DNA of 64,000 nucleotides from Actinomyces sp. zg-332 (GTDB lineage Bacteria > Actinomycetota > Actinomycetes > Actinomycetales > Actinomycetaceae): positions 124,001 through 188,000 of the forward strand of contig NZ_CP064951.1 of the NCBI RefSeq assembly GCF_011751945.2, read 5' to 3'. The notes beneath the pieces were generated by a model. That model was not told the origin of the DNA, searched no databases, and was given only the letters and a program-made list of their open reading frames with translations. Position numbers and translations under genes: made by a program. Every line of letters begins with the position of its first letter. The first letter of the stretch is position 1. Positions 1 through 64,000 of the stretch are shown here, piece after piece.

Positions 1-1
1 T

Positions 2-199
2 TCTTCTTTTGATTTGACTGGTTCTAGTGTAGTGCTTTTGATTTCTAGGCATGATAAACCTGAAGACGTTATGAAAGTAATAGAGGGATTAGAAAATTCA
101 GGCACTCAAGTAAAAGCTTTGCTTTCGCTGATTTCGCATTCACAACACGATATTGAAACTTTCGAATCAGTGTCTTTGACTTATTTATATGTTTTCTAA
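2..199 (+). CDS. C-terminal fragment, possibly BY-kinase/CpsD-like ATPase
   Basis: The reading frame is open from the left edge and ends with TAA at 197-199, so this is the end of a gene starting outside the window. The visible 65 residues read like the last part of a P-loop polysaccharide-biosynthesis tyrosine kinase: a hydrophobic strand (SSVVLLISRHDKPEDV) like the VLLVVR-x-K-T strand of CpsD/CapB proteins, then a helix (VMKVIEGLENSG) and another hydrophobic strand (VKALLSLIS). This is a resemblance by eye; no Walker motif is inside the window. The following genes (membrane GT-C-like proteins) would fit an exopolysaccharide locus. It could also be an unrelated protein. Confidence 0.4.
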   Translation, partial: SSFDLTGSSVVLLISRHDKPEDVMKVIEGLENSGTQVKALLSLISHSQHDIETFESVSLTYLYVF

Positions 200-228
200 T
201 ATTTATCTATTTATCGCAGAAATTAACC

Positions 229-1161
229 ATGAGTAATTACAATTTTTTCTTAAAAAACACTCCTAGAGATTTTAGTGCAAACACCATTAGAGTTGCTGAA
301 TATTTGGCTAGAATGAGCGATAAATCTGGCAGTATTATTGAAGTGAATCAGCTCAAGTTATCTAACACTTTGAATATTTCACGTACCACAGTTTACAAAG
401 CTATAAAAAAACTTAAAGATGGTGGCATACTGGTTGAATTAAATCACGGAGTATTCAATAAGAAAATATTTGAATGGAAGTTTACTAAAGATTCTTTTGA
501 AAAAACTGCTACCTCCGATTCTCATAAGGATAAGACAGAAGAGGATCGTATCGTTGGTGTTGGTCCTTGGCCTGGAGGTGAACAGAATTGGCCGACCGAA
601 GATTTCTATGATCCAGAATTGCTACAAAATGGCGACAGACGTAATGTTTTAGACCATTATCGTTACTGGAAAATGTCAGCAATAATTGCAGATTTGGACT
701 CTAACTATCGCACACCATTACATATAGCTATCGAAAATTTAGAGCATGATTACAATATAGGTTCAATTGTACGTAGTGCTAACGCTTTTGCTGTAAGTAT
801 GGTTCATATTGTGGGACGTAAACGCTGGAATCGTCGTGGAGCAATGGTTACAGATAGATATCAGCATATTATTCACCACAGCACTTTTGACGATTTCACC
901 AGCTGGTGCTTAGAAAACGATATGCCAATTATAGGTATAGATATTTTGGATAACTCTAAGCCAATTGAAAAAGCTGTGTTGCCTGAAAAGTGTATGTTGT
1001 TGTTCGGGCAAGAAGGTGCTGGAATTTCTAAAGACTTACTCGATAAATGCGATCAGGTTTTGCATATTACTCAAAGAGGTTCTACTCGCTCAATAAATGT
1101 GGGGGCTGCGGCTGCTGTTGCAATGTACACATGGGGATTGCAGAATATAAACAATTTTTAG
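229..1161 (+). CDS. TrmH-family (SPOUT) RNA 2'-O-methyltransferase with N-terminal winged helix
   Basis: 310 aa. Residues about 110-310 are a SpoU/TrmH methyltransferase: motif 1 HDYNIGSIVRSANAF (Asn and Arg of the active site), motif 2 LLFGQEGAGIS and motif 3 STRSINVGAAAAVAMYTW, which form the trefoil-knot SAM site. The linker (GVGPWPGG, YDPELL, GDRRNV, RYW) and the RRGAMVTDRYQH stretch are typical of actinobacterial TrmH homologues, which modify rRNA or tRNA ribose; the exact target cannot be told. Residues about 15-85 are extra and look like a winged helix-turn-helix (ISRTTVYKAIKKLKDGGIL followed by a beta-wing), an arrangement not usual for the family. ATG start at 229 lies 29 bp after the previous gene. 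Confident for the methyltransferase, moderate for the wHTH. Confidence 0.9.
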   Translation: MSNYNFFLKNTPRDFSANTIRVAEYLARMSDKSGSIIEVNQLKLSNTLNISRTTVYKAIKKLKDGGILVELNHGVFNKKIFEWKFTKDSFEKTATSDSHKDKTEEDRIVGVGPWPGGEQNWPTEDFYDPELLQNGDRRNVLDHYRYWKMSAIIADLDSNYRTPLHIAIENLEHDYNIGSIVRSANAFAVSMVHIVGRKRWNRRGAMVTDRYQHIIHHSTFDDFTSWCLENDMPIIGIDILDNSKPIEKAVLPEKCMLLFGQEGAGISKDLLDKCDQVLHITQRGSTRSINVGAAAAVAMYTWGLQNINNF

Positions 1162-1384
1162 AGTATTGTTTATTAATTTTGATTTAGATATCTCCATTTA
1201 AATAGTTTAAATTTTCAGCATATTCTAATAAAACTAGCATTTTCACTTTAATCATCTTATCTCACATTTTGTATAACTTTACGTATTCTTTTGTTTTACG
1301 TATTTGTTTAGTTTCACTCTTCTAATGCATTTTATATAATATTGGAGGTTATATGAATAACACTGTTTTATATAAAGGGAATAT

Positions 1385-3559
1385 ATGTACGGGTCTTGGC
1401 TAGGTTTTGCTTTTGCTTTTATAATTTCTGGTATTTTGTTGTATTTTCCGGGTTACTTGATGAGCAGGGCAATAGGTATTCGTGGGTTTTTAGCTGTTTC
1501 TGTTGCTCCACTTATTAGCATTGGGTTTGTTTCAACTTTGGCTGTTTTGCTGGGTGCTTTACGTATTAAATGGAGCGTGTGGATTTTATTTGCCTGTATT
1601 TTCCTGACTTGCTTTTTGTTATTCATAATAAATGGGGGGGGGATTTATAATCGAGCTTTAATATTTTTTAAGGCAAAATTTTACCCGAAAACTTACGCAA
1701 ATAGTTACGAGATAATTCCTAGTCGAGTGGGTAAAACTAGCAGAGTAGTTATTTCTTGGTGTGGGTTGTTTGTGCCTTTGTGTGTTGGTTTGGTTGCTGG
1801 TTTTGTTTTGTTTGTGCGTGTTTTGTTGGCTTTGAGGGTTCCTTTTGCTTTTAGTCAGAGTTCTGATGGGCATTATCATTATAATAGTGTTGCTAGTATG
1901 CTTGAGAGTGGGGATTTGTCTTCTTTGCATATGTTGCAGCTTCCTCCTAATTCTAGTTTTTATCCTGCTGCTTGGCATGATTTTGTTACTAGTGTTATTC
2001 ATGTTACGGGTGTTAGTATTCCTGTTGCTGCTAATGCTTTTACTTATTTTTTGCTTTGTTTTGTGTGGCCTTTGTCTATGCTTACTTTTGCTTTATGTAT
2101 CAGCAAAAACAAAGTATTCCTAAGCGTAGTAGCTGGTACTAGTACTCTGATTTCATTTTTCCCAGGTATTTATTTAACCTTCGGCATTCTTTACGCAAAT
2201 ATTACAGCTGCTGTTGTATTACCAGTAGTTTTCATGATTGTAGTGTCTTTCTTATTCAGACAACGTTTCTTTGGATTTTGGCAAGTAGTATTTTTGGGTG
2301 TAACTTCTTTGCTAGCCTTAGCTTTCGCTCAATCTAGTGGAATATTTACTGTCTACTATGTCGTCCTTATTGTTCTGCCTTTTGCTGGATATAAGTTAGG
2401 TAAAGAATTTGACGTTTATAATCTCGGTTTTAAAGACTTTATATTTGGTGTTTCAAAAACGAAAACTCTAAATGATAGTGGCAGTGCTGGTGAAATCGAA
2501 AGCCATTCTTATAAATATAGAATAATTTTTACAGCCTTAGCGTTTTTAGTATTGTTTGCAATTATTGCTGCTGTTACATACATTTCTTTAACAAATCCAT
2601 CCATATATAACGCTCGATTTACTTCTAATATAGTAATACCGACAAGATATGGTAGAAAAGAAGCTTTATTAGCATTTTTGACTACAGGTCAGAGGTTTTT
2701 AACAGTACCTGGAGATCAAGTATTTTATGAGAACATATATGTGTCGGTTTTGTGTTTTATTGGCTTAGGTGTAATTTTACGCAGACATTTTAAAACTAAC
2801 TATTTGTGGATAATTGTTGCGTGGATATGGTTCTCATTCTTGAACTTTATTGCTGCAAGCTGGCCAGATAATAGGCTCCGTGCCTTTTTGACTGGTATTT
2901 ATTATGGTGAACCTATACGTTTGATATCAATACAAGTAATTTTCATGGTGATAATTATAGCTTTAGCTGTAATGTTTATGCTTTCAAAGTTAAAGTTGCT
3001 TGCTTATGATAGTGGAAAATATGGTTTTAAGATATTTGGTGCTATTACGTTAGTTCTTTTGTTTATTGTAGCCCAAGTAATACCTGCGTATTCATATAGA
3101 TTTGTTGCTCAAAATATAAGTTTTTCTTTGCCTGAATCTAATCTAAATAATGAGTTAGTATATTCGAAATCTGAAGTTGACTTTATGCAATCCAATACGG
3201 ATAAAATCGATAAATCTTATAATGTTATAGGCAATCCTTTCAAAGGAACTACTGCTTCTTGGTTCCTGTTTGGGCAAAGAAACGTAATGTACCATATTCA
3301 GCACCCAAGAGACGAGTATAGGCAAATATTGTCTAATAACCTTGAGGAAATTAATACGAATCCTAAGGTCTGTAAAGCTATTAAGAAGTATAAAGTACGT
3401 TACGTTTATTCTTTTGTTGGAAAGTGTCAGTGGGGTAGGGATTGCGATAGAGAATATCCTAGCTTTGATAATCTTGATAACAAACCATTCGCTAAGTTAA
3501 TCAATAAAGATAAATATGGTAATAAACTTTTTGAAATCAATGGATGTGATAATCACTAA
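1385..3559 (+). CDS. Polytopic membrane protein, DUF6541-like (copy A), probable GT-C-type transferase
   Basis: 724 aa with many hydrophobic segments through about residue 580 and a soluble C-terminal part ending in a Cys-containing domain (KVCKAIKKYKVRYVYS...). It resembles actinobacterial DUF6541 proteins: an extracytoplasmic segment with SDGHYHYNSVASMLESGD and FYPAAWHDF after the first membrane helices. Acidic residues in the first outer loop are what GT-C glycosyltransferases use, so a role in transferring a lipid-linked sugar to a surface polymer is inferred, not shown. ATG at 1385 follows AAAGGG. The coding sequence contains nine Gs in a row at 1634-1642 (Asn-Gly-Gly-Gly-Ile), so slippage would shift the frame about 86 codons in. 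Bases 1874-2126 are identical to the next gene. The surrounding sequence is much more diverged. Confidence 0.8.
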   Translation: MYGSWLGFAFAFIISGILLYFPGYLMSRAIGIRGFLAVSVAPLISIGFVSTLAVLLGALRIKWSVWILFACIFLTCFLLFIINGGGIYNRALIFFKAKFYPKTYANSYEIIPSRVGKTSRVVISWCGLFVPLCVGLVAGFVLFVRVLLALRVPFAFSQSSDGHYHYNSVASMLESGDLSSLHMLQLPPNSSFYPAAWHDFVTSVIHVTGVSIPVAANAFTYFLLCFVWPLSMLTFALCISKNKVFLSVVAGTSTLISFFPGIYLTFGILYANITAAVVLPVVFMIVVSFLFRQRFFGFWQVVFLGVTSLLALAFAQSSGIFTVYYVVLIVLPFAGYKLGKEFDVYNLGFKDFIFGVSKTKTLNDSGSAGEIESHSYKYRIIFTALAFLVLFAIIAAVTYISLTNPSIYNARFTSNIVIPTRYGRKEALLAFLTTGQRFLTVPGDQVFYENIYVSVLCFIGLGVILRRHFKTNYLWIIVAWIWFSFLNFIAASWPDNRLRAFLTGIYYGEPIRLISIQVIFMVIIIALAVMFMLSKLKLLAYDSGKYGFKIFGAITLVLLFIVAQVIPAYSYRFVAQNISFSLPESNLNNELVYSKSEVDFMQSNTDKIDKSYNVIGNPFKGTTASWFLFGQRNVMYHIQHPRDEYRQILSNNLEEINTNPKVCKAIKKYKVRYVYSFVGKCQWGRDCDREYPSFDNLDNKPFAKLINKDKYGNKLFEINGCDNH
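1634..1642 (+). repeat. G9 homopolymer inside copy A (possible phase-variation tract)
   Basis: Nine consecutive Gs encode three glycines in frame, at residues 84-86. In an AT-rich genome such tracts are rare. Gain or loss of one base would truncate the protein. Length as seen keeps the frame open. Confidence 0.85.
1874..2126 (+). repeat. 253-bp perfect repeat, copy 1
   Basis: Identical base for base to 4068-4320 (offset 2194). Identity stops abruptly on both sides: the base before TATCATTATAATAG differs, and after TAAGCG the copies read TAGTAG and CGGTTG. The block encodes the YHYNSVASMLESGDLSS...ISKNKVFLS part of both membrane proteins. Best explained by recent gene conversion. Confidence 0.97.
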
Positions 3560-3662
3560 AGTTTTAATTTGAAATATAGCTTTTATTAGTACTCTTCTTT
3601 ATCGTATACAGATAGTTTCTGATAAGATACTTTTAATTTGTAGATAAATATTGAGGGGAAAA

Positions 3663-5660
3663 ATGCACGGAACTTGGTCTGATTTCACTTTTGCTTTGAT
3701 AATTTGTGGTATTTTAGTTTATTTACCGGGCTTTATTCTTGCACGTGCTTTGAATATTCGTGGATTCCTCTCTATAGGTGTTGCTCCTATTATTAGCATA
3801 TCTTTAATATCTACTACAGCTGTAATGTTTGGTTCCATAGGAATTCCATGGACAATAGTTGGCTTATTTATAGTATTTGTACTTGTCACCGTTTTTGCTT
3901 TAATCATAAGAGTTTTATTCAATTACGATGAAAAAATAAAAGTAGTTAGGTATAGAGAAACTTTTATACCTACTGTAATAGCCCTACTTACTGGTGGCGT
4001 ATTCTTTGCAAGAGTTTTGTATTCTTTGAAAGTTCCTTATGCCATAAGTCAGACTTATGATGCAAACTATCATTATAATAGTGTTGCTAGTATGCTTGAG
4101 AGTGGGGATTTGTCTTCTTTGCATATGTTGCAGCTTCCTCCTAATTCTAGTTTTTATCCTGCTGCTTGGCATGATTTTGTTACTAGTGTTATTCATGTTA
4201 CGGGTGTTAGTATTCCTGTTGCTGCTAATGCTTTTACTTATTTTTTGCTTTGTTTTGTGTGGCCTTTGTCTATGCTTACTTTTGCTTTATGTATCAGCAA
4301 AAACAAAGTATTCCTAAGCGCGGTTGCAACAGTTAGCACTTTAATAGCTTTCTTCCCAGGCGTTTACTTATGGTTTGGTATGTTATATGCCAATGTTGTG
4401 GCTTCATCTTTCTTGCCTGCTGTTTTGATGGTAGTTGTGGCATTCTTGTTTAGACAAAATTATTTCCAGTGGTGGCAGAGCATTATACTGGGAATTGCTT
4501 CTTTCTTAGGGCTAGTTTTCTCTCAACCTAATGGTATTTTTACTGTTTACTATGTTGTACTTATTGTTTTGCCTTTTGCTGCTTATTACTTTGGTAAAGA
4601 TTTGGATAAAGGTAAATCCAAGAAAAATCGAATTCTTTTTGTTTTACTAGCGATAGTTGCTGATATTGCTTTAGAAATAGTAGTTGGTATTTTGTCATAC
4701 AACATAAAGACACTATATAATCTTCGCTTTGACTACAATGTTATTATTGGGGCACCTCATGGTTATAAGAGCGGTATTCTAGCTTTCTTGACTGCTAGAT
4801 TTGAAGGTTATGAAGGTAGCTTGTTACCTTATCTGGATAATTTACCTATAGCTGTCTTGGTGTTTCTCGGTCTTTTCTTAGTGCTTAGAAATTACAAAAA
4901 ATCCTCATGGTTAATACTGGCTTATTTGTGGTTCTCTTTCATAAATTTTGTAGCAGGTTCTTTGCCTACTTCTTTGTTCAGAACACTTATAAGTGGTGTG
5001 TATTACTCTGAAAAAATGCGTTTAATTTCTATACAAGCAATATTTATGGTGATTTTTGTCGCTATATCTGTGCTGTTTATTTTTGAGAAAATCAAAGCTG
5101 TAAAGAAAAATTCACAAGGAGAATATAGCTTTAAGCTCGTTACTATTGCTGGGTTAGTGTTAGTTTTTGTTGCTGGTAATTTTGTTCCGTATTATGCAAG
5201 TCAATTTGAAGCTACTGAAGGTGCTTTTAGCTTGCCGAAAGATAATACGAAGTTAGGTTACGAGTACTCTAAAGAAGAAATTGATTTTATGGCAAGAACT
5301 ATTAAATCTTTAGATAAGAACTACACGGTTACTGGTAATCCTTGGAAAGGTGCTACTGCTACTTGGTATTTATTTGGACACAAGAATCCTTTATATCATG
5401 CCGCATATCCATCTGATAAAAATCAATTACTGATAATCCAAAGTCTAAATAAAGCTAACGAAAATCCTAAAGTGTGTGAAGCAGTAAAGGCTTTGAAGCT
5501 GAAATATGTTTATTCTCTCAGTGGTAAGTGTTTATGGGAACGTAATTGTGATGTAGAAGGTTATCAGGGTTTAGCAGATTTGGAAGAAAATAATGTAGCC
5601 AAATTGTTAGATCAGGATAATGCTGGTAATAAACTATATGAGATTACAGCATGCAAATAG
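3663..5660 (+). CDS. Polytopic membrane protein, DUF6541-like (copy B), probable GT-C-type transferase
   Basis: 665 aa, a paralogue of the preceding gene along its whole length: same hydrophobic pattern, same FYPAAWHDF motif, same soluble C-terminal domain (NPKVCEAVKALKLKYVYSLSGKC). Outside the shared block the proteins have clearly diverged, for example VPYAISQTYDAN against VPFAFSQSSDGH. I place the start at ATG 3663 because TTG 3651 overlaps the ribosome-binding sequence GAGGGG at 3653-3658. The gene lacks a G9 tract. It follows copy A by about 100 bp and may share its transcript. Activity and substrate are unknown; a tandem pair with an identical exposed segment fits a pair of surface-polymer enzymes exchanging sequence. 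Confidence 0.8.
   Translation: MHGTWSDFTFALIICGILVYLPGFILARALNIRGFLSIGVAPIISISLISTTAVMFGSIGIPWTIVGLFIVFVLVTVFALIIRVLFNYDEKIKVVRYRETFIPTVIALLTGGVFFARVLYSLKVPYAISQTYDANYHYNSVASMLESGDLSSLHMLQLPPNSSFYPAAWHDFVTSVIHVTGVSIPVAANAFTYFLLCFVWPLSMLTFALCISKNKVFLSAVATVSTLIAFFPGVYLWFGMLYANVVASSFLPAVLMVVVAFLFRQNYFQWWQSIILGIASFLGLVFSQPNGIFTVYYVVLIVLPFAAYYFGKDLDKGKSKKNRILFVLLAIVADIALEIVVGILSYNIKTLYNLRFDYNVIIGAPHGYKSGILAFLTARFEGYEGSLLPYLDNLPIAVLVFLGLFLVLRNYKKSSWLILAYLWFSFINFVAGSLPTSLFRTLISGVYYSEKMRLISIQAIFMVIFVAISVLFIFEKIKAVKKNSQGEYSFKLVTIAGLVLVFVAGNFVPYYASQFEATEGAFSLPKDNTKLGYEYSKEEIDFMARTIKSLDKNYTVTGNPWKGATATWYLFGHKNPLYHAAYPSDKNQLLIIQSLNKANENPKVCEAVKALKLKYVYSLSGKCLWERNCDVEGYQGLADLEENNVAKLLDQDNAGNKLYEITACK
4068..4320 (+). 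repeat. 253-bp perfect repeat, copy 2
   Basis: Second copy of the block at 1874-2126, in the same orientation and the same reading frame of the paralogous gene. In this gene its codon style (many TTG, GTT, GCT and TCT codons) contrasts with the A-richer flanks (GCA, ATA, TTA), so the block looks imported here. Confidence 0.97.
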
Positions 5661-5834
5661 ACTAAATTTGTGCTGTGTGAAGTAACTTAGATTAATTGCG
5701 AAGACTACATTTTGTTTCGTTTTGATTATTGTAAAAAGGAGCATAGTTTTTATATTGCTGAGCTGTCCTATTGTTAGAATATTTCCTTAAATATAACTTA
5801 TATTATAAAGGTTATTTTCTAAATAGATAATATT

Positions 5835-5848
5835 TGAAAACGTTGAAA
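5835..5848. promoter_or_regulatory. LacI/CcpA-type operator candidate
   Basis: TGAAAACGTTGAAA matches 12 of 14 positions of the catabolite-responsive/LacI-family consensus TGWAARCGYTWNCW, with the central CG. It lies about 100 bp upstream of the predicted promoter of the sugar cluster. No regulator gene is adjacent. The rest of 5661-5942 is AT-rich and shows no gene. Confidence 0.35.
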
Positions 5849-5942
5849 TATCAATAATTTTTCTATTTATTTTAGGATAAAAGTTCAAATAAAAATTAGT
5901 TTTAATATTTTAAAATATACCCTTAAAAAATTGTTATTACTA

Positions 5943-5951
5943 TGTTATAAT
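5943..5951 (+). promoter_or_regulatory. Extended -10 promoter element for the sugar cluster
   Basis: TGTTATAAT is an extended -10 hexamer (TGn TATAAT). No good -35 box lies at the correct distance, which is normal for extended -10 promoters. Transcription would start near 5958, about 70 nt before the first gene. Confidence 0.5.
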
Positions 5952-6028
5952 TTTTGGACTGCCCACAATGGTGTGTGAGTTCTTAGTGATTTGTGCAAAT
6001 TGTAACTAGAAATTTATGGGGAATTTCA

Positions 6029-6682
6029 ATGAAGAACTTTTCTGAAGGTAAAAAAAATTTAGAGTTTTTACCGCAAGAAATATTAGACAAGGCATTAGTA
6101 TGTGCTGATTATGCTATGGAACGTGAAATTCTTGCTTTAAATACAGCTAAGGAAAAAAATAAAATTTTGCTACCTGAAGTTATTAAGGTTCTTGCTTTGT
6201 CTCAGGGAAGAGTAATTGTCTCAGGTATAGGAAAGTCTGGGCACATAGGTAAAAAAATAGCAGCAACTTTAGCTTCAACAGGAACTCCATCATTTTTTGT
6301 ACATTCAACTGAGTCTTTACACGGTGATTCTGGAATGTTTGTTTCAGGGGACGTTGCAATTTTAATTTCTTATTCAGGTACAACTGCTGAAGTTGTACAG
6401 TTAGCTACAATGCTTTCGCAACGTGGAGTAAAGACTATAGCTATGACAAAGTCAGCTGAAAGCATTTTAGCTCAAGAGTGTGATTTATTTATTGATATTA
6501 GTGTTGAGCGTGAAGCTGACCCGCTAAACTTAGCACCTACAGCCTCAACTACTGTTACACTGATGTTAGGTGATAGTATAGCTAGTGCTTTGATGGGAAT
6601 ATATAACTTTGAACCTAAAGACTTTAAATTTTTCCATCCAGGAGGAGCTTTAGGCTCCAAGCTTTCAGGAGGAAAAAAATGA
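6029..6682 (+). CDS. KpsF/GutQ-like sugar-phosphate isomerase (SIS domain)
   Basis: 217 aa. A single SIS domain with the KpsF-type signatures GIGKSGHIGKKIAATLASTG, HSTESLHGDSGM, ISYSGTTAE and the C-terminal FFHPGGALGSKL. The two CBS domains of E. coli KdsD are absent. Known relatives interconvert D-arabinose 5-phosphate and D-ribulose 5-phosphate. Gram-positive bacteria make no KDO, so here the enzyme more probably serves catabolism of an imported sugar. GTG 5993 would add 12 residues, but GGGG before ATG 6029 decides for the shorter form. Its stop overlaps the next start (ATGA), so it is translationally coupled to the ribokinase-like kinase. Confidence 0.8.
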   Translation: MKNFSEGKKNLEFLPQEILDKALVCADYAMEREILALNTAKEKNKILLPEVIKVLALSQGRVIVSGIGKSGHIGKKIAATLASTGTPSFFVHSTESLHGDSGMFVSGDVAILISYSGTTAEVVQLATMLSQRGVKTIAMTKSAESILAQECDLFIDISVEREADPLNLAPTASTTVTLMLGDSIASALMGIYNFEPKDFKFFHPGGALGSKLSGGKK

Positions 6683-7584
6683 CTGTATGTGTAGTTGGAT
6701 CTTTTATGATGGACTTGGTAGTTGTAGCTAGTCGTCGCCCAAATCCTGGAGAAACTCTAATAGGGGACAGCTTCTCAATGTTTGTTGGAGGTAAAGGTTT
6801 CAACCAAGCTGTAGCAGCAAAGCGTGCAGGAAGCCAAGTCTCAATGGTAGGACGTTTAGGGCAAGATCCTTTTGCTGACAAGTTTGTTGAGTTCATGAGG
6901 GCTGAGGGGATTGATTTTTCAGGCGTTGAATATGATGAAGAAGTCGGCACAGGTACCGCGACACCTTTAGTTGAGCATAGTGGCCAAAATTCAATTGTCA
7001 TTGTTCCTCAATCTAATATGAGAATTACTGAAGAACAAATCGATGCTAAAAGCAATATCTTAGCTCAAAGTGATGTAGTAGTTTTGCAACTTGAAATACC
7101 TATACCGACTGTAAAGTACGTTGCTAAAAAAGCGAAAACTCTAGGGAAAACAGTTATTTTAAACCCAGCTCCTTATGCTGAATTAGATGCAGAACTGTTA
7201 AATAATGTTGACTTTATTATTCCAAATGAAGCAGAATTATTGGGATTAATTCCAGATTGCAATATTGATGATATTGATTCCATTATTTCTAGTGTAAAAG
7301 ATTTCCAGAAAAAAATACCATTAAATTTTGTGGTTACTTTGGGAGAGCGTGGTGTGGTCTCAATTGATGAGAACGGCAAAGTGCTGTCAATAGAGCCTCA
7401 TTGCGTAACACCAATAGATACTGTTGGTGCAGGAGATACTTTCTGTGGCTATTTCGCCAGTGCTTTATCTGAAGGAAAAGCCTTGCAAGAATGTTTAAGT
7501 CTTGCAAATAAAGCAGCTAGTATTTCAGTTACTCGCAGAGGTGCAGCACAGTCTGTTCCTCTAATAGACGAAGTAAGAATATAA
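6679..7584 (+). CDS. Ribokinase-like sugar kinase (PfkB family)
   Basis: 301 aa. Ribokinase signatures in order: N-terminal VVGSFMMDLVV, GGKGFNQAVAAKRAG (PfkB motif 1, substrate binding), ILNPAPYAEL, IPNEAELLGL, VVTLGERGVV, and DTVGAGDTFCGYFASAL (PfkB motif 2; the Asp in GAGD is the catalytic base), then ASISVTRRGAAQSVP. RbsK phosphorylates D-ribose at O5 and relatives accept other pentoses. Coupled with a KpsF-like isomerase, a route from a pentose (for example D-arabinose) to its 5-phosphate and then to ribulose 5-phosphate is attractive but inferred. ATG start overlaps the upstream stop. Confidence 0.85.
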   Translation: MTVCVVGSFMMDLVVVASRRPNPGETLIGDSFSMFVGGKGFNQAVAAKRAGSQVSMVGRLGQDPFADKFVEFMRAEGIDFSGVEYDEEVGTGTATPLVEHSGQNSIVIVPQSNMRITEEQIDAKSNILAQSDVVVLQLEIPIPTVKYVAKKAKTLGKTVILNPAPYAELDAELLNNVDFIIPNEAELLGLIPDCNIDDIDSIISSVKDFQKKIPLNFVVTLGERGVVSIDENGKVLSIEPHCVTPIDTVGAGDTFCGYFASALSEGKALQECLSLANKAASISVTRRGAAQSVPLIDEVRI

Positions 7585-7605
7585 CATAAATACAAGGAGA
7601 TAATT

Positions 7606-8937
7606 GTGCGTAAAACACAACGACGTGTTAGTGCGTTGATTGCTAGCGTTGCAGTTTTGGGATTAGCAGCAGGTTGTGCAGGTGCAGCAGATAGCAAATC
7701 ATCTGACACAGGTAAAGACGGAGCAATCACTTTCCGTTCATGGAGCCCAGTAGATCAGACAACTAAAGACATGGTTAAGGCTACTGAAGCTGAACACAAA
7801 GACATTAAAATTGATTCAGTAATTTTCAACTACCCAGAATATCTAGTTGATCTAAGCACTCGTGCTTCTTCAGATTCAATGCCAGATATCGTTGGTTTGC
7901 AGCCAGGCGCTTTGACACAGCAGTACCGTGACAAGTTGATGCCTTTGCAAGATTGTGCTGAAAAAACTTGGGGTAAGGATTGGAAAGAAAAGTTCTTCCC
8001 AATTGGTATTGAGCAGGCTCGCATGGGTAATCCAGAAGGTGATGAAAACTTCTATGCTTTGCCAATGCTAGTACAGACAGTAAATATGTGGGGTAACACA
8101 GAAATTATGAAGTCTGAAGGTCTAGAAATTCCTAAGACTTGGGATGATCTAAAGACTATTGCTGAAAAGATGAAGGGCAAAGACAAGGCTGGTTTCATGC
8201 TACCTGCTAAGGATAGCTGGCTACGAAATGTTGTTTTCTTGCAAATTGCTAACAACATTGAACCAGGTTTAGCATACAAAGCTGAAGATGGCTCAGATAA
8301 ATGGACCAATGCACGTATTGTTGAAGCTCTAGGCTACTGGCAGAAGCTATTCACAGAAAAACTAGTACAGGACGGTGCTGTAAGCTTGGATGCATACCCA
8401 GGTGGTGCTAACCAATTCGAAGCTGGAAATGCAGCTATGATTCCTCTAGGTGCTTGGTGGATTCAGCAGTCCGATCCTTCAAAGAAGGAAATTGCTCCTT
8501 TGAGTGAAGGTATGAAGGGCTTTGAACCATTCTTGTTCCCAACAATTCCAGGCGGTGCTGATAAGTCTCAGTTCGTTGGTGGTATCGACGTTTCTTTAGG
8601 TATTTCAAAGAACACAAAGAACCCAGAAAAGGCTTGTAAAGTTCTAACAGACTGGATTTCAGGCAAGGGTGCACAAACTCTAATCAACACATTCAACGAC
8701 CTACCAGCATTCAAGGGTATAACACCTGAGAAATTCACTTCTGATCATCAGAAAGAATTGTGGTCAAAGTTTGTTGATGAATGGATGCCACAAGTTAAGT
8801 ACTCACGTTACCTAAAGTCACCTAAGATGGATCAGGCTTTGGGCGATCAGCTAGCTGCTTTGGCTACTGGTAGTACTACTCCTGAAAAAGCTGCTGAAGA
8901 GTTGCAAAAAGTTCAGGATAAAGTTAACAAGAAATAG
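7606..8937 (+). CDS. ABC transporter sugar-binding lipoprotein (CUT1 family)
   Basis: 443 aa. A lipoprotein signal peptide (basic MRKTQRR, hydrophobic core, lipobox LAAGC with Cys24) is followed by a family 1 extracellular solute-binding domain (ITFRSWSP..., DIVGLQPGALTQQY, IPKTWDDLKTIAEKMKG, FEAGNAAMIPLGAWW, GGIDVSLGISKNTKNP). It captures a carbohydrate outside the membrane and delivers it to the two permeases downstream. Start is GTG 7606 with AAGGAGA eight bases upstream. A hairpin lies after the gene, so it may be expressed more strongly than the permeases. The ligand cannot be read from the sequence. Confidence 0.9.
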   Translation: MRKTQRRVSALIASVAVLGLAAGCAGAADSKSSDTGKDGAITFRSWSPVDQTTKDMVKATEAEHKDIKIDSVIFNYPEYLVDLSTRASSDSMPDIVGLQPGALTQQYRDKLMPLQDCAEKTWGKDWKEKFFPIGIEQARMGNPEGDENFYALPMLVQTVNMWGNTEIMKSEGLEIPKTWDDLKTIAEKMKGKDKAGFMLPAKDSWLRNVVFLQIANNIEPGLAYKAEDGSDKWTNARIVEALGYWQKLFTEKLVQDGAVSLDAYPGGANQFEAGNAAMIPLGAWWIQQSDPSKKEIAPLSEGMKGFEPFLFPTIPGGADKSQFVGGIDVSLGISKNTKNPEKACKVLTDWISGKGAQTLINTFNDLPAFKGITPEKFTSDHQKELWSKFVDEWMPQVKYSRYLKSPKMDQALGDQLAALATGSTTPEKAAEELQKVQDKVNKK

Positions 8938-8950
8938 TTCTTAGTTATTA

Positions 8951-8997
8951 GTTTAGATTGGGTCTGTAGATATTATCAGGCTCAATCTAAACTTTTT
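8951..8997 (+). terminator. Hairpin with T run after the binding-protein gene
   Basis: GTTTAGATTG (8951-8960) pairs with CAATCTAAAC (8983-8992), with further partial pairing of GGTCTG with CAGGCT, followed by TTTTT. A partial terminator or stability stem between binding protein and permease genes is a common way to set their ratio. Confidence 0.7.
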
Positions 8998-9068
8998 GAA
9001 TATTCTTATCTATTGATTTCCTTATATGTCTAAATATAAGCAAAGTAATGACAATAAGTTTATTCCAC

Positions 9069-9098
9069 TAGAGGTTATACGTTTGTAGCTTACCTCTA
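9069..9098 (+). other. Small inverted repeat before the permease genes
   Basis: TAGAGGT at 9069 and ACCTCTA at 9092-9098 form a short stem with a loop of about 16 bases. It may be an mRNA stem or an operator half-site pair. Weak evidence. Confidence 0.25.
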
Positions 9099-9145
9099 AA
9101 TAATCGTAATAATATAATTTGAAGAAAAGATAGTGATTTAAGTCA

Positions 9146-10039
9146 ATGAAGACTAGATTTAGAAAAGGCAATTGGACAAACTACGCATTTGTACTGCCAG
9201 CTTTTGCTTTATTTATAGTGTTTATTATTTATCCAATTTTTTATAATATCCAAGCATCTTTCTTGGATTGGGATGGAGTAAATGCTGGTAAAAATGTAGG
9301 TATTGATAACTATAAGAACTTATTTTCTGATTCAGTTTTTTATACGACTTTGAAAAATTCTGTTCTATGGATGATTTTTACAATTATTCCGCAGTCTACT
9401 ATAGGTTTCTTCTTAGCATTGGCTTTGAATGAAAAACTACGTGGACGCACTATTTATAGAACTTTATTTTTCTTACCTGTAGTTATTTCTCCTGTTGTTA
9501 TTGGCATCGTGTGGCAACGTCTACTTGATCCTTTCAATGGTGTTTTTGCACAACTAGGTAGAAAAACTGGAATTGACTTTTTAACTACTAATTATCTTTC
9601 TTCAGATAAAGCTATTTTTGTTGTTATTTTTGTCAACGTCTGGATGTGGTCAGGTTATTCAATGCTGTTCTATTTGGCTGGTTTGCAACAAATTGATAAG
9701 TCTGTTTTGGAAGCAGCTAAAATTGATGGCGCTAGTGGTATGAAACTGGTTACAAGAATTATATTCCCACTTTTGAAGCCTACTCACTTGTCATTGTTAC
9801 TTTTGTCAGTAATTGGATCTTTCAAGACTTTCGAGTTAGTTTACGTTATGACAGAAGGTGGACCAAATCACGCATCTGAAATGATACCTACTTATACTTT
9901 CTTATCAGCAATTAAGCTACAGCAAGTTGGATATGCTTCCACAATCAGCGTTATTTTATTAATACTTTCCTTATGTGCTGCTCTTGGAATAGTTAGAATT
10001 TTTGGTGCTGGTTTCATTTCTGGTAAGGATGAGAGGTAA
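9146..10039 (+). CDS. ABC sugar permease, MalF/UgpA-like (CUT1)
   Basis: 297 aa, six predicted membrane segments, starting with YAFVLPAFALFIVFIIYPIFYNI. The cytoplasmic EAA loop EAAKIDGASGMKLVTRIIFP (about residues 192-211), which docks the ATPase, is complete. WLP-type features FFLPVVISPVVIGIVWQRLLDP and TEGGP are typical of CUT1 permeases. It forms a heterodimeric channel with the next gene product. ATG 9146 has a weak ribosome-binding site. The gene is separated by about 200 bp from the binding protein, and only 5 bp from the second permease. Confidence 0.9.
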   Translation: MKTRFRKGNWTNYAFVLPAFALFIVFIIYPIFYNIQASFLDWDGVNAGKNVGIDNYKNLFSDSVFYTTLKNSVLWMIFTIIPQSTIGFFLALALNEKLRGRTIYRTLFFLPVVISPVVIGIVWQRLLDPFNGVFAQLGRKTGIDFLTTNYLSSDKAIFVVIFVNVWMWSGYSMLFYLAGLQQIDKSVLEAAKIDGASGMKLVTRIIFPLLKPTHLSLLLLSVIGSFKTFELVYVMTEGGPNHASEMIPTYTFLSAIKLQQVGYASTISVILLILSLCAALGIVRIFGAGFISGKDER

Positions 10040-10044
10040 AAGTT

Positions 10045-10905
10045 ATGGCTAAAAATAATACTTCTTCTGTTGTCCAAATGAAACGTAGAAAAGATAAGAC
10101 AAAGAACTGGATGCATAGTTTTTTGCTTCCTTTAGCAGCTATTTGGATGCTTCCTATATTCTTAGTCCTATCTATTTCCTTATTGCCTGCTAGCAACCCT
10201 AAGACTACTGCTTTAGGGCTGTTCCCGGAGTCTGCATCATTTTCTAACTACATTTTGATTTGGAAACAAAACCCTTTATTCGGTCATTTGATTAACAGCT
10301 TATTAATCACTGTTCCATCAGTTATCTTAACCGTATTAGTTGGTTCAATGATGGCTTTTGCTTTGGCTCGTCTGCAAATGCGTGGCAAGAAACTAATGTT
10401 CGGCGTGCTAGTTGGTGCTATGGTTTTGCCAATGGCTTCAATTATTGTTGCAACATACAAAATTTTGCAGTACTTGAATTTGTACAATAGCTTGGTTGGA
10501 TTAGTTTTAGTATATACTGCACTCGGTATTCCTTTCGCTACAATCATGATTAGAAATGCTTTCATGGCTATACCCGATGATACTTATGAGGCTGCTTTGA
10601 TTGATGGGGCGTCCAAATGGCGTATCTACTGGTCAATTTATTTGCCATTAGCTCGTCCTTCTTTAGCTGTTGTTATTGTTTGGCAATCTATGATGAGCTG
10701 GAACGATTTCTTGTTACCTCTAGTTTCTATAGCTGATAACGCTTTGAAACCTTTGGTTCTTGTGCCTTTGGCTTATCGTGGAATTTATTTGAGTCAGCCG
10801 GGTGGCCTATTCGCCATTCTAGTAGTGGTTTCTATTCCTATGGTTGTAATATTCTTGCTGGTTCAAAAGAATCTAGTTAACGGTTTAAGTGGAGCTGTGA
10901 AATGA
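10045..10905 (+). CDS. ABC sugar permease, MalG/UgpE-like (CUT1)
   Basis: 286 aa with about six membrane segments. The EAA loop YEAALIDGASKWRIYWSIYL (about residues 177-196) is present, as are the MalG-like FALARLQMRGK and WNDFLLPLV motifs. It pairs with the preceding permease. ATG 10045 follows GAGAGG. No ATP-binding subunit lies in the cluster; CUT1 systems of Gram-positive bacteria often share one MsmK/MsmX-like ATPase coded elsewhere, which I infer here. The stop overlaps the kinase start (ATGA). Confidence 0.9.
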   Translation: MAKNNTSSVVQMKRRKDKTKNWMHSFLLPLAAIWMLPIFLVLSISLLPASNPKTTALGLFPESASFSNYILIWKQNPLFGHLINSLLITVPSVILTVLVGSMMAFALARLQMRGKKLMFGVLVGAMVLPMASIIVATYKILQYLNLYNSLVGLVLVYTALGIPFATIMIRNAFMAIPDDTYEAALIDGASKWRIYWSIYLPLARPSLAVVIVWQSMMSWNDFLLPLVSIADNALKPLVLVPLAYRGIYLSQPGGLFAILVVVSIPMVVIFLLVQKNLVNGLSGAVK

Positions 10906-12371
10906 AAATTTTGTCTGTTGACATTGGTACTTCAGGACTTCGATCTGCGATTTACACTCAAGATTTGAAATGCCTTGGTTCTAAGTCTGTTAGAACTCAG
11001 TTATATAGAGCAGATGGTGGAATTGTTGAAACTGATGTCGATGAAATATTTGATAATTTCATAACTACTGCTCGTGGAGTTATTGCTGAAGTATCTAAGA
11101 CTCATAATATTGATGACTTAAGTTTGATTTCATACAGTGTACAAGGTGAAGCTGTCATTGCTGTTGACCATAAGGGAAATCCTAAGGGATTAGCACCTGT
11201 ATCAATGGATGAAAGAGGCAAAGAATTAGCAAAGTCATTTAGTCAGGAAATGACAACGGACCAATTCAGGGAGATAACTGGTCAGCCTTTGCACCCAATG
11301 TTTTCTATTTTCAAAATAGCTGTTACTCCTAAGTGGCAGGATATGGAAATAGGTGAGTTTTTCTTGCCTATGGACGCTTATATTTCTTTAAAATTAGGTG
11401 CTAAACCTTATGTTGATATAACCTCTGCGGCTCGTTTTGGCTTACTCAATGCTGATACGGGGCAGTGGGACCACGATTTGGCTACTCGTTTTGGTATTTC
11501 TGTTCACACTTTACCTCCTATTGCTTATCCTGGTGAAAAAGTTGGGGTAGTTTCTAAAGAATGGAAAGAAACCTTAGGTTTGAGCGTAGAAAATGAAGTT
11601 GTAATTACTGCTGGCGCTCATGACCAAGCTTGTGCGTTTTGGGGTAGTGGTGGACGCTGTGACGGTGTAGTTACTTATTCTTTAGGCTCTACCGACTGTT
11701 TTACACAAGGCAGTACTTCTCGTCCTTCTTTGCCTGCTAATTCAGGTTTAGCTACTTATAAGGCTTTTGATAATTTGTGGATTACTTTGGCTGGTACGGC
11801 GGCTAGTGGCTGGTCTCTAGAGTGGCTAGATAAGGTTTTGAATAATACTCAAACATCAGATGTTGGTGCTATGTCTGAAAATATGAGCGATAAGCCGAGT
11901 GAGTTACTAGTTTTGCCTTATCATGCTGGTTCTGGAACTTTGGATAATAACCCGAATGCTCGTGGTGTGATACTAGGATTAGGATTAGATACTACGCGTG
12001 GAGATATTATTCGAGCTTTTTTGGAAGCTAGTGGATATGAAGTTGCTAAGATTATTCAAGCAACGAAGGATAGTTTTGCTCCAATACGTGTGGTTAATGC
12101 TGTTGGTGGCGGAGCTTGTGACAGTGATGTTATGCAACTTAGAGCTGATTCTTCCAATCTTGTTTTACAGCGTTTAGGATATGATGCAGCTTTGCGTGGA
12201 GCAGCAATACAGGCTCTAGTTGGAGCTGGTTTACTGTCAGATTACACTGAAGCCACCCCTGTAGCAAAGCAAGAAGAAGTATCACCCAGACCGGAGTATG
12301 TTGACCACTACGACAAGCAAAGAGATAAATATATTCGAGCTTATTCAAATTTGTTGAATTTGGAGAACTAA
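10902..12371 (+). CDS. FGGY-family carbohydrate kinase (xylulokinase-like)
   Basis: 489 aa. The N-terminal FGGY phosphate motif VDIGTSGLRSAIY, SYSVQGEAVIAVD, the C-terminal-domain start AGAHDQACAFWGSGG, LGSTDCFTQGS and VNAVGGGACDSDVMQLRAD mark the family that phosphorylates ketoses and polyols. Substrate is not predictable; xylulose/ribulose/fuculose-type ketoses are the natural candidates because the next gene encodes a fuculose-phosphate-type aldolase. ATG 10902 overlaps the permease stop, so translation is coupled. Length is normal for the family. Confidence 0.88.
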   Translation: MKILSVDIGTSGLRSAIYTQDLKCLGSKSVRTQLYRADGGIVETDVDEIFDNFITTARGVIAEVSKTHNIDDLSLISYSVQGEAVIAVDHKGNPKGLAPVSMDERGKELAKSFSQEMTTDQFREITGQPLHPMFSIFKIAVTPKWQDMEIGEFFLPMDAYISLKLGAKPYVDITSAARFGLLNADTGQWDHDLATRFGISVHTLPPIAYPGEKVGVVSKEWKETLGLSVENEVVITAGAHDQACAFWGSGGRCDGVVTYSLGSTDCFTQGSTSRPSLPANSGLATYKAFDNLWITLAGTAASGWSLEWLDKVLNNTQTSDVGAMSENMSDKPSELLVLPYHAGSGTLDNNPNARGVILGLGLDTTRGDIIRAFLEASGYEVAKIIQATKDSFAPIRVVNAVGGGACDSDVMQLRADSSNLVLQRLGYDAALRGAAIQALVGAGLLSDYTEATPVAKQEEVSPRPEYVDHYDKQRDKYIRAYSNLLNLEN

Positions 12372-12420
12372 ATTTCACCTTAAGGTGTTAAAAGTTTCTA
12401 AGAAAAATATAGGAGAAAAA

Positions 12421-13059
12421 ATGTCTGTAAATGAATACAGAGAACTAAAAGAAGAAATTCTAGATTACTGTTTGCGTTCAATGGAATATGGATTGAATTT
12501 TAACACTCAAGGAAATATCAGTGTTCGTATTCCTGGTGAAGAGGATTTGTTCATTATTACACCAACCGATCTTGAATATGACAAGATGGGTCCAGGAGAC
12601 ATGGTTATTGTGGATTCTGATTGCAACGTTGTTTCAGGTATTCACGAGCCTTCATCTGAAGTAACTGTACATATGGCAACTTATAAGCGTCGCCCAGATG
12701 TAAATGCTATTGTTCACACTGAACCTATTTATACAAATGTATTTGGTGTTGCTGGTCAGCCTATTACAGGTTCTATGGTAAATATGGTTATTTACACAAA
12801 GGGTGATGTTCCTATCATGCCTTTCCACTTGTCAAACTCAACTGAATTTGGTGAGATGAGCTGTGATGTAATGGGTGACTTGAATGCTGTCGTATGGGCA
12901 AACCACGGTTTGTTGACTGTAGGTCCAGATTTGCGTACTGCTTTTAAAACTTCTGTTGCAGTAGAAAGTGCTGCTAAGGTACTTTTGTTCTCACGTGTTT
13001 TGACAGATAAGCCTAATCTTTTGGTATATGAAGAACTAGGTATTGATCACTCACTATAA
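12421..13059 (+). CDS. Class II aldolase/adducin-family protein (fuculose-1-phosphate aldolase or ribulose-5-phosphate epimerase type)
   Basis: 212 aa. Family hallmarks: NTQGNISVRIP (phosphate-binding loop), the catalytic Glu in HEPSSEVTVHMATYKRRPDV, the Zn ligands HTE (in the family HTH or HSH) and later WANHGLLTVG. Relatives cleave ketose 1-phosphates to dihydroxyacetone phosphate plus an aldehyde, or epimerise ribulose 5-phosphate. The first Zn motif reads VHTEPIY; one of the usual histidines is replaced by Glu, which may affect metal binding. ATG 12421 follows AGGAGAAAAA, which excludes TTG 12385. It lies about 50 bp after the kinase gene. Confidence 0.8.
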   Translation: MSVNEYRELKEEILDYCLRSMEYGLNFNTQGNISVRIPGEEDLFIITPTDLEYDKMGPGDMVIVDSDCNVVSGIHEPSSEVTVHMATYKRRPDVNAIVHTEPIYTNVFGVAGQPITGSMVNMVIYTKGDVPIMPFHLSNSTEFGEMSCDVMGDLNAVVWANHGLLTVGPDLRTAFKTSVAVESAAKVLLFSRVLTDKPNLLVYEELGIDHSL

Positions 13060-13078
13060 TTTATATTTTTATATTTAT

Positions 13079-13139
13079 TGTGGCGGAATTACTTTTGAAC
13101 TTCGTGTAACCGTTGGACTTTCTAAGTAGTTCTGCCACA
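13079..13139 (+). other. Long imperfect hairpin between the two aldolase genes
   Basis: TGTGGCGGAATTACTT (13079-13094) pairs with AAGTAGTTCTGCCACA (13124-13139): 16 bp with two G-T or mismatched positions and a 29-base loop. No T run follows, so it is not a simple terminator; an mRNA-processing or stability element, or a regulatory stem, is more likely. Confidence 0.6.
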
Positions 13140-13189
13140 TAGTATTATTAGTTTATTAAAGATTAGTTTTATTAGATCGGATGATTTGT

Positions 13190-14149
13190 ATGTTGTCGAA
13201 TATGAAGTCAATACTTGATGATTGTGAAAAGCATTCTTATGCTATTGGTTCTTTTAACGTTTCTAGTATTGATCAGGTTTTGGCTGTTATTGATGCGGCA
13301 AATTTAGAAAAATCACCTGCTCTTATTCAGCCTATTGTAGGTACAACTTGTTATGACGATGAAGCTCGCTGGTGGGCTATGATACGTGAAGCTATTGTGA
13401 AGTATAGCGAAGTTCCGATAGGATTACATCTTGATCATGGATTGTCCTATGAGGATTGTGTTAGGGCATGCGAGAGTGGTTTTACTTCTGTAATGATTGA
13501 CGCTTCACGTAATGTTGAAGACGGTGTTGCTAATAGTTTTGAAGATAATGTTGAGACTACTTTGAGAGTTGTCGAATATGCTCATGCTCACGGTATTGAT
13601 GTTGAAGGTGAGATTGGTACCATTGGTGGTGGCGGTGAGGGAGCCAGCGCTAGAAGCGTAGATGATATTGAGTATACTGATCCTTTGCAGGCTAAGGAAT
13701 TTGTGACAGTAACGGGTGTTGATGCACTTGCAATTGGTGCTGGTACTAGCCATGGTTCTGTTAAGTTTCCTAAGGGACATCAGCCACATTTAGCTATAGA
13801 TTTGATTAAAGAAATCCATAGTCTTGTTCCTGATACTCATCTTGTTTTGCATGGTAGCTCAAGTATTGGTGAGGAAGATGTTGATACTATAAATAAGTAT
13901 CATGGTGTGTTATCTCCTTCTTGCGGTATTGCTGATGAAGAAAAAGTTGCAGCAATTGCTGCTGGTGTCCGTAAGATTAATCAAGGCACAGATTCGCATT
14001 TAGCATTTACAGCTGCTATGCGTGAATATTTGGCATTAAATCCTTCTGATGTTGATCCTTACTTTTATTTGAAGCCAGGTATCAATGCGATGGTTGATAT
14101 TGTGCGTATGCGTATGAGAGTTTTCGGATCAGCTGGTCGTGCGATTTAG
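13190..14149 (+). CDS. Class II ketose-bisphosphate aldolase (FbaA/GatY-like)
   Basis: 319 aa, a TIM barrel. LHLDHGLSYEDC carries the catalytic Asp and a Zn-binding His; EGEIGTIGGG, ALAIGAGTSHGSVK and LHGSSSI supply the further metal- and phosphate-binding residues. Relatives split fructose- or tagatose-1,6-bisphosphate into two triose phosphates. The 13181 ATG is possible, but the second Met (13190) fits family length and has GGA eight bases upstream. The last gene of the sugar cluster; about 130 bp separates it from the other aldolase, with the hairpin between. Which ketose it uses is unknown. Confidence 0.85.
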   Translation: MLSNMKSILDDCEKHSYAIGSFNVSSIDQVLAVIDAANLEKSPALIQPIVGTTCYDDEARWWAMIREAIVKYSEVPIGLHLDHGLSYEDCVRACESGFTSVMIDASRNVEDGVANSFEDNVETTLRVVEYAHAHGIDVEGEIGTIGGGGEGASARSVDDIEYTDPLQAKEFVTVTGVDALAIGAGTSHGSVKFPKGHQPHLAIDLIKEIHSLVPDTHLVLHGSSSIGEEDVDTINKYHGVLSPSCGIADEEKVAAIAAGVRKINQGTDSHLAFTAAMREYLALNPSDVDPYFYLKPGINAMVDIVRMRMRVFGSAGRAI

Positions 14150-14278
14150 GCAAACTTTAGGCAATTTTTACCTCTAACAGTGTTGGATAGTTTATTCGTT
14201 TATATACATAATCTCTGTATTTATAGAATATAAACAACCACTTATGTGTTTATTATTGTTTTAATTTGCCTTTAAAAT

Positions 14279-14297
14279 ATACCATGTAAGATGGTAT
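14279..14297. promoter_or_regulatory. Perfect inverted repeat before the LytTR gene
   Basis: ATACCAT-GTAAG-ATGGTAT ends just before the AAAGG ribosome-binding sequence. It may be an operator, or an RNA stem affecting translation of the regulator. Confidence 0.4.
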
Positions 14298-14311
14298 GAA
14301 AGGTGTTTGAT

Positions 14312-14752
14312 TTGGAAATTGAGATATCAATAGATCCATCTTGCGTTAACCCTAAAATCGTCATCAAAACAGCCGAAGTCAATGAACAAGTTAATTCACT
14401 AGTAGATACATTATCAAAATATTTTCCTAAAGTTATATCAGGTTTTGATGGTGAAAAGTATGAAATTTTAAATGAAGAAGATTTGATACATATCTACGCA
14501 AGTAACGGTAAAGTTTTTGCCCAAACTTTTTCTAAGAAGTATATTTTGAAATTTCGTCTTTATGAAATAGAAAAATTCTTAGATAAGACGAAATTTGTAC
14601 GCATTTCAAAGTCTGAAATTATTAATTTAAAGATGGTTGAAAACTTTGATTTAAGCTTTTCAGGCACTATATGTATTAATTTGAAAAATGGAATTAAAAC
14701 ATATACATCTCGCAGATATGTTGCTAAAATTAAGGACATATTGGGGGTATAG
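14312..14752 (+). CDS. LytTR-domain transcription regulator
   Basis: About 146 aa. Residues 50-146 form a LytTR DNA-binding domain (YEILNEEDLIHIYASNGKVFAQT, then KFRLYEIEKFLDKTKFVRISKSEIINL and NGIKTYTSRRYVAKIKDILG). There is no receiver domain. Such small proteins form LytTR regulatory systems with a membrane inhibitor coded next door, as in streptococcal bacteriocin or competence control. I prefer TTG 14312 (AAAGG eight bases upstream; EIEISIDPSC matches how family members begin) over GTG 14303. The membrane partner follows after 5 bp and is frameshifted. Confidence 0.8.
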   Translation: MEIEISIDPSCVNPKIVIKTAEVNEQVNSLVDTLSKYFPKVISGFDGEKYEILNEEDLIHIYASNGKVFAQTFSKKYILKFRLYEIEKFLDKTKFVRISKSEIINLKMVENFDLSFSGTICINLKNGIKTYTSRRYVAKIKDILGV

Positions 14753-14757
14753 TTGCA

Positions 14758-15205
14758 ATGTATAGAGATTGCTATATTAGAGGGTTAAAAGGTCTAATTA
14801 CTGGCTTTTTTATGACATTTTCTTTGTGCTTTACTTATTTCTTTTATAAATGGTAATCAGGCTTTTACACCTACTCATCAATCGATGATAGTTGCTTGGA
14901 ATAATAACGAGAATATTGCCACTTTGATTCAAGGTTGTTTGGGCGGGGTAATTGGTTTCGTGCTTTATGCCAGTAGCATTGTTTGGGATTATTGTGATTG
15001 TTCGATAAATAAACAAATACTTTTAGTCTATCTTTTGAACATGCCTTCTACTTTTATTGCCACTTATGTTTGCTACTGGGTAGATAGAAATTGGTATGGA
15101 TATTCGATTTTCTTGGGAATATACACTTCAATATTTACTCTTATAGGTATCGTGTATTATTACCTAAATGTAGAAAATGTTAAGCGTATAAACGCAAAGT
15201 TGTAA
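14758..15205 (+). pseudogene. DUF3021-type membrane protein, broken by a frameshift
   Basis: Two overlapping frames together give a DUF3021 protein. Frame 1 from ATG 14758 encodes MYRDCYIRGLKGLITGFF and a hydrophobic helix, then stops at TAA 14854. The next frame is open from 14816 and continues NGNQAFTPTHQ...IQGCLGGVIGFVLYASSIVWDY to the stop at 15203-15205, with three more membrane helices and the KRINAKL end. One extra base (or two lost) between 14816 and 14853 explains this; T and A runs lie there. DUF3021 proteins accompany LytTR regulators and restrain them. A sequencing error or a programmed shift cannot be ruled out. Confidence 0.75.
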
Positions 15206-15370
15206 GGGTAGAATCGAAGTTATTAAACTTATAACTTTTACCTTAGTTAAGTATTTTACTTCTTTTATTTATCTGTAGTAGAATTTATTTGAGCTTATTC
15301 TGTAAACTGATAATAAAATAAAAAGTTATAAAAATAAGTGCGTGTTGCTTGACTTTTTGTGTAAATTTTG

Positions 15371-15399
15371 TTGAATCCTTTTCTATTTTTGTGTAGAAT
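15371..15399 (+). promoter_or_regulatory. rpoBC promoter
   Basis: TTGAAT (15371-15376), a 17-bp spacer and TAGAAT (15394-15399) form a good sigma-70-type promoter. The leader would be about 125 nt long. A second -35-like TTGACT occurs at 15349. The sequence 15206-15370 shows no gene. Confidence 0.55.
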
Positions 15400-15531
15400 T
15401 ATAAGTTACGTTTACTATGTCCGAGGTGGGCTATTTACGCACGTTTTAAGGCGCAAGACGTGGTCGGGTAGTGCCAGTTAGGGACTGTTTTCGTGTGCGC
15501 ATTCCGAATAAACTTGCAGGGAAGGAAACCC

Positions 15532-18500
15532 GTGGCTGCACAGAAAAACTCTGCCGCACCAAAGTCTACACGTATCTCCTTCGCAAAATTCCATGAACCT
15601 TTGCAAGCACCTAACCTTTTGGGTGTCCAGATGGACAGTTTCAACTGGTTGCTAGGTTCTGATGAATGGAAGAAACGCGTTGAAGAGGACAAGGCTTTAG
15701 GAACTAATTCAGTAGCAACTGTTTCAGGTCTTGAAGAAATTTTCGAAGAAATTTCACCAATTGAAAATGCTGACAAGACCATGTCTCTTACAATTAAAGA
15801 ACCTCAGTTCGAACCTCCGAAATATACAGCACAAGAATGTAAAGATAAAGACTTTACTTATGCTGCACAGATGTTCGTCAAAGGTGAATTTATAAATCAC
15901 AAAACAGGTGAAATTAAACCACAAACTGTATTTATGGGTGACTTCCCATTGATGACAGAACATGGCACATTCATTATCAACGGTACAGAACGTGTCGTTG
16001 TATCACAGCTAGTACGCTCTCCAGGTGTGTACTTTGAAAAAGTAGTTGATAAAACAACAGATAAAGATCTTTTCAGTGCCAAAATTATTCCATCTCGTGG
16101 TGCATGGTTAGAACTAGAAATTGATAAGCGTGAAACAGTTTCTATTCGTATCGACCGCAAACGTAAGCAATCAGCAACTTTGTTCTTACGTGCTCTAGGT
16201 ATGACAGAATCTGAAATACGTGAAGAATTTGCTAGCTACCCATTGTTGATTGACACTCTTGAAAAAGACACTGTTACAACACAAGAAGAAGCATTAATTG
16301 ATATTTTCCGTAAGGTACGTCCAGGAGATCCTCCATCTGTTGAAGCTGGTCGTATTGCAGTGGAAAATCTATATTTCAACCCAAAACGCTATGATTTAGC
16401 TAAAGTTGGACGTTACAAGATTAACAAGAAGCTAGGCTTAGATGCTGAACTATCAGAATCAGTTCTAACACTTGAAGACGTTGTTACATCAATCAAATAC
16501 TTGTTAGCTTTGCAAAAAGGTGAAGAAACATTCGCTGGAAAGAAAAATGGCGAAGATATTACTCTTAACGTTGAAGCTGATGACATTGACCACTTTGGTA
16601 ACCGTCGTATTCGTGCAGTTGGTGAACTGATTCAGGGACAAATTCGTACAGGTTTGGCACGTATGGAACGTGTTGTACATGACCGCATGACTACCCAAGA
16701 TGCTGATTCAATTACTGCTCAGTCATTGATTAACATTCGTCCGGTTACAGCTGCTATCAAAGAATTCTTTGGTACTAGCCAGCTATCACAGTTTATGGAT
16801 CAGAACAACCCACTTGCTGGTTTGACACACAAGCGTCGTCTATCAGCACTAGGTCCAGGTGGTCTATCACGTGACCGTGCAGGTATGGAAGTTCGTGACG
16901 TTCACCCTTCACACTATGGTCGTATGTGTCCTATTGAAACACCTGAAGGTCCAAACATTGGTTTGATTGGTTCTCTTGCTGCTTTTGCACGTATTAACTC
17001 ATTTGGTTTCATCGAGACACCTTACCGTATCGTACGTGACAGCCAAGTAACTGACGAAATTGCATACCTAACAGCTGATGACGAAGATCGTCACACAATT
17101 GCTCAGGCATCATCTCCAGTTGATGGCACAGGTCGTTTCATAGAAGACCATGTACTATGCCGTGTTACTGGTGGTGAACCAGCATTGATTCCATCAAACG
17201 AAGTTGACTATATGGACGTTTCAGCACGTCAGATGGTTTCAGTCGGTACAGCTATGATTCCGTTCCTAGAACACGATGACGCTAACCGTGCTTTGATGGG
17301 TGCTAACATGCAACGTCAAGCTGTTCCATTGTTAACTGTGCAAGCACCACTTGTAGGTACAGGTATGGAACGCCGTGCAGCTATCGATGCTGGTGACGTA
17401 TTGACAGCCAAAGAAGCTGGTGTTGTTAAAGAAGTTTCAGCTGATAGTGTTGTAATTGCTTGCGATGAAGGTGGAACTCACACATACGCAATATCAAAGT
17501 TCTTGCGTTCAAACCAAGGTAACTGCTACAACCAGCGTGTAGTCGTAAATGAGGGTGACCGTGTTGAAGTTGGAACTATCTTGGCTGATGGTCCAGCAAC
17601 AGATGGCGGAGAACTAGCTCTAGGCAAGAACCTACTCGTAGCATTTATGCCATGGGAAGGCTTGAACTATGAGGACGCTATCATCTTGTCACAGCGTGTC
17701 GTCTCAGAAGACGTATTGACTTCAATTCACATCGAAGAACATGAAATTGACGCACGTGATACAAAGCTAGGTCCAGAAGAAATTACTCGCGAAGTTCCAA
17801 ACGTATCACCAGACGCAGTTGCTGATTTGGATGAAAGAGGAATTATTCGTATCGGTGCTGAAGTACAAGCAGGTGACATCCTAGTAGGTAAAGTAACTCC
17901 TAAGGGTGAAACAGAACTAACTTCAGAAGAACGTTTGCTACGTGCTATTTTCGGTGAAAAAGCAAAAGAAGTTCGTGATACATCACTACGTGTACCTCAC
18001 GGTGAATCCGGTATCGTAATTGGCGTACGTGAATTTTCTAAGGAAAATAACGATGAAATGGCTGCTGGTGTAAATAACATGGTTCGTGTTTACATTGCAC
18101 AGCGTCGTAAGATTACTGATGGTGACAAGCTTGCTGGTCGTCACGGTAACAAGGGTGTTATTTCTAAGATTCTACCTGTTGAAGATATGCCGTTCTTGGC
18201 TGACGGTACACCAGTTGACATTATTTTGAACCCACTTGGTGTTCCTGCTCGTATGAACGTCGGACAGGTTCTAGAACTTCACTTAGGTTGGATTGCAGCT
18301 CAAGGTTGGGATGCAACTGCTGCTGTTGAACAAGCTAAAGAATGGGCTAAGAAACTACCAGAAAATGGCTTGCAGGCTGAACCATTTACACCAGTTGCAA
18401 CACCAGTATTCGACGGTGTTCAAGAGGACGAGCTACGTGGATTGCTATCTTGCACATTGCCTAACCGTGATGGCGATAGAATGGTCAACTCAGACGGTAA

Positions 18501-19014
18501 AGCTCAACTATTCGACGGCCGTAGTGGTGAACCATTCCCATACCCAATTTCAGTGGGTTATATGTATATCTTGAAGCTACACCACTTGGTAGACGATAAG
18601 ATTCACGCACGTTCAACTGGTCCATACTCCATGATTACTCAGCAACCACTTGGTGGTAAAGCACAATTCGGTGGTCAGCGTTTTGGTGAAATGGAAGTTT
18701 GGGCTCTTGAAGCTTATGGTGCTGCTTATGCTTTGCAGGAATTGCTAACAATCAAGTCTGACGATGTTACAGGTCGTGTCAAGGTATACGAAGCAATCAT
18801 TAAGGGCGAGGACATTCCAGAACCAGGTATTCCTGAGTCATTCCGCGTTCTAATTCAAGAAATGCGTTCCTTGTGTCTAAATGTTGAAGCGTTAGATGCA
18901 GCCGGAAATGCTATTGAATTGCGTGATACAGAAGATGAACCAAACAAGGCCTCAGAAGAATTAGGTATTGATTTGAGTCAACCAGTTCAGCCAACAACTT
19001 TGGAAGAACTCTAA
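15532..19014 (+). CDS. rpoB: DNA-directed RNA polymerase subunit beta
   Basis: 1160 aa, the normal actinobacterial length. It forms one side of the polymerase active-site cleft. The rifampicin pocket (about residues 414-445) reads [20 protein letters not shown] and keeps the residues equal to E. coli Gln513, Asp516, His526 and Ser531, so no common resistance change is seen. [20 protein letters not shown] and [19 protein letters not shown], both near-invariant, are intact. GTG 15532 with AGGGAAGGAAA before it gives the right N-terminus ([20 protein letters not shown]); GTG 15493 would add 13 foreign residues. rpoC follows after 79 bp and is surely co-transcribed. Confidence 0.99.
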
Positions 19015-19093
19015 TAGTCCGTACATGATAAAAAGAGCAAAACGCTACGGATTGTAGAAAATAATCTGCTCTACTGAATAGGAAGTAAGAACA

Positions 19094-22000
19094 TTGCTAG
19101 ATGCGAATATCTTCGATAAGTTGCACATTGGTCTTGCCACCGCAAGCGATGTACGTGACTGGTCTCATGGTGAAGTAAAGAAACCAGAGACAATCAATTA
19201 CCGTACATTGAAGCCAGAAAAGGAAGGTCTTTTCTGTGAACGTATTTTCGGTCCAACTCGTGACTGGGAATGTAACTGTGGTAAATACAAGCGTGTGCGT
19301 TACAAAGGTATTGTTTGTGAACGTTGTGGCGTTGAAGTTACACGTTCAAAAGTTCGTCGTGAACGCATGGCTCACATTGAGCTAGCAGCACCAGTAACAC
19401 ATATTTGGTACTTTAAAGGCGTACCATCACGTCTAGGTTACTTGTTGAACCTAGCACCAAAAGACTTGGAAAAAGTCATTTACTTTGCTGCTTACATGAT
19501 TACCGAAGTTGATACTGAGGGTCGCCATGAAGATATGGCTTCTTTGCAGAACGAATATGATTTAGATTGCAAAGAAATAACAGCTTTCATGGAAGGTCAA
19601 ATCAACAATCGCCTAGAAGCTTTGGAAAAAGAACTAGCTACTTTGGAAGCTGAAAATGCTAAGGAAGAGCTAAAGTCTAAAGTACGCAAAGCTGGCGAAA
19701 AAGAAGTTAACTTTATGCGTAAAAAGCTAGAGTCAGATTTGGCTTTGCTTGAGAAAGTATGGGAACGTTTCAAGAATCTACAGGTCGGTGACCTTGAAGG
19801 TGACGAAATCGTATTCCGTGAAATGGTTAACCGTTACGGTATTTACTTCAAAGGCTCAATGGGTGCTGAAGCTATTCAAAAACGTTTGCAGAACTTTGAT
19901 TTAGAAGCTGAAGCAGAACTTTTGCATGAAATTATTGCTAATGGCACAGGTCAGCGTAAAGCTCGTGCATTGAAGCGCCTAAAGGTGGTAAATGCATTCC
20001 TAACCACAGGTAACTCACCTGAAGGTATGGTCTTGGACTGCATTCCAGTTATTCCGCCAGATTTGCGTCCAATGGTTCAGCTAGACGGTGGACGTTTCGC
20101 AACAAGTGACTTGAACGATTTATATCGTCGTGTTATCAACCGAAACAACCGTTTGAAGAAACTAATCGAACTAAATGCACCAGACATCATTATCAACAAT
20201 GAGAAGCGTATGCTACAAGAATCAGTTGATGCTTTGTTTGACAACGGTCGCCGTGGTCGCCCAGTTACTGGTCCGGGTAACCGTGCACTCAAGTCTATTT
20301 CTGATATGTTAAAAGGTAAGCAAGGTCGTTTCCGTCAAAATTTGCTAGGTAAGCGTGTTGACTATTCTGGTCGTTCAGTTATCGTTGTTGGTCCACAGCT
20401 CAAGCTACACCAGTGTGGTTTGCCAAAGCAGATGGCTCTTGAATTGTTCAAGCCATTTGTTATGAAGAGACTAGTTGACCATAACTTCGCACAGAACATT
20501 AAAGCTGCTAAGCGTAAGGTAGAACGTGGAACTCCTGAAGTTTGGGACGTATTGGACGAAGTAATTCGTGAGCACCCTGTTTTGCTAAACCGTGCTCCTA
20601 CCTTGCACCGTCTGGGTATTCAGGCATTCGAACCACAACTGGTTGAAGGTAAAGCTATTCAGTTGCACCCACTAGTTTGTGCTGCTTTCAATGCTGACTT
20701 CGACGGTGACCAGATGGCTGTTCACTTGCCACTTAGTGCTGAAGCACAAGCTGAAGCTCGTATTTTGATGCTTTCAGCTAACAATATTTTGAAACCAAGC
20801 GACGGTCGCCCAGTTACAATGCCTGCTCAGGACATGATTACTGGTTTGTACCACTTGACTTCAGAACCAAATCCAAATATTGAAGTAGCAGTTGACAGTG
20901 CTGGTAACCCAATAATTCCAACTTTCACATCAGTTGCTGAAGCAATTATGGCTTTTGATGCTGGTTGGTTAGATTTGAATGCTACCGTAGATATTCGTAT
21001 GGACGACTTTGTACCTTATCCAGAATGGGATGGTCCAAGGGATTACTTCGAAGAGGAACCTGTTGTTGTACGCACTTCACTAGGTCGTGCATTGTTCAAC
21101 GGTTTACTACCAGAAGATTACCCATATGTAAACTACGTTGTTGACAAGAAGCGTTTAGGTAGCTTGGTAAACGACTTAGCTGAACGTTATCCAAAGGTAG
21201 TTGTTGCTGCATCTTTGGACGCTTTGAAAGAAGCTGGTTTCCACTGGGCAACTTGGTCAGGTATGACAATTGCTTTCCCTGATATCGTTGGTCCATCAGA
21301 TAAGCCAGAAATTCTAGCTAAGTACGAAGATCTAGCTGCTAAGATTCAGTCAGACTATGACATGGGTCTAATCGGTGAAGATGACCGTTACCGTGAACTT
21401 GTTGATATTTGGCAGGAATGTACAAAGAAAGTTGCTGAAGCAATGCTTTCATCATTCCCAGAACGCAACACCATTTTCCGTATGGTCAACTCCGGTTCTC
21501 GTGGTAACTGGGATCAGATTCGCCAGATTGCTGGTATGCGTGGTTTGGTGTCAGACCCTAAGCAAAAGCTAATTGAACGTCCAATTAAGTCTAACTATGC
21601 TGAAGGTTTGTCAGTTCTTGAGTACTTCATCGCTACACACGGTGCTCGTAAAGGTTTGGCTGATACCGCTTTGCGTACTGCTGACTCAGGTTACTTGACT
21701 CGTCGTCTAGTTGATGTTTCACAAGATGTTATTGTCCGTGAAGAAGACTGTGGCACTCGTCGTGGTCTGTCAATCACTATCGGTGAAAAGGACGCAGCAG
21801 GTAACGTTGTTATCTTGGATACTGTTGAAACTACTGCTTTTGCGCGTACTTTGGCTAAAGATGTTCTAAATGCTGAAGGTGAAGTACTTGCTCAAGCTGG
21901 TAGCGATATTGGTGATGTATTGATTAACAAGTTGATTGCTGAAGGTGTAACTCAAATTCCAGTTCGCTCAGTTTTGACTTGTGAATCAGCAGCCGGCGCT

Positions 22001-22999
22001 TGTGCTACTTGCTATGGTCGAAGCCTAGCAACAGGTAAACGAGTTGACATTGGTGAAGCAGTGGGTATTATTGCTGCACAGTCAATTGGTGAACCTGGTA
22101 CACAGCTAACAATGCGTACTTTCCACACTGGTGGTGCTGCATCTGCTGCCGACATTACTCAAGGTTTGCCTCGTGTTCAAGAGTTGTTTGAAGCTCGTAC
22201 ACCTAAGGGTGAAGCTATCATCACTGAGGCTGCTGGTCGTGTAAAGATTGATGATTCTGAAGCTATTCGTCGTATTATTATTGTTCGCGATGATGCTGAA
22301 GAAGATTTGGTCATTGAAGTTTCACGTCGTCAAGAAATCCTAGTTGCTGATGGAGATCAGGTATCTGTTGGACAGCAATTGACTGCTGGTCCAGTTGATC
22401 CTAAGAAAGTTTTGCGCGTCTTGGGTCAAAACGCTACTCAGCGTATGCTAGTGAATGAAGTACAGAGCGTATACCGTTCACAGGGTGTAGATATCCACTC
22501 AAAGCACATCGAAGTTATTGTTCGTCAGATGCTACGTCGCGTTACTGTTCTAGAGCCAGGGGGCACAAACTTGTTACCAGGTGAGTTGATTGAGCAGTCT
22601 CGTTTCCGTGCAGAAAATGCTCGTATTCAGAGCGAAGGTGGCACTCCTGCATCTGGTCGTCCAGAACTAATGGGTATCACTAAGGCATCACTGGCAACTG
22701 AGTCTTGGCTATCTGCTGCTTCCTTCCAGGAAACAACTAAGGTCTTGACTGAGGCTGCTATGACACGTCGTAGTGATCCATTGCTAGGTCTAAAAGAAAA
22801 TGTCATTTTGGGTAAGCTTATTCCAGCTGGTACTGGTTTGCAACGCTACAGCACTGTAGTAGTTCAGCCAACTGATGAAGCAATCAATGATGCTACTTAT
22901 AATCAGTTTGATTTTGTTTCACAGCCAGATATGGATTACTTGTCTAACTTGAATTTAGACGTCGACTTCGCTGATACTTTCGGTGTAGATTTTGACTAA
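19094..22999 (+). CDS. rpoC: DNA-directed RNA polymerase subunit beta'
   Basis: 1301 aa. TTG start ([20 protein letters not shown]), typical for actinobacteria, with AGGAAGTAAG upstream. The N-terminal Zn-binding module CNCGKYKRV...[10 protein letters not shown], the catalytic Mg-binding loop [16 protein letters not shown] (about residues 533-548) and the second Zn cluster [15 protein letters not shown] (about 963-977) are intact, as are the trigger-loop region and [15 protein letters not shown]. It pairs with RpoB. A strong terminator follows immediately. Confidence 0.99.
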
Positions 23000-23008
23000 T
23001 ATTTGATT

Positions 23009-23050
23009 ATGAGGCTCTTGTTTTTGATGGCAAGAGCCTCATTTTTATTT
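23009..23050 (+). terminator. Intrinsic terminator of rpoBC
   Basis: ATGAGGCTCTTG (23009-23020) and CAAGAGCCTCAT (23031-23042) form a perfect 12-bp stem with a 10-base loop, followed by a T-rich tract. Confidence 0.95.
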
Positions 23051-23687
23051 GTCATGTTATAGCTATGTCTGATGTACTTGTTCTTATTTTCAAGAAATAT
23101 AATCTTTAGAATGCTTTGTTCATAATGCGCTTTTGAAAGTTAATGGTTTTTATATAAATTAATTATGAAATTTTGTTTTCTATCTTTATAGCAATGTATG
23201 TATACTCGTACGTGTAGAGTACCTTAAATATCATTTAAAACTATTTCTCAGTTATGGTAAATATAAGCTAACAAAATTTTAAAAAATATTACAATAATAT
23301 AAATATTTAAGTGTGAATGAAATACTAGTATATTATAAATTTACAAGTCAGTATATTTCTGGCTTATTTGTTATAAAGTTATTACAGTCATTTATAAAAA
23401 TAAGTATTTATAGTTTTGATGTAGTAATTTTATATAAAGTATTTCAACATTTATAATAAGTAAATTTTAATTTTGTTTATCGTGCTGGATAATATTTGAA
23501 GTTATTTTAGAATCTAGCAAGTTGAATAAATACTGTATGTATTAATAGTCGTATATTTGACTAAATACGTCACAGTATACTTAGAAATATTTAAAATGAT
23601 GTAGTATCATACAATACGGATAAATAAATATATTTTATTGTATATTGTTACATCCTTTATACATAAATAATAGATAAGGGTTTTATT
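23051..23687. other. Very AT-rich non-coding tract
   Basis: About 640 bp, extremely A/T-rich, with no ORF, RNA gene or repeat recognised. The 3' end must hold the promoter of the lipoprotein gene (TATACATAAATAAT stretches near 23658 are candidates). Confidence 0.6.
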
Positions 23688-24152
23688 ATGGTTAAGAAGA
23701 TTGTTGCTCTATTTGCAACATTGTTCCTAGGTTTGTCTTTAGTAGCTTGCTCTAGCGATTCTGCTGAAACAAAGACTTTCGTTAAAGAAGGAAATGGCGT
23801 TAATTCAACATTGGTATACTACTACTCTGGCGATGAAGTAAGTAAGCAAACATTTGAAAATACTTTGGATTTGGCTGAGATTAAGAAAACAACAAAGATT
23901 GATGTTGAAGGCGTAAAAGCTCAAATTAAACAGCTAGGTAAACAGTACGAAGGTGTTAAAGGTATCGACTATAAGCTAGATATTAACGGCGATAAAGTTG
24001 TAGAAAAAGGCACAGTTGACTACAAAAACCTAGATTTTGCTAAGGCAAAGCAAATTAAAAGCATTATGCTAACAGGTGACGGTAAACAAAAAATTAGTAT
24101 GAAGAAATCTGAAGAATCCGTTCTTAAAGCAGGATTTACAGAAAAGAAGTAG
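23688..24152 (+). CDS. DUF1307 (YehR-like) lipoprotein
   Basis: 154 aa. Signal peptide with lipobox SLVAC (Cys21), then a small DUF1307-type domain: VYYYSGDEVSKQTFENTLDL, a helical EIKKTTKIDVEGVKAQIKQL stretch, GIDYKLDINGDKVVEKGTVDY and DFAKAKQIKS, ending KAGFTEKK. E. coli YehR is the named relative; function is unknown. The protein would sit on the outer face of the membrane. RBS AAGGG upstream of ATG 23688. The adjacent paralogue is broken. Confidence 0.85.
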   Translation: MVKKIVALFATLFLGLSLVACSSDSAETKTFVKEGNGVNSTLVYYYSGDEVSKQTFENTLDLAEIKKTTKIDVEGVKAQIKQLGKQYEGVKGIDYKLDINGDKVVEKGTVDYKNLDFAKAKQIKSIMLTGDGKQKISMKKSEESVLKAGFTEKK

Positions 24153-24173
24153 TTCTTACTGATTAATACTTTT

Positions 24174-24206
24174 AATGGGTGTGGCTTTGTGTCACACCCA
24201 TTTTGC
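24174..24206 (+). terminator. Intrinsic terminator after the DUF1307 gene
   Basis: AATGGGTGTG (24174-24183) pairs with CACACCCATT (24193-24202), followed by TTTGCTGTT. Confidence 0.85.
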
Positions 24207-24429
24207 TGTTAAGGTATGTGAGTTTTGTAATTTTGTATTTTTGTCGAATTTTGATTTTGATTTGGTGTATTGTTTTTATCTGGATGCCGTTTTAATACGT
24301 GAGTAATGTACTAATGTTAAGTGTGTTTTGTGTAACTGTTTTGTAAATAGGTTATTTTATTTAAGTTGTTTTATTACAATAAAAGATAGATTCGTTTTGT
24401 TTAAGCTCTTTGTGAAATGGTGAAATTTT

Positions 24430-24948
24430 ATGTTTAGGAAACTCTTTACAAGTTTGATTATTCTTGCCTTAGGTTTGTTGATGACAGGTTGTAGTAGTTC
24501 TGACTTTTTAGATAATAATAAATCTGCTGTTTCAAAAGAGTCTGATAAAAAGAATAAGCCTTTAGCGTTTAAGAAATTTTACAATAATAGTACAAAAGGT
24601 AGGAAAACATATTATATTTATTACGATAATGACAATAATGTTGTTAAATATACGTATGAATCTAGCTTAGACTTACAAGAAATAAAAGCTGCTCATCCTG
24701 AGGTTGATTTTGAAAAACTTACTCAAAACCTCATGGCACTTGAAGAGCAGATTGCTGGACATGAACACACTCTGTCGCTTTCAAATGATACTCTCATTGA
24801 GAAACAAATTGTAGATTATTCTAGTTTAGACTTTGAGAAAGCTAAAAAATAGAAGACGATATTTATGTCGAAAAATGATGGTAGGAGAGTTAGAGTTAAT
24901 GAATTTGTTAAGTATTTGCTTTCGAAAGGATTTACTGAAGAAAAGTAG
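24430..24948 (+). pseudogene. Second DUF1307 lipoprotein, interrupted by an in-frame amber codon
   Basis: Paralogue of the preceding gene with its own lipobox (LLMTGC). The frame stops at TAG 24850-24852 after DFEKAKK, but the same frame then continues KTIFMSKNDGRRVRVNEFVK...LLSKGFTEEK to TAG 24946. This tail aligns with the intact gene's QIKSIMLTGDGKQ...KAGFTEKK, so the stop is a nonsense mutation in a recently intact gene (the intact copy has Gln or Ile there). The truncated 140-residue product might still fold partly. DNA identity between copies is low, so the duplication is old and the stop young. Confidence 0.8.
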
Positions 24949-25226
24949 ATATATTTAGCTGTTTATTAGCGAGTTTTTTATGTGCCTTAGAATGTGGTTT
25001 ATTTGTTGGTAAGTTTTTTTGTGTGTTTGTCTCTTTAGGTGTTTGTATGTTTTTTAGGGTGTTTCCTTAGGTATTTTGTGGGTTTTATATTTTTTTCATT
25101 TTGATTTCTGGGTGTGATAGGACGTATATGTCAATAGAATTCCCTCAGCTGAAAATTGAAGTGACTAAATGTAATAGTTTTGGCTAAATTTTATAATTTT
25201 GTAAGCATTTAGGTGATATTTTTATG
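24949..25226. other. T/G-rich non-coding tract
   Basis: No gene or RNA recognised in this part, which is G/T-rich on the + strand. The str-operon promoters and leader start directly downstream. Confidence 0.5.
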
Positions 25227-25254
25227 TTGAGTAAAACCGGAAAGTCTATAAAAT
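25227..25254 (+). promoter_or_regulatory. Possible distal promoter of the str operon
   Basis: TTGAGT (25227-25232), 16-bp spacer, TAAAAT (25249-25254). A second promoter-like pair lies downstream, so the operon may have tandem promoters. Confidence 0.35.
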
Positions 25255-25294
25255 AATACTTAGTCGCTTTTTTACCTATTTTCCGACTAAAAAG

Positions 25295-25323
25295 TTGATA
25301 TTTTAAGCTTTTAGGTATAAATT
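25295..25323 (+). promoter_or_regulatory. Possible proximal promoter of the str operon
   Basis: TTGATA (25295-25300) and TAAATT (25318-25323) at 17 bp, with an alternative TATAAA at 25316. Transcription from here would give a leader of about 225 nt that contains the hairpin next listed. Confidence 0.45.
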
Positions 25324-25421
25324 TAATCTCAGTGCCCACATCGGGTTGCTACTTTTATGTCTCGTTTTTGTTTTCTCGAGATACGGACTCTTAGCTGTTA
25401 GCAGAGTTCCAGGACGTTATT

Positions 25422-25498
25422 ACCATAGCGGTCTGGCCCTTTCTAGGTAGGAGTCTGTCTAAGTAGGGCTAGATGAGGAGCTATGGTTATTATTTTTT
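25422..25498 (+). promoter_or_regulatory. rpsL leader hairpin with T run, attenuator or ribosomal-protein leader candidate
   Basis: ACCATAGC (25422-25429) pairs with GCTATGGT (25480-25487), and inside it TCTGGCCCT (25432-25440) pairs with AGGGCTAGA (25465-25473), one G-U included. Six Ts follow (25493-25498). The element therefore looks like a terminator standing 57 bases before the rpsL start. A smaller stem (GGACTCT/AGAGTTCC near 25385-25410) lies upstream and could be part of the same structure. Confidence 0.6.
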
Positions 25499-25554
25499 AA
25501 CCAGCCTCTTTTAGAGGTTTAGTGAAATGTAAGATTTATCGAGACGGAGACGTA

Positions 25555-25929
25555 GTGCCTACGATACAGCAGCTGGTCCGTAAGGGTCGCAGCGTAAAGG
25601 CTGGAAAGACAAAGACTCCAGCCCTAAAAGGTAGCCCACAGCGCCGCGGTGTTTGTACTCGTGTATATACAACAACACCAAAGAAGCCTAACTCAGCGCT
25701 TCGCAAGGTAGCTCGTGTGCGTTTATCCAGTGGTATTGAAGTTACCGCTTATATTCCAGGTGAAGGTCACAACCTACAGGAACACTCAATCGTTCTTGTT
25801 CGTGGTGGACGTGTAAAGGATCTTCCAGGTGTTCGTTATAAGATCATCCGTGGTGCATTGGATACACAGGGTGTTCGTGATCGCAAGCAGGCTCGTAGCC
25901 GCTATGGTGCAAAGAAGGAGAAGAAGTAA
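25555..25929 (+). CDS. rpsL: 30S ribosomal protein S12
   Basis: 124 aa starting [12 protein letters not shown] at GTG 25555, with GAGACGGAGA just upstream; the longer frame from 25522 adds residues foreign to S12. S12 sits in the decoding centre. [16 protein letters not shown] and [11 protein letters not shown] carry the lysines (E. coli 43 and 88) and prolines whose change gives streptomycin resistance; they look wild type. The stop overlaps the start of rpsG. A folded leader precedes the gene. Confidence 0.98.
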
Positions 25930-26399
25930 TGCCTCGTAAAGGTCCGGCTCCTAAACGCCCATTGGTTATTGACCCAGTTTACAACTCTCCAGTTGTTACA
26001 CAGCTAATTAACCGTGTTTTGTTGGACGGTAAAAAGTCAATCGCTCAGAGCATTGTTTATGGTGCTTTGGAAGGTGTTCGCACAAAAGCTGATCAGGATC
26101 CAGTAGTTGTTCTAAAGCGTGCTTTGGATAACTTGCGTCCACAGCTTGAAGTTCGTTCACGTCGTGTTGGTGGTGCAACATACCAGGTTCCAGTTGAAGT
26201 TCGTGCATCACGTGCAACAACTTTGGCTCTACGCTGGTTGGTTGACTACTCACGTCAGCGTCGTGAAAAGACTATGACAGAACGCTTGCAGAATGAAATT
26301 CTTGATGCTGCTAACGGCCTAGGTGCTGCAGTTAAGCGTCGTGAAGACATGCATAAGATGGCTGAATCCAATAAGGCATTCGCTCACTATCGCTGGTAA
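25929..26399 (+). CDS. rpsG: 30S ribosomal protein S7
   Basis: 156 aa ([20 protein letters not shown]), the usual length. S7 binds the 3' major domain of 16S rRNA and starts head assembly. The beta-hairpin [14 protein letters not shown] that contacts the tRNA E site is present. The ATG overlaps the rpsL stop (TAATG), so the two are coupled, and fusA follows after 42 bp. Confidence 0.98.
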
Positions 26400-26441
26400 T
26401 ATTCAGCTGTATTTTATTACTTTTATCGAAAGGGTTGTCCC

Positions 26442-28559
26442 GTGGCACTTGACGTGCTTACTGACCTAAAAAAGGTTCGCAACATCGGCATCATGGCTCA
26501 CATTGATGCTGGTAAAACAACTGTTACTGAACGTATCTTGTTCTATACAGGTATTAACTACAAAATTGGTGAAACACATGATGGTGCTTCAACAATGGAC
26601 TGGATGGAACAAGAACAAGAGCGTGGTATTACAATTACTTCTGCTGCTACAACATGTTTCTGGAAGAACAACCAGGTTAACATTATTGATACACCAGGAC
26701 ACGTTGACTTCACAGTAGAAGTTGAACGTTCATTGCGTGTTCTAGACGGCGCTGTTGCTGTTTTCGACGGTAAAGAAGGTGTTGAACCTCAGTCTGAAAC
26801 AGTTTGGCGCCAAGCAGATAAATACGATGTACCACGTATTTGCTTCATCAACAAGATGGATAAACTAGGTGCTGACTTCTATTTCTCAGTACAGACCATT
26901 CGTGATCGTCTAAACGCAACACCAATTGTTATGACTTTGCCAATCGGTGCTGAAAACGATTTCGCTGGCGTTATCGACCTTATGAAGATGAAGGCTATTC
27001 GTTTCCCAGAAAAAGATGCTGATGGTAAAGAAACCAAGGGTTCTGTACTAGTTGAGGAAGAAATTCCAGCTGACTTGCAGGAAAAGGCTGAAGAATACCG
27101 CGAAATGTTGGTTGAAGCAGCTGCTGAAGGTACAGAAGAACTTATGGAAATTTACCTAGAAAACGGTGAACTTACAAACGAACAGATCAAAGAAGGTGTT
27201 CGTGCGTTAACAGTTTCATCACAGGCATATCCAGTATTCTGTGGTTCTGCTTTCAAGAACAAGGGTGTACAGGTAATGCTTGATGGTGTTGTTGACTATC
27301 TACCATCACCTCTTGATGTTCCAGCCGTTGAAGGTACAGAAGTTAATGACGAAGAGTCTGTAATCTCACGTAAAGCTGATGCAAGTGAACCATTTGCTGC
27401 TTTGGCTTTCAAAGTTGCAGCACATCCATTCTATGGAAAACTAACATACATTCGTGTTTATTCCGGTAAAGTTTCTCAGAGTGCTCAGGTTATGAACTCA
27501 ACTAAGGGCAAGAAGGAACGTATCGGTAAAATGTTCCAGATGCACTCCAACAAGGAAAATCCTGTTGAAGAAGCAACAGCTGGACATATTTACGCATTTA
27601 TTGGTTTGAAGGATGTTACAACTGGTGACACATTGTGTGCAATTGATTCTCCAATTGTTTTGGAATCAATGACATTCCCAGATCCAGTTATCCACGTTTC
27701 CATTGAACCTAAGACAAAGTCTGACCAAGAAAAGCTATCAATTGCTATTCAGAAACTAGCTGAAGAAGATCCAACCTTCACAGTTAAGTTGGACGAAGAA
27801 ACAGGTCAAACAGTTATTGGTGGTATGGGTGAACTTCACCTAGATATCATCGTTGACCGTATGCGTCGTGAATTCAAAGTTGAAGCTAACGTAGGTAACC
27901 CACAGGTTGCTTACCGTGAAACCATTCGTAAGACTGTTGAAAAAGTTGAATATACACACAAGAAGCAGTCTGGTGGTTCTGGTCAGTTCGCTAAGGTTCA
28001 AGTTACATTTGAACCACTTGAAACAACTTCAGAGAAGTTCTACGAATTTGAAAACCAAATTACTGGTGGTCGTGTTCCACGTGAATACATTCCTTCAGTT
28101 GATGTTGGTATTCAAGACGCAATGCAGTCTGGTGTCCTAGCAGGTTATCCACTTGTAGGTATCAAGGCTATTTTGGTCGATGGTGCATACCATGACGTTG
28201 ACTCCTCTGAAATGGCCTTCAAGATTGCCGGTACTATGGTTCTAAAGGAAGGTGCAAAGCGCGCTAATCCAGTTCTTCTAGAACCTATCATGGCAGTTGA
28301 AGTTCGTACACCTGAAGAATATATGGGTGATGTTATTGGTGACCTAAACTCCCGTCGTGGTGCTATCCAGTCAATGGATGACGCTTCTGGTGTTAAGGTT
28401 ATTCGTGCTCAGGTACCTTTGTCTGAAATGTTTGGTTATATTGGCGACTTGCGTTCAAAGACTCAAGGTCGTGCTGTATACTCCATGCAATTCGATACAT
28501 ATGCTGAGGTTCCACGTAACGTTTCTGAAGAAATTATTGCTAAATCACGTGGCGAATAG
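26442..28559 (+). CDS. fusA: Elongation factor G
   Basis: 705 aa, GTG start with GAAAGGG upstream. A translocation GTPase: G1 AHIDAGKTT, switch region [13 protein letters not shown]3 DTPGHVDF, G4 NKMD and G5 GSAFKNKG, then domains II-V with [16 protein letters not shown] and the C-terminal domain. No internal changes stand out. It lies between rpsG and tuf in the classical str order. Confidence 0.98.
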
Positions 28560-28599
28560 TTTCTTTAGGATAAAAAATTAAAAAAGTAATTTATCCGAC

Positions 28600-28681
28600 G
28601 TAGTTAACTCTTAGCATTAATGACAATTAGGTGATAAAGTAGTAATGTAATTACCTAAATTACGGGTTTAAAGTTAACTAC
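28600..28681 (+). other. 10-bp inverted repeat framing the fusA-tuf gap
   Basis: GTAGTTAACT (28600-28609) and AGTTAACTAC (28672-28681) are perfect inverses 62 bases apart, with a weaker AATTAGGT/ACCTAAATT pair inside. It may form a leader stem before the tuf ribosome-binding site. Confidence 0.5.
28620..28648 (+). promoter_or_regulatory. Possible tuf promoter
   Basis: ATGACA (28620-28625), 17-bp spacer, TAATGT (28643-28648). An own promoter before tuf is common and would explain the 142-bp gap. Confidence 0.4.
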
Positions 28682-28701
28682 CAGAGTCCAGGAGGACACA
28701 A

Positions 28702-29892
28702 GTGGCTAAGGCCAAGTTTGAACGTACCAAACCACACGTAAATATCGGTACAATTGGTCACGTTGACCATGGTAAGACAACTCTTACCGCTGCTATCACA
28801 AAGGTACTACATGACAAGTACCCAGAATTGAATGAATTCACACCATTCGATCAGGTTGATAACGCTCCAGAAGAGCGCGACCGTGGTATTACAATTAACG
28901 TTTCACACGTTGAATACCAGACAGACAAGCGTCACTATGCACACGTTGATGCTCCAGGTCACGCTGACTATATCAAGAACATGATTACAGGTGCTGCACA
29001 GATGGACGGTGCTATTCTTGTTGTTGCTGCAACAGATGGTCCAATGGCACAGACACGTGAACACGTTCTACTAGCTCGCCAGGTTGGTGTTCCATACCTA
29101 TTGGTAGCTCTAAACAAGTCAGACATGGTTGATGACGAAGAAATGCTAGAACTAGTTGAAGAAGAAGTTCGCGATCTTCTATCATCACAGGGCTTCCCAG
29201 GTGAAGATGCTCCAGTTGTTCGCGTTTCAGCTCTAAAGGCTCTAGAAGGCGACGCTGAATGGGCAAAGAAAGTTGAAGAACTAATGGAAGCTGTCGACGA
29301 ATTCGTTCCAGAACCAGTTCGTGACATGGACAAGCCATTCTTGATGCCTATTGAAGACGTTTTCACAATCACAGGCCGTGGTACAGTTGTTACTGGTCGT
29401 GTTGAACGTGGTAAGCTACCAATCAACTCAGAAGTTGAAATTTTAGGTATTCGTGAACCACAGAAGACAACTGTTACAGGTATCGAAATGTTCCACAAGT
29501 CAATGGACGAAGCATGGGCAGGCGAAAACTGCGGTCTTCTATTGCGTGGTACAAAGCGTGACGAAGTTGAACGTGGTCAGGTTGTTGCAGCTGTTGGCTC
29601 AATCACACCTCACACCAAGTTCGAAGGTCAAGTCTACATCCTAACAAAGGATGAAGGTGGCCGCCACAAGTCATTCTACGATGGTTACCGTCCACAGTTC
29701 TACTTCCGTACAACTGACGTAACAGGTATCATCAACCTTCCAGAAGGTACAGAAATGGTTATGCCAGGTGACACAACTGATATTAGTGTTGAACTAATCC
29801 AGCCAATTGCTATGGAAAAGGGTCTAGGCTTCGCTATTCGTGAAGGTGGCCGTACAGTTGGTTCAGGTCGTGTTACAGAAGTTATCGAATAA
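28702..29892 (+). CDS. tuf: Elongation factor Tu
   Basis: 396 aa, GTG start 8 bases after GGAGGA. Delivers aminoacyl-tRNA to the ribosome. G1 [11 protein letters not shown], switch [15 protein letters not shown]3 DAPGHADY and G4 NKSD are intact, then the two beta-barrel domains ending [11 protein letters not shown]. Codon choice (CTA, TCA, ACA, CCA) is the strongly biased one of highly expressed genes here. Confidence 0.99.
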
Positions 29893-29917
29893 TTCAGATA
29901 ATTCGACTTTACTTTAA

Positions 29918-29954
29918 TAAAAATGGGATTCACTTTTTGTGAATCTCATTTTTA
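29918..29954 (+). terminator. Bidirectional-type terminator after tuf
   Basis: TAAAAATGGGATTCAC (29918-29933) pairs with GTGAATCTCATTTTTA (29939-29954) with one G-U and a 5-base loop; T-rich on both sides. Confidence 0.95.
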
Positions 29955-30019
29955 TTTTAAATATCCTTTTTGATATACTTTATGCAATTGTCTTATTTAG
30001 GGCGTTTGGAGTATTACCC

Positions 30020-32149
30020 ATGAGTATAAAAGATACATTAGAGTACGGTATAGAGCAGGATGGTTGGGAATCTGTACATAGGATTATTTTTCCAATATCA
30101 GCCAATTATGACCGTGGTATTTTATATACTCAAGATGGTAGTGACAAATATAAGGTTTCCCCTAAATATCTTAAAGTAAATGAAACTTCTTACTATAGTG
30201 CAATACTATCTCCTAGTTCACACTTAAGTTTTGCTACTTATTTTAATTCTTTCCCTGCTGCTTATTGGAAGCATTGGACTCATGTAAATAAAGTTAGATT
30301 ATTTGTTAAGATTTCTGGTTCTGGAAAGATTTTGCTGTATAAATCTAATGTTAAAGGTGATTGTATTCTTTTAGATTCCAAAGAGTTTTCTATGAACTCT
30401 GAGGTAAGTAATAGAAATTTTGTAGTCGTTGAGGGTGGAAATACTAAGAACTCTGCAGATTTTGAAGTTGAAGGTGAAACTGGCAACAAGTCTTTAGGCG
30501 CTGTGGCTGAGGACAGAAGTGATAAAAACTCTTTAGATGTTGAGAATAGAAATACTACTAATTCTGCAGGCGTTGAGGATAACCATAGTTCTAACATCTT
30601 TTATTTTGATGTTTCATTAAATAGTTTTTCCAGCGGGGGATATTTATGGTTTGATGTAGTGTCTGATGATGTTGAAGTGATAGTAGAATCTGCTTCTTGG
30701 TGTGTGCCTATCTTAGAGCGAAGAGTCACCCAAAAAACTCATTCTAATATTGGTATCACTACTTTCAATATGGGTGTTGAATGCATTGCACAACTTGAAC
30801 GATTACAGTGCAACGAAAAGCTGATGGATCGTATTTGCCAGATAACTCTTGTTGATCAGGGTACGAATAAAGTGCGTGATACTCAAGGATATGAAGAACA
30901 AGCTGAGAAACTAGCTGAAAAGTTTAAGCTTATTGAACAACCTAATTTGGGTGGTTCTGGCGGATTTTCTCGCAGTATGTATGAGATGTTGAATAATCCT
31001 AATGCTGATTATGTTTTGCTTTTGGACGATGATGCTGTTGCTGAACCTGAAAGTATATTGCGTGCTATCCAGTTTGCTGATTACACTTGCGACCCAACTA
31101 TAGTTGGCGGTCATATGTTTAACTTAAATGATCCGACCGTTTTGCATTCTTTAGGCGAAAGAGTAGGAGGACGCATATTTTTCTGGGGGGCAGTTGATTC
31201 TACTTTAAGTAATATAGATTTTAGAGGTAAGTCAATCCGCTCCAATATTGCTTTGAATAAGCGTATCGATGTTGGATATAACGGCTGGTGGATGTGCTTA
31301 ATTCCTAAGGAAGTTGTAGAAAGTATTGGTTTATCTTTGCCTATTTTTATCAAGTGGGATGACGCTGAATACGGTATGCGTGCTGCGAATGCTGGATTTT
31401 CAACTGTTTCCATGCCTGGTGTAGCTGTTTGGCATTTGCCTTGGACTATAAAGAATGACAGGGTTGATTGGCAAGCTTATTATCATCAACGAAATAGGTG
31501 GATTACGGCTTTTGTGTCCAGTGATAGAAAGAGAGCTGGTTGGCTAGGTATACATAGTTTTGCAAACGATCTTGTACATTTGATTTCTATGCAGTATACA
31601 CCTGTTAAACTGCGTAACTTAGCTTTGAAAGATTTACTTGTGGGTCCTTATCACTTGCATAAGACTATTATTAGTCGAGCAAAGCAGGTGCGTGAGGAAA
31701 TAAAATCTAATCCAGATACAGTTATTCATTCTAACGAGAGTTTACATGAGCAGTTTGGTGAAGCTTTGTATGATTTACCTTTGGATAATGTTTCTCATAA
31801 GAAGATTGGAAGTGCAGGTTGGTTTTTTGCTAGTGTGAAGATTGTTTTACATCAGTTTAGGAAACCTAATAAGACCTATATTTCTGTTCCGAGGGAAAGA
31901 GTTAGTGCCGATAATGGTCGTTGGTGGGGGATAGGATTAAAAGATTCTGTTTTAGTGAATACACCTGATGGTTTAGGTGCATGGTGGTATAAGCGAAATC
32001 GTAGAAAATTTGTGATGAATTTGTATTATAGTGTCAAGTTACATTTGCGTGTTCGTAAAGAATGGGACATTTTGAAAAAAGTTTACAGTGATGCTTTGCC
32101 AGATATTACTTCGCCTGAAAGTTGGAAAGAAATTTTTGAGAGCAGATAG
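30020..32149 (+). CDS. GlfT2-like galactofuranosyltransferase (GT2 family)
   Basis: 709 aa starting at ATG 30020 behind GGAG; the longer frame from 29939 starts inside the tuf terminator and is rejected. N-terminal beta-barrel (LQRLQ-like VHRIIFP), then a GT-A domain: TFNMGVECIAQL, the DDD metal motif at about residues 336-338, NGWWMCLIP, FIKWDDAEYGMRA (about 440-452) and GVAVWHLPWTIKNDRVDWQ. These are the marks of the transferase that polymerises galactofuranose on a lipid carrier at the cytoplasmic membrane. Between residues about 133 and 192 lies a low-complexity Asn/Ser/Glu-rich stretch with NSA-VE-like repeats, absent from a normal barrel. Ends about 620 bp before the S10 operon. Confidence 0.85.
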   Translation: MSIKDTLEYGIEQDGWESVHRIIFPISANYDRGILYTQDGSDKYKVSPKYLKVNETSYYSAILSPSSHLSFATYFNSFPAAYWKHWTHVNKVRLFVKISGSGKILLYKSNVKGDCILLDSKEFSMNSEVSNRNFVVVEGGNTKNSADFEVEGETGNKSLGAVAEDRSDKNSLDVENRNTTNSAGVEDNHSSNIFYFDVSLNSFSSGGYLWFDVVSDDVEVIVESASWCVPILERRVTQKTHSNIGITTFNMGVECIAQLERLQCNEKLMDRICQITLVDQGTNKVRDTQGYEEQAEKLAEKFKLIEQPNLGGSGGFSRSMYEMLNNPNADYVLLLDDDAVAEPESILRAIQFADYTCDPTIVGGHMFNLNDPTVLHSLGERVGGRIFFWGAVDSTLSNIDFRGKSIRSNIALNKRIDVGYNGWWMCLIPKEVVESIGLSLPIFIKWDDAEYGMRAANAGFSTVSMPGVAVWHLPWTIKNDRVDWQAYYHQRNRWITAFVSSDRKRAGWLGIHSFANDLVHLISMQYTPVKLRNLALKDLLVGPYHLHKTIISRAKQVREEIKSNPDTVIHSNESLHEQFGEALYDLPLDNVSHKKIGSAGWFFASVKIVLHQFRKPNKTYISVPRERVSADNGRWWGIGLKDSVLVNTPDGLGAWWYKRNRRKFVMNLYYSVKLHLRVRKEWDILKKVYSDALPDITSPESWKEIFESR

Positions 32150-32438
32150 TTAGTGTTGTTGGATTTGTGATAATTTATTGTCTATTTAGTTGTATTAGGT
32201 AACTTTACTGCCAAGTTTTGTTAGTTTTAGGTACTTGGTACTTTTGGTATGCATGGTTAGTGTATGGTGTGTATTTAAAAGTTTTATTTATCAGGGTATT
32301 TATGGCTGTATTTGTTGATGTGGGAAAGTGTTTAAAAATCTCTGAAGGATTGTTTAACAATATTTTATAATTACATTATTGTAATTTGTTTTACGATTTT
32401 TCAAAGTTACTTTTAGATAAAACATTGAATTTTAGCCG
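32150..32438. other. Non-coding tract before the S10 operon
   Basis: G/T-rich, no gene or RNA recognised. The 22-bp repeats and the promoter follow. Confidence 0.5.
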
Positions 32439-32495
32439 TTATCCTGCATTCGGGCGTGTCTAGAAAAGTTCCATTATCCCGCATTCGGGCGTGTC
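32439..32495 (+). repeat. Two 22-bp direct repeats upstream of the rpsJ promoter
   Basis: TTATCCTGCATTCGGGCGTG and the next two bases (32439-32460) recur at 32474-32495 with a single T/C difference, offset 35 bp. Each holds a small dyad (CCCG-CATT-CGGG in copy 2). They lie 14 bp upstream of the -35 box, where an activator or repressor would bind. Confidence 0.9.
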
Positions 32496-32508
32496 GTGTG
32501 AAAAAACT

Positions 32509-32538
32509 TTGACATTTAGGCAAAAAAGTAGGTAAAGT
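32509..32538 (+). promoter_or_regulatory. S10-operon promoter
   Basis: TTGACA (32509-32514), 18-bp spacer, TAAAGT (32533-32538). The -35 is perfect consensus. The leader to rpsJ would be about 230 nt, long enough for L4-type or other leader control. Confidence 0.6.
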
Positions 32539-32773
32539 ATATAGTCGAGTCTGTTTGACTACCTTTAAAAAGTTTTCATGACAGATTCAGCCATTTAGAA
32601 ATATTTATCATTTTGATACAAATATTTGTAGATGGTGGACCATGTGTCCTTGTTGTTTATAATCGTTTCCACTAGGAACATGACAGTTTTGTAACAGTCT
32701 TTCTTAAGTGAAATACGACATCAAAACTTGATTGATATCTATTGGTGGTACTACGAAGAAGAGGTAAAACGGT

Positions 32774-33082
32774 ATGGCGGGACAAAAAATCCGCATCCGG
32801 TTGAAGTCCTATGACCACGAAGTCATTGACAATTCAGCACGTAAAATTGTTGAAACTGTGACTCGTGCTGGCGCTACAGTCGTTGGACCAGTGCCATTGC
32901 CGACTGAAAAGAACGTATTTTGCGTTATTAGGTCGCCACATAAGTATAAGGACAGCCGCGAGCACTTTGAAATGCGCACTCACAAGCGGCTTATCGACAT
33001 TATCGATCCATCTCCAAAGGCAGTTGATTCACTAATGCGTCTTGACTTGCCAGCGGATGTAAATATCGAGATTAAGCTCTGA
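32774..33082 (+). CDS. rpsJ: 30S ribosomal protein S10
   Basis: 102 aa ([19 protein letters not shown]), the usual length. First gene of the S10 operon. S10 joins the 30S head and, with NusB, binds boxA in antitermination. The loop [12 protein letters not shown] is intact. ATG follows AAGAGG. rplC begins 10 bp after the stop. Confidence 0.98.
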
Positions 33083-33092
33083 GGAATCTGCA

Positions 33093-33755
33093 ATGACTAT
33101 GACCTACAAGCAGGTTGCCGCAACTAAAGCGTTGCTAGGCACAAAGCTAGGTATGACTCAAGCATGGAATGAAGACGGTCGTGTCGTTCCATTGACAGTC
33201 GTACAGGTGGGCACCAACGTCGTTACGCAGGTGCGCACTATTGAAACAGACGGCTACGAAGCCGTACAAATTGGATATGGCGAATTGGACCCACGCAGGG
33301 TAACAAAGCCACTATCAGGTCACTTCGCAAAGGCAGGCGTAACACCACGTCGCCATCTAGTCGAAGTGCGCACATCGGATGCATCCTCCTACGAATTGGG
33401 TCAGGAATTAACAGCTGAAACATTCGAAGTAGGCGCTGCAGTCGATGTTACAGGTAAGACCAAGGGTAAAGGTACAGCTGGTGTTATGAAGCGTCACGGC
33501 TTCGCTGGTGTATCAGCTTCCCACGGTGCTCACCGAAATCACCGCAAGCCAGGTTCAATTGGTGCTTGCGCTACTCCAGGACGCGTTTTCAAAGGCCTAC
33601 GCATGGCAGGTCGCATGGGTAACGTTCGTCACACAGTCCAGAATCTAACAGTTCATGCTGTAGACGTGGAAAAGGGTCTAGTTCTACTAGCTGGTCCAGT
33701 TCCAGGTCCAAAGGGCTCAGTTGTTATGATTCGTAACGCAGCGAAAGGCATGTGA
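33093..33755 (+). CDS. rplC: 50S ribosomal protein L3
   Basis: 220 aa. ATG 33093 with GAGGA upstream; a second Met lies two codons later. L3 helps build the peptidyl-transferase region of 23S rRNA. The conserved [21 protein letters not shown] and [20 protein letters not shown] loop (the equivalents that reach the active site) is present, including the Gln-like position of PrmB methylation region. It overlaps the region of the rplD start by three bases at most. Confidence 0.98.
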
Positions 33756-33757
33756 TT

Positions 33758-34396
33758 ATGGCTGAAATGACAATCGATATCCTAGATGCTTCTGGAAAGA
33801 AGAATGGTTCAGCTGTTCTACCAGCTGATGTTTTTGACGTTGTTACAAACGTTCCATTGATTCACCAAGTTGTGGTGGCTCAATTAGCTGCTGCTCGTCA
33901 GGGTACACACGCTACTAAGACACGTGCGATGGTATCTGGTGGTGGTAAGAAACCTTACCGTCAGAAAGGTACAGGTCGTGCTCGTCAGGGTTCTACTCGT
34001 GCTCCACAGTTTGCTGGTGGTGGCACAGTACACGGTCCACAGCCTCGTGATTACTCACAGCGCACACCTAAGAAGATGAAAGCTGCCGCTCTACGTGGTG
34101 CTTTGTCAGATAGGGCCCGTGCAGGACGTGTACACGTTGTTACAGGTTTTGTTGCAGGTGAAAAGCCATCAACAAAGGTTGCTTTGTCAACTTTGAATGC
34201 TGTAACACCACGCTCAGCTTTGGTTGTTTTGCACCGTGGTGCTGATGTTGATGCACTATCTTTGCGTAACTTGCCAAACGTACATGCACTTTGGGTAGAT
34301 CAGCTAAACACATATGATGTTTTGGTATATGACGATGTCGTATTCACCTCAACTGCTCTAGATCTATTCTTGGGTAATAATGAGGGGGTAAACTAA
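33758..34396 (+). CDS. rplD: 50S ribosomal protein L4
   Basis: 212 aa. I choose ATG 33758 ([13 protein letters not shown]), which has AAAGG upstream, over GTG 33752. L4 lines the exit tunnel; the loop [20 protein letters not shown] is the part that reaches the tunnel constriction. In E. coli L4 also represses this operon; the long leader before rpsJ leaves that possible here. The stop overlaps the rplW start (TAATG). Confidence 0.97.
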
Positions 34397-34701
34397 TGAG
34401 TTTAGAACTTACTAAGAACCCACGCGACATTATTCTAAAACCTGTCGTGTCTGAAAAATCGTACAATCTAATGGATCAAGGAAAATACACATTCCTTGTA
34501 GATCCACGAGCAAATAAGACAGAAATTAAGATTGCAATCGAAAAGATTTTTGATGTCAAGGTCTCATCTGTCAACACAGCAAACCGTTTGGGTAAAGTAA
34601 AGCGTACTCGTAACGGTTTTGGTAAGCGTAAGGACACCAAGCGCGCAATTGTTACATTGCGTGAAGGTACTATCGACATCTTTGGCGAGTTGGCTGGATA
34701 G
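34396..34701 (+). CDS. rplW: 50S ribosomal protein L23
   Basis: 101 aa. Sits at the tunnel exit and docks the signal recognition particle and trigger factor. [19 protein letters not shown] and [20 protein letters not shown] are family signatures. Coupled to rplD by an overlapping start; rplB follows after 27 bp. Confidence 0.97.
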
Positions 34702-34728
34702 CCGCCGCTAAGAGAATAAAGGATCAAT

Positions 34729-35565
34729 ATGGGAATCCGTAAATATAAGCCAACTACCCCGGGTCGCCGTGGTAGTAGTGTGGCCGACTTTGCCGAGATC
34801 ACCCGCTCTGAGCCGGAGAAGTCGCTGGTTCGTCCGTTGACAAAGACCGGCGGCCGTAACTCAAACGGTCGAGTGACATCTCGTCATCGCGGTGGTGGCC
34901 ACAAGAGAGCCTACCGCATTATTGACTTCCGTCGTCATGATAAAGACGGTGTACCAGCAAAGGTCGCACACATTGAGTACGATCCAAACCGTACTGCACG
35001 TATTGCTCTATTGCACTATGCAGACGGCGAAAAACGTTACATTATTGCTCCAGCAAAACTAAGCCAGGGCGATATTGTTGAAAACGGACCTAAAGCTGAT
35101 ATCAAGCCAGGTAACAACTTGCCTCTACGCAATATCCCACTAGGTACAGTTATCCACGCTGTGGAACTAAAGCCAGGTGGCGGTGCTAAGATCGCTCGTT
35201 CTGCTGGTTCATCAGTACAGCTAGTAGCTAAAGAAGGTCGTTTCGCTCAGTTGCGTATGCCATCTGGTGAAATTCGTAACGTTGATGCACGTTGTCGCGC
35301 ATCCATTGGTGAAGTAGGCAACGCTGAACAGTCCAACATTAACTGGGGTAAAGCCGGTCGTATGCGTTGGAAGGGCCGTCGCCCACATGTTCGCGGTGTT
35401 GTCATGAACCCAGTGGATCACCCACATGGTGGTGGTGAAGGACGCACCTCAGGTGGTCGTCACCCAGTTAGCCCATGGGGTAAGCCAGAAGGCCGTACAC
35501 GTCGTCCAAATAAGCCAAGTGATAAGCTCATTGTACGTCGTCGCCGTACTGGTAAGAAGCGCTGA
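34729..35565 (+). CDS. rplB: 50S ribosomal protein L2
   Basis: 278 aa ([15 protein letters not shown]). L2 supports subunit joining and the peptidyl-transferase centre. The invariant [20 protein letters not shown] loop with its key histidines is intact. ATG has AAAGGA upstream. 12 bp separate it from rpsS. Confidence 0.98.
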
Positions 35566-35577
35566 TAGGGGAATACG

Positions 35578-35859
35578 ATGCCACGTAGTTTGAAAAAGGG
35601 ACCTTTCGTTGATGAACATCTAATGAAAAAAGTAGATGCTGAAAATGAAAAAGGTACAAAGAACGTCATCAAGACCTGGTCACGTCGTTCGGTTATTACA
35701 CCAGACTTTCTAGGTCACACTTTTGCAGTGCATGATGGTCGTAAGCATGTAACAGTTTTCGTAACTGAATCCATGGTTGGCCATAAACTCGGAGAGTTCG
35801 CTCCAACTCGTACTTTCCGTGGACATGTTAAGGAAGACCGCAAAGGACGTCGTCGTTAA
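35578..35859 (+). CDS. rpsS: 30S ribosomal protein S19
   Basis: 93 aa. Head protein next to S13. [19 protein letters not shown] and [20 protein letters not shown] are characteristic. RBS GGGGAA is 4-5 bases before ATG. rplV begins 44 bp later. Confidence 0.98.
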
Positions 35860-35903
35860 GACGCGACCTCTGACGAGCGAAAATTAAAGTAAGGCAGGAA
35901 TAC

Positions 35904-36269
35904 ATGAACGCCAAGGCGCAGGCACGATTCGTGCGTGTTACGCCAATGAAAGCACGTCGTGTTGTTGATATTATTCGCAACAAGGGTGCAATTGAGGCCG
36001 TAAACGTACTGCGTTACGCTCCTCAGGCTGTAGCGGTTGATGTCCGCAAAGTTCTTGAGAGCGCAATTGCCAACGCAAAGGTTAAGGCTGAAAAAGCCGG
36101 AACAGTTTTTAATGAAGCCGAACTAGTTATTGTTGAGGCTTTCGTAGATGGTGGACCAACAATGAAACGTTACCGTGCACGTGCACAGGGACGTGGTGGA
36201 CGTATTTTGAAGCGTACATCACACATTACAATCGTTGTTGGCACAAAGAGTGAGAAGGGGGACCAGTAA
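35904..36269 (+). CDS. rplV: 50S ribosomal protein L22
   Basis: 121 aa. Lines the exit tunnel and contacts all 23S domains. [16 protein letters not shown] and the C-terminal beta-hairpin [20 protein letters not shown], the macrolide-resistance region, look wild type. ATG 35904 follows AAGGCAGGAA. rpsC starts immediately after. Confidence 0.97.
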
Positions 36270-36270
36270 G

Positions 36271-37068
36271 ATGGGTCAGAAGGTAAACCCAACTGGGTTC
36301 CGTCTAGGTATCACAACTGAATACCGTTCACGCTGGTTCGCTGATTCCACAGATAAAGGACAGCGTTACTCCGATTATGTTCGTGAAGATGTTGAAATCC
36401 GTAAGCTAATGACAGCTCGACTAGAGCGCGCTGGTATTTCACATGTAGACATCGAACGTACTCGTGACCGTGTTCGCATCGACCTACACACAGCCCGTCC
36501 AGGCATTGTTATTGGTCGTCGTGGTACAGAAGCTGATCGTCTACGTAGCCAGTTAGAAAAGCTAACAGGCAAGCAAGTTCAGCTAAACATTCTTGAAGTA
36601 AAGAATCCAGAAATCGACGCACAGCTTGTTGCTCAGGGTATTGCTGAGCAGTTGACATCACGTGTCTCATTCCGTCGCGCAATGCGTAAGGGAATTCAAG
36701 CTGCTCTACGTTCAGGTGCCAAAGGTATCCGCGTCCAGTGCTCTGGTCGTTTGGGTGGTGCTGAAATGAGCCGCGCCGAATTCTATCGTGAAGGTCGTGT
36801 GCCATTGCATACACTTCGCGCAAATATTGACTATGGCTTCTATGAAGCTCACACAACTTTCGGCCGTATTGGTGTGAAAGTTTGGATTTATAAGGGCGAC
36901 GTTACCGAAAAAGAATTTGCACGTTTGCAGGCTGAACAAGGCTCTCGCGGACGTCGTGGTGACCGTCGTGGTGGTTCTCGCCGTCAGCGTGATAACGCTA
37001 AGCAGGTTAAGAACGCTCAAACACCAGCACCTGAAGCAAAAACTGAAACAGAAGGAACGGAGGCCTAA
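36271..37068 (+). CDS. rpsC: 30S ribosomal protein S3
   Basis: 265 aa from ATG 36271 ([16 protein letters not shown]); a longer frame from 36235 would overlap rplV and is rejected. KH domain [20 protein letters not shown]. The tail after residue about 215 is rich in Arg/Gly and then Ala/Glu, as in other actinobacterial S3 proteins. S3 forms the mRNA entry channel with S4 and S5. Starts one base after the rplV stop. Confidence 0.97.
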
Positions 37069-37070
37069 TA

Positions 37071-37490
37071 GTGTTAATCCCACGTAGGACCAAGTTCCGT
37101 CGTCAGCACCGTCCACATCGTACAGGTATGTCAAAAGGTGGAACTGAGGTAGTATTCGGTCAGTATGGTATTCAGGCTCTAGAACCTGCATACATCACTA
37201 ACCGCCAGATCGAGGCAGCCCGTATCGCTATGACACGTCATGTCAAGCGTGGTGGTAAGGTTTGGATTAATATTTTCCCAGACCGTCCTCTAACAAAGAA
37301 ACCAGCTGAAACTCGTATGGGTTCAGGTAAAGGTTCCCCAGAATGGTGGGTAGCACCAGTAAAGCCAGGTCGAATTATGTTCGAATTGGCTGGCGTACCG
37401 GAGCCGCTAGCACGCGAAGCTATGCGTCGTGCAATGCACAAGCTCCCAATGAAGACTCGTTTTGTTGTCCGTGAGGGTGGTGAAGACTGA
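37071..37490 (+). CDS. rplP: 50S ribosomal protein L16
   Basis: 139 aa, GTG start 37071 behind GGAGG. Needed for A-site tRNA placement. [20 protein letters not shown] and [20 protein letters not shown], with the arginine that PRMT-like oxygenase modifies in other bacteria, are present. The stop overlaps the rpmC start. Confidence 0.98.
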
Positions 37491-37729
37491 TGGCTATCGG
37501 TTCTGAAGGACTACGTCCAACTGACCTCGATGAGATGGATGACATCCGTCTAGCACAGGAACTGGAAAAGGCGAAAGCTGAACTATTCAACTTGCGATTT
37601 TCGCAGGCAACTGGTCAGCTTGAAGACCACGGCCGTATTAAGGCTGTTCGCCGCGATATTGCCCGTATCTACACGATTGCGCGTGAACGCGAATTAGGAA
37701 TTCGCACTGCGCCAGAGTCTGAGAAGTGA
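37490..37729 (+). CDS. rpmC: 50S ribosomal protein L29
   Basis: 79 aa. Two-helix protein at the tunnel exit. [20 protein letters not shown] and [19 protein letters not shown] match the family. ATG overlaps the rplP stop (TGATG). The protein is slightly longer at the start than E. coli L29, as is usual for actinobacteria. Confidence 0.97.
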
Positions 37730-38013
37730 GCGTAAACGTGAGCGAAAATAACGAAAAGGTCGTACGCAATGACCGTAAAGTACGTCGTGGTTACGTCGTA
37801 AGTGACAAAATGGACAAAACCATTGTTGTCGAGGTTGAAGAACGAGTAAAGCACGCTCTTTACGGTAAAGTTGTTCGTAGATCAAAGAAGGTTAAGGCAC
37901 ACGACGAAAACAGCATTGCTGCAGTCGGTGACTTAGTCCGCATTATGGAAACTCGTCCACTAAGTGCAACAAAGCACTGGCGTTTGGTCGAGATTATTGA
38001 GAAGGCTAAGTAA
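37726..38013 (+). CDS. rpsQ: 30S ribosomal protein S17
   Basis: 95 aa, GTG start overlapping the rpmC stop. [20 protein letters not shown] and [20 protein letters not shown] are the OB-fold signatures that hold 16S helices 7 and 11. A shorter form from GTG 37738 is possible. The 79-bp gap after the gene contains the stem CTCGT-AAAAG-ACGAG before rplN. Confidence 0.95.
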
Positions 38014-38092
38014 GCCCTTCTACTAAAAGAAGTCCAAATCCGTTCGGCTAGGCTCGTAAAAGACGAGAACCGGCACGACGACAGGAGAAAGA

Positions 38093-38464
38093 ATGATTCA
38101 GCAGGAGTCGCGACTAAAAGTTGCCGACAACACAGGTGCAAAAGAAATTCTATGTATCCGTGTTCTAGGTGGTTCAGGTCGCCGCTACGCGGGAATCGGT
38201 GACATCATCGTCGCCACAGTAAAGGATGCTATTCCTGGTGGCAACGTTAAGAAGGGTGATGTCGTCAAGGCAGTGGTTGTTCGTACAGCTAAAGAACGCC
38301 GCCGCCCAGACGGTTCCTACATACGTTTCGATGAGAACGCAGCCGTTATTCTCAAAAATAAAGACGGAGATCCACGCGGTACACGTATTTTCGGCCCAGT
38401 AGGTCGTGAACTACGTGAAAAGAAATTCATGCGTATTATCTCCTTGGCTCCGGAGGTGATTTAA
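38093..38464 (+). CDS. rplN: 50S ribosomal protein L14
   Basis: 123 aa ([19 protein letters not shown]). Forms the bridge to 16S rRNA helix 14. [20 protein letters not shown] and [15 protein letters not shown] are typical. RBS GGAGAAAGA. Starts the spc part of the gene run; rplX follows after 2 bp. Confidence 0.98.
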
Positions 38465-38466
38465 TA

Positions 38467-38805
38467 ATGGCGTCCAAAATTAAAAAGGGCGACCTCGTAC
38501 AGGTCATCTCTGGTAAAGACAAAGGTAAACAAGGTCGTGTTACCAACGTTGATAAGTTACGTGATCGCGTAACAGTTGAAGGCGTTCAGCTTGTAACACG
38601 TCACCTTCGTCAAGGACAAAACGGTTCTTCCGGAGGTATCCAGACAGTCGAGGCCCCAATTCATATTAGTAACGTTATGCTAGTTGACCCTGAAACAAAG
38701 AAGCCAACACGCGTTGGTTTCCGCGAAGAAGAGGTTACACGTGGTGGACGTAAGCGTGTTGTACGTATACGTGTCGCCAAGAAGTCAGGAAAGGATGTTG
38801 AGTAA
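38467..38805 (+). CDS. rplX: 50S ribosomal protein L24
   Basis: 112 aa with the KOW motif [19 protein letters not shown]. Assembly initiator that contacts the 5' end of 23S rRNA. The stop overlaps the next start. Confidence 0.97.
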
Positions 38806-39359
38806 TGAGTGATCTAACACCTCGTCTCAAGACTCGCTATAAAGAGGAAATCCTTCCTAAGCTACGTGAAGAGTTTGGTCACAAAAACATCCATCAGGTT
38901 GGCGGTCTAGTAAAGATCGTAGTCAACATGGGTGTTGGTGAAGCTGCACGCGACTCAAAGCAAATTGAAGGTGCGGTTCGTGACTTGACAGCTATTACTG
39001 GTCAAAAGCCAGTTGTTACAAAAGCTCGTAAGTCAATTGCACAGTTCAAACTACGTGAAGGTCAGCCAATTGGTGCTCACGTTACACTACGTGGAGATCG
39101 CATGTGGGAATTCCTAGATCGTTTGTTATCTTTGGCATTGCCACGTATTCGTGACTTCCGTGGTCTATCCTCAAAACAGTTTGATGGTAACGGAAACTAC
39201 ACATTCGGTTTGACTGAACAATCAATGTTCCATGAGATTGACCAGGATGCCATTGACCGTGTACGCGGTATGGATATTACTGTTGTCACCTCTGCAACAA
39301 CCGATGAAGAAGGACGTGCATTGTTGCGTCATCTAGGTTTCCCATTCAAGGAGGACTAA
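38805..39359 (+). CDS. rplE: 50S ribosomal protein L5
   Basis: 184 aa. Holds 5S rRNA in the central protuberance. [16 protein letters not shown] and [19 protein letters not shown] are family marks. ATG overlaps the rplX stop (TAATG). rpsZ follows one base after the stop. Confidence 0.98.
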
Positions 39360-39360
39360 T

Positions 39361-39546
39361 ATGGCAAAGACCTCACTAAAGATTAAAGCAGCACGTAAAC
39401 CAAAATTTGCTGTACGTGCATACACACGCTGTCAGCGTTGTGGTCGTCCACACTCTGTGTACCGCAAATTCGGCTTATGCCGTATTTGTCTTCGTGAGAT
39501 GGCTCATGCGGGCCAGCTCCCAGGTGTAAGCAAGTCTAGCTGGTAA
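39361..39546 (+). CDS. rpsZ: 30S ribosomal protein S14, zinc-binding type Z
   Basis: 61 aa. The short S14 with two C-x2-C pairs ([11 protein letters not shown] and CRICLREMA) that bind zinc. Many actinobacteria also have a zinc-free long S14 under zinc control, which is not in this window. Placed between rplE and rpsH in the standard order. Confidence 0.98.
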
Positions 39547-39591
39547 CAACTACGTCGTAGGTCTCTGGTTGATAACTGGGAAACCGCGATG

Positions 39592-39611
39592 AGGAAGGGC
39601 TGTAGCCCAAA
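39592..39611 (+). promoter_or_regulatory. Stem between the rpsH Shine-Dalgarno and start codon
   Basis: AGGAAGG (39591-39597) lies about 14 bases before ATG, farther than normal; the stem GGGCT-GT-AGCCC between them could bring it to proper distance or sequester the site. Confidence 0.4.
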
Positions 39612-40010
39612 ATGACTATGACAGATCCAATCGCAGATATGTTAACTCGTCTGCGTAATGCCAATTCGGCACATCACGATTCGGTTTCAATGCCTTATTC
39701 AAAGCTAAAAGCCGCAATCGCTAACATTTTGAAGACTGAAGGTTATATTGCTGACTGGTCTGAAGAAGAAGCACGCGTAGGTAAAACACTTACATTGACA
39801 CTAAAGTACAGCGCTAATCGCGAACGTGCTATTTCAGGTATCAAACGTGTTTCAAAGCCTGGTATGCGTATTTACGCAAAATCCACTAAGCTACCTAAGG
39901 TTCTTGGTGGGCTAGGTGTTGCAATTTTGTCCACATCCTCAGGTCTACTAACAGACCGTGAGGCATCCGAGAAGGGTGTGGGTGGGGAAGTCCTCGCCTA
40001 CATCTGGTAA
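39612..40010 (+). CDS. rpsH: 30S ribosomal protein S8
   Basis: 132 aa ([19 protein letters not shown]). Binds 16S helix 21 and, in E. coli, represses the spc operon. [13 protein letters not shown] and [22 protein letters not shown] are conserved. Start ATG 39612, with another ATG two codons on. The ribosome-binding site has an unusual small stem. Confidence 0.98.
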
Positions 40011-40028
40011 GAATGGAGGCTGAATAAA

Positions 40029-40565
40029 ATGTCGAGAATCGGCAAGATTCCAGTATCCATTCCAGCAGGTGTGGACGTTAAGCTTGAAGGCTCAACACTA
40101 ACTGTCAAGGGTCCTAAAGGTGAATTGACTCACCAGATCCCTGAACAGATTACTGTAACTTTGGCAGAAAACGAAGTAGTTGTAACACGTAATGGTGAAG
40201 ATCGCCTACCTCGTTCACTACACGGTCTAACTCGTACACTAATTTCCAACATGGTTATTGGTGTTACAGCAGGTTTCGAAAAGAAACTTGAAATTGTTGG
40301 TACAGGTTACCGTGTTGCTGCTAAAGGTCAAGGTATTGAACTAGCACTAGGTTTCTCTCACCCAGTCGTTGTTGAACCACCAGCTGGTATTACACTAGCT
40401 GTTGAAGGCACAACAAAGATTACTGTTTCTGGTATCAGCAAGCAGCAGGTCGGAGAAGTCGCAGCAAATATTCGCAAGATTCGTAAGCCTGAACCATACA
40501 AAGGTAAAGGTATTCGATATGCTGGTGAACATGTCCGTCGCAAGGTTGGAAAGGCTGGTAAGTAA
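40029..40565 (+). CDS. rplF: 50S ribosomal protein L6
   Basis: 178 aa. [20 protein letters not shown] opens the first of two similar domains, and [20 protein letters not shown] ends the second. Contacts the elongation-factor site. RBS TGGAGGC. rplR starts 2 bp after the stop. Confidence 0.98.
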
Positions 40566-40567
40566 TA

Positions 40568-40939
40568 ATGGCTTACTCGATCGCAGGAAAGGGAAAGGCT
40601 GTTGCTCGTAAGCGTCGCCATATTCGTGTACGCAAGCGTGTAAATGGTTCTTCAGAACGTCCTCGTTTGGTCGTAACACGTTCCAACCGCCACATGGTTG
40701 CTCAAATAATCGATGACACTAAAGGTCACACATTGGTTTCTGCTTCAACTCTTGAAGCAGTTGCTAAGGGCTTTGAAGGTACAAAGGTTGAAGCAGCTCG
40801 TGAAGTTGGTAAGCGTATTGCTGAACGTGCCCAAGCTTCAGGCATTACTACTGTAGTATTTGACCGCGGTGGTAACAAATATCATGGTCGCGTAGCGGCT
40901 GTCGCAGAAGGTGCCCGTGAGGGTGGCTTAAGCTTATAA
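40568..40939 (+). CDS. rplR: 50S ribosomal protein L18
   Basis: 123 aa. Binds 5S rRNA with L5. [20 protein letters not shown] and the C-terminal [20 protein letters not shown] are typical. Starts directly after rplF. Confidence 0.97.
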
Positions 40940-40966
40940 TCCCCGGAAGAGAGTAGAGGAATACTG

Positions 40967-41638
40967 ATGGCTGCAACGCAGCGTGTAAAGAATGGTCAGG
41001 CCTCAGCCGAGGGTCGCGACGAAGAACGTCGCGAACGCAGGGGAGGACGCCGTGAAGAGCGCCGTGACAATCGTCGTGGTGAAGAAAGAAATCAATATAT
41101 TGAGCGTGTTGTTACTATCAACCGCGTTTCCAAGGTTGTAAAGGGTGGACGTCGTTTCTCCTTTACAGCTCTAGTAGTTGTCGGTGACGGTGAAGGTACC
41201 GTTGGCGTAGGCTATGGAAAAGCTAAAGAAGTTCCAGCCGCTATTGCTAAAGGCATTGAAGAAGCTAAGAAAAACTTCTTCAACATTCCAATGATTCGTC
41301 GCACAATTCCTCACCTAGTTCAAGGTGAAGATGCTGCTGGCGTAGTTTTGTTGCGTCCTGCATCTCCAGGTACTGGTGTTATCGCTGGTGGTCCTGTTCG
41401 TGCGGTACTTGAATGCGCTGGTATTCATGACGTACTAAGTAAATCACTTGGTTCTGCTAATGCAATAAATATCGTTCATGCAACCGTAGATGCACTAAAG
41501 CAACTAGAACAGCCAGAAGCTGTTGCTGCTCGCCGTGGTTTGCCATTGGAGCGTGTTGCTCCAGCAGCTATGCTACGTGCACGTGCAGAAGGTGAAGCTG
41601 AAAAGCGTGCTACTCGTGAAGCAAAGGTCGGTGAATAA
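40967..41638 (+). CDS. rpsE: 30S ribosomal protein S5
   Basis: 223 aa with an Arg/Glu-rich N-terminal extension (about 45 residues) common in actinobacteria. [20 protein letters not shown] and [20 protein letters not shown] carry the ram/spectinomycin region, wild type by eye. The stop overlaps rpmD (TAATG). Confidence 0.98.
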
Positions 41639-41820
41639 TGGCTCAGCTAAAGATTACACAGACTAAGTCTTCAATTGGTGGTAAGCGTAACCAGCGTGAA
41701 ACTCTTCGCACTCTAGGTTTGCATCGTATTGGTCAGACAGTAGTTCGTGAAGACAACGCTCAGGTTCGTGGAATGATCCATGTTGTTTCACACCTAGTGA
41801 AGGTTGAGGAGGACAACTGA
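41638..41820 (+). CDS. rpmD: 50S ribosomal protein L30
   Basis: 60 aa ([20 protein letters not shown]), the normal length. Small ferredoxin-like protein of the large subunit. Overlaps rpsE and is 2 bp from rplO. Confidence 0.97.
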
Positions 41821-41822
41821 TT

Positions 41823-42287
41823 ATGGCTGATGAAAAAGTACAGACTTTGAAAGTTCACCATTTGCGTCCAGCACCAGGTGCTAAGACAGCTAAGACTCGT
41901 GTGGGTCGTGGTGAAGCTTCTAAAGGTAAGACAGCTGGTCGTGGTACTAAAGGTACAAAGGCTCGTTATCAAGTTTCAGCACGCTTTGAAGGTGGTCAGA
42001 TGCCATTGCATATGCGCCTTCCAAAGTTGCGTGGATTCAAGAATCCATTCCGTGTTGAATACCAAGTAGTAAACTTGGAAAAACTTGTTGAACTTTTCCC
42101 AGAAGGTGGCAAAGTAACTGTTGCTGACTTGGTAGAAAAGGGAGCTGTTCGCGACAAGAATCTTGTTAAAGTTCTTGGTACAGGCGAAGTTTCTGTAAAG
42201 TTTGAACTTGAAGTTGATGCAGCTTCTGCATCTGCTAAAGACAAGATTGAAAAGGCTGGCGGTAGCGTTAACATTGTTACTCGCTAA
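41823..42287 (+). CDS. rplO: 50S ribosomal protein L15
   Basis: 154 aa. [20 protein letters not shown] and [12 protein letters not shown] are L15 marks. Late assembly protein of the large subunit. Normally followed by secY; here a strong terminator and 1.1 kb of non-coding DNA intervene. Confidence 0.97.
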
Positions 42288-42301
42288 AGTTTGTTTTTTA
42301 G

Positions 42302-42338
42302 TTTGGGTGGTATATATTGCCACCCAAATTTTTTTAAA
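42302..42338 (+). terminator. Intrinsic terminator after rplO
   Basis: TTTGGGTGG (42302-42310) pairs with CCACCCAAA (42320-42328), followed by a long T run. It ends the S10/spc operon here. Confidence 0.95.
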
Positions 42339-43477
42339 AAAATTTGTAGAGTTTAATCAAAAATAACTGAAAAGTTTAACTAGATTTATTGTAGTTTGCA
42401 GTCGGAATTACAATCATGTCTCTAAAAGTTGTATTAGATAACTTAACACTAACAACATAGCGAAAACTTAAACAGGTTACTATGGATATAAATTTAAAAC
42501 AGGTATTTAAATTTATTTATGAAGTGACCATTTGCTGTTTTATGGGATAGTCAAGTTTTTAAATATAGGCATTTATATTTGTGAAATCTGCTTTATTGCA
42601 AGAAAATGTGTAGTTATTTTGAGGATAAAGTTATTTTGTCCTGTAGTGGATAAAAATAATTCATTCTACGCCTAGGTATTTTCTAAATTAGACAGAAAGC
42701 AAAAGTATATTTGTACTGTTATATCAGATAGTATTTCTAGCCATTTTATTAAGCTTGGTATTCCTAATAGGCAATGAAGATTTTGGAATTTTCGCAAAAG
42801 TATATAGTTCTTTCATTTAAAGATAGAGCTTTTGGGAAAATGGAGGGTTCTTTTATTGAGAAAATAGTGCTTTTCTTACTAAGAGGCTATACTGCTTTTG
42901 CTACTTTAAAGAGTAGCTCCTTTGGATACTGAGGAGATATCAGGGGCTACCATTATGAAAAAATAGTCATGCCTAAGATTATTGTTATAAATTCGATTTT
43001 TTAGAAAACAAATCAAGTAAAACGAGTTCTTTTCTATCAGAGTATGAATAAAAACTGCTCGCATTGCGTGTGGTTTACAAATGTATTATTGAGCGTGTCT
43101 ATGTAAGGTATAACGTATTTGATTTTACTTATTGTACGTTGCTACAGGAGTTTTATATTTATAGTTTAGTTATAATATATTTATGAAAGTAAACTTATAT
43201 TGTATTGCTACATTGTAATAATTACCGTTGTGAATAACATTGGATTGTCTAGGATTTCTAAGATATTAGAATAAGAGTATGTGCAAGTAAATGTTCCTTT
43301 TTATAATTCTTAATTATTAAAAAAGTAAAATATTGGAACTATTTTTATATATTTTTATAATTTTAATGTATTTTTTTGATAAATCAGATACAGTATTAAA
43401 GGTTTAATGTAATTATTGACTATATTGAAAGTTAGTAATTACTTGTTCGTTTAAGTGGAAAATAAGGTGGAATAAGA
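42339..43477. other. 1.1-kb AT-rich non-coding tract before secY
   Basis: No ORF of meaningful length or known RNA seen on either strand. One local fold stands out: GTAGCTCC (42913-42920) can pair with GGGGCTAC (42943-42950) with a GATA/TATC stem inside. The 3' end must contain the promoter of secY-adk. Could be a decayed gene or a source of small RNA; nothing decides it. Confidence 0.5.
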
Positions 43478-44767
43478 TTGTTCTCCGTGTTTGCTCAAGC
43501 ATTGCGTACACCTGATTTGCGACGCAAAATATTATTTACATTAATGATTATTGTATTGTTCCGCGCGGGTTCGCATTTGCCTACGCCAGGTATTTCATAT
43601 ACTAATGTGCAAAAATGCTTGGTTGCTACCCAAGAAGGTGGATTCCTATCTTTAGTTAATCTGTTTTCTGGTGGAGCTTTGCTTCAGCTTTCAGTTTTTG
43701 CTTTAGGTATTACGCCTTACATTACGGCTTCAATCATTATTCAGCTTTTGCGTGTGGTAATTCCTCGTTTTGAAGATCTTCATCAAGAGGGACAAAGTGG
43801 TCATGCTGTAATGACTCAGTACACACGTTATTTGACTATTTTCCTAGCTATTTTACAATCTGCAGTTATTATTTCCATTGCTAGGGCTGGGCGACTATTC
43901 CCTGGATGTAATACACCAATTATTCCAAATAACACTGTCATGAACTTCATTATTATGATGATTACTATGACTGCTGGTACTGGTGTAATCATGTGGTTAG
44001 CAGAGTTAATAACTCAAAAGGGAATTGGTAATGGTATGTCATTGCTAATTTTCACTTCCATTATTTCTAATATGCCAAGTCATATTTGGGCTATTTCTAA
44101 CTCAAACAACGGGGTATCAAAGACATTTGGTGTTATAGGAATTATCGTTGCTGTTACGATAGCTATTGTGTTCATTGAACAGGCTGCTCGTCGTATACCA
44201 GTTCAGTACACTAAGCGTATGATTGGTAGCCGTAGTTATGGTGGTACAACAACTTATATCCCAATAAAAATTAACATTTCAGGTGTTATTCCTATCATAT
44301 TCGCTGTTTCAATTTTGGCTTTGCCTCAGTTGATTGTTCAGTTCGGAGATCAAAAGAGTAGTTGGGTAGCATGGGTCAGTGCTAATTTCCACAACCAGTC
44401 TGCACTATATCTAGTTATTTATGCGGTGCTAGTTAGCTTCTTCTGCTTCTTCTACACAACTATTGCTTTCAATCCAGATGAAGTTGCTGAGAATATGAAG
44501 AAATATGGAGGATTTATTCCAGGTGTTCGCGCTGGACGTCCAACAGCAGAATATTTGCGTTATGTAGTTAGCCGTATTACAACTGCGGGTGCTATTTATC
44601 TTGTAGGTATAGCTATGATTCCTGAAATCATTATGATTGCTATGGGAATTCAGCAGATGCCGTTTGGTGGTACAACACTACTAATTATGGTTGGTGTAGG
44701 TTTGCAAACTGTACAGCAACTTAACTCACAATTAAAACAACATCATTATGAAGGATTCTTGAGATGA
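43478..44767 (+). CDS. secY: Protein translocase subunit SecY
   Basis: 429 aa with ten membrane segments. TTG start 43478 (MFSVFAQALRTPDLRRKILF) behind AAGGTGG. GALLQLSVFALGITPYITAS forms the plug/first helices, and PDEVAENMKKYGGFIPGVRA, which contacts ribosome and SecA, is intact. Makes the membrane channel with SecE and SecG. ATGA overlap with adk. Confidence 0.98.
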   Translation: MFSVFAQALRTPDLRRKILFTLMIIVLFRAGSHLPTPGISYTNVQKCLVATQEGGFLSLVNLFSGGALLQLSVFALGITPYITASIIIQLLRVVIPRFEDLHQEGQSGHAVMTQYTRYLTIFLAILQSAVIISIARAGRLFPGCNTPIIPNNTVMNFIIMMITMTAGTGVIMWLAELITQKGIGNGMSLLIFTSIISNMPSHIWAISNSNNGVSKTFGVIGIIVAVTIAIVFIEQAARRIPVQYTKRMIGSRSYGGTTTYIPIKINISGVIPIIFAVSILALPQLIVQFGDQKSSWVAWVSANFHNQSALYLVIYAVLVSFFCFFYTTIAFNPDEVAENMKKYGGFIPGVRAGRPTAEYLRYVVSRITTAGAIYLVGIAMIPEIIMIAMGIQQMPFGGTTLLIMVGVGLQTVQQLNSQLKQHHYEGFLR

Positions 44768-45330
44768 TACGCATAATTTTGCTAGGTCCTCCGGGGGCTG
44801 GTAAAGGTACACAGGCTGTTCGTATTGCTGAACATTTTAATATTCCAGCTATATCAACTGGTGAAATTTTCCGCAAAAATATGAGCGAGAATACACCTTT
44901 GGGAATTGAAGCTAAAAAATATGTAGAAAAGGGCGAATATGTCCCTGATACAGTTACAAATCCTATGGTGGCAAGTCGTCTAACTGAAGATGACTGTAGT
45001 AACGGATTTTTGTTGGATGGATATCCACGTACAATTGAACAAGCTGAAGTATTGAATGGTATTCTTGTTGAACGTGGAGAAGAACTAGACTTTGTCCTTG
45101 AAATTCAAGCAGATGATGACGAAGTTGTAAAGCGTATGCTTAACCGCGCTAAAGAACAAAACCGTCCAGATGACAATGAAGAAGTAATTCGTGAACGTAT
45201 GAAGATTTATCATGAATTGACTCGCCCATTGACTGATTACTATTCAAAACTTGGATTGCTCGTTCAAGTAGACGGTAGCGGTAGTATAGATGAAGTTAGT
45301 GAACTAATTTTCAAGGCGCTAGCAAAATAA
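44764..45330 (+). CDS. adk: Adenylate kinase
   Basis: 188 aa. P-loop GPPGAGKGTQAVRIAEHF, AMP-binding ISTGEIFRKN, GFLLDGYPRTIEQAE and the short LID NRPDDNEEVIRERM (no Zn cysteines). Turns ATP plus AMP into two ADP. The start overlaps secY's stop. A terminator follows, ahead of map. Confidence 0.98.
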   Translation: MIRIILLGPPGAGKGTQAVRIAEHFNIPAISTGEIFRKNMSENTPLGIEAKKYVEKGEYVPDTVTNPMVASRLTEDDCSNGFLLDGYPRTIEQAEVLNGILVERGEELDFVLEIQADDDEVVKRMLNRAKEQNRPDDNEEVIRERMKIYHELTRPLTDYYSKLGLLVQVDGSGSIDEVSELIFKALAK

Positions 45331-45342
45331 AGTTTTACTATA

Positions 45343-45370
45343 AGAAACGGGATTTATTCCCGTTTCTTTT
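45343..45370 (+). terminator. Intrinsic terminator between adk and map
   Basis: AGAAACGGGA (45343-45352) pairs with TCCCGTTTCT (45358-45367), followed by TTT. Only 20 bp before map, so it may act as a partial terminator or map has a promoter inside this stretch. Confidence 0.85.
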
Positions 45371-45390
45371 GCATTAAGGGAATATTAAAA

Positions 45391-46239
45391 ATGGGACGTA
45401 TAGAGTATAAAACATTAGATCAGATGAGACATATGCGTAGAGCTGGTCTAGTTGTAGCTAAGATACATGAAAATTTACGTAAAGAATGTAAAGCTGGAAT
45501 GACAACTGCTGACTTAGATGATGTGAGCAGGCAAACAATTGCTTCCTTGGGAGCAAAATCAAATTTCTTAGGATATTATGGGTTTCCAGCAACAGTATGT
45601 ATTAGTGTGAATGAAGTAATTGTGCATGGCATACCGGGTAAGCAAAAGCTACGAGACGGCGATTTAGTTTCTTTTGACTGTGGAGCAATAGTTGAAGATG
45701 AAAAGGGCAATCAGTGGCACGGTGATGCAGCTTTTACGATGATTGTCGGTGGAGATGAAAAAGGCGCTGAGAAAGATAGGCAGCTTTGCGAAGCTACACG
45801 TAGGGCAATGTGGGCAGGAATAGCTTCTTTGTCCAGATCTAAGACTTTATCTGGTGTTGGGGTAGCTGTTGAAGATGTAGTTAGCCAATTTGCTCATAAA
45901 TTTGGTTGGGAACCAGATATTGTTCTAGATTTTATTGGGCATGGCATTGGTTCGACTTTGCATCAGCCGCCTGATGTTTTGAACTATGTTGCTGCTGGAC
46001 GTCACGCAAAGATTAAGCCGGGGTTAGTAGTTTGTGTTGAACCAATGCTCACTGCAGGCAAGCAGGACAACCGGACTCTTGAAGATGAGTGGACAGTGGT
46101 GACTTTGGATAAATCTAGAGCTGCTCATTGGGAGCATACAGTTGCTATAACTCCTGATGGAATTAGTGTTTTGAGTGCACCTGATTACGGGAAAGAAGAA
46201 TTATCTAAATTTGGTATAACTCCTGTTAGTTTAGATTAA
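45391..46239 (+). CDS. map: Methionine aminopeptidase, type I
   Basis: 282 aa. Removes the starter Met from new proteins. The metal ligands are all visible: Asp in SFDCGAIVE and in HGDAAFT, His in IGHGIGSTLHQ, and Glu in VEPMLTAG and WEHTVAI. ATG 45391 follows AAGGGAA. Starts just after the adk terminator and is followed by about 190 bp before infA. Confidence 0.97.
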   Translation: MGRIEYKTLDQMRHMRRAGLVVAKIHENLRKECKAGMTTADLDDVSRQTIASLGAKSNFLGYYGFPATVCISVNEVIVHGIPGKQKLRDGDLVSFDCGAIVEDEKGNQWHGDAAFTMIVGGDEKGAEKDRQLCEATRRAMWAGIASLSRSKTLSGVGVAVEDVVSQFAHKFGWEPDIVLDFIGHGIGSTLHQPPDVLNYVAAGRHAKIKPGLVVCVEPMLTAGKQDNRTLEDEWTVVTLDKSRAAHWEHTVAITPDGISVLSAPDYGKEELSKFGITPVSLD

Positions 46240-46426
46240 AATTTCTTCTTTGCTTAAATTTTCTCATATTTATAATTATTGCTTTATTTTATTATAAAAA
46301 TAGCGTAAAGTATTAGTCTGTGCGTCCTCTCTACGTACTTTATTTATGAAATATGTTTTGGGGGTTTCTTACATAAGGTGTGTAAGGAATTATTTGCGTG
46401 CTAAATATTAAGGATAGTCGGAGTAA

Positions 46427-46648
46427 ATGGCTAAAAAAGACGGTGTTATTGAGATCGAGGGAACGATTATTGAATCCCTACCGAACGCAATGTTTCGTGT
46501 GGAACTAAGTAATGGCCACCTTGTTCTTGCGCATATTTCAGGTAAGATGCGTCAGCATTATATTCGTATTCTTCCAGAAGACCGCGTTATCGTTGAATTG
46601 AGCCCATACGACCTAACTCGTGGTCGTATAGTTTACCGCTATAAGTAA
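46427..46648 (+). CDS. infA: Translation initiation factor IF-1
   Basis: 73 aa OB-fold ([20 protein letters not shown], ending RGRIVYRYK). Binds the 30S A site at initiation. The 187-bp gap before it contains -10-like TAAAGT (46306) and probably the promoter of the infA-rplQ run. Confidence 0.98.
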
Positions 46649-46653
46649 CTGTT

Positions 46654-46669
46654 GCCAGCGTGCGCTGGC
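46654..46669 (+). other. GC-rich stem between infA and rpmJ
   Basis: GCCAGC-GTGC-GCTGGC, a perfect 6-bp stem directly before the GGAGGAAG ribosome-binding site of rpmJ. No T run follows; likely an mRNA stem rather than a terminator. Confidence 0.5.
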
Positions 46670-46680
46670 GGAGGAAGATT

Positions 46681-46794
46681 ATGAAGGTAAAGCCGAGTGT
46701 CAAGAAAATCTGTGATAAGTGCAAGGTGATTCGTCGCCATGGACGTGTCATGGTTATCTGTGAAAATAGTCGACACAAACAGCGTCAGGGCTAA
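46681..46794 (+). CDS. rpmJ: 50S ribosomal protein L36 (zinc ribbon type)
   Basis: 37 aa, [20 protein letters not shown]... ending HKQRQG. The four zinc ligands Cys11, Cys14, Cys27 and His32 are present, the zinc-containing form. ATG 46681 has GGAGGAAG upstream. Too short to appear in a usual ORF cutoff. Order infA-rpmJ-rpsM is standard. Confidence 0.97.
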
Positions 46795-46850
46795 TTTCTG
46801 ACGTAATTAAATGATAGGTGTCCAACAAGCTTTTGAAGCAACCCCCGGTG

Positions 46851-46902
46851 TCGGAGGCCGGGGCCGATGGAACCAGCATCGGATGTTGGGCAAAGCCTCC
46901 GA
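46851..46902 (+). promoter_or_regulatory. Nested hairpin in the rpsM leader
   Basis: TCGGAGGC (46851-46858) pairs with GCCTCCGA (46895-46902); inside it CCGATG (46864-46869) pairs with CATCGG (46877-46882). It ends about 20 bases before the rpsM start and is much more GC-rich than the surroundings. Confidence 0.6.
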
Positions 46903-46924
46903 ATGAACAATTGGAGTAGAAATA

Positions 46925-47299
46925 GTGGCACGTCTTGCCGGTGTTGATCTCCCCCGCGAAAAGCGGCTAGAGATCGCATTAACCTATATCTATGGTGTTG
47001 GTCGTACAAGCGCAAAGCAAACTTTGGAAGCTACAGGTATTAGTCCTGATTTGCGCGTTAAAGATATGACTGACGATGATCTGGTCAAGCTTCGTGATTA
47101 TATTGAAGCAAACTTCAAAGTTGAGGGTGACTTGCGCCGTGAGGTAGCAGCTAATATTCGTCGTAAAGTTGAAATTGCTTGTTATCAAGGTCTTCGCCAC
47201 CGTCGTGGTTTGCCAGTTCACGGTCAGCGTACCAAGACAAACGCACGTACTCGTAAGGGTCCAAAGCGTACAGTGGCTGGAAAGAAGAAGGCCAAGTAA
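46925..47299 (+). CDS. rpsM: 30S ribosomal protein S13
   Basis: 124 aa, GTG start ([20 protein letters not shown]) behind GGAG. Head protein contacting the 50S and P-site t[23 protein letters not shown] is invariant. It is preceded by a folded leader. rpsK follows 59 bp later. Confidence 0.98.
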
Positions 47300-47358
47300 A
47301 AGTTGTCCGCGCCTTAAAATAAGGTAGCGGTTGATTACCTCTCAGGAGAAAGAAAAAT

Positions 47359-47763
47359 ATGGCATCAAAGGCTCGCGTTAGCTCTGCACGTAAAGGTCGT
47401 CGCAAAGAGCGTAAGAACGTAACTCATGGCAATGCTTATATTAAGTCAACCTTCAACAATACAATCGTCTCTATTACAGACCCAACAGGTGCTGTTATTG
47501 CATGGGCCTCTTCAGGTCAGGTCGGTTTTAAGGGTTCTCGTAAATCTACACCATTTGCTGCACAGCTAGTAGCTGAAGCTGCTTCACGTCGTGCACAAGA
47601 ACATGGTATGAAAAAGGTTGATGTTTTTGTAAAAGGACCAGGATCAGGTCGCGAAACAGCGATTCGCTCTCTACAGGCTACAGGTCTGGAAGTTGGTTCT
47701 ATCCAGGACGTTACACCACAAGCACATAATGGTTGCCGTCCTCCAAAGCGTCGTCATCCATAA
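47359..47763 (+). CDS. rpsK: 30S ribosomal protein S11
   Basis: 134 aa. Platform protein. [20 protein letters not shown] and [11 protein letters not shown] are typical. ATG follows AGGAGAAAG. The usual next gene rpsD (S4) is absent from the cluster; rpoA follows after 118 bp. Confidence 0.98.
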
Positions 47764-47881
47764 TTGAACTATATAACGTAACTACCTGCTTTATTTAAGC
47801 AAGGTGCTTCGACTGTGGTATTGCCACAGAAACCCTGCCCCCGGCATCATATAGTGGATGCTGGAAAGAAAGGACATTAAA

Positions 47882-48886
47882 GTGCTTATTGCACAGCGAC
47901 CAACATTAACCGAGGAAGTTGTTTCTCCTTTCCGTTCTCGTTTCACAATTGAACCACTTGAACCAGGATTCGGTTATACTCTCGGTAACTCACTGCGTCG
48001 TACGCTACTTTCCTCTATACCTGGTGCGGCAGTAACATCCATTCGCATTGATGGTGTTCCACACGAATTCCGCACTATTGCAGGGGTAAAAGAAGATGTA
48101 ACTGAAATTATTTTGAATATCAAAGAATTAGTTTTGTCTTCAGATAATGACGAACCAGTAGTGATGTACCTACGCAAATCTGGTCCAGGAGAAGTTACAG
48201 CAGCTGACATTACTTTGCCAGCTGGTGTTGAAGTACACAATCCAGATTTGCATATCGCAACACTAAACAGCAAAGGTAAGATTGAAATCGAACTTACTGT
48301 TGAACGTGGACGTGGATATGTTTCAGCACAACAGAACAAAGATGCTAATGCTGAAATTTCACGTATCCCAATTGATTCAATTTATTCACCAGTTCTAAAG
48401 GTGACATATAAAGTTGAAGCAACACGTGTTGAACAGCGTACTGACTTCGATTGTCTAATTATCGATGTTGAAACAAAGCCAGCTATTAAGCCTCGTGACG
48501 CTGTAGCATCAGCTGGTAAGACACTAGTTGAACTATTCGGTTTGGCTCGTGAATTGAATGTTGATGCTGAAGGTGTTGAAATTGGCTTAGCTGTAACAGA
48601 TGCGTCTTTGACAGCTGAATATGCTATTTCTGTTCAGGATTTGGGCTTGTCATCTCGTTCTTTGAACTGCTTGATGCGTGAAGGTATTGCAACTGTTGGT
48701 GAACTTGTTGCTCGTTCTGAAGCAGACTTGATGGATATTCGTAACTTCGGTGCAAAATCTATTAGTGAAATTAAGGACAAGTTGGCTTCTATGGGAATGT
48801 CATTGAAAGATAGCCCAGTACCATCTCTTGTCCCAGACGCAGTTACAACTAGTGATATTCAATTCAGTAACGGAACCCCATTCTGA
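47882..48886 (+). CDS. rpoA: DNA-directed RNA polymerase subunit alpha
   Basis: 334 aa from GTG 47882 ([20 protein letters not shown]), with GAAAGGA upstream; ATG 47858 would add a foreign tail. The dimerisation domain has [17 protein letters not shown]. The C-terminal domain, which binds UP elements and activators, contains [20 protein letters not shown] and [15 protein letters not shown]. Normal length. Confidence 0.98.
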
Positions 48887-48915
48887 TTGAGACGATTTAT
48901 TAAATAGGAGACATT

Positions 48916-49413
48916 ATGCCGAAGCCGGCAAAAGGCCCACGTTTGGGTGGTAGCCCAGCACATGAGCGTCTAATGTTGGCCAACTTGGCCACTGAATTGT
49001 TTAGACATGAGTCAATTACAACAACTCAGGTTCGCGCAAAGCGTTTGCAGCCTCTAGCTGAAAAGCTAATCTCAAAGGCTCTACGTGGCGATCTACACGC
49101 TCGTCGTCTTGTTTCACGTGTTATTCGTGACAAGGAAGTTTTGTACACATTGTTTGACGTTATTGCGCCAAAAATCGACTCTGAACGTAAGGGTGGATAC
49201 ACACGCATTGTTAAAACAATGAACCGTAAGGGTGATAACGCACCTATGGCTGTTATTTCATTGGTTCTAGAACCAGTTGAAAAGAAAAAAGTAGTAGCAA
49301 CTGCTGAAAAAGTAGCTGAAGTTGCTGCTGAAGAGCCAAAGGTCGAAGAACCTAAGACTGAAGAAACTGAAGTTGAAGAGGCTGAAGCTGAAGAAACACC
49401 AGCTGCTGAATAA
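48916..49413 (+). CDS. rplQ: 50S ribosomal protein L17
   Basis: 165 aa. [20 protein letters not shown] and [19 protein letters not shown] are family signatures. After residue about 120 there is an acidic Glu/Ala-rich tail ([20 protein letters not shown]), as found in several actinobacterial L17 proteins. RBS TAGGAGA. A strong terminator follows. Confidence 0.97.
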
Positions 49414-49438
49414 TTGATGTTTCGGGTCTGAAACTTTT

Positions 49439-49477
49439 TGAGACGGTCATCTTTTAGGTGGCCGTCTCATTGCTTTA
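49439..49477 (+). terminator. Intrinsic terminator after rplQ
   Basis: TGAGACGGTCA (49439-49449) pairs with TGGCCGTCTCA (49459-49469) with one G-U, then a short T-rich tail. Confidence 0.9.
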
Positions 49478-50738
49478 ACATGAACTTTTTCAGGGGAGGG
49501 AGGAAGGAAAAAGGAAAAGGCTTATGCTATTTGATATTGTAACTGCTTGTTTTACAACACTTAGAGCATAGGTCGGGGTGACTTTATTTTACTTCGGCTT
49601 AGTTAACAGCTATTTTCCCTTTATTTCACTCTCTCGTTCCCTTTCATCTTCTTTTCTCTTTGTGTTCTTCTTCTGCTGCGGCTTCTTCTCTACTACTAGT
49701 TACTCATTTGTTATTTGGTCTGAAAATCTATATCTTTTTACGGAAGAACTAAATAAGTTATTGCTAAAGGTAGAAAACCACTTTCTCAAGATTTGAAATT
49801 TAAAATTCTTTTTTTGCTAACTTGAGTGTAAAAGAGCTTTGCAAGTTTAGGTATTGGAATATAAGGTTGTTATTTTACTAGCACTGTCATAAAAGAGAGT
49901 AGTTATAGTTATTAAGTTTGCTTATGAGTTTTAGCAAAGTCATTATGCTGAGAGATTGTTTGTTTTCTAAACCTAGTTATAGAGTTTGCTACTGCAAGCT
50001 TTTCTAGAGGAATACTGAACAGCTCCTGATGGGGGGCTTATCATAGAAGCTCACGTAAGGCCTCTATAGCTTCTAATACTTGTGTTATAAAGCCATAAAA
50101 AGTTGATTTATATGGGTGTATCTAACTCTATTACAAGCTACTTGAAGTGTAAGAATACCGCTGTAGTATTTCTAGCTATCATGTGGAATATTTGGCAATC
50201 AAAACACTTATGTTGATAGCAAGGCAAAGAACTACATCAATACTAGAAAGCTGTAAGGGCAGTTTTTCAGCAAAATTTATGTTTCAAAACACTCAATACT
50301 TCAATGACTCAAAAGCTTGAATACTTTGTAAAATCTGACTCTAAAAGCACTTTGACTAGATATTTTTTAGGAAATAAGTAACAGCGAAACTAAAGCCTTT
50401 GTATAATCAAGAGATATCCCATAGCTTACAAAAAATAACATCCGACTTAAAAAGAATAAATCTTAAATAATAACCTCAAACTAGGCAAATGAAACTTATG
50501 GAAAAGCAAAGAAAAATTCATTTCACAACCAAAAGCTAAGATAAACAAAATCTACAAATAAAACTTAGAAAGACTTGAAAAACCTGAGAAACTACTATTT
50601 GCTTACAAGATTAAAACTTATGAATTAGAAAATAATTCTTTTATAATTACCTTGTCCTAAACACGTATTACTGAGGCATTTATCTGAGTTCGAAAAGTTT
50701 TTATAACCCTAAAAATAAACTTCCTATATACTTTTTAT
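49478..50738. other. 1.26-kb non-coding tract between rplQ and truA
   Basis: No believable gene. Around 49600-49710 the + strand is C/T-rich, afterwards A-rich. One stem is clear: TAGAAGCT (50044-50051) and AGCTTCTA (50068-50075). An AGCTCC/GGGGCT pair lies upstream at about 50013-50036. May be a degenerated gene or host a small RNA. Confidence 0.5.
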
Positions 50739-51887
50739 ATGAGTATAAGAATACGAATAGATTTTTCCTACGACGGATCAAGGTTTCATGGCTATGCTTA
50801 CCAAAATGATTTGCGTACAGTACAAGGGGAGCTACAAAAAGCTCTGAAAATTTTTACACGTGATGACATTACTCTAACTGTTGCTGGGCGTACAGATGCT
50901 GGTGTTCATGCTAGCCACCAAGTAGCACATTTTGATATTTCGTTACAGAGCTTGTTCAAATTTGCTCGCGTAAATGCTCAAGAAATCCTAGATTCTACAG
51001 TTTTAGCTAATCAGAATGTGAGAAAAAGTATACTAAATGTTTTTTCTGAAGAAGAATTAGCAGTTGAGAGTTTCCAAAAGGTCTTAGAAAAATTTGATTC
51101 CACTTCTTTTAGCATTGAAGAATTGTTTAATCGTATAGATGAAGAGTTTTTGCTACCTAATTTAGGGAAGAGATTTATTCTTGACGACAAGGCTAAACTA
51201 CAAGTTTTATATGCTTTGATTCATGCTGTTAGGCAAATGAAAATAAGGTTTAACAATGTTTTAGCTATGCTTGATAAGAGCCAGATTCTGCACGGTACAG
51301 AAAACAAGGAAAAAACAGACATTGTTGTGCATGACTTGAAAATCGTTTCTGATGATTTTGATGCTAGATTCAGTGCATTATCTCGCAAATATATTTACAC
51401 AATTGCTGATAGCTTTTCATACAGGAATGTGTTTAGAAGAAATTATGTTTTGTGGCATGAAAATTATTTAGATGTTGAACTAATGAATAAAGCTGCGGAA
51501 AAAATGCTTGGAGAACACGATTTCTTGTCTTATTGCAAGCCTAGAGAAGGTGCTACTACTATTCGAACTTTGAAAAAGCTAGAAGTTTCTCGTAATTTTT
51601 CAGGTGAAATTGAAGTGCTGGTACAAGCTGATGCATTTTGTCATTCTATGGTAAGGTCAATAGTTGGTGTTTTGATACTTATTGGGCAGGGGAGTAAAAA
51701 AGTTTGTTGGGGCAGGTTCTTATTAGACAATCCATCTAGGAATCATAGCGTTAATATTGCTCCACCTCATGGTTTATCTTTAGTTGAAGTAAAATATCCT
51801 TCGTCTGATTTATTCTTTGAGCAAGCCGAAAAAGCTAAAGTTAAACGTGTTTTAAATAAAAATATTGATGAAAAATGCTGTGATTAA
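50739..51887 (+). CDS. truA: tRNA pseudouridine synthase A with a long insertion
   Basis: 382 aa, against about 250-290 usual. Pseudouridylates positions 38-40 of tRNA. The catalytic Asp53 sits in AGRTDAGVHASHQVAHFD. The next conserved block, DDFDARFSALSRKYIYTI, comes about 105 residues later than in E. coli; the added part (about residues 70-195) is helical and charged, with no recognisable domain. FCHSMVRSIVGVLILIGQG and the C-terminal PPHGLSL are intact, so the enzyme should be active. It is separated from rplQ by 1.3 kb although truA usually follows it closely. Confidence 0.93.
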   Translation: MSIRIRIDFSYDGSRFHGYAYQNDLRTVQGELQKALKIFTRDDITLTVAGRTDAGVHASHQVAHFDISLQSLFKFARVNAQEILDSTVLANQNVRKSILNVFSEEELAVESFQKVLEKFDSTSFSIEELFNRIDEEFLLPNLGKRFILDDKAKLQVLYALIHAVRQMKIRFNNVLAMLDKSQILHGTENKEKTDIVVHDLKIVSDDFDARFSALSRKYIYTIADSFSYRNVFRRNYVLWHENYLDVELMNKAAEKMLGEHDFLSYCKPREGATTIRTLKKLEVSRNFSGEIEVLVQADAFCHSMVRSIVGVLILIGQGSKKVCWGRFLLDNPSRNHSVNIAPPHGLSLVEVKYPSSDLFFEQAEKAKVKRVLNKNIDEKCCD

Positions 51888-51909
51888 AATTTTAAAGTGA
51901 ATAATAGTT

Positions 51910-51937
51910 TTGCATTATCTGTTTTTTTATGTACAAT
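51910..51937 (+). promoter_or_regulatory. rplM-rpsI promoter
   Basis: TTGCAT (51910-51915), 16-bp spacer, TACAAT (51932-51937). The predicted start near 51944 coincides with the first base of the leader hairpin listed next. Confidence 0.55.
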
Positions 51938-51944
51938 ATATCTC

Positions 51945-52000
51945 GTTGTGTGTGCTGTTTTTGGTGCTTCCCACTCACCAAAATGTTATAAGCTCACAAC
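51945..52000 (+). promoter_or_regulatory. Structured leader of rplM, ribosomal-protein L13 leader candidate
   Basis: GTTGTG (51945-51950) pairs with CACAAC (51995-52000), GCT with AGC inside, and TTTTGGTG (51959-51966) with CACCAAAA (51976-51983). It begins at the likely transcription start. Autoregulatory L13 leaders are known in other bacteria; equivalence is not shown. Confidence 0.5.
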
Positions 52001-52096
52001 CCTATGTTATGTAAAGAAATGCGTTTGTTTGGACCGTTTATTACGAAAATAAATGTGTTTGTAACGCAAAATACTAGAGAAATGAAGGCAAAGAAC

Positions 52097-52540
52097 GTGC
52101 GCACGTATTCACCTAAGCCAGGCGATATTACGAAGAATTGGTACATCATTGATGCTACTGACATCGTACTAGGCCGATTGGCAACTCATGCAGCCACTTT
52201 GCTCCGTGGGAAGCATAAGCCGACCTTTGCTCCACATATGGACAACGGAGACTACGTTATCATTATCAATGCTGACAAAGTTGCCCTAACAGGAGCAAAA
52301 CTAGATCAGAAGTTCGCCTACCGCCACTCAGGACATCCAGGTGGCTTGAAGGCTGTTAGCTATCGCGAATTGTTAGCAACTCGCCCAGAACGAGCAGTTG
52401 AAAAAGCTATTCGTGGCATGCTCCCAAAGAACTCATTGGGTCGTGCTCAGCTTCGTAAGTTGAAAGTGTATGCTGGATCTGAGCATCCTCATGTTGCACA
52501 GAAGCCAGTTCCTTTTGAAATAACCCAGGTCGCCCAGTAA
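52097..52540 (+). CDS. rplM: 50S ribosomal protein L13
   Basis: 147 aa from GTG 52097 ([20 protein letters not shown]), the normal length, with GAAGG eight bases upstream; earlier ATG codons at 52004 and 52082 would add residues foreign to the family. [20 protein letters not shown] and [20 protein letters not shown] are conserved. Early large-subunit assembly protein. Co-transcribed with rpsI, 41 bp downstream. Confidence 0.97.
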
Positions 52541-52581
52541 GGTTTATAACCTAACGGACCTCTTACAGAATGAGGAGAACT

Positions 52582-53076
52582 GTGGCAGAGACCACTGTTG
52601 AGATTGATGAGCTAACAGAGGAAAATGTTCCAAGCTCATATACTACTGAGACCAAAGTTGCCTCAAAAGGCAAAGGTCAGACATTATTGGCACCAGGTCA
52701 AGCACTAGGTCGCCGTAAGCAGGCGGTCGCTCGCGTCCGTCTAGTACCAGGCACTGGTGAATGGAAACTTAACGGTCGTAATCTAGAAGATTACTTCCCA
52801 AATAAGTTACATCAGCAGCTTGTAAATGCACCATTCGCTCTTCTAGATATTGAAGGTCGTTTTGACGTTATCGCTCGTATTCACGGTGGCGGTATTTCAG
52901 GTCAGGCTGGTGCATTGCGTTTGGGTATTGCTCGTGCTCTAAATGAAATTGATCGCGATGCAAACCGCCCAGCTTTGAAGAAAGCAGGATTCTTGACCCG
53001 CGACGCTCGTGCAGTTGAGCGTAAGAAGGCAGGTCTTAAGAAAGCTCGTAAAGCACCTCAGTACTCAAAGCGTTAA
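52582..53076 (+). CDS. rpsI: 30S ribosomal protein S9
   Basis: 164 aa from GTG 52582 (GAGGAG four bases before); the ATG at 52570 overlaps that site. The first 40 residues are a Glu/Thr-rich extension typical of actinobacteria, then [19 protein letters not shown]. The C-terminus [12 protein letters not shown] reaches the P-site tRNA. A terminator follows. Confidence 0.97.
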
Positions 53077-53088
53077 TATTACTTTTGT

Positions 53089-53124
53089 TTTAGTCCCGAT
53101 CTGTTGGTCGGGACTAAACTATTT
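53089..53124 (+). terminator. Intrinsic terminator after rpsI
   Basis: TTTAGTCCCGA (53089-53099) and TCGGGACTAAA (53108-53118), perfect 11-bp stem with an 8-base loop. The T run after it is weak. Confidence 0.85.
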
Positions 53125-54654
53125 AACGAGAAAGTTATTTATAAAACTTTATAATCTGCTTTGGAGCTGTTTTATTTATAGCCTTATAGTTTTTGAAATT
53201 GTTTTGGTAGTGCTTTTGGTAATTTTGCTTTAGCTATAAAAATATATTTTTGGTTTTATTTATTTAATTGTTTGTTTGTTCATACATTCATTTATATAGC
53301 TATTTTGCTTCTTTCTTTTCAGTAATTCCTCTTTTCCTTCATTCATTTCCTGTTTTCCTTTTAGTAAATCTTCTTTTTTATTTTCTACTCACATAAGTAT
53401 TTGTTCACACATTTATTTATTCACCGACTAACTTAAGCAATTATCAGTCAACAGCTAAGCAAGTTACCAAGCAGCCAATTTCCTTTCTTTCTGTATTTCT
53501 GTTTATCCGTATCTACTTTCGCTTACTCTTTGATACACCAACTAACGAGCCATCCTGTGAACCTACTAGGCAACCAGTTAACCTAGTAACTAACCAATTA
53601 ATTGAGAAACTCACTTAAGTAATAGCAACTAAGCAACTAACTCACTTAAATATCTGACTAGCTAACCCACTAACTAAGTTACCAGTTACCTAACAAAGGA
53701 ATGAACAAACTTATCCATTTAGTTGCTCTTTGCACCGAGTAAGTGTAACTAACTAATTACTCCACAAAACTCTAAAGCAACCTACTACCCAGCTCGTTTG
53801 CCAACCAATCAATTAGCTACCCTGTGAACTAACTAGTTACCCTCACATAATCCTCATGCAACGCTAAATCAAACAAGCCCACCTAACCAACCTATTACGC
53901 AACAAACCCACTTCACTCACTTCACCCAACCAACCCCCAGCTCAACTACCCATCCTCACACCCTTGAAAATCCTTTTTGGTTCATAAAATCATTGTTATC
54001 TTGTGTCTTTGTCTTTATCCATTCTTGTAATTTTGCAGTTTTGAAAGACACTTTTGCTTTTCTAAACTTTTTGTAACTTCGTAGCTGCGAAAATTCACTT
54101 TGTTTTTCTATTGTCTAATATTCTGAAAATTCCTTTTACTTCCACTCACTCCTACGACTTCACATTTCCAAAGACTTCTTTTACTTTTCCACTCCCACAA
54201 CTCCCACAAGTCCCACCTTGACATCTTCACAACTTCACCCTCGTGACTTCGCAACTTTACACCTCTACGACTTCACCCTTGCGACTTCCCAACTTCCCAC
54301 CTTTACGACTCGCTGTTTCCCACATTCCCACTCAACTTTTCCACCTCCACTCTCACACTTTCATACCTCAACAACTTCAAGATTTCCCTTCTCCCTCACT
54401 AAAAATAAATATGCTAATGTATCGATTAAAAGCAAAACCACAGTTTTACCTGTGCTAGTAGCATAGAAATTACTATTTTGCTTTTGAATGCTTGAATAAG
54501 CTAGGAATGTGTATAAAGATAAACGCAAATATAGTAGAATAAAGGTGCGATTTATAGTTATATAACAAACAATTTGTAGTTACATAACAAATAGATGTAA
54601 TAATGCTCTTTGCCTGTTTTATGGGGAAAAGGAACTAGTAGCAGGAAGGTCGAA
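53125..54654. other. 1.5-kb non-coding tract; 53281-54410 is G-poor and C-rich on the + strand
   Basis: No gene accepted. From about 53281 to 54410 the + strand has few Gs (about 2-9 in each 60 bases, lowest in the second half) while C is common. The first half is full of CTAACTAA/AGTTACC-like words, the second half of ACTTCxCAACTT-like words. Small ORFs here have repetitive, low-complexity translations. The glmM promoter must lie at the 3' end. Confidence 0.8.
54222..54307 (+). repeat. Degenerate 24-bp tandem repeat
   Basis: Units 54222-54245, 54246-54269, a 14-bp short unit 54270-54283, and 54284-54307 (the 24-bp ones of type ACTTCsCAACTTyMCACCTyTACG). The second and fourth are the most alike. 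Part of the C-rich tract. Confidence 0.6.
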
Positions 54655-56001
54655 ATGACACGTTTATTTGGCACTGATGGTATTCGAGGTAAAGCCAATA
54701 AAGATTTAACACCAGAATTAGCTTTGAATATGGGAATGGCTGTTGCTAAATATGTGTCTACGCATCATGAAGGTGAAGAAATGCCTTTGGCTCTAGTTGG
54801 TAAAGATAGTCGTATATCTGGTGATTTTTTGGCTAATGCTTTGATTGCTGGTATGACTTCAATGGGGATAAACGTTATTGACTTAGGCTTAGTTCCTACT
54901 CCAGCAGTTGCTTACTTGACTAATAATTCCAAGGCTTGCTTGGGTGTGATGATATCAGCTTCTCACAACGTTTTTTCAGATAACGGGATTAAGTTTTTTG
55001 ACAGCCATGGACGTAAATTCCCTGATCATACTGAAGATGAGATACAAGCTATTTTTGATGAAGGCTTTGGAAATATAGAGCGTCCTTTGGGGGCTGATTT
55101 AGGAAAAGTTTATGCTGAGAGTTTAGCTGATTCTTACGTTGATCACTTGGCTAGCTCTTGTAATCAAACTCTAGAGGGGCTCCACATAGTTGTGGACTGT
55201 GCTAATGGGGCTTCTAGTGAAGTTGCTGAAAAGGTTTTCGCTAAGCTCAATGCAAAGGTTACTTGTATTAATAATGCTCCTAATGGCTGTAATATCAACG
55301 ATAAATGTGGATCTACACATCCAGAGGATTTACAAGCTAAAGTTGTTGAGCTGAAAGCTGATTTTGGTGTCGCTTATGATGGTGACGCTGACCGTTGTCT
55401 TGCTGTGGATCATGAGGGAAACTTGGTCGACGGTGATAAGATTATGGGTATTTTAGCTTTGTCTTTCAAAGATAAAGGAATGCTCGAGAAAGATACTCTT
55501 GTAGTTACTGTTATGTCTAACTTAGGACTCATTTTAAGTATGCGTGAAGCTGGTATTGAAACTATTCAAACTAGTGTAGGTGACCGCTATGTTTTGGAAG
55601 GCATGACTTCTGGTGGATATAACTTAGGCGGGGAACAGTCTGGACACGTTATTGCTAGTGATTATGTTTCAACTGGTGACGGAATATTGACTTCGCTGCT
55701 TTTGGCTAAAGAAGTGAAAGAATCAGGTAAGAGCCTTTCAGATTTAGCTACTCGTATTAAGCGTTTACCTCAGACTTTGGTAAATGTTCCTAATGTTGAT
55801 AAATCTAGAGTTGGTGAAGAAAAAGTTCAGCAAGCCATAGCTAAGGCTAATGAGATTTTGGGTGATACTGGTAGGGTGTTACTACGTGCTTCTGGTACTG
55901 AACCGTTAGTTCGAGTTATGGTGGAGGCTCAGACCCAAGAGCAGGCTGACTCCGTTTGTAAAGATTTGGCTAAGGTTGTTGCTGAGAACTTGGCTTTATA
56001 G
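54655..56001 (+). CDS. glmM: Phosphoglucosamine mutase
   Basis: 448 aa from ATG 54655 (MTRLFGTDGIRGKANKDLTP), AGGAAGG upstream; GTG/TTG 54610 is rejected. Converts glucosamine 6-phosphate to 1-phosphate for UDP-GlcNAc. The phosphoserine loop is ISASHNVFSDNGIKFF with Ser103 (usually SHNPMPDNG, so VFS is a variant), the Mg loop is DGDADRC (about 242-248), and GGEQSGHVI plus RASGTEPLVRVM complete the active site. glmS of the same pathway lies 3 kb downstream, outside this transcript. Confidence 0.97.
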   Translation: MTRLFGTDGIRGKANKDLTPELALNMGMAVAKYVSTHHEGEEMPLALVGKDSRISGDFLANALIAGMTSMGINVIDLGLVPTPAVAYLTNNSKACLGVMISASHNVFSDNGIKFFDSHGRKFPDHTEDEIQAIFDEGFGNIERPLGADLGKVYAESLADSYVDHLASSCNQTLEGLHIVVDCANGASSEVAEKVFAKLNAKVTCINNAPNGCNINDKCGSTHPEDLQAKVVELKADFGVAYDGDADRCLAVDHEGNLVDGDKIMGILALSFKDKGMLEKDTLVVTVMSNLGLILSMREAGIETIQTSVGDRYVLEGMTSGGYNLGGEQSGHVIASDYVSTGDGILTSLLLAKEVKESGKSLSDLATRIKRLPQTLVNVPNVDKSRVGEEKVQQAIAKANEILGDTGRVLLRASGTEPLVRVMVEAQTQEQADSVCKDLAKVVAENLAL

Positions 56002-56063
56002 GTTTTTGATTTTAGCTTCTATTTATTAGCTCTCTTTTATGGGGGCTTTTATTTTTTAACTTA

Positions 56064-56079
56064 TGTTTCACGTGAAATA
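56064..56079. promoter_or_regulatory. parS-like ParB-binding site
   Basis: TGTTTCACGTGAAATA matches the 16-bp parS consensus TGTTTCACGTGAAACA at 15 of 16 positions; the 12-bp core TTTCACGTGAAA is a perfect palindrome. Confidence 0.8.
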
Positions 56080-56206
56080 TTTACTTTTCCTTAAATGTTG
56101 TTTTTTGTTATCAATCACTGTATAGAATATTGTATTTCAATTAACTTTTGTGTTTATTTCGTTAAAATAGAGATTTTATAAACATATAGTTGATAGAATG
56201 TATCCT

Positions 56207-56308
56207 TGTGGATAACTAATGTAAATGTATTATGAAATTATGTTGATAATTTAGGGGATATCATTAACGCTTATACATAATTTTGTATTTATTTGTAGTT
56301 GTTCATAA
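56207..56308 (+). other. DnaA-box-like cluster
   Basis: TGTGGATAA at 56207-56215 is the exact inverse of the DnaA box TTATCCACA. TGTTGATAA (56241-56249) and TGTTCATAA (56300-56308) are one- to two-mismatch versions in the same orientation. Could be chance in AT-rich DNA except for the first. Confidence 0.4.
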
Positions 56309-56356
56309 TTTACTTTTAGTAAAGAATAATATTTATTATCTATTTATGGGGTTTGA

Positions 56357-56755
56357 ATGTTAAAAGAATTTAAAGAATTTATGATGCGTGGTAATGTCAT
56401 TGATTTGGCTGTTGCTGTTATTATTGGTGCAGCTTTCGGTAAAATTATCACTGGTTTAGTAGATGGTATTATTATGCCTCTAATTGCAGCTTTGTTTAGT
56501 GTGCCTAATGTTGAAGAGATGGCATTTATTCTAAATGGTACACCAATTCAATATGGAATATTTTTACAAGCAGTACTAAACTTCTTGATCGTTGGAACAT
56601 CTCTATTCTTCTTATTAAAAGCTATTAATAAAGCTGCAAGGCTTGTAGCATTTAAGAAGAAGGAATCTGAAGATGCAGCTGAAGTAGCAGCTGAAGAAGT
56701 ACCAACAGCTGAGACTTATCTGAAAGAAATTCGTGATTTATTAGCTAAAAAATAA
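56357..56755 (+). CDS. mscL: Large-conductance mechanosensitive channel
   Basis: 132 aa. The pore helix is FMMRGNVIDLAVAVIIGAAF, then a loop, a second membrane helix (AVLNFLIVGTSLFFLLKAI) and a charged cytoplasmic helix ending EIRDLLAKK. Opens to release solutes on osmotic downshock. ATG 56357 follows GGGG. Confidence 0.97.
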   Translation: MLKEFKEFMMRGNVIDLAVAVIIGAAFGKIITGLVDGIIMPLIAALFSVPNVEEMAFILNGTPIQYGIFLQAVLNFLIVGTSLFFLLKAINKAARLVAFKKKESEDAAEVAAEEVPTAETYLKEIRDLLAKK

Positions 56756-56846
56756 TTTTTGTTACTAATATTTATCACTTTTGTTATAACTTTCTTTGCA
56801 TTTATTTGATATGATGTTTCAAAAATAATTTGGATTGAGAGAGTGT

Positions 56847-57632
56847 ATGGGATTTATTCAAGACTATGTTGTAGCACTTGGTGCTTCATACTGGGTAGTT
56901 TTCATAATATTTCTTTTATGTTATGTAGATGGATTTTTCCCACCTTTGCCGTCTGAATCAATACTTATCACTTTGGGTAGCCTTGCCGCCACTACTGGTA
57001 ATGTTTATATTATTTCGGTTTGGATTTTTGGTGCCTTAGGTGCATGGTTAGGTGACGTGACTGCTTATCATATTGCTCGTTATATTCCACTTTATAGAAT
57101 ACCGTTTTTAAATAAAGGCAAAGGAAAGAAGGCAGTTGATGCTGCTGAAAGATCTTTGGCCGAACGTGGTGTATTTTTGATTTTAGTGGCTAGGTTTGTT
57201 CCTATTGGTCGCATTGCGGTGAATATGGTTGCTGGTGCTACTGGTTACTCTAGAATGAAATTTATCGCTATTTCATGTTGTGCTGCTTCCGTTTGGTCTG
57301 CTTATTCAATTAGTTTGGGCTATGGTGCTGGAGCAATTTTGCATCATAGCCCATTGCTAGCAATTTTCGTTGGTATAGTTTTAGGTATCCTATCAGGAAT
57401 AATTTTAGATAGGATAATTACCTTTATTGGAAATGTTTTAGCTAAACGTATAGTTAATAATAAGATTAGGTTCTTGCGTTGGATAAGGCTTGAAGACATC
57501 ATAAATCAAGGTATTGATATTGACGAAGACACTATTTCTACGGCTTTAAAAAACGATAAGTTGCATTTACCTGCAGAGATAGAAGCTAAATTAGAAGAAA
57601 ATAGTGGAAATGATGACAATCACACAAGATAA
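56847..57632 (+). CDS. DedA-family membrane protein
   Basis: 261 aa from ATG 56847 (MGFIQDYVVALGASYW). DedA/SNARE-associated domain with FFPPLPSESILITLGSLA and the paired re-entrant motif FVPIGRIAVNMVAGATGYSR. Relatives scramble or flip polyprenyl phosphate or phosphatidylethanolamine across the membrane, so a link to envelope synthesis is plausible. A hydrophilic C-terminal tail follows the last helix. It ends 80 bp before the convergent coaA. Confidence 0.88.
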   Translation: MGFIQDYVVALGASYWVVFIIFLLCYVDGFFPPLPSESILITLGSLAATTGNVYIISVWIFGALGAWLGDVTAYHIARYIPLYRIPFLNKGKGKKAVDAAERSLAERGVFLILVARFVPIGRIAVNMVAGATGYSRMKFIAISCCAASVWSAYSISLGYGAGAILHHSPLLAIFVGIVLGILSGIILDRIITFIGNVLAKRIVNNKIRFLRWIRLEDIINQGIDIDEDTISTALKNDKLHLPAEIEAKLEENSGNDDNHTR

Positions 57633-57711
57633 CTATTTTTAGGTTAGTTATAATACGTGTGGTTTATAAATAATAAATCTTTATAAATAGAATTCTACTT
57701 TGTTATTTTTA

Positions 57712-58665
57712 TTACGGTTTTCTTAGTAAGATGTTTTCTACTTTATGATTTTTGCCTTTATGAATTATAGTTGTTGCTCTAGTTCTAGTTTTTTCAATGT
57801 TTTCTTTCAAATTTTTTAAGTTAATCGTTTTCCAAATATCTTTAGCTTTATCAATTGCTTCATTATCGTCTAAATTTGCATAGTTTTTAAAATAAGAGTT
57901 TTCTAGTTTGAAAGCTGTTTCACGTAAACGTAAGAAGCGTTCAACATACCACTCTTCTAAGTTGTCGTAAGCGGCATCAATATAAATTGAAAAATTAAAA
58001 AAATCAGTTAAAATTTGGTTATTTTTTCCTAAGGCTGGTTGTAAAACATTTAATCCTTCTATAATGAGGATATTAGGATTTTTTACAATTTGTTCTTGGT
58101 TTTTTAAAATATCGTATTCTACGTGTGAATATTGGGGTATAGAAATATTGGTTTTCCCAGATTTAATGTTATGCAAAAATTGATGTAATAAAGGCATATT
58201 ATAAGAAATAGGGAACCCTTTTTTATCCATTATATTATGTGCTGATAAATATTTGTTTGGGTGTAGAAACCCATCAGTTGTTACTAATTCTACTCGTGGT
58301 TTTGAAGGAAGCTGTTGCAACATTGTCTGTAGTAAACGGGCAACTGAGGATTTGCCAACTGAAACACTACCCGCGATTGCTATTACATAAGGTGTATCTA
58401 TATTTATAGTATGGTTAGAATTCTCATTGAAGAAGTTTTTTTGTTTACGTAATAAATTTAAGTATGCTTCGTATCGTATTTGTAGTAATGCACACAGAGG
58501 TTTGTAAATAGTATTTATTTCTTCCATATCGATTGGGTCAGCCAACCCTGATATTGCGTTTAGATCTTTTTGCCCTAAATGCAAATCAGTTGTTTTTTTA
58601 AGTTGTGACCAACTATCTCTTGTAAAATACCAATACTGTTGCGGATATTTTTCTTTTGTGTTCAT
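57712..58665 (-). CDS. coaA: Pantothenate kinase, type I
   Basis: 317 aa, the only minus-strand gene. Phosphorylates pantothenate in the first step of coenzyme A synthesis. Walker A is GSVSVGKSSVARLLQ (about residues 98-112); TTDGFLHPNKYL, GFPISYN and IEGLNVLQP are type I signatures. The N-terminus PQQYWYFTRDSWSQL is typical. Slightly AT-richer than the ribosomal genes. Convergent with dedA and divergent from glmS. Confidence 0.96.
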   Translation of the reverse strand: MNTKEKYPQQYWYFTRDSWSQLKKTTDLHLGQKDLNAISGLADPIDMEEINTIYKPLCALLQIRYEAYLNLLRKQKNFFNENSNHTINIDTPYVIAIAGSVSVGKSSVARLLQTMLQQLPSKPRVELVTTDGFLHPNKYLSAHNIMDKKGFPISYNMPLLHQFLHNIKSGKTNISIPQYSHVEYDILKNQEQIVKNPNILIIEGLNVLQPALGKNNQILTDFFNFSIYIDAAYDNLEEWYVERFLRLRETAFKLENSYFKNYANLDDNEAIDKAKDIWKTINLKNLKENIEKTRTRATTIIHKGKNHKVENILLRKP

Positions 58666-59043
58666 TACTTGAATATACCTGTCAATTTTAATTCCTATAT
58701 TATATTACACGTTATGAGGTAACATGAAAATTACTGGCAGTACCTATTTTTCTTCGCCACTTAAAATGTTTTGTTTTAGAAAATGGGAAGTGCGCCTTGT
58801 TTATACGATAGGTATGTTGTGGTATTTAAGTTTTGAGTTGTTGTTTGTGAACGGTTAAATGTATTTTAAATATGCTATATTTTCTTAGTAGAATTTTATT
58901 GAAATTTTGTGTTTGAATGATATTTTATTGGTTTTATTTTTTAGCGAAAAAGCTAGGAAAGTAAATTATTACGTTATGTAATATGCTTTTATCATTATTA
59001 AATGTACAATATTGTATTATTTGTTTTAGAGATTGGGTTAGAT
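58666..59043. other. Divergent intergenic region coaA/glmS
   Basis: AT-rich, must contain promoters for coaA (minus) and glmS (plus). No ribozyme-type glmS leader fold is recognised by eye; no gene seen. Confidence 0.5.
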
Positions 59044-60915
59044 ATGTGTGGAGTGTCAGGACATTGTTCTTCAGCTTCTAGTCAAGCGAGCTTAGAAGTA
59101 GTTTTATCTGGTCTGTCTAGATTAGAATACCGTGGTTATGACTCAGCTGGTATTGCTGTGCACGCGGGAAACCAAGTTATAACTTCTAAAGCTGTTGGCA
59201 AGCTTGTGAATCTGAAAGCACAATTGCAATCGTCTCCTTTGCCTGATGCTGTTTGTGCTATAGGTCATACAAGATGGGCTACTCACGGTGCTCCTACTAC
59301 TTTAAATGCTCATCCACATACTTCATATGATGGGGTAATTACTCTAATTCATAACGGTATCTTTGAAAATGCAGATGCTTTCCGTCCTATTTTGAAATCT
59401 GAGGGTGTTGAATTTGTCTCTGAAACTGATACTGAAGTAATGGCACATTTGATAGCTAAAGAATATGCCACACTTGATATTGAAGACAATAATACTCGTA
59501 TGATAGAGGCTGTACGTAAGTGTACTGGACGTATTGATGGTACTTTTACTCTTTTAATATTGAATAAAGATTGTCCTGGACATGTTTTTGCTGCTCGTCG
59601 TTCTTCTCCGCTGGTTATCGGTTTGGGTAAGGGCGAAAACTTCTTGGGGTCAGATGCTGTGGCTTTTGCTGAGTATACTCAAACTGCTCTAGAGATTGGA
59701 CAGGATGAAATAGCAGATGTTACTGCTGATAATGTTGTTGTATACAACAGTGATGGTGAAGAAGTATTACCTAAGAAATTTAGTGTAGATTCAATTAAGG
59801 GCCGTGCTGATAAAGATGGTTGGCCTACTTTTATGGAGAAAGAAATTCATGAGCAGCCTCGAGCAGTGCGTGATACGTTGGCAAGCCGTACAGATAAAAA
59901 TGGATTCTTGACCTTAGACGAACTACGTATTGAGCAATCAGTCTTGCGTACGGTGGATAAGATAATTGTTGTTGCTTGTGGTACTGCTTCTTATGCTGGA
60001 ATGGTAGCTAGGTATGCGATTGAACATTGGTGTCGTATCCCAGTTGAGGTTGAATTAGCTCATGAATTCCGTTACCGCGATCCTGTTGTAAATGAAAAGA
60101 CTTTGGTCGTAGCTATTTCACAGTCAGGTGAAACAATGGACACGATTATGGCTATTCGTCATGCTCGTGAACAAGGAGCAAAGGTTTTGGCTATTGTGAA
60201 TGCTCCAGGTTCTACTATTTCTCGTGAATCAGATGCTGTTTTGCTTACTCATGCTGGTCCTGAGATTGCTGTTGCTTCAACTAAGGCTTTCACAGCACAG
60301 ATAACAGCTTGTTATTTGCTTGGTTTATATTTAGCTCAGGTTCGTGGAAATAAATATGTTGATGAGATTGCTACTTACTTAGAAGAACTTTCAAAGATTC
60401 CTGATAAGATGCAAGAAGTTCTGGATAATGGGGAACAGATACGACAGGTTGCTCGCCAAATGGTTACAACTTCTTCAGTTATTTTCTTGGGACGCCACGT
60501 GTCTTATCCTATTGCCCTTGAGGGCGCTTTGAAACTTAAGGAATTGGCTTATATTCATGCTGAAGGTTTTGCCGCTGGTGAATTAAAGCATGGACCTATT
60601 GCTTTAATTGATGCTGGGCAACCGGTATTTGTTGTTGTTCCTACTAAGCGTCGCCCAGTTTTACATAAGAAGGTTATTTCTAATATTCAAGAAGTTAGAG
60701 CTAGAGGCGCTAAGACAATTGTTATTGCCGAACAGGGTGATGATTTTGTGAATGATTGTGCTGAAGTAATATTCCGTGTACCTCAAACTCCTACACTGTT
60801 TTTACCGTTAGTTACTGTTATTCCTATGCAAATATTTGCTTGTGAAGTTGCTAGTGCTAAAGGACTTGATGTTGACCAGCCTAGGAACTTGGCTAAGTCT
60901 GTTACTGTGGAATAA
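59044..60915 (+). CDS. glmS: Glutamine-fructose-6-phosphate aminotransferase
   Basis: 623 aa from ATG 59044, so that Cys2 (MCGVSGHCSS) becomes the N-terminal nucleophile of the glutaminase domain after Met removal; the 59002 start would bury it. SIS domains: CGTASYAGMVARYAIEHWCR, AISQSGETMDTIMAIRHA and HVSYPIALEGALKLKEL. Makes glucosamine 6-phosphate for peptidoglycan, feeding glmM. A stem-loop follows. Confidence 0.97.
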   Translation: MCGVSGHCSSASSQASLEVVLSGLSRLEYRGYDSAGIAVHAGNQVITSKAVGKLVNLKAQLQSSPLPDAVCAIGHTRWATHGAPTTLNAHPHTSYDGVITLIHNGIFENADAFRPILKSEGVEFVSETDTEVMAHLIAKEYATLDIEDNNTRMIEAVRKCTGRIDGTFTLLILNKDCPGHVFAARRSSPLVIGLGKGENFLGSDAVAFAEYTQTALEIGQDEIADVTADNVVVYNSDGEEVLPKKFSVDSIKGRADKDGWPTFMEKEIHEQPRAVRDTLASRTDKNGFLTLDELRIEQSVLRTVDKIIVVACGTASYAGMVARYAIEHWCRIPVEVELAHEFRYRDPVVNEKTLVVAISQSGETMDTIMAIRHAREQGAKVLAIVNAPGSTISRESDAVLLTHAGPEIAVASTKAFTAQITACYLLGLYLAQVRGNKYVDEIATYLEELSKIPDKMQEVLDNGEQIRQVARQMVTTSSVIFLGRHVSYPIALEGALKLKELAYIHAEGFAAGELKHGPIALIDAGQPVFVVVPTKRRPVLHKKVISNIQEVRARGAKTIVIAEQGDDFVNDCAEVIFRVPQTPTLFLPLVTVIPMQIFACEVASAKGLDVDQPRNLAKSVTVE

Positions 60916-60933
60916 ATAGTAAAGTATTGTTTT

Positions 60934-60970
60934 ATGGCTTGTTGTATTCAACAACAAGCCATTTATACTT
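60934..60970 (+). terminator. Stem-loop after glmS
   Basis: ATGGCTTGTTG (60934-60944) pairs with CAACAAGCCAT (60952-60962), 11 bp with a 7-base loop. The T run after it is weak. Confidence 0.8.
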
Positions 60971-61086
60971 TCAAAATCTACTTTTGTATTAATTTATTAT
61001 TTTTAATTATTCAATTTTACTTCGTTCGTTCCCTCTTTTATTTTTTTAAAAAAAGCTATACCCTTGTATTTGTATGTTCGTTTCAC

Positions 61087-61094
61087 GGGGGGGG
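61087..61094 (+). repeat. G8 homopolymer upstream of the surface-protein gene
   Basis: Eight consecutive Gs within the intergenic region, about 65 bp before the start codon at 61160. A length change would alter promoter spacing or leader structure of the downstream gene. Confidence 0.85.
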
Positions 61095-61159
61095 ACCATA
61101 TTTTGTGTTATCCATTCTGCGTGGCTATATTATTTGAAAAGTAATTTTAGGGGTATAAG

Positions 61160-64000
61160 TTGAGTAAGTACGCAGTACGTAAGGCTATAAGCATTTTTGT
61201 GCTTTTGTCTTTTATTATTGTTACTTTCGGAAATTCAATATCTCCAGCATATGGTGATAGTGGTTTACGTGGTGATTTGCAGGTTATAAACCTCGAACCA
61301 AATGACACGATTAATCATGAAACTGATTATTGGCCTGATAGAACCATAAATGCAGCTGGTGACGTTTCTATTTCCGGTGCTGGTTCAAAACTAGTAAATC
61401 CTTGGATTGTTATTACTGTACCGAAGAGTAATAAAATTTCAAAGCCTGGATATGTAGATTCACAGAACGCTATTTATAACAGGTTAGTTGAAGAAGATCC
61501 TGATAACTATTATTTGGTTTATAAGTTTAAAGAAATTAGTGGTGGTTTTAGGGCAACCTTTAGAGCGCCGTTTAAATTCTTAGATAATCAAAATACGCAT
61601 AATGGCGATACAATTAAGGTTAAAGTTGATGTTCGCCAAGGTGATGATAGTAACGATTTTAAAGATAAGCCTATTCTTTATTCAGCTGAAAAGACCTATA
61701 AACTATTAAAACAAGAGTTTGAATACAACGAAACGCTTCTTGCTGCACGTGATGGTCAATGGGATGAACCAAATGCTCGTAAAGTTTATTCGATGAATGT
61801 TACTCCTAATCAAACAAATACAGGAGATCCAGGATATGTAGTTAGCCTTTATGGTTCACACTTGTACGATCTACCTAAAGACTTTAACGGTAATCCATCA
61901 TATGTTATCCCTAGCAATATAAAAATTATTTACACTTTACCTGAAGGTGTAGAACCAAATGGTAATCTTGGCTCATACAAATGGGATGAATCTACTAGAA
62001 CCTTAACGAATCTTGTAGAAAACCCTTCAAGGCAGGGACCTGACTGGCCTCGTAGTTGGAAAAATGGTTACACTCATTGGTTGAGTGTTCGTATGGTTAA
62101 TAAACCATTTGATGAAACACAAACTGTTACTGCTCGTTATATTGTTGATGCAGGTTTGCCAACTGAAAGAGAACTTACTCCGCGTGAAGTTAAGTTTGCT
62201 GTAAGAGCGAATTACTTTTCTCCAGGTGGTGGATTTGAGGCTTGGAAAGATAATTTAAATGGTGGCGGTTCATACCCTATAAATTATGATATAAGTGAAG
62301 GTAATTACTCTATTACGGGTGATACTATATCGGATAGACGATATGATCAAACTGAAAATGGTTTATACTACCGTGTATATATGCGTGCAAATAATAATGG
62401 TTCAGCCTTTGATAACCCCGAAAATGGTAAAGTAACTGCCCTTTATAAGATTGAAGATATTCGATCAAGTCTTGATAATGATAAGAGAACTAGTTACAAG
62501 TCATTCCAGTTTAAAGGAATAAATGGACATGGAAATATAAATTCTTTCTCAGAAGAGAGAAGAACGCAAATTCAACAAGAACTAGTTGATTCCATCAATA
62601 ATACTCCTAACGTTTTGTATGGTGTTAAAGATGATGGAACAAAGGTAGAACTTGCTAAAAATGTTCAACTGGAACAGAAAATAGATATTAATGATCCTAA
62701 AGCTGAATATGCAAAACTACTTCTAGAATTTAGTAAGCCTATTGTTCTCAATAACATGGTTCTCACTTATAATATTGGGTTAGCTCCTACTGCCGATGAA
62801 ATTCAAAAATTTAAAGACCATGTGTACACAGATCGACAAGAATATCGTGGTAAAGCTAATTTCTTAATTCGAACAAGTGAAACAGTTACCGATGATGAAT
62901 CGCAGGCTAAATGGCATAATACAAACGATACTTATGCATATACAAGCCTAGAACCAATTTCACCTAAAGCAGTTATAAATGGTGCTTCTTCAAATGAGCT
63001 TAGAGTGACGTATTCAAAGCAAGGTGCTACCTTTACATATTGGTCCCAAGCCCAATTGTCAACTGACTATGGTCTATGGGGTGCGATGGGTAGCCAGCCT
63101 ATTAAAAATGCTAAGTTAATACAGTTAATTCCTGAAGGTTTCAACTATGTTCGTAAACATAGTCAATATTGGTACGGTAAAAATATTGAAGAGCCTGAAG
63201 TAATAAAAAATTACAAGAATACGGGTAAAACAGCTGTAATCTATACCATCCCTGAGATGATTCCAAACAATTCTAACTTAAGGGCAATAGGGATTAGAAC
63301 AACACTTGAAGCTACTCCGTATGCTAAGCGTGGTGCAAATAATCCAATTGAAACATACTTTATGTATGATAAGAATGATATTATTACAGAATATCAATCA
63401 TGGATGAAAACTAATGACTCATTAGACATCGATAATGATGGTGACAGAGAAGAACGCGTACTTGTACACAGAGCAAATGTTAACTATGTTCCACCTTTGG
63501 AATTAATCGTTAAGAAAGAAGTTGGGTATGATACTTCTGCTTTCGGTCTATCTACCACAGGTGACTTAGGATACAACTTCTTCTATCGTGTAAATATTTT
63601 CAACAACACAATTGGTGAAGTAAATAGTGTACATGTAATTGACGTTTTACCTTATAAAGGTGACCACGCTATTGTTCCTAACGATTCTGGGCAATATTTA
63701 CAACGTAATTCTAAGTTTGCTACTCCGCTCTCTGCAAGTATTGAATCAGTACCTGAAAATGCTACTGTTTTGCAACGCTTTAACATTCTATACAAACTAG
63801 CTCCGCAAGGTGATGATTTAGCAAGCGTTACAGATGGTGGATGGGTTCCTGCTGACCAAGTTAGCGATTTTAGCCAAGTAAAGAGCTTTAAGCTAGAACT
63901 AAAGTCAGGTTCAACTATTGCTTCGAAGGAAGAAGTTAACCTTATAGTTCCAAGCAAGATTCCATATGATACTTCGTTGACTCCAGGAGAATGTGCTATA
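61160..64000 (+). CDS. Large secreted surface protein, 5' part (runs off the window)
   Basis: At least 947 codons without a stop. TTG start 61160 behind AGGGG. An N-terminal signal peptide (MSKYAVRKAISIFVLLSFII...ISPAYG) is followed by an extracellular-type sequence rich in Asn, Asp, Thr and Tyr with no cysteine until the very end. Several segments resemble beta-sandwich domains of Gram-positive adhesins: SGGFRATFRAPFKFLD, YKLLKQEFEYN, and near the end LELIVKKEVGYDTSAFGLST with YRVNIFNNTIGEVNSVHVID, like DUF11/Cna-B-type repeats. An LPxTG anchor is expected beyond the edge. Ligand and family member unknown. Confidence 0.8.
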   Translation, partial: MSKYAVRKAISIFVLLSFIIVTFGNSISPAYGDSGLRGDLQVINLEPNDTINHETDYWPDRTINAAGDVSISGAGSKLVNPWIVITVPKSNKISKPGYVDSQNAIYNRLVEEDPDNYYLVYKFKEISGGFRATFRAPFKFLDNQNTHNGDTIKVKVDVRQGDDSNDFKDKPILYSAEKTYKLLKQEFEYNETLLAARDGQWDEPNARKVYSMNVTPNQTNTGDPGYVVSLYGSHLYDLPKDFNGNPSYVIPSNIKIIYTLPEGVEPNGNLGSYKWDESTRTLTNLVENPSRQGPDWPRSWKNGYTHWLSVRMVNKPFDETQTVTARYIVDAGLPTERELTPREVKFAVRANYFSPGGGFEAWKDNLNGGGSYPINYDISEGNYSITGDTISDRRYDQTENGLYYRVYMRANNNGSAFDNPENGKVTALYKIEDIRSSLDNDKRTSYKSFQFKGINGHGNINSFSEERRTQIQQELVDSINNTPNVLYGVKDDGTKVELAKNVQLEQKIDINDPKAEYAKLLLEFSKPIVLNNMVLTYNIGLAPTADEIQKFKDHVYTDRQEYRGKANFLIRTSETVTDDESQAKWHNTNDTYAYTSLEPISPKAVINGASSNELRVTYSKQGATFTYWSQAQLSTDYGLWGAMGSQPIKNAKLIQLIPEGFNYVRKHSQYWYGKNIEEPEVIKNYKNTGKTAVIYTIPEMIPNNSNLRAIGIRTTLEATPYAKRGANNPIETYFMYDKNDIITEYQSWMKTNDSLDIDNDGDREERVLVHRANVNYVPPLELIVKKEVGYDTSAFGLSTTGDLGYNFFYRVNIFNNTIGEVNSVHVIDVLPYKGDHAIVPNDSGQYLQRNSKFATPLSASIESVPENATVLQRFNILYKLAPQGDDLASVTDGGWVPADQVSDFSQVKSFKLELKSGSTIASKEEVNLIVPSKIPYDTSLTPGECAI

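Follow-up and report, generated by a model that had tools for sequence, protein, structure and literature searches.

How two membrane-protein genes that are otherwise diverged come to share a long stretch of DNA without a single difference is the question raised by this locus. The window, by which we mean the whole 64,000-nucleotide stretch that was analysed, corresponds to C1:124001-188000 (window base 1 = C1:124001) of a genome of 1,540,829 bases in one contig. Two genes on its plus strand, gene B (1385..3559, 724 aa) and gene C (3651..5660, 669 aa), encode membrane proteins with matches to the Pfam profile DUF6541 (PF20176); the profile matches scored 345 and 391 bits against a cut-off of 29. 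A third paralogue, gene A, lies outside the window at C1:121449-123521, and the genome holds four DUF6541 matches in three genes.

An identical tract in neighbouring DUF6541 genes

The original prediction described a 253-bp base-perfect block with sharp edges in genes B and C, and this description was borne out. Window positions 1874..2126 (gene B) and 4068..4320 (gene C), both on the plus strand, have the same sequence throughout their 253 bp. Beyond either end the identity continues for 0 bases, and codon-by-codon alignment revealed strongly diverged flanks on both sides. Chance is excluded as the origin of the identity. The copies occupy different, diverged flanks, which would be unexpected of a collapsed-read artefact.

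A search of the own genome (E <= 0.001) returned three places, namely both window copies (253/253) and a copy at C1:121878-122122 (245/245 bp), ~2 kb upstream of the window and within gene A. The third copy that the prediction had proposed to look for was thereby located. Genes A and B have a longer exact tract in common, a repeated interval of 358 bp in gene A that forms part of an alignment of 371 bp at 99%. Beyond the tracts, the aligned codons of genes A, B and C differ at most positions. Near-identity is confined to the tract, the flanks are diverged and a donor is present in the same genome, as expected of a gene-conversion tract. The existence of the predicted third copy supports the earlier proposal of gene conversion, or recombination with a third copy. 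Almost certainly, the block is a conversion tract whose identity is maintained among three paralogues that lie side by side, a reading that draws on the assembled sequence of a single genome of the genus. The recipient was likely gene C, since its run of codons ending only in G or T is shorter (73 vs 115 codons) and its own upstream part is ordinary in composition. In this gene, the identity and the anomalous composition both begin at the conserved YHYN motif.

The prediction had also named the same identity in homologues as the case that would tell against it. In related genomes, only one of 16 DUF6541 clusters had shared exact pieces of at least 45 bp, and these were ~45 bp each. As far as these clusters indicate, conversion between DUF6541 genes is not general in relatives. 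The shared 45-bp pieces of the DUF6541 cluster in genome G202 are not G/T-raised (0.44 vs 0.473, 25 codons).

The structure model of gene C (pLDDT 87, pTM 0.91) has a predicted GT-C fold. Its best structural match was a yeast oligosaccharyltransferase entry (Z 21.9, 472 residues, rmsd 5.3), and the matches also included PglB, ArnT, AftD, AftA and PMT (protein mannosyltransferases), with Foldseek E down to 1.3e-6; we take all of these to be GT-C enzymes. The model suggests that gene C likely encodes a membrane glycosyltransferase with a GT-C fold. The block codes for residues 140-223 of this protein and holds five of the 12 columns that are invariant among 42 aligned sequences (H141, Y169, P170, W173 and H174). 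D137 and H141, both invariant in the 42 sequences, lie where the modelled helix 136-151 begins. In GT-C enzymes the first external loop carries an acidic residue. With this share of invariant residues inside a predicted GT-C fold, the earlier view that the block covers the active part of an enzyme is supported indirectly.

Codon composition and the replication strand

The main point, which the original prediction missed, is that the composition of the tract is extreme and that homogenised DNA more widely shows this pattern, with a polarity that follows the replication strand. Uninterrupted runs of G/T-ending codons measure 115 codons in gene A, 115 in gene B and 73 in gene C. The run in gene B (1748..2092, plus strand) is mostly an exact match to gene A, and the run in gene C (4068..4286, plus strand) begins where the identity begins; the 34 bp at the 3' end of the block (2093..2126 in gene B and 4287..4320 in gene C, both plus strand) are of ordinary codon composition. 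At the genes' own rate, 115 G/T-ending codons in succession have p ~10^-25. The amino acids of the tract use G/T-ending codons only (Leu TTG 12, CTT 4; Ala GCT 10; Pro CCT 7; Val GTT 12, GTG 3) and lysine is absent. Third positions in the rest of genes A-C are T 0.46, A 0.29, G 0.14 and C 0.11.

A G/T spelling conserved across the DUF6541 family was ruled out by the homologues, in which GT3 reached at most 0.65 among 115 segments from 108 loci (mean 0.42 for segments >60 codons). An overlapping antisense frame with a function is likewise not needed to account for the open antisense frames, because G/T-ending codons by themselves remove antisense stops.

To place the tract within its own genome, we read 1.172 Mb (76%) in stretches and located repeats by exact 60-mer search. 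C1:64001-188000 contained no further G/T-ending run of at least 20 codons. In the remaining sequence read, one array of G5 units was comparable to the DUF6541 tract, and other G/T-ending runs reached up to 41 codons. This array belongs to a minus-strand Peptidase_M26_C/G5 gene (C1:1092830-1097173) and consists of five perfect 234-bp units with G or T at 386/391 third positions. The adjoining G5 copy and the remainder of the gene are near ordinary composition. Where an array unit and the adjoining ordinary unit differ, the array has G/T and the neighbour A/C in 71 cases, and the opposite holds in 14. The array units score 39-41 bits with the G5 family profile and the ordinary adjoining unit 50 bits, so that erosion of the protein by the shift seems likely.

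GC skew on the plus strand is positive from the contig start to ~771 kb and negative past ~791 kb, with an exception at 818-838 kb (+0.025), and the leading strand was taken as plus up to 790 kb and minus thereafter. On this assignment, the DUF6541 and G5 loci are leading-coded, and two further arrays are lagging-coded: a SHIRT tandem array (C1:219957-221130) and an LGFP tandem array (C1:537305-538244), both GT-rich on the plus strand and both in genes on the minus strand. Third positions on the coding strand are A or C in 320/392 cases inside the SHIRT array vs 384/882 outside, and in 263/313 inside the LGFP array vs 440/784 outside.

We then conditioned the G/T content on the encoded amino acids, counting one copy of each repeat and using the codon usage of 530 leading and 171 lagging ORFs. 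Leading-strand GT was 1.00 (109/109) in the DUF6541 tract vs 0.589 expected (z 8.9), 0.987 vs 0.545 in the M26/G5 array unit (z 8.0), 0.852 vs 0.522 in the SHIRT unit (z 6.3) and 0.879 vs 0.541 in the LGFP unit (z 7.4). The same test on the genes outside their arrays gave z -1.8 for G5 (upstream part), -3.5 for SHIRT and +3.1 for LGFP, the last being mildly raised. The 3113 other 80-codon windows had an sd of 1.59 and reached at most 6.4; four repeat-rich surface-type ORFs contained 12 of the 14 highest. The other two codon positions, 1 and 2, shift in the same direction, position 2 most clearly: coding-strand GT at position 2 amounts to 0.61 and 0.55 for the leading tracts, against 0.46 in the genome, and to 0.28 and 0.39 for the lagging tracts, against 0.45 in the genome.

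The G/T bias thus follows the replication strand at four loci of this genome, two leading and two lagging. As the lagging-coded arrays are A/C-rich on their coding strand, the bias tracks replication rather than the gene, which speaks against codon selection and against transcription. A real replication-strand G/T drive on homogenised DNA is probable.

Short or interrupted repeats of the same genome are partly ordinary (e.g., C1:250947-253604, GT 0.45-0.56). GT-richness was also seen in stretches taken as rRNA leaders and spacers; constraint on the RNA would confound them and they were left out of the evidence. C1:609675-609974, which scores 32.7 for GT3, resembles a low-complexity off-frame reading and was left out as well.

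Rib and other surface-type arrays from genomes labelled as the same family were examined with each repeat unit counted once. Twelve of 13 arrays in 11 related genomes were G/T-raised, each at an uncorrected two-sided p<0.05. Against expectations of 0.546-0.655, GT reached 0.990, 0.915 and 0.829 in G093, 0.776 in G161, 0.734 in G196, 0.761 in G141, 0.698 in G061, 0.872 in G091, 0.756 in G134, 0.793 in G067, 0.760 in G001 and 0.790 in G066. The exception, in G118, was not raised (37/79 codons, 0.468 vs 0.462). One more repeat from a relative, of 18 bp and six codons, was set aside from this count. By context skew, 11 of the 13 arrays are leading-coded (G118 included), the skew being weak for G093 and G066; the raised genes in G134 and G067 run against the skew of the nearby stretch and may be lagging-coded counterexamples. 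Non-homogenised, diverged G5 arrays in three relatives had GT3 of 0.525-0.565.

Among the small loci, L251 was raised (0.70 vs 0.445), L255 and L265 had little or no shift, and L239 had a small shift (0.618 vs 0.538) and was without a countable ORF when redone by match strand. L238 and L240 were excluded since runs of N had been counted as repeats, and the stretches of L276, L277, L278, L285, L287 and L212 contained no exact 60-mer repeats.

As controls we analysed nine plasmid regions of Bacillota, five of which carried arrays of exact repeats (three L. paracasei plasmids, two of them alike, one L. gasseri and one Aerococcus). None of the five was raised beyond chance (0.581, 0.592, 0.516, 0.445 and 0.364 vs expected 0.582, 0.577, 0.570, 0.553 and 0.504), and the L. 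gasseri array was below expectation (p 0.02). These Bacillota hosts presumably use MutS/MutL.

NucS and competing explanations

A NucS gene is present at C1:518028-518384 (135.8 bits, cut-off 24), and no MutS_V (PF00488) match was found in the genome at E <= 0.001, a search that was positive in 11 of 14 control genomes. NucS was found in all 12 genomes checked, including G118, whose array is not raised though NucS is present. According to the parts of the M. smegmatis report drawn on here, NucS-dependent removal concerns dG-dG, dG-dT and dT-dT only, annealing of oligonucleotides prefers the lagging-strand template, and NucS activity requires the beta clamp of the replisome (PMC11551744). A second report, in the portion used, describes that NucS blocks recombination of non-identical but not of identical sequences and so limits homeologous recombination (PMC5290159).

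From these properties a mechanism can be proposed. Heteroduplex between copies would form mostly at the single-stranded lagging-strand template, which bears the leading-strand sequence. Where G/T (K) is on the template strand and an A/C (M) allele supplies the incoming strand, only G.T, T.G, G.G and T.T mismatches would arise; NucS would attack G.T, G.G and T.T, the incoming base would be lost and K would be defended. Where A/C (M) is on the template strand and a G/T allele supplies the incoming strand, only A.C, C.A, A.A and C.C mismatches would arise; A.C, A.A and C.C would be ignored by NucS, and half of the progeny would become G/T. With K defended and M undefended while the lagging template is the receiver, every round would run one way from A/C to G/T, which is the observed sign.

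Conversion among the paralogues with strand-polar, G/T-biased mismatch processing, and with NucS as the proposed agent, appears to us a rather probable account. That NucS is the cause of the drive we infer only tentatively. Its generalisation would be that, in bacteria with NucS and not MutS/MutL, every sequence that has a partner to recombine with moves in one direction only, to leading-strand G/T, that the drive overrides codon choice and erodes protein, and that saturation records the site and strand of conversion; this joint claim is possible and somewhat doubtful. The preference for the lagging strand was established with added oligonucleotides rather than in natural conversion. In addition, GT-rich DNA may itself recombine better, so that cause and effect are perhaps partly reversed. 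A preprint on M. tuberculosis paralogues, as far as its cited part goes, found T>C enrichment, from which its authors suggest a reduced action of NucS-mediated repair in recombination (PMC13061034), and this suggestion speaks partly against the present mechanism.

Strand-specific damage is an unlikely alternative that would follow the replication strand just as well. Repeats would remain single-stranded for longer on the lagging template through slippage or recombination, and deamination would turn C to T and A to G, a direction that agrees with the ordinary leading-strand skew. Transitions alone, however, predict 22.8 purines at the four-fold sites of the DUF6541 tract, where G occupies 7/55, and 21.1 at those of the G5 unit, where purines occupy 4/51. 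The departure from transitions only is smaller in the lagging arrays (SHIRT 23/33 purines vs 15.0, LGFP 25/44 vs 20.0). In the arrays of relatives, third-position A is down to 0-0.07 and C remains at 0.13-0.30 in most, the opposite of a cytosine-led change, and the five Bacillota arrays lack the bias. As the changes are not limited to transitions, plain deamination fits less well.

The sharp edges and the single cassette common to three genes could also indicate a foreign cassette with G/T-ending codons, received by one paralogue and spread to its neighbours, with a composition unrelated to recombination. No ordinary-looking gene attains such a composition in the 524 kb examined (GT3 at most 0.727), which fits an outside source. 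We nevertheless consider this origin improbable. No donor was found when the DNA block was compared with plasmids and phages, the block protein with viral contigs, and the DNA with 38 related genomes; in five genomes reached via loci the best match to the block was only 28 bp (E 0.0034). None of the 115 homologous segments exceeded 0.65, and repeat families unrelated to the block share this signature in the genome and in its relatives, which would have to be a coincidence. The SHIRT and G5 units had no match in the plasmid searches.

We give equally little credence to a recombinase that favours G/T-rich leading-strand DNA, through which such sequences would become repeats or stay homogenised by selection on recombination ability. 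GT-rich sequences are preferred RecA pairing sites, in line with this idea. A single-copy sequence would, however, first have to reach 100% GT3 by chance, the homologous neighbouring copies are ordinary in composition, and the Bacillota arrays remain identical without a G/T bias. Codon or protein selection in surface proteins is very improbable: the other cases are mostly surface-type proteins, but the DUF6541 genes encode membrane enzymes, codon choice is reversed in the lagging-coded arrays, and the repeat-bearing genes are near ordinary outside their repeats. Strand-polar mismatch processing during conversion is the reading that we prefer.

Significance and comparison with known systems

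If true, conversion with strand-polar mismatch processing would constitute a second form of biased gene conversion, one that acts on the G+T axis and has a concrete enzymatic reason. Conversion hot spots and replication polarity would become readable from sequence alone, and the odd codon usage of repeat-rich surface proteins in actinobacteria would be accounted for. It would also reveal a cost of NucS-type repair and offer an in vivo test of NucS strand choice. As a caution, the long open frames on the antisense strand of such repeats, and their altered amino acids, would have non-adaptive causes.

Literature searches on NucS with gene conversion and on keto skew with repeats returned, among the titles and abstracts of the matches listed, no description of a G/T drive; searches on DUF6541 and on third-codon composition in Tropheryma found nothing. 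The adenine-only change of a diversity-generating retroelement fits poorly here, since C is lost as well as A. The WiSP genes of Tropheryma whipplei with their WND repeats are alike in that, in the part of the report used, surface-gene repeats are 99% identical over 784 bp between two genes and are thought to recombine (PMC2078596). Among the works listed, the preprint on M. tuberculosis paralogues comes nearest; its paralogues are alike in the proposal that a repair asymmetry in recombination could reshape paralogue composition and unlike in their T>C enrichment; the portion of that preprint considered here mentions neither replication-strand polarity nor G/T saturation (PMC13061034). The mismatch classes handled and ignored by NucS/EndoMS in M. 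smegmatis are the two heteroduplex classes invoked above, and the cited parts of that work make no mention of a long-term composition drive on repeats, the role of NucS here being our inference (PMC11551744, PMC5290159).

Concerted evolution by conversion between bacterial paralogues resembles the present case in its identical, sharp-edged tract, diverged paralogues and several copies, but differs in that the present tract is saturated with leading-strand G/T at silent sites. Another parallel is GC-biased gene conversion, in which mismatch processing during conversion likewise alters base composition. Here, the GC content of the tract is not raised (0.374 and 0.380 vs 0.389 in the window), and the axis of the bias instead runs between G+T and A+C on one strand.

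Repeat genes and arrays, one with pilin-related matches

A large repeat-bearing gene (window 61160-64000, running on to position 191828 of C1, the genome's single contig) has a unit like 'VMKKAPVVLTKTDVDSG...', which matched SpaA isopeptide-forming pilin-related proteins in a search of plasmids with the unit as query. Its repeats gave a GT3 (codons ending in G or T) z-score of 6.4, the top value outside the main arrays. Leading-strand GT was 0.75 in an array of many copies of the short unit GACAAGCA (L137, C1:1345919-1346075). The gene at C1:1092830-1097173 (L157) codes for an M26-type metalloprotease whose G5 repeats lie in tandem, and its product is likely a surface protease of Actinomyces sp. 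zg-332.

Long near-identical copies and antisense frames

From their length and composition, two long near-identical copies of ~6 kb each (C1:191942-197833 and C1:326553-332413) were taken to be putative rRNA operons. The stretches occupying their leader and spacer places are extremely GT-rich, possibly reflecting the proposed G/T drive of the repeats or an RNA constraint.

Because codons end in G or T, very long antisense frames stay open, including one of 901 aa (1897-4599 of the stretch L213) and similar cases elsewhere. Where a genome is rich in repeats, gene-prediction programs could be led astray by such frames.

A SpoU-family fusion

At window 229-1161, a SpoU-family RNA methyltransferase domain is fused behind a winged helix-turn-helix domain, an arrangement that is not usual to our knowledge.
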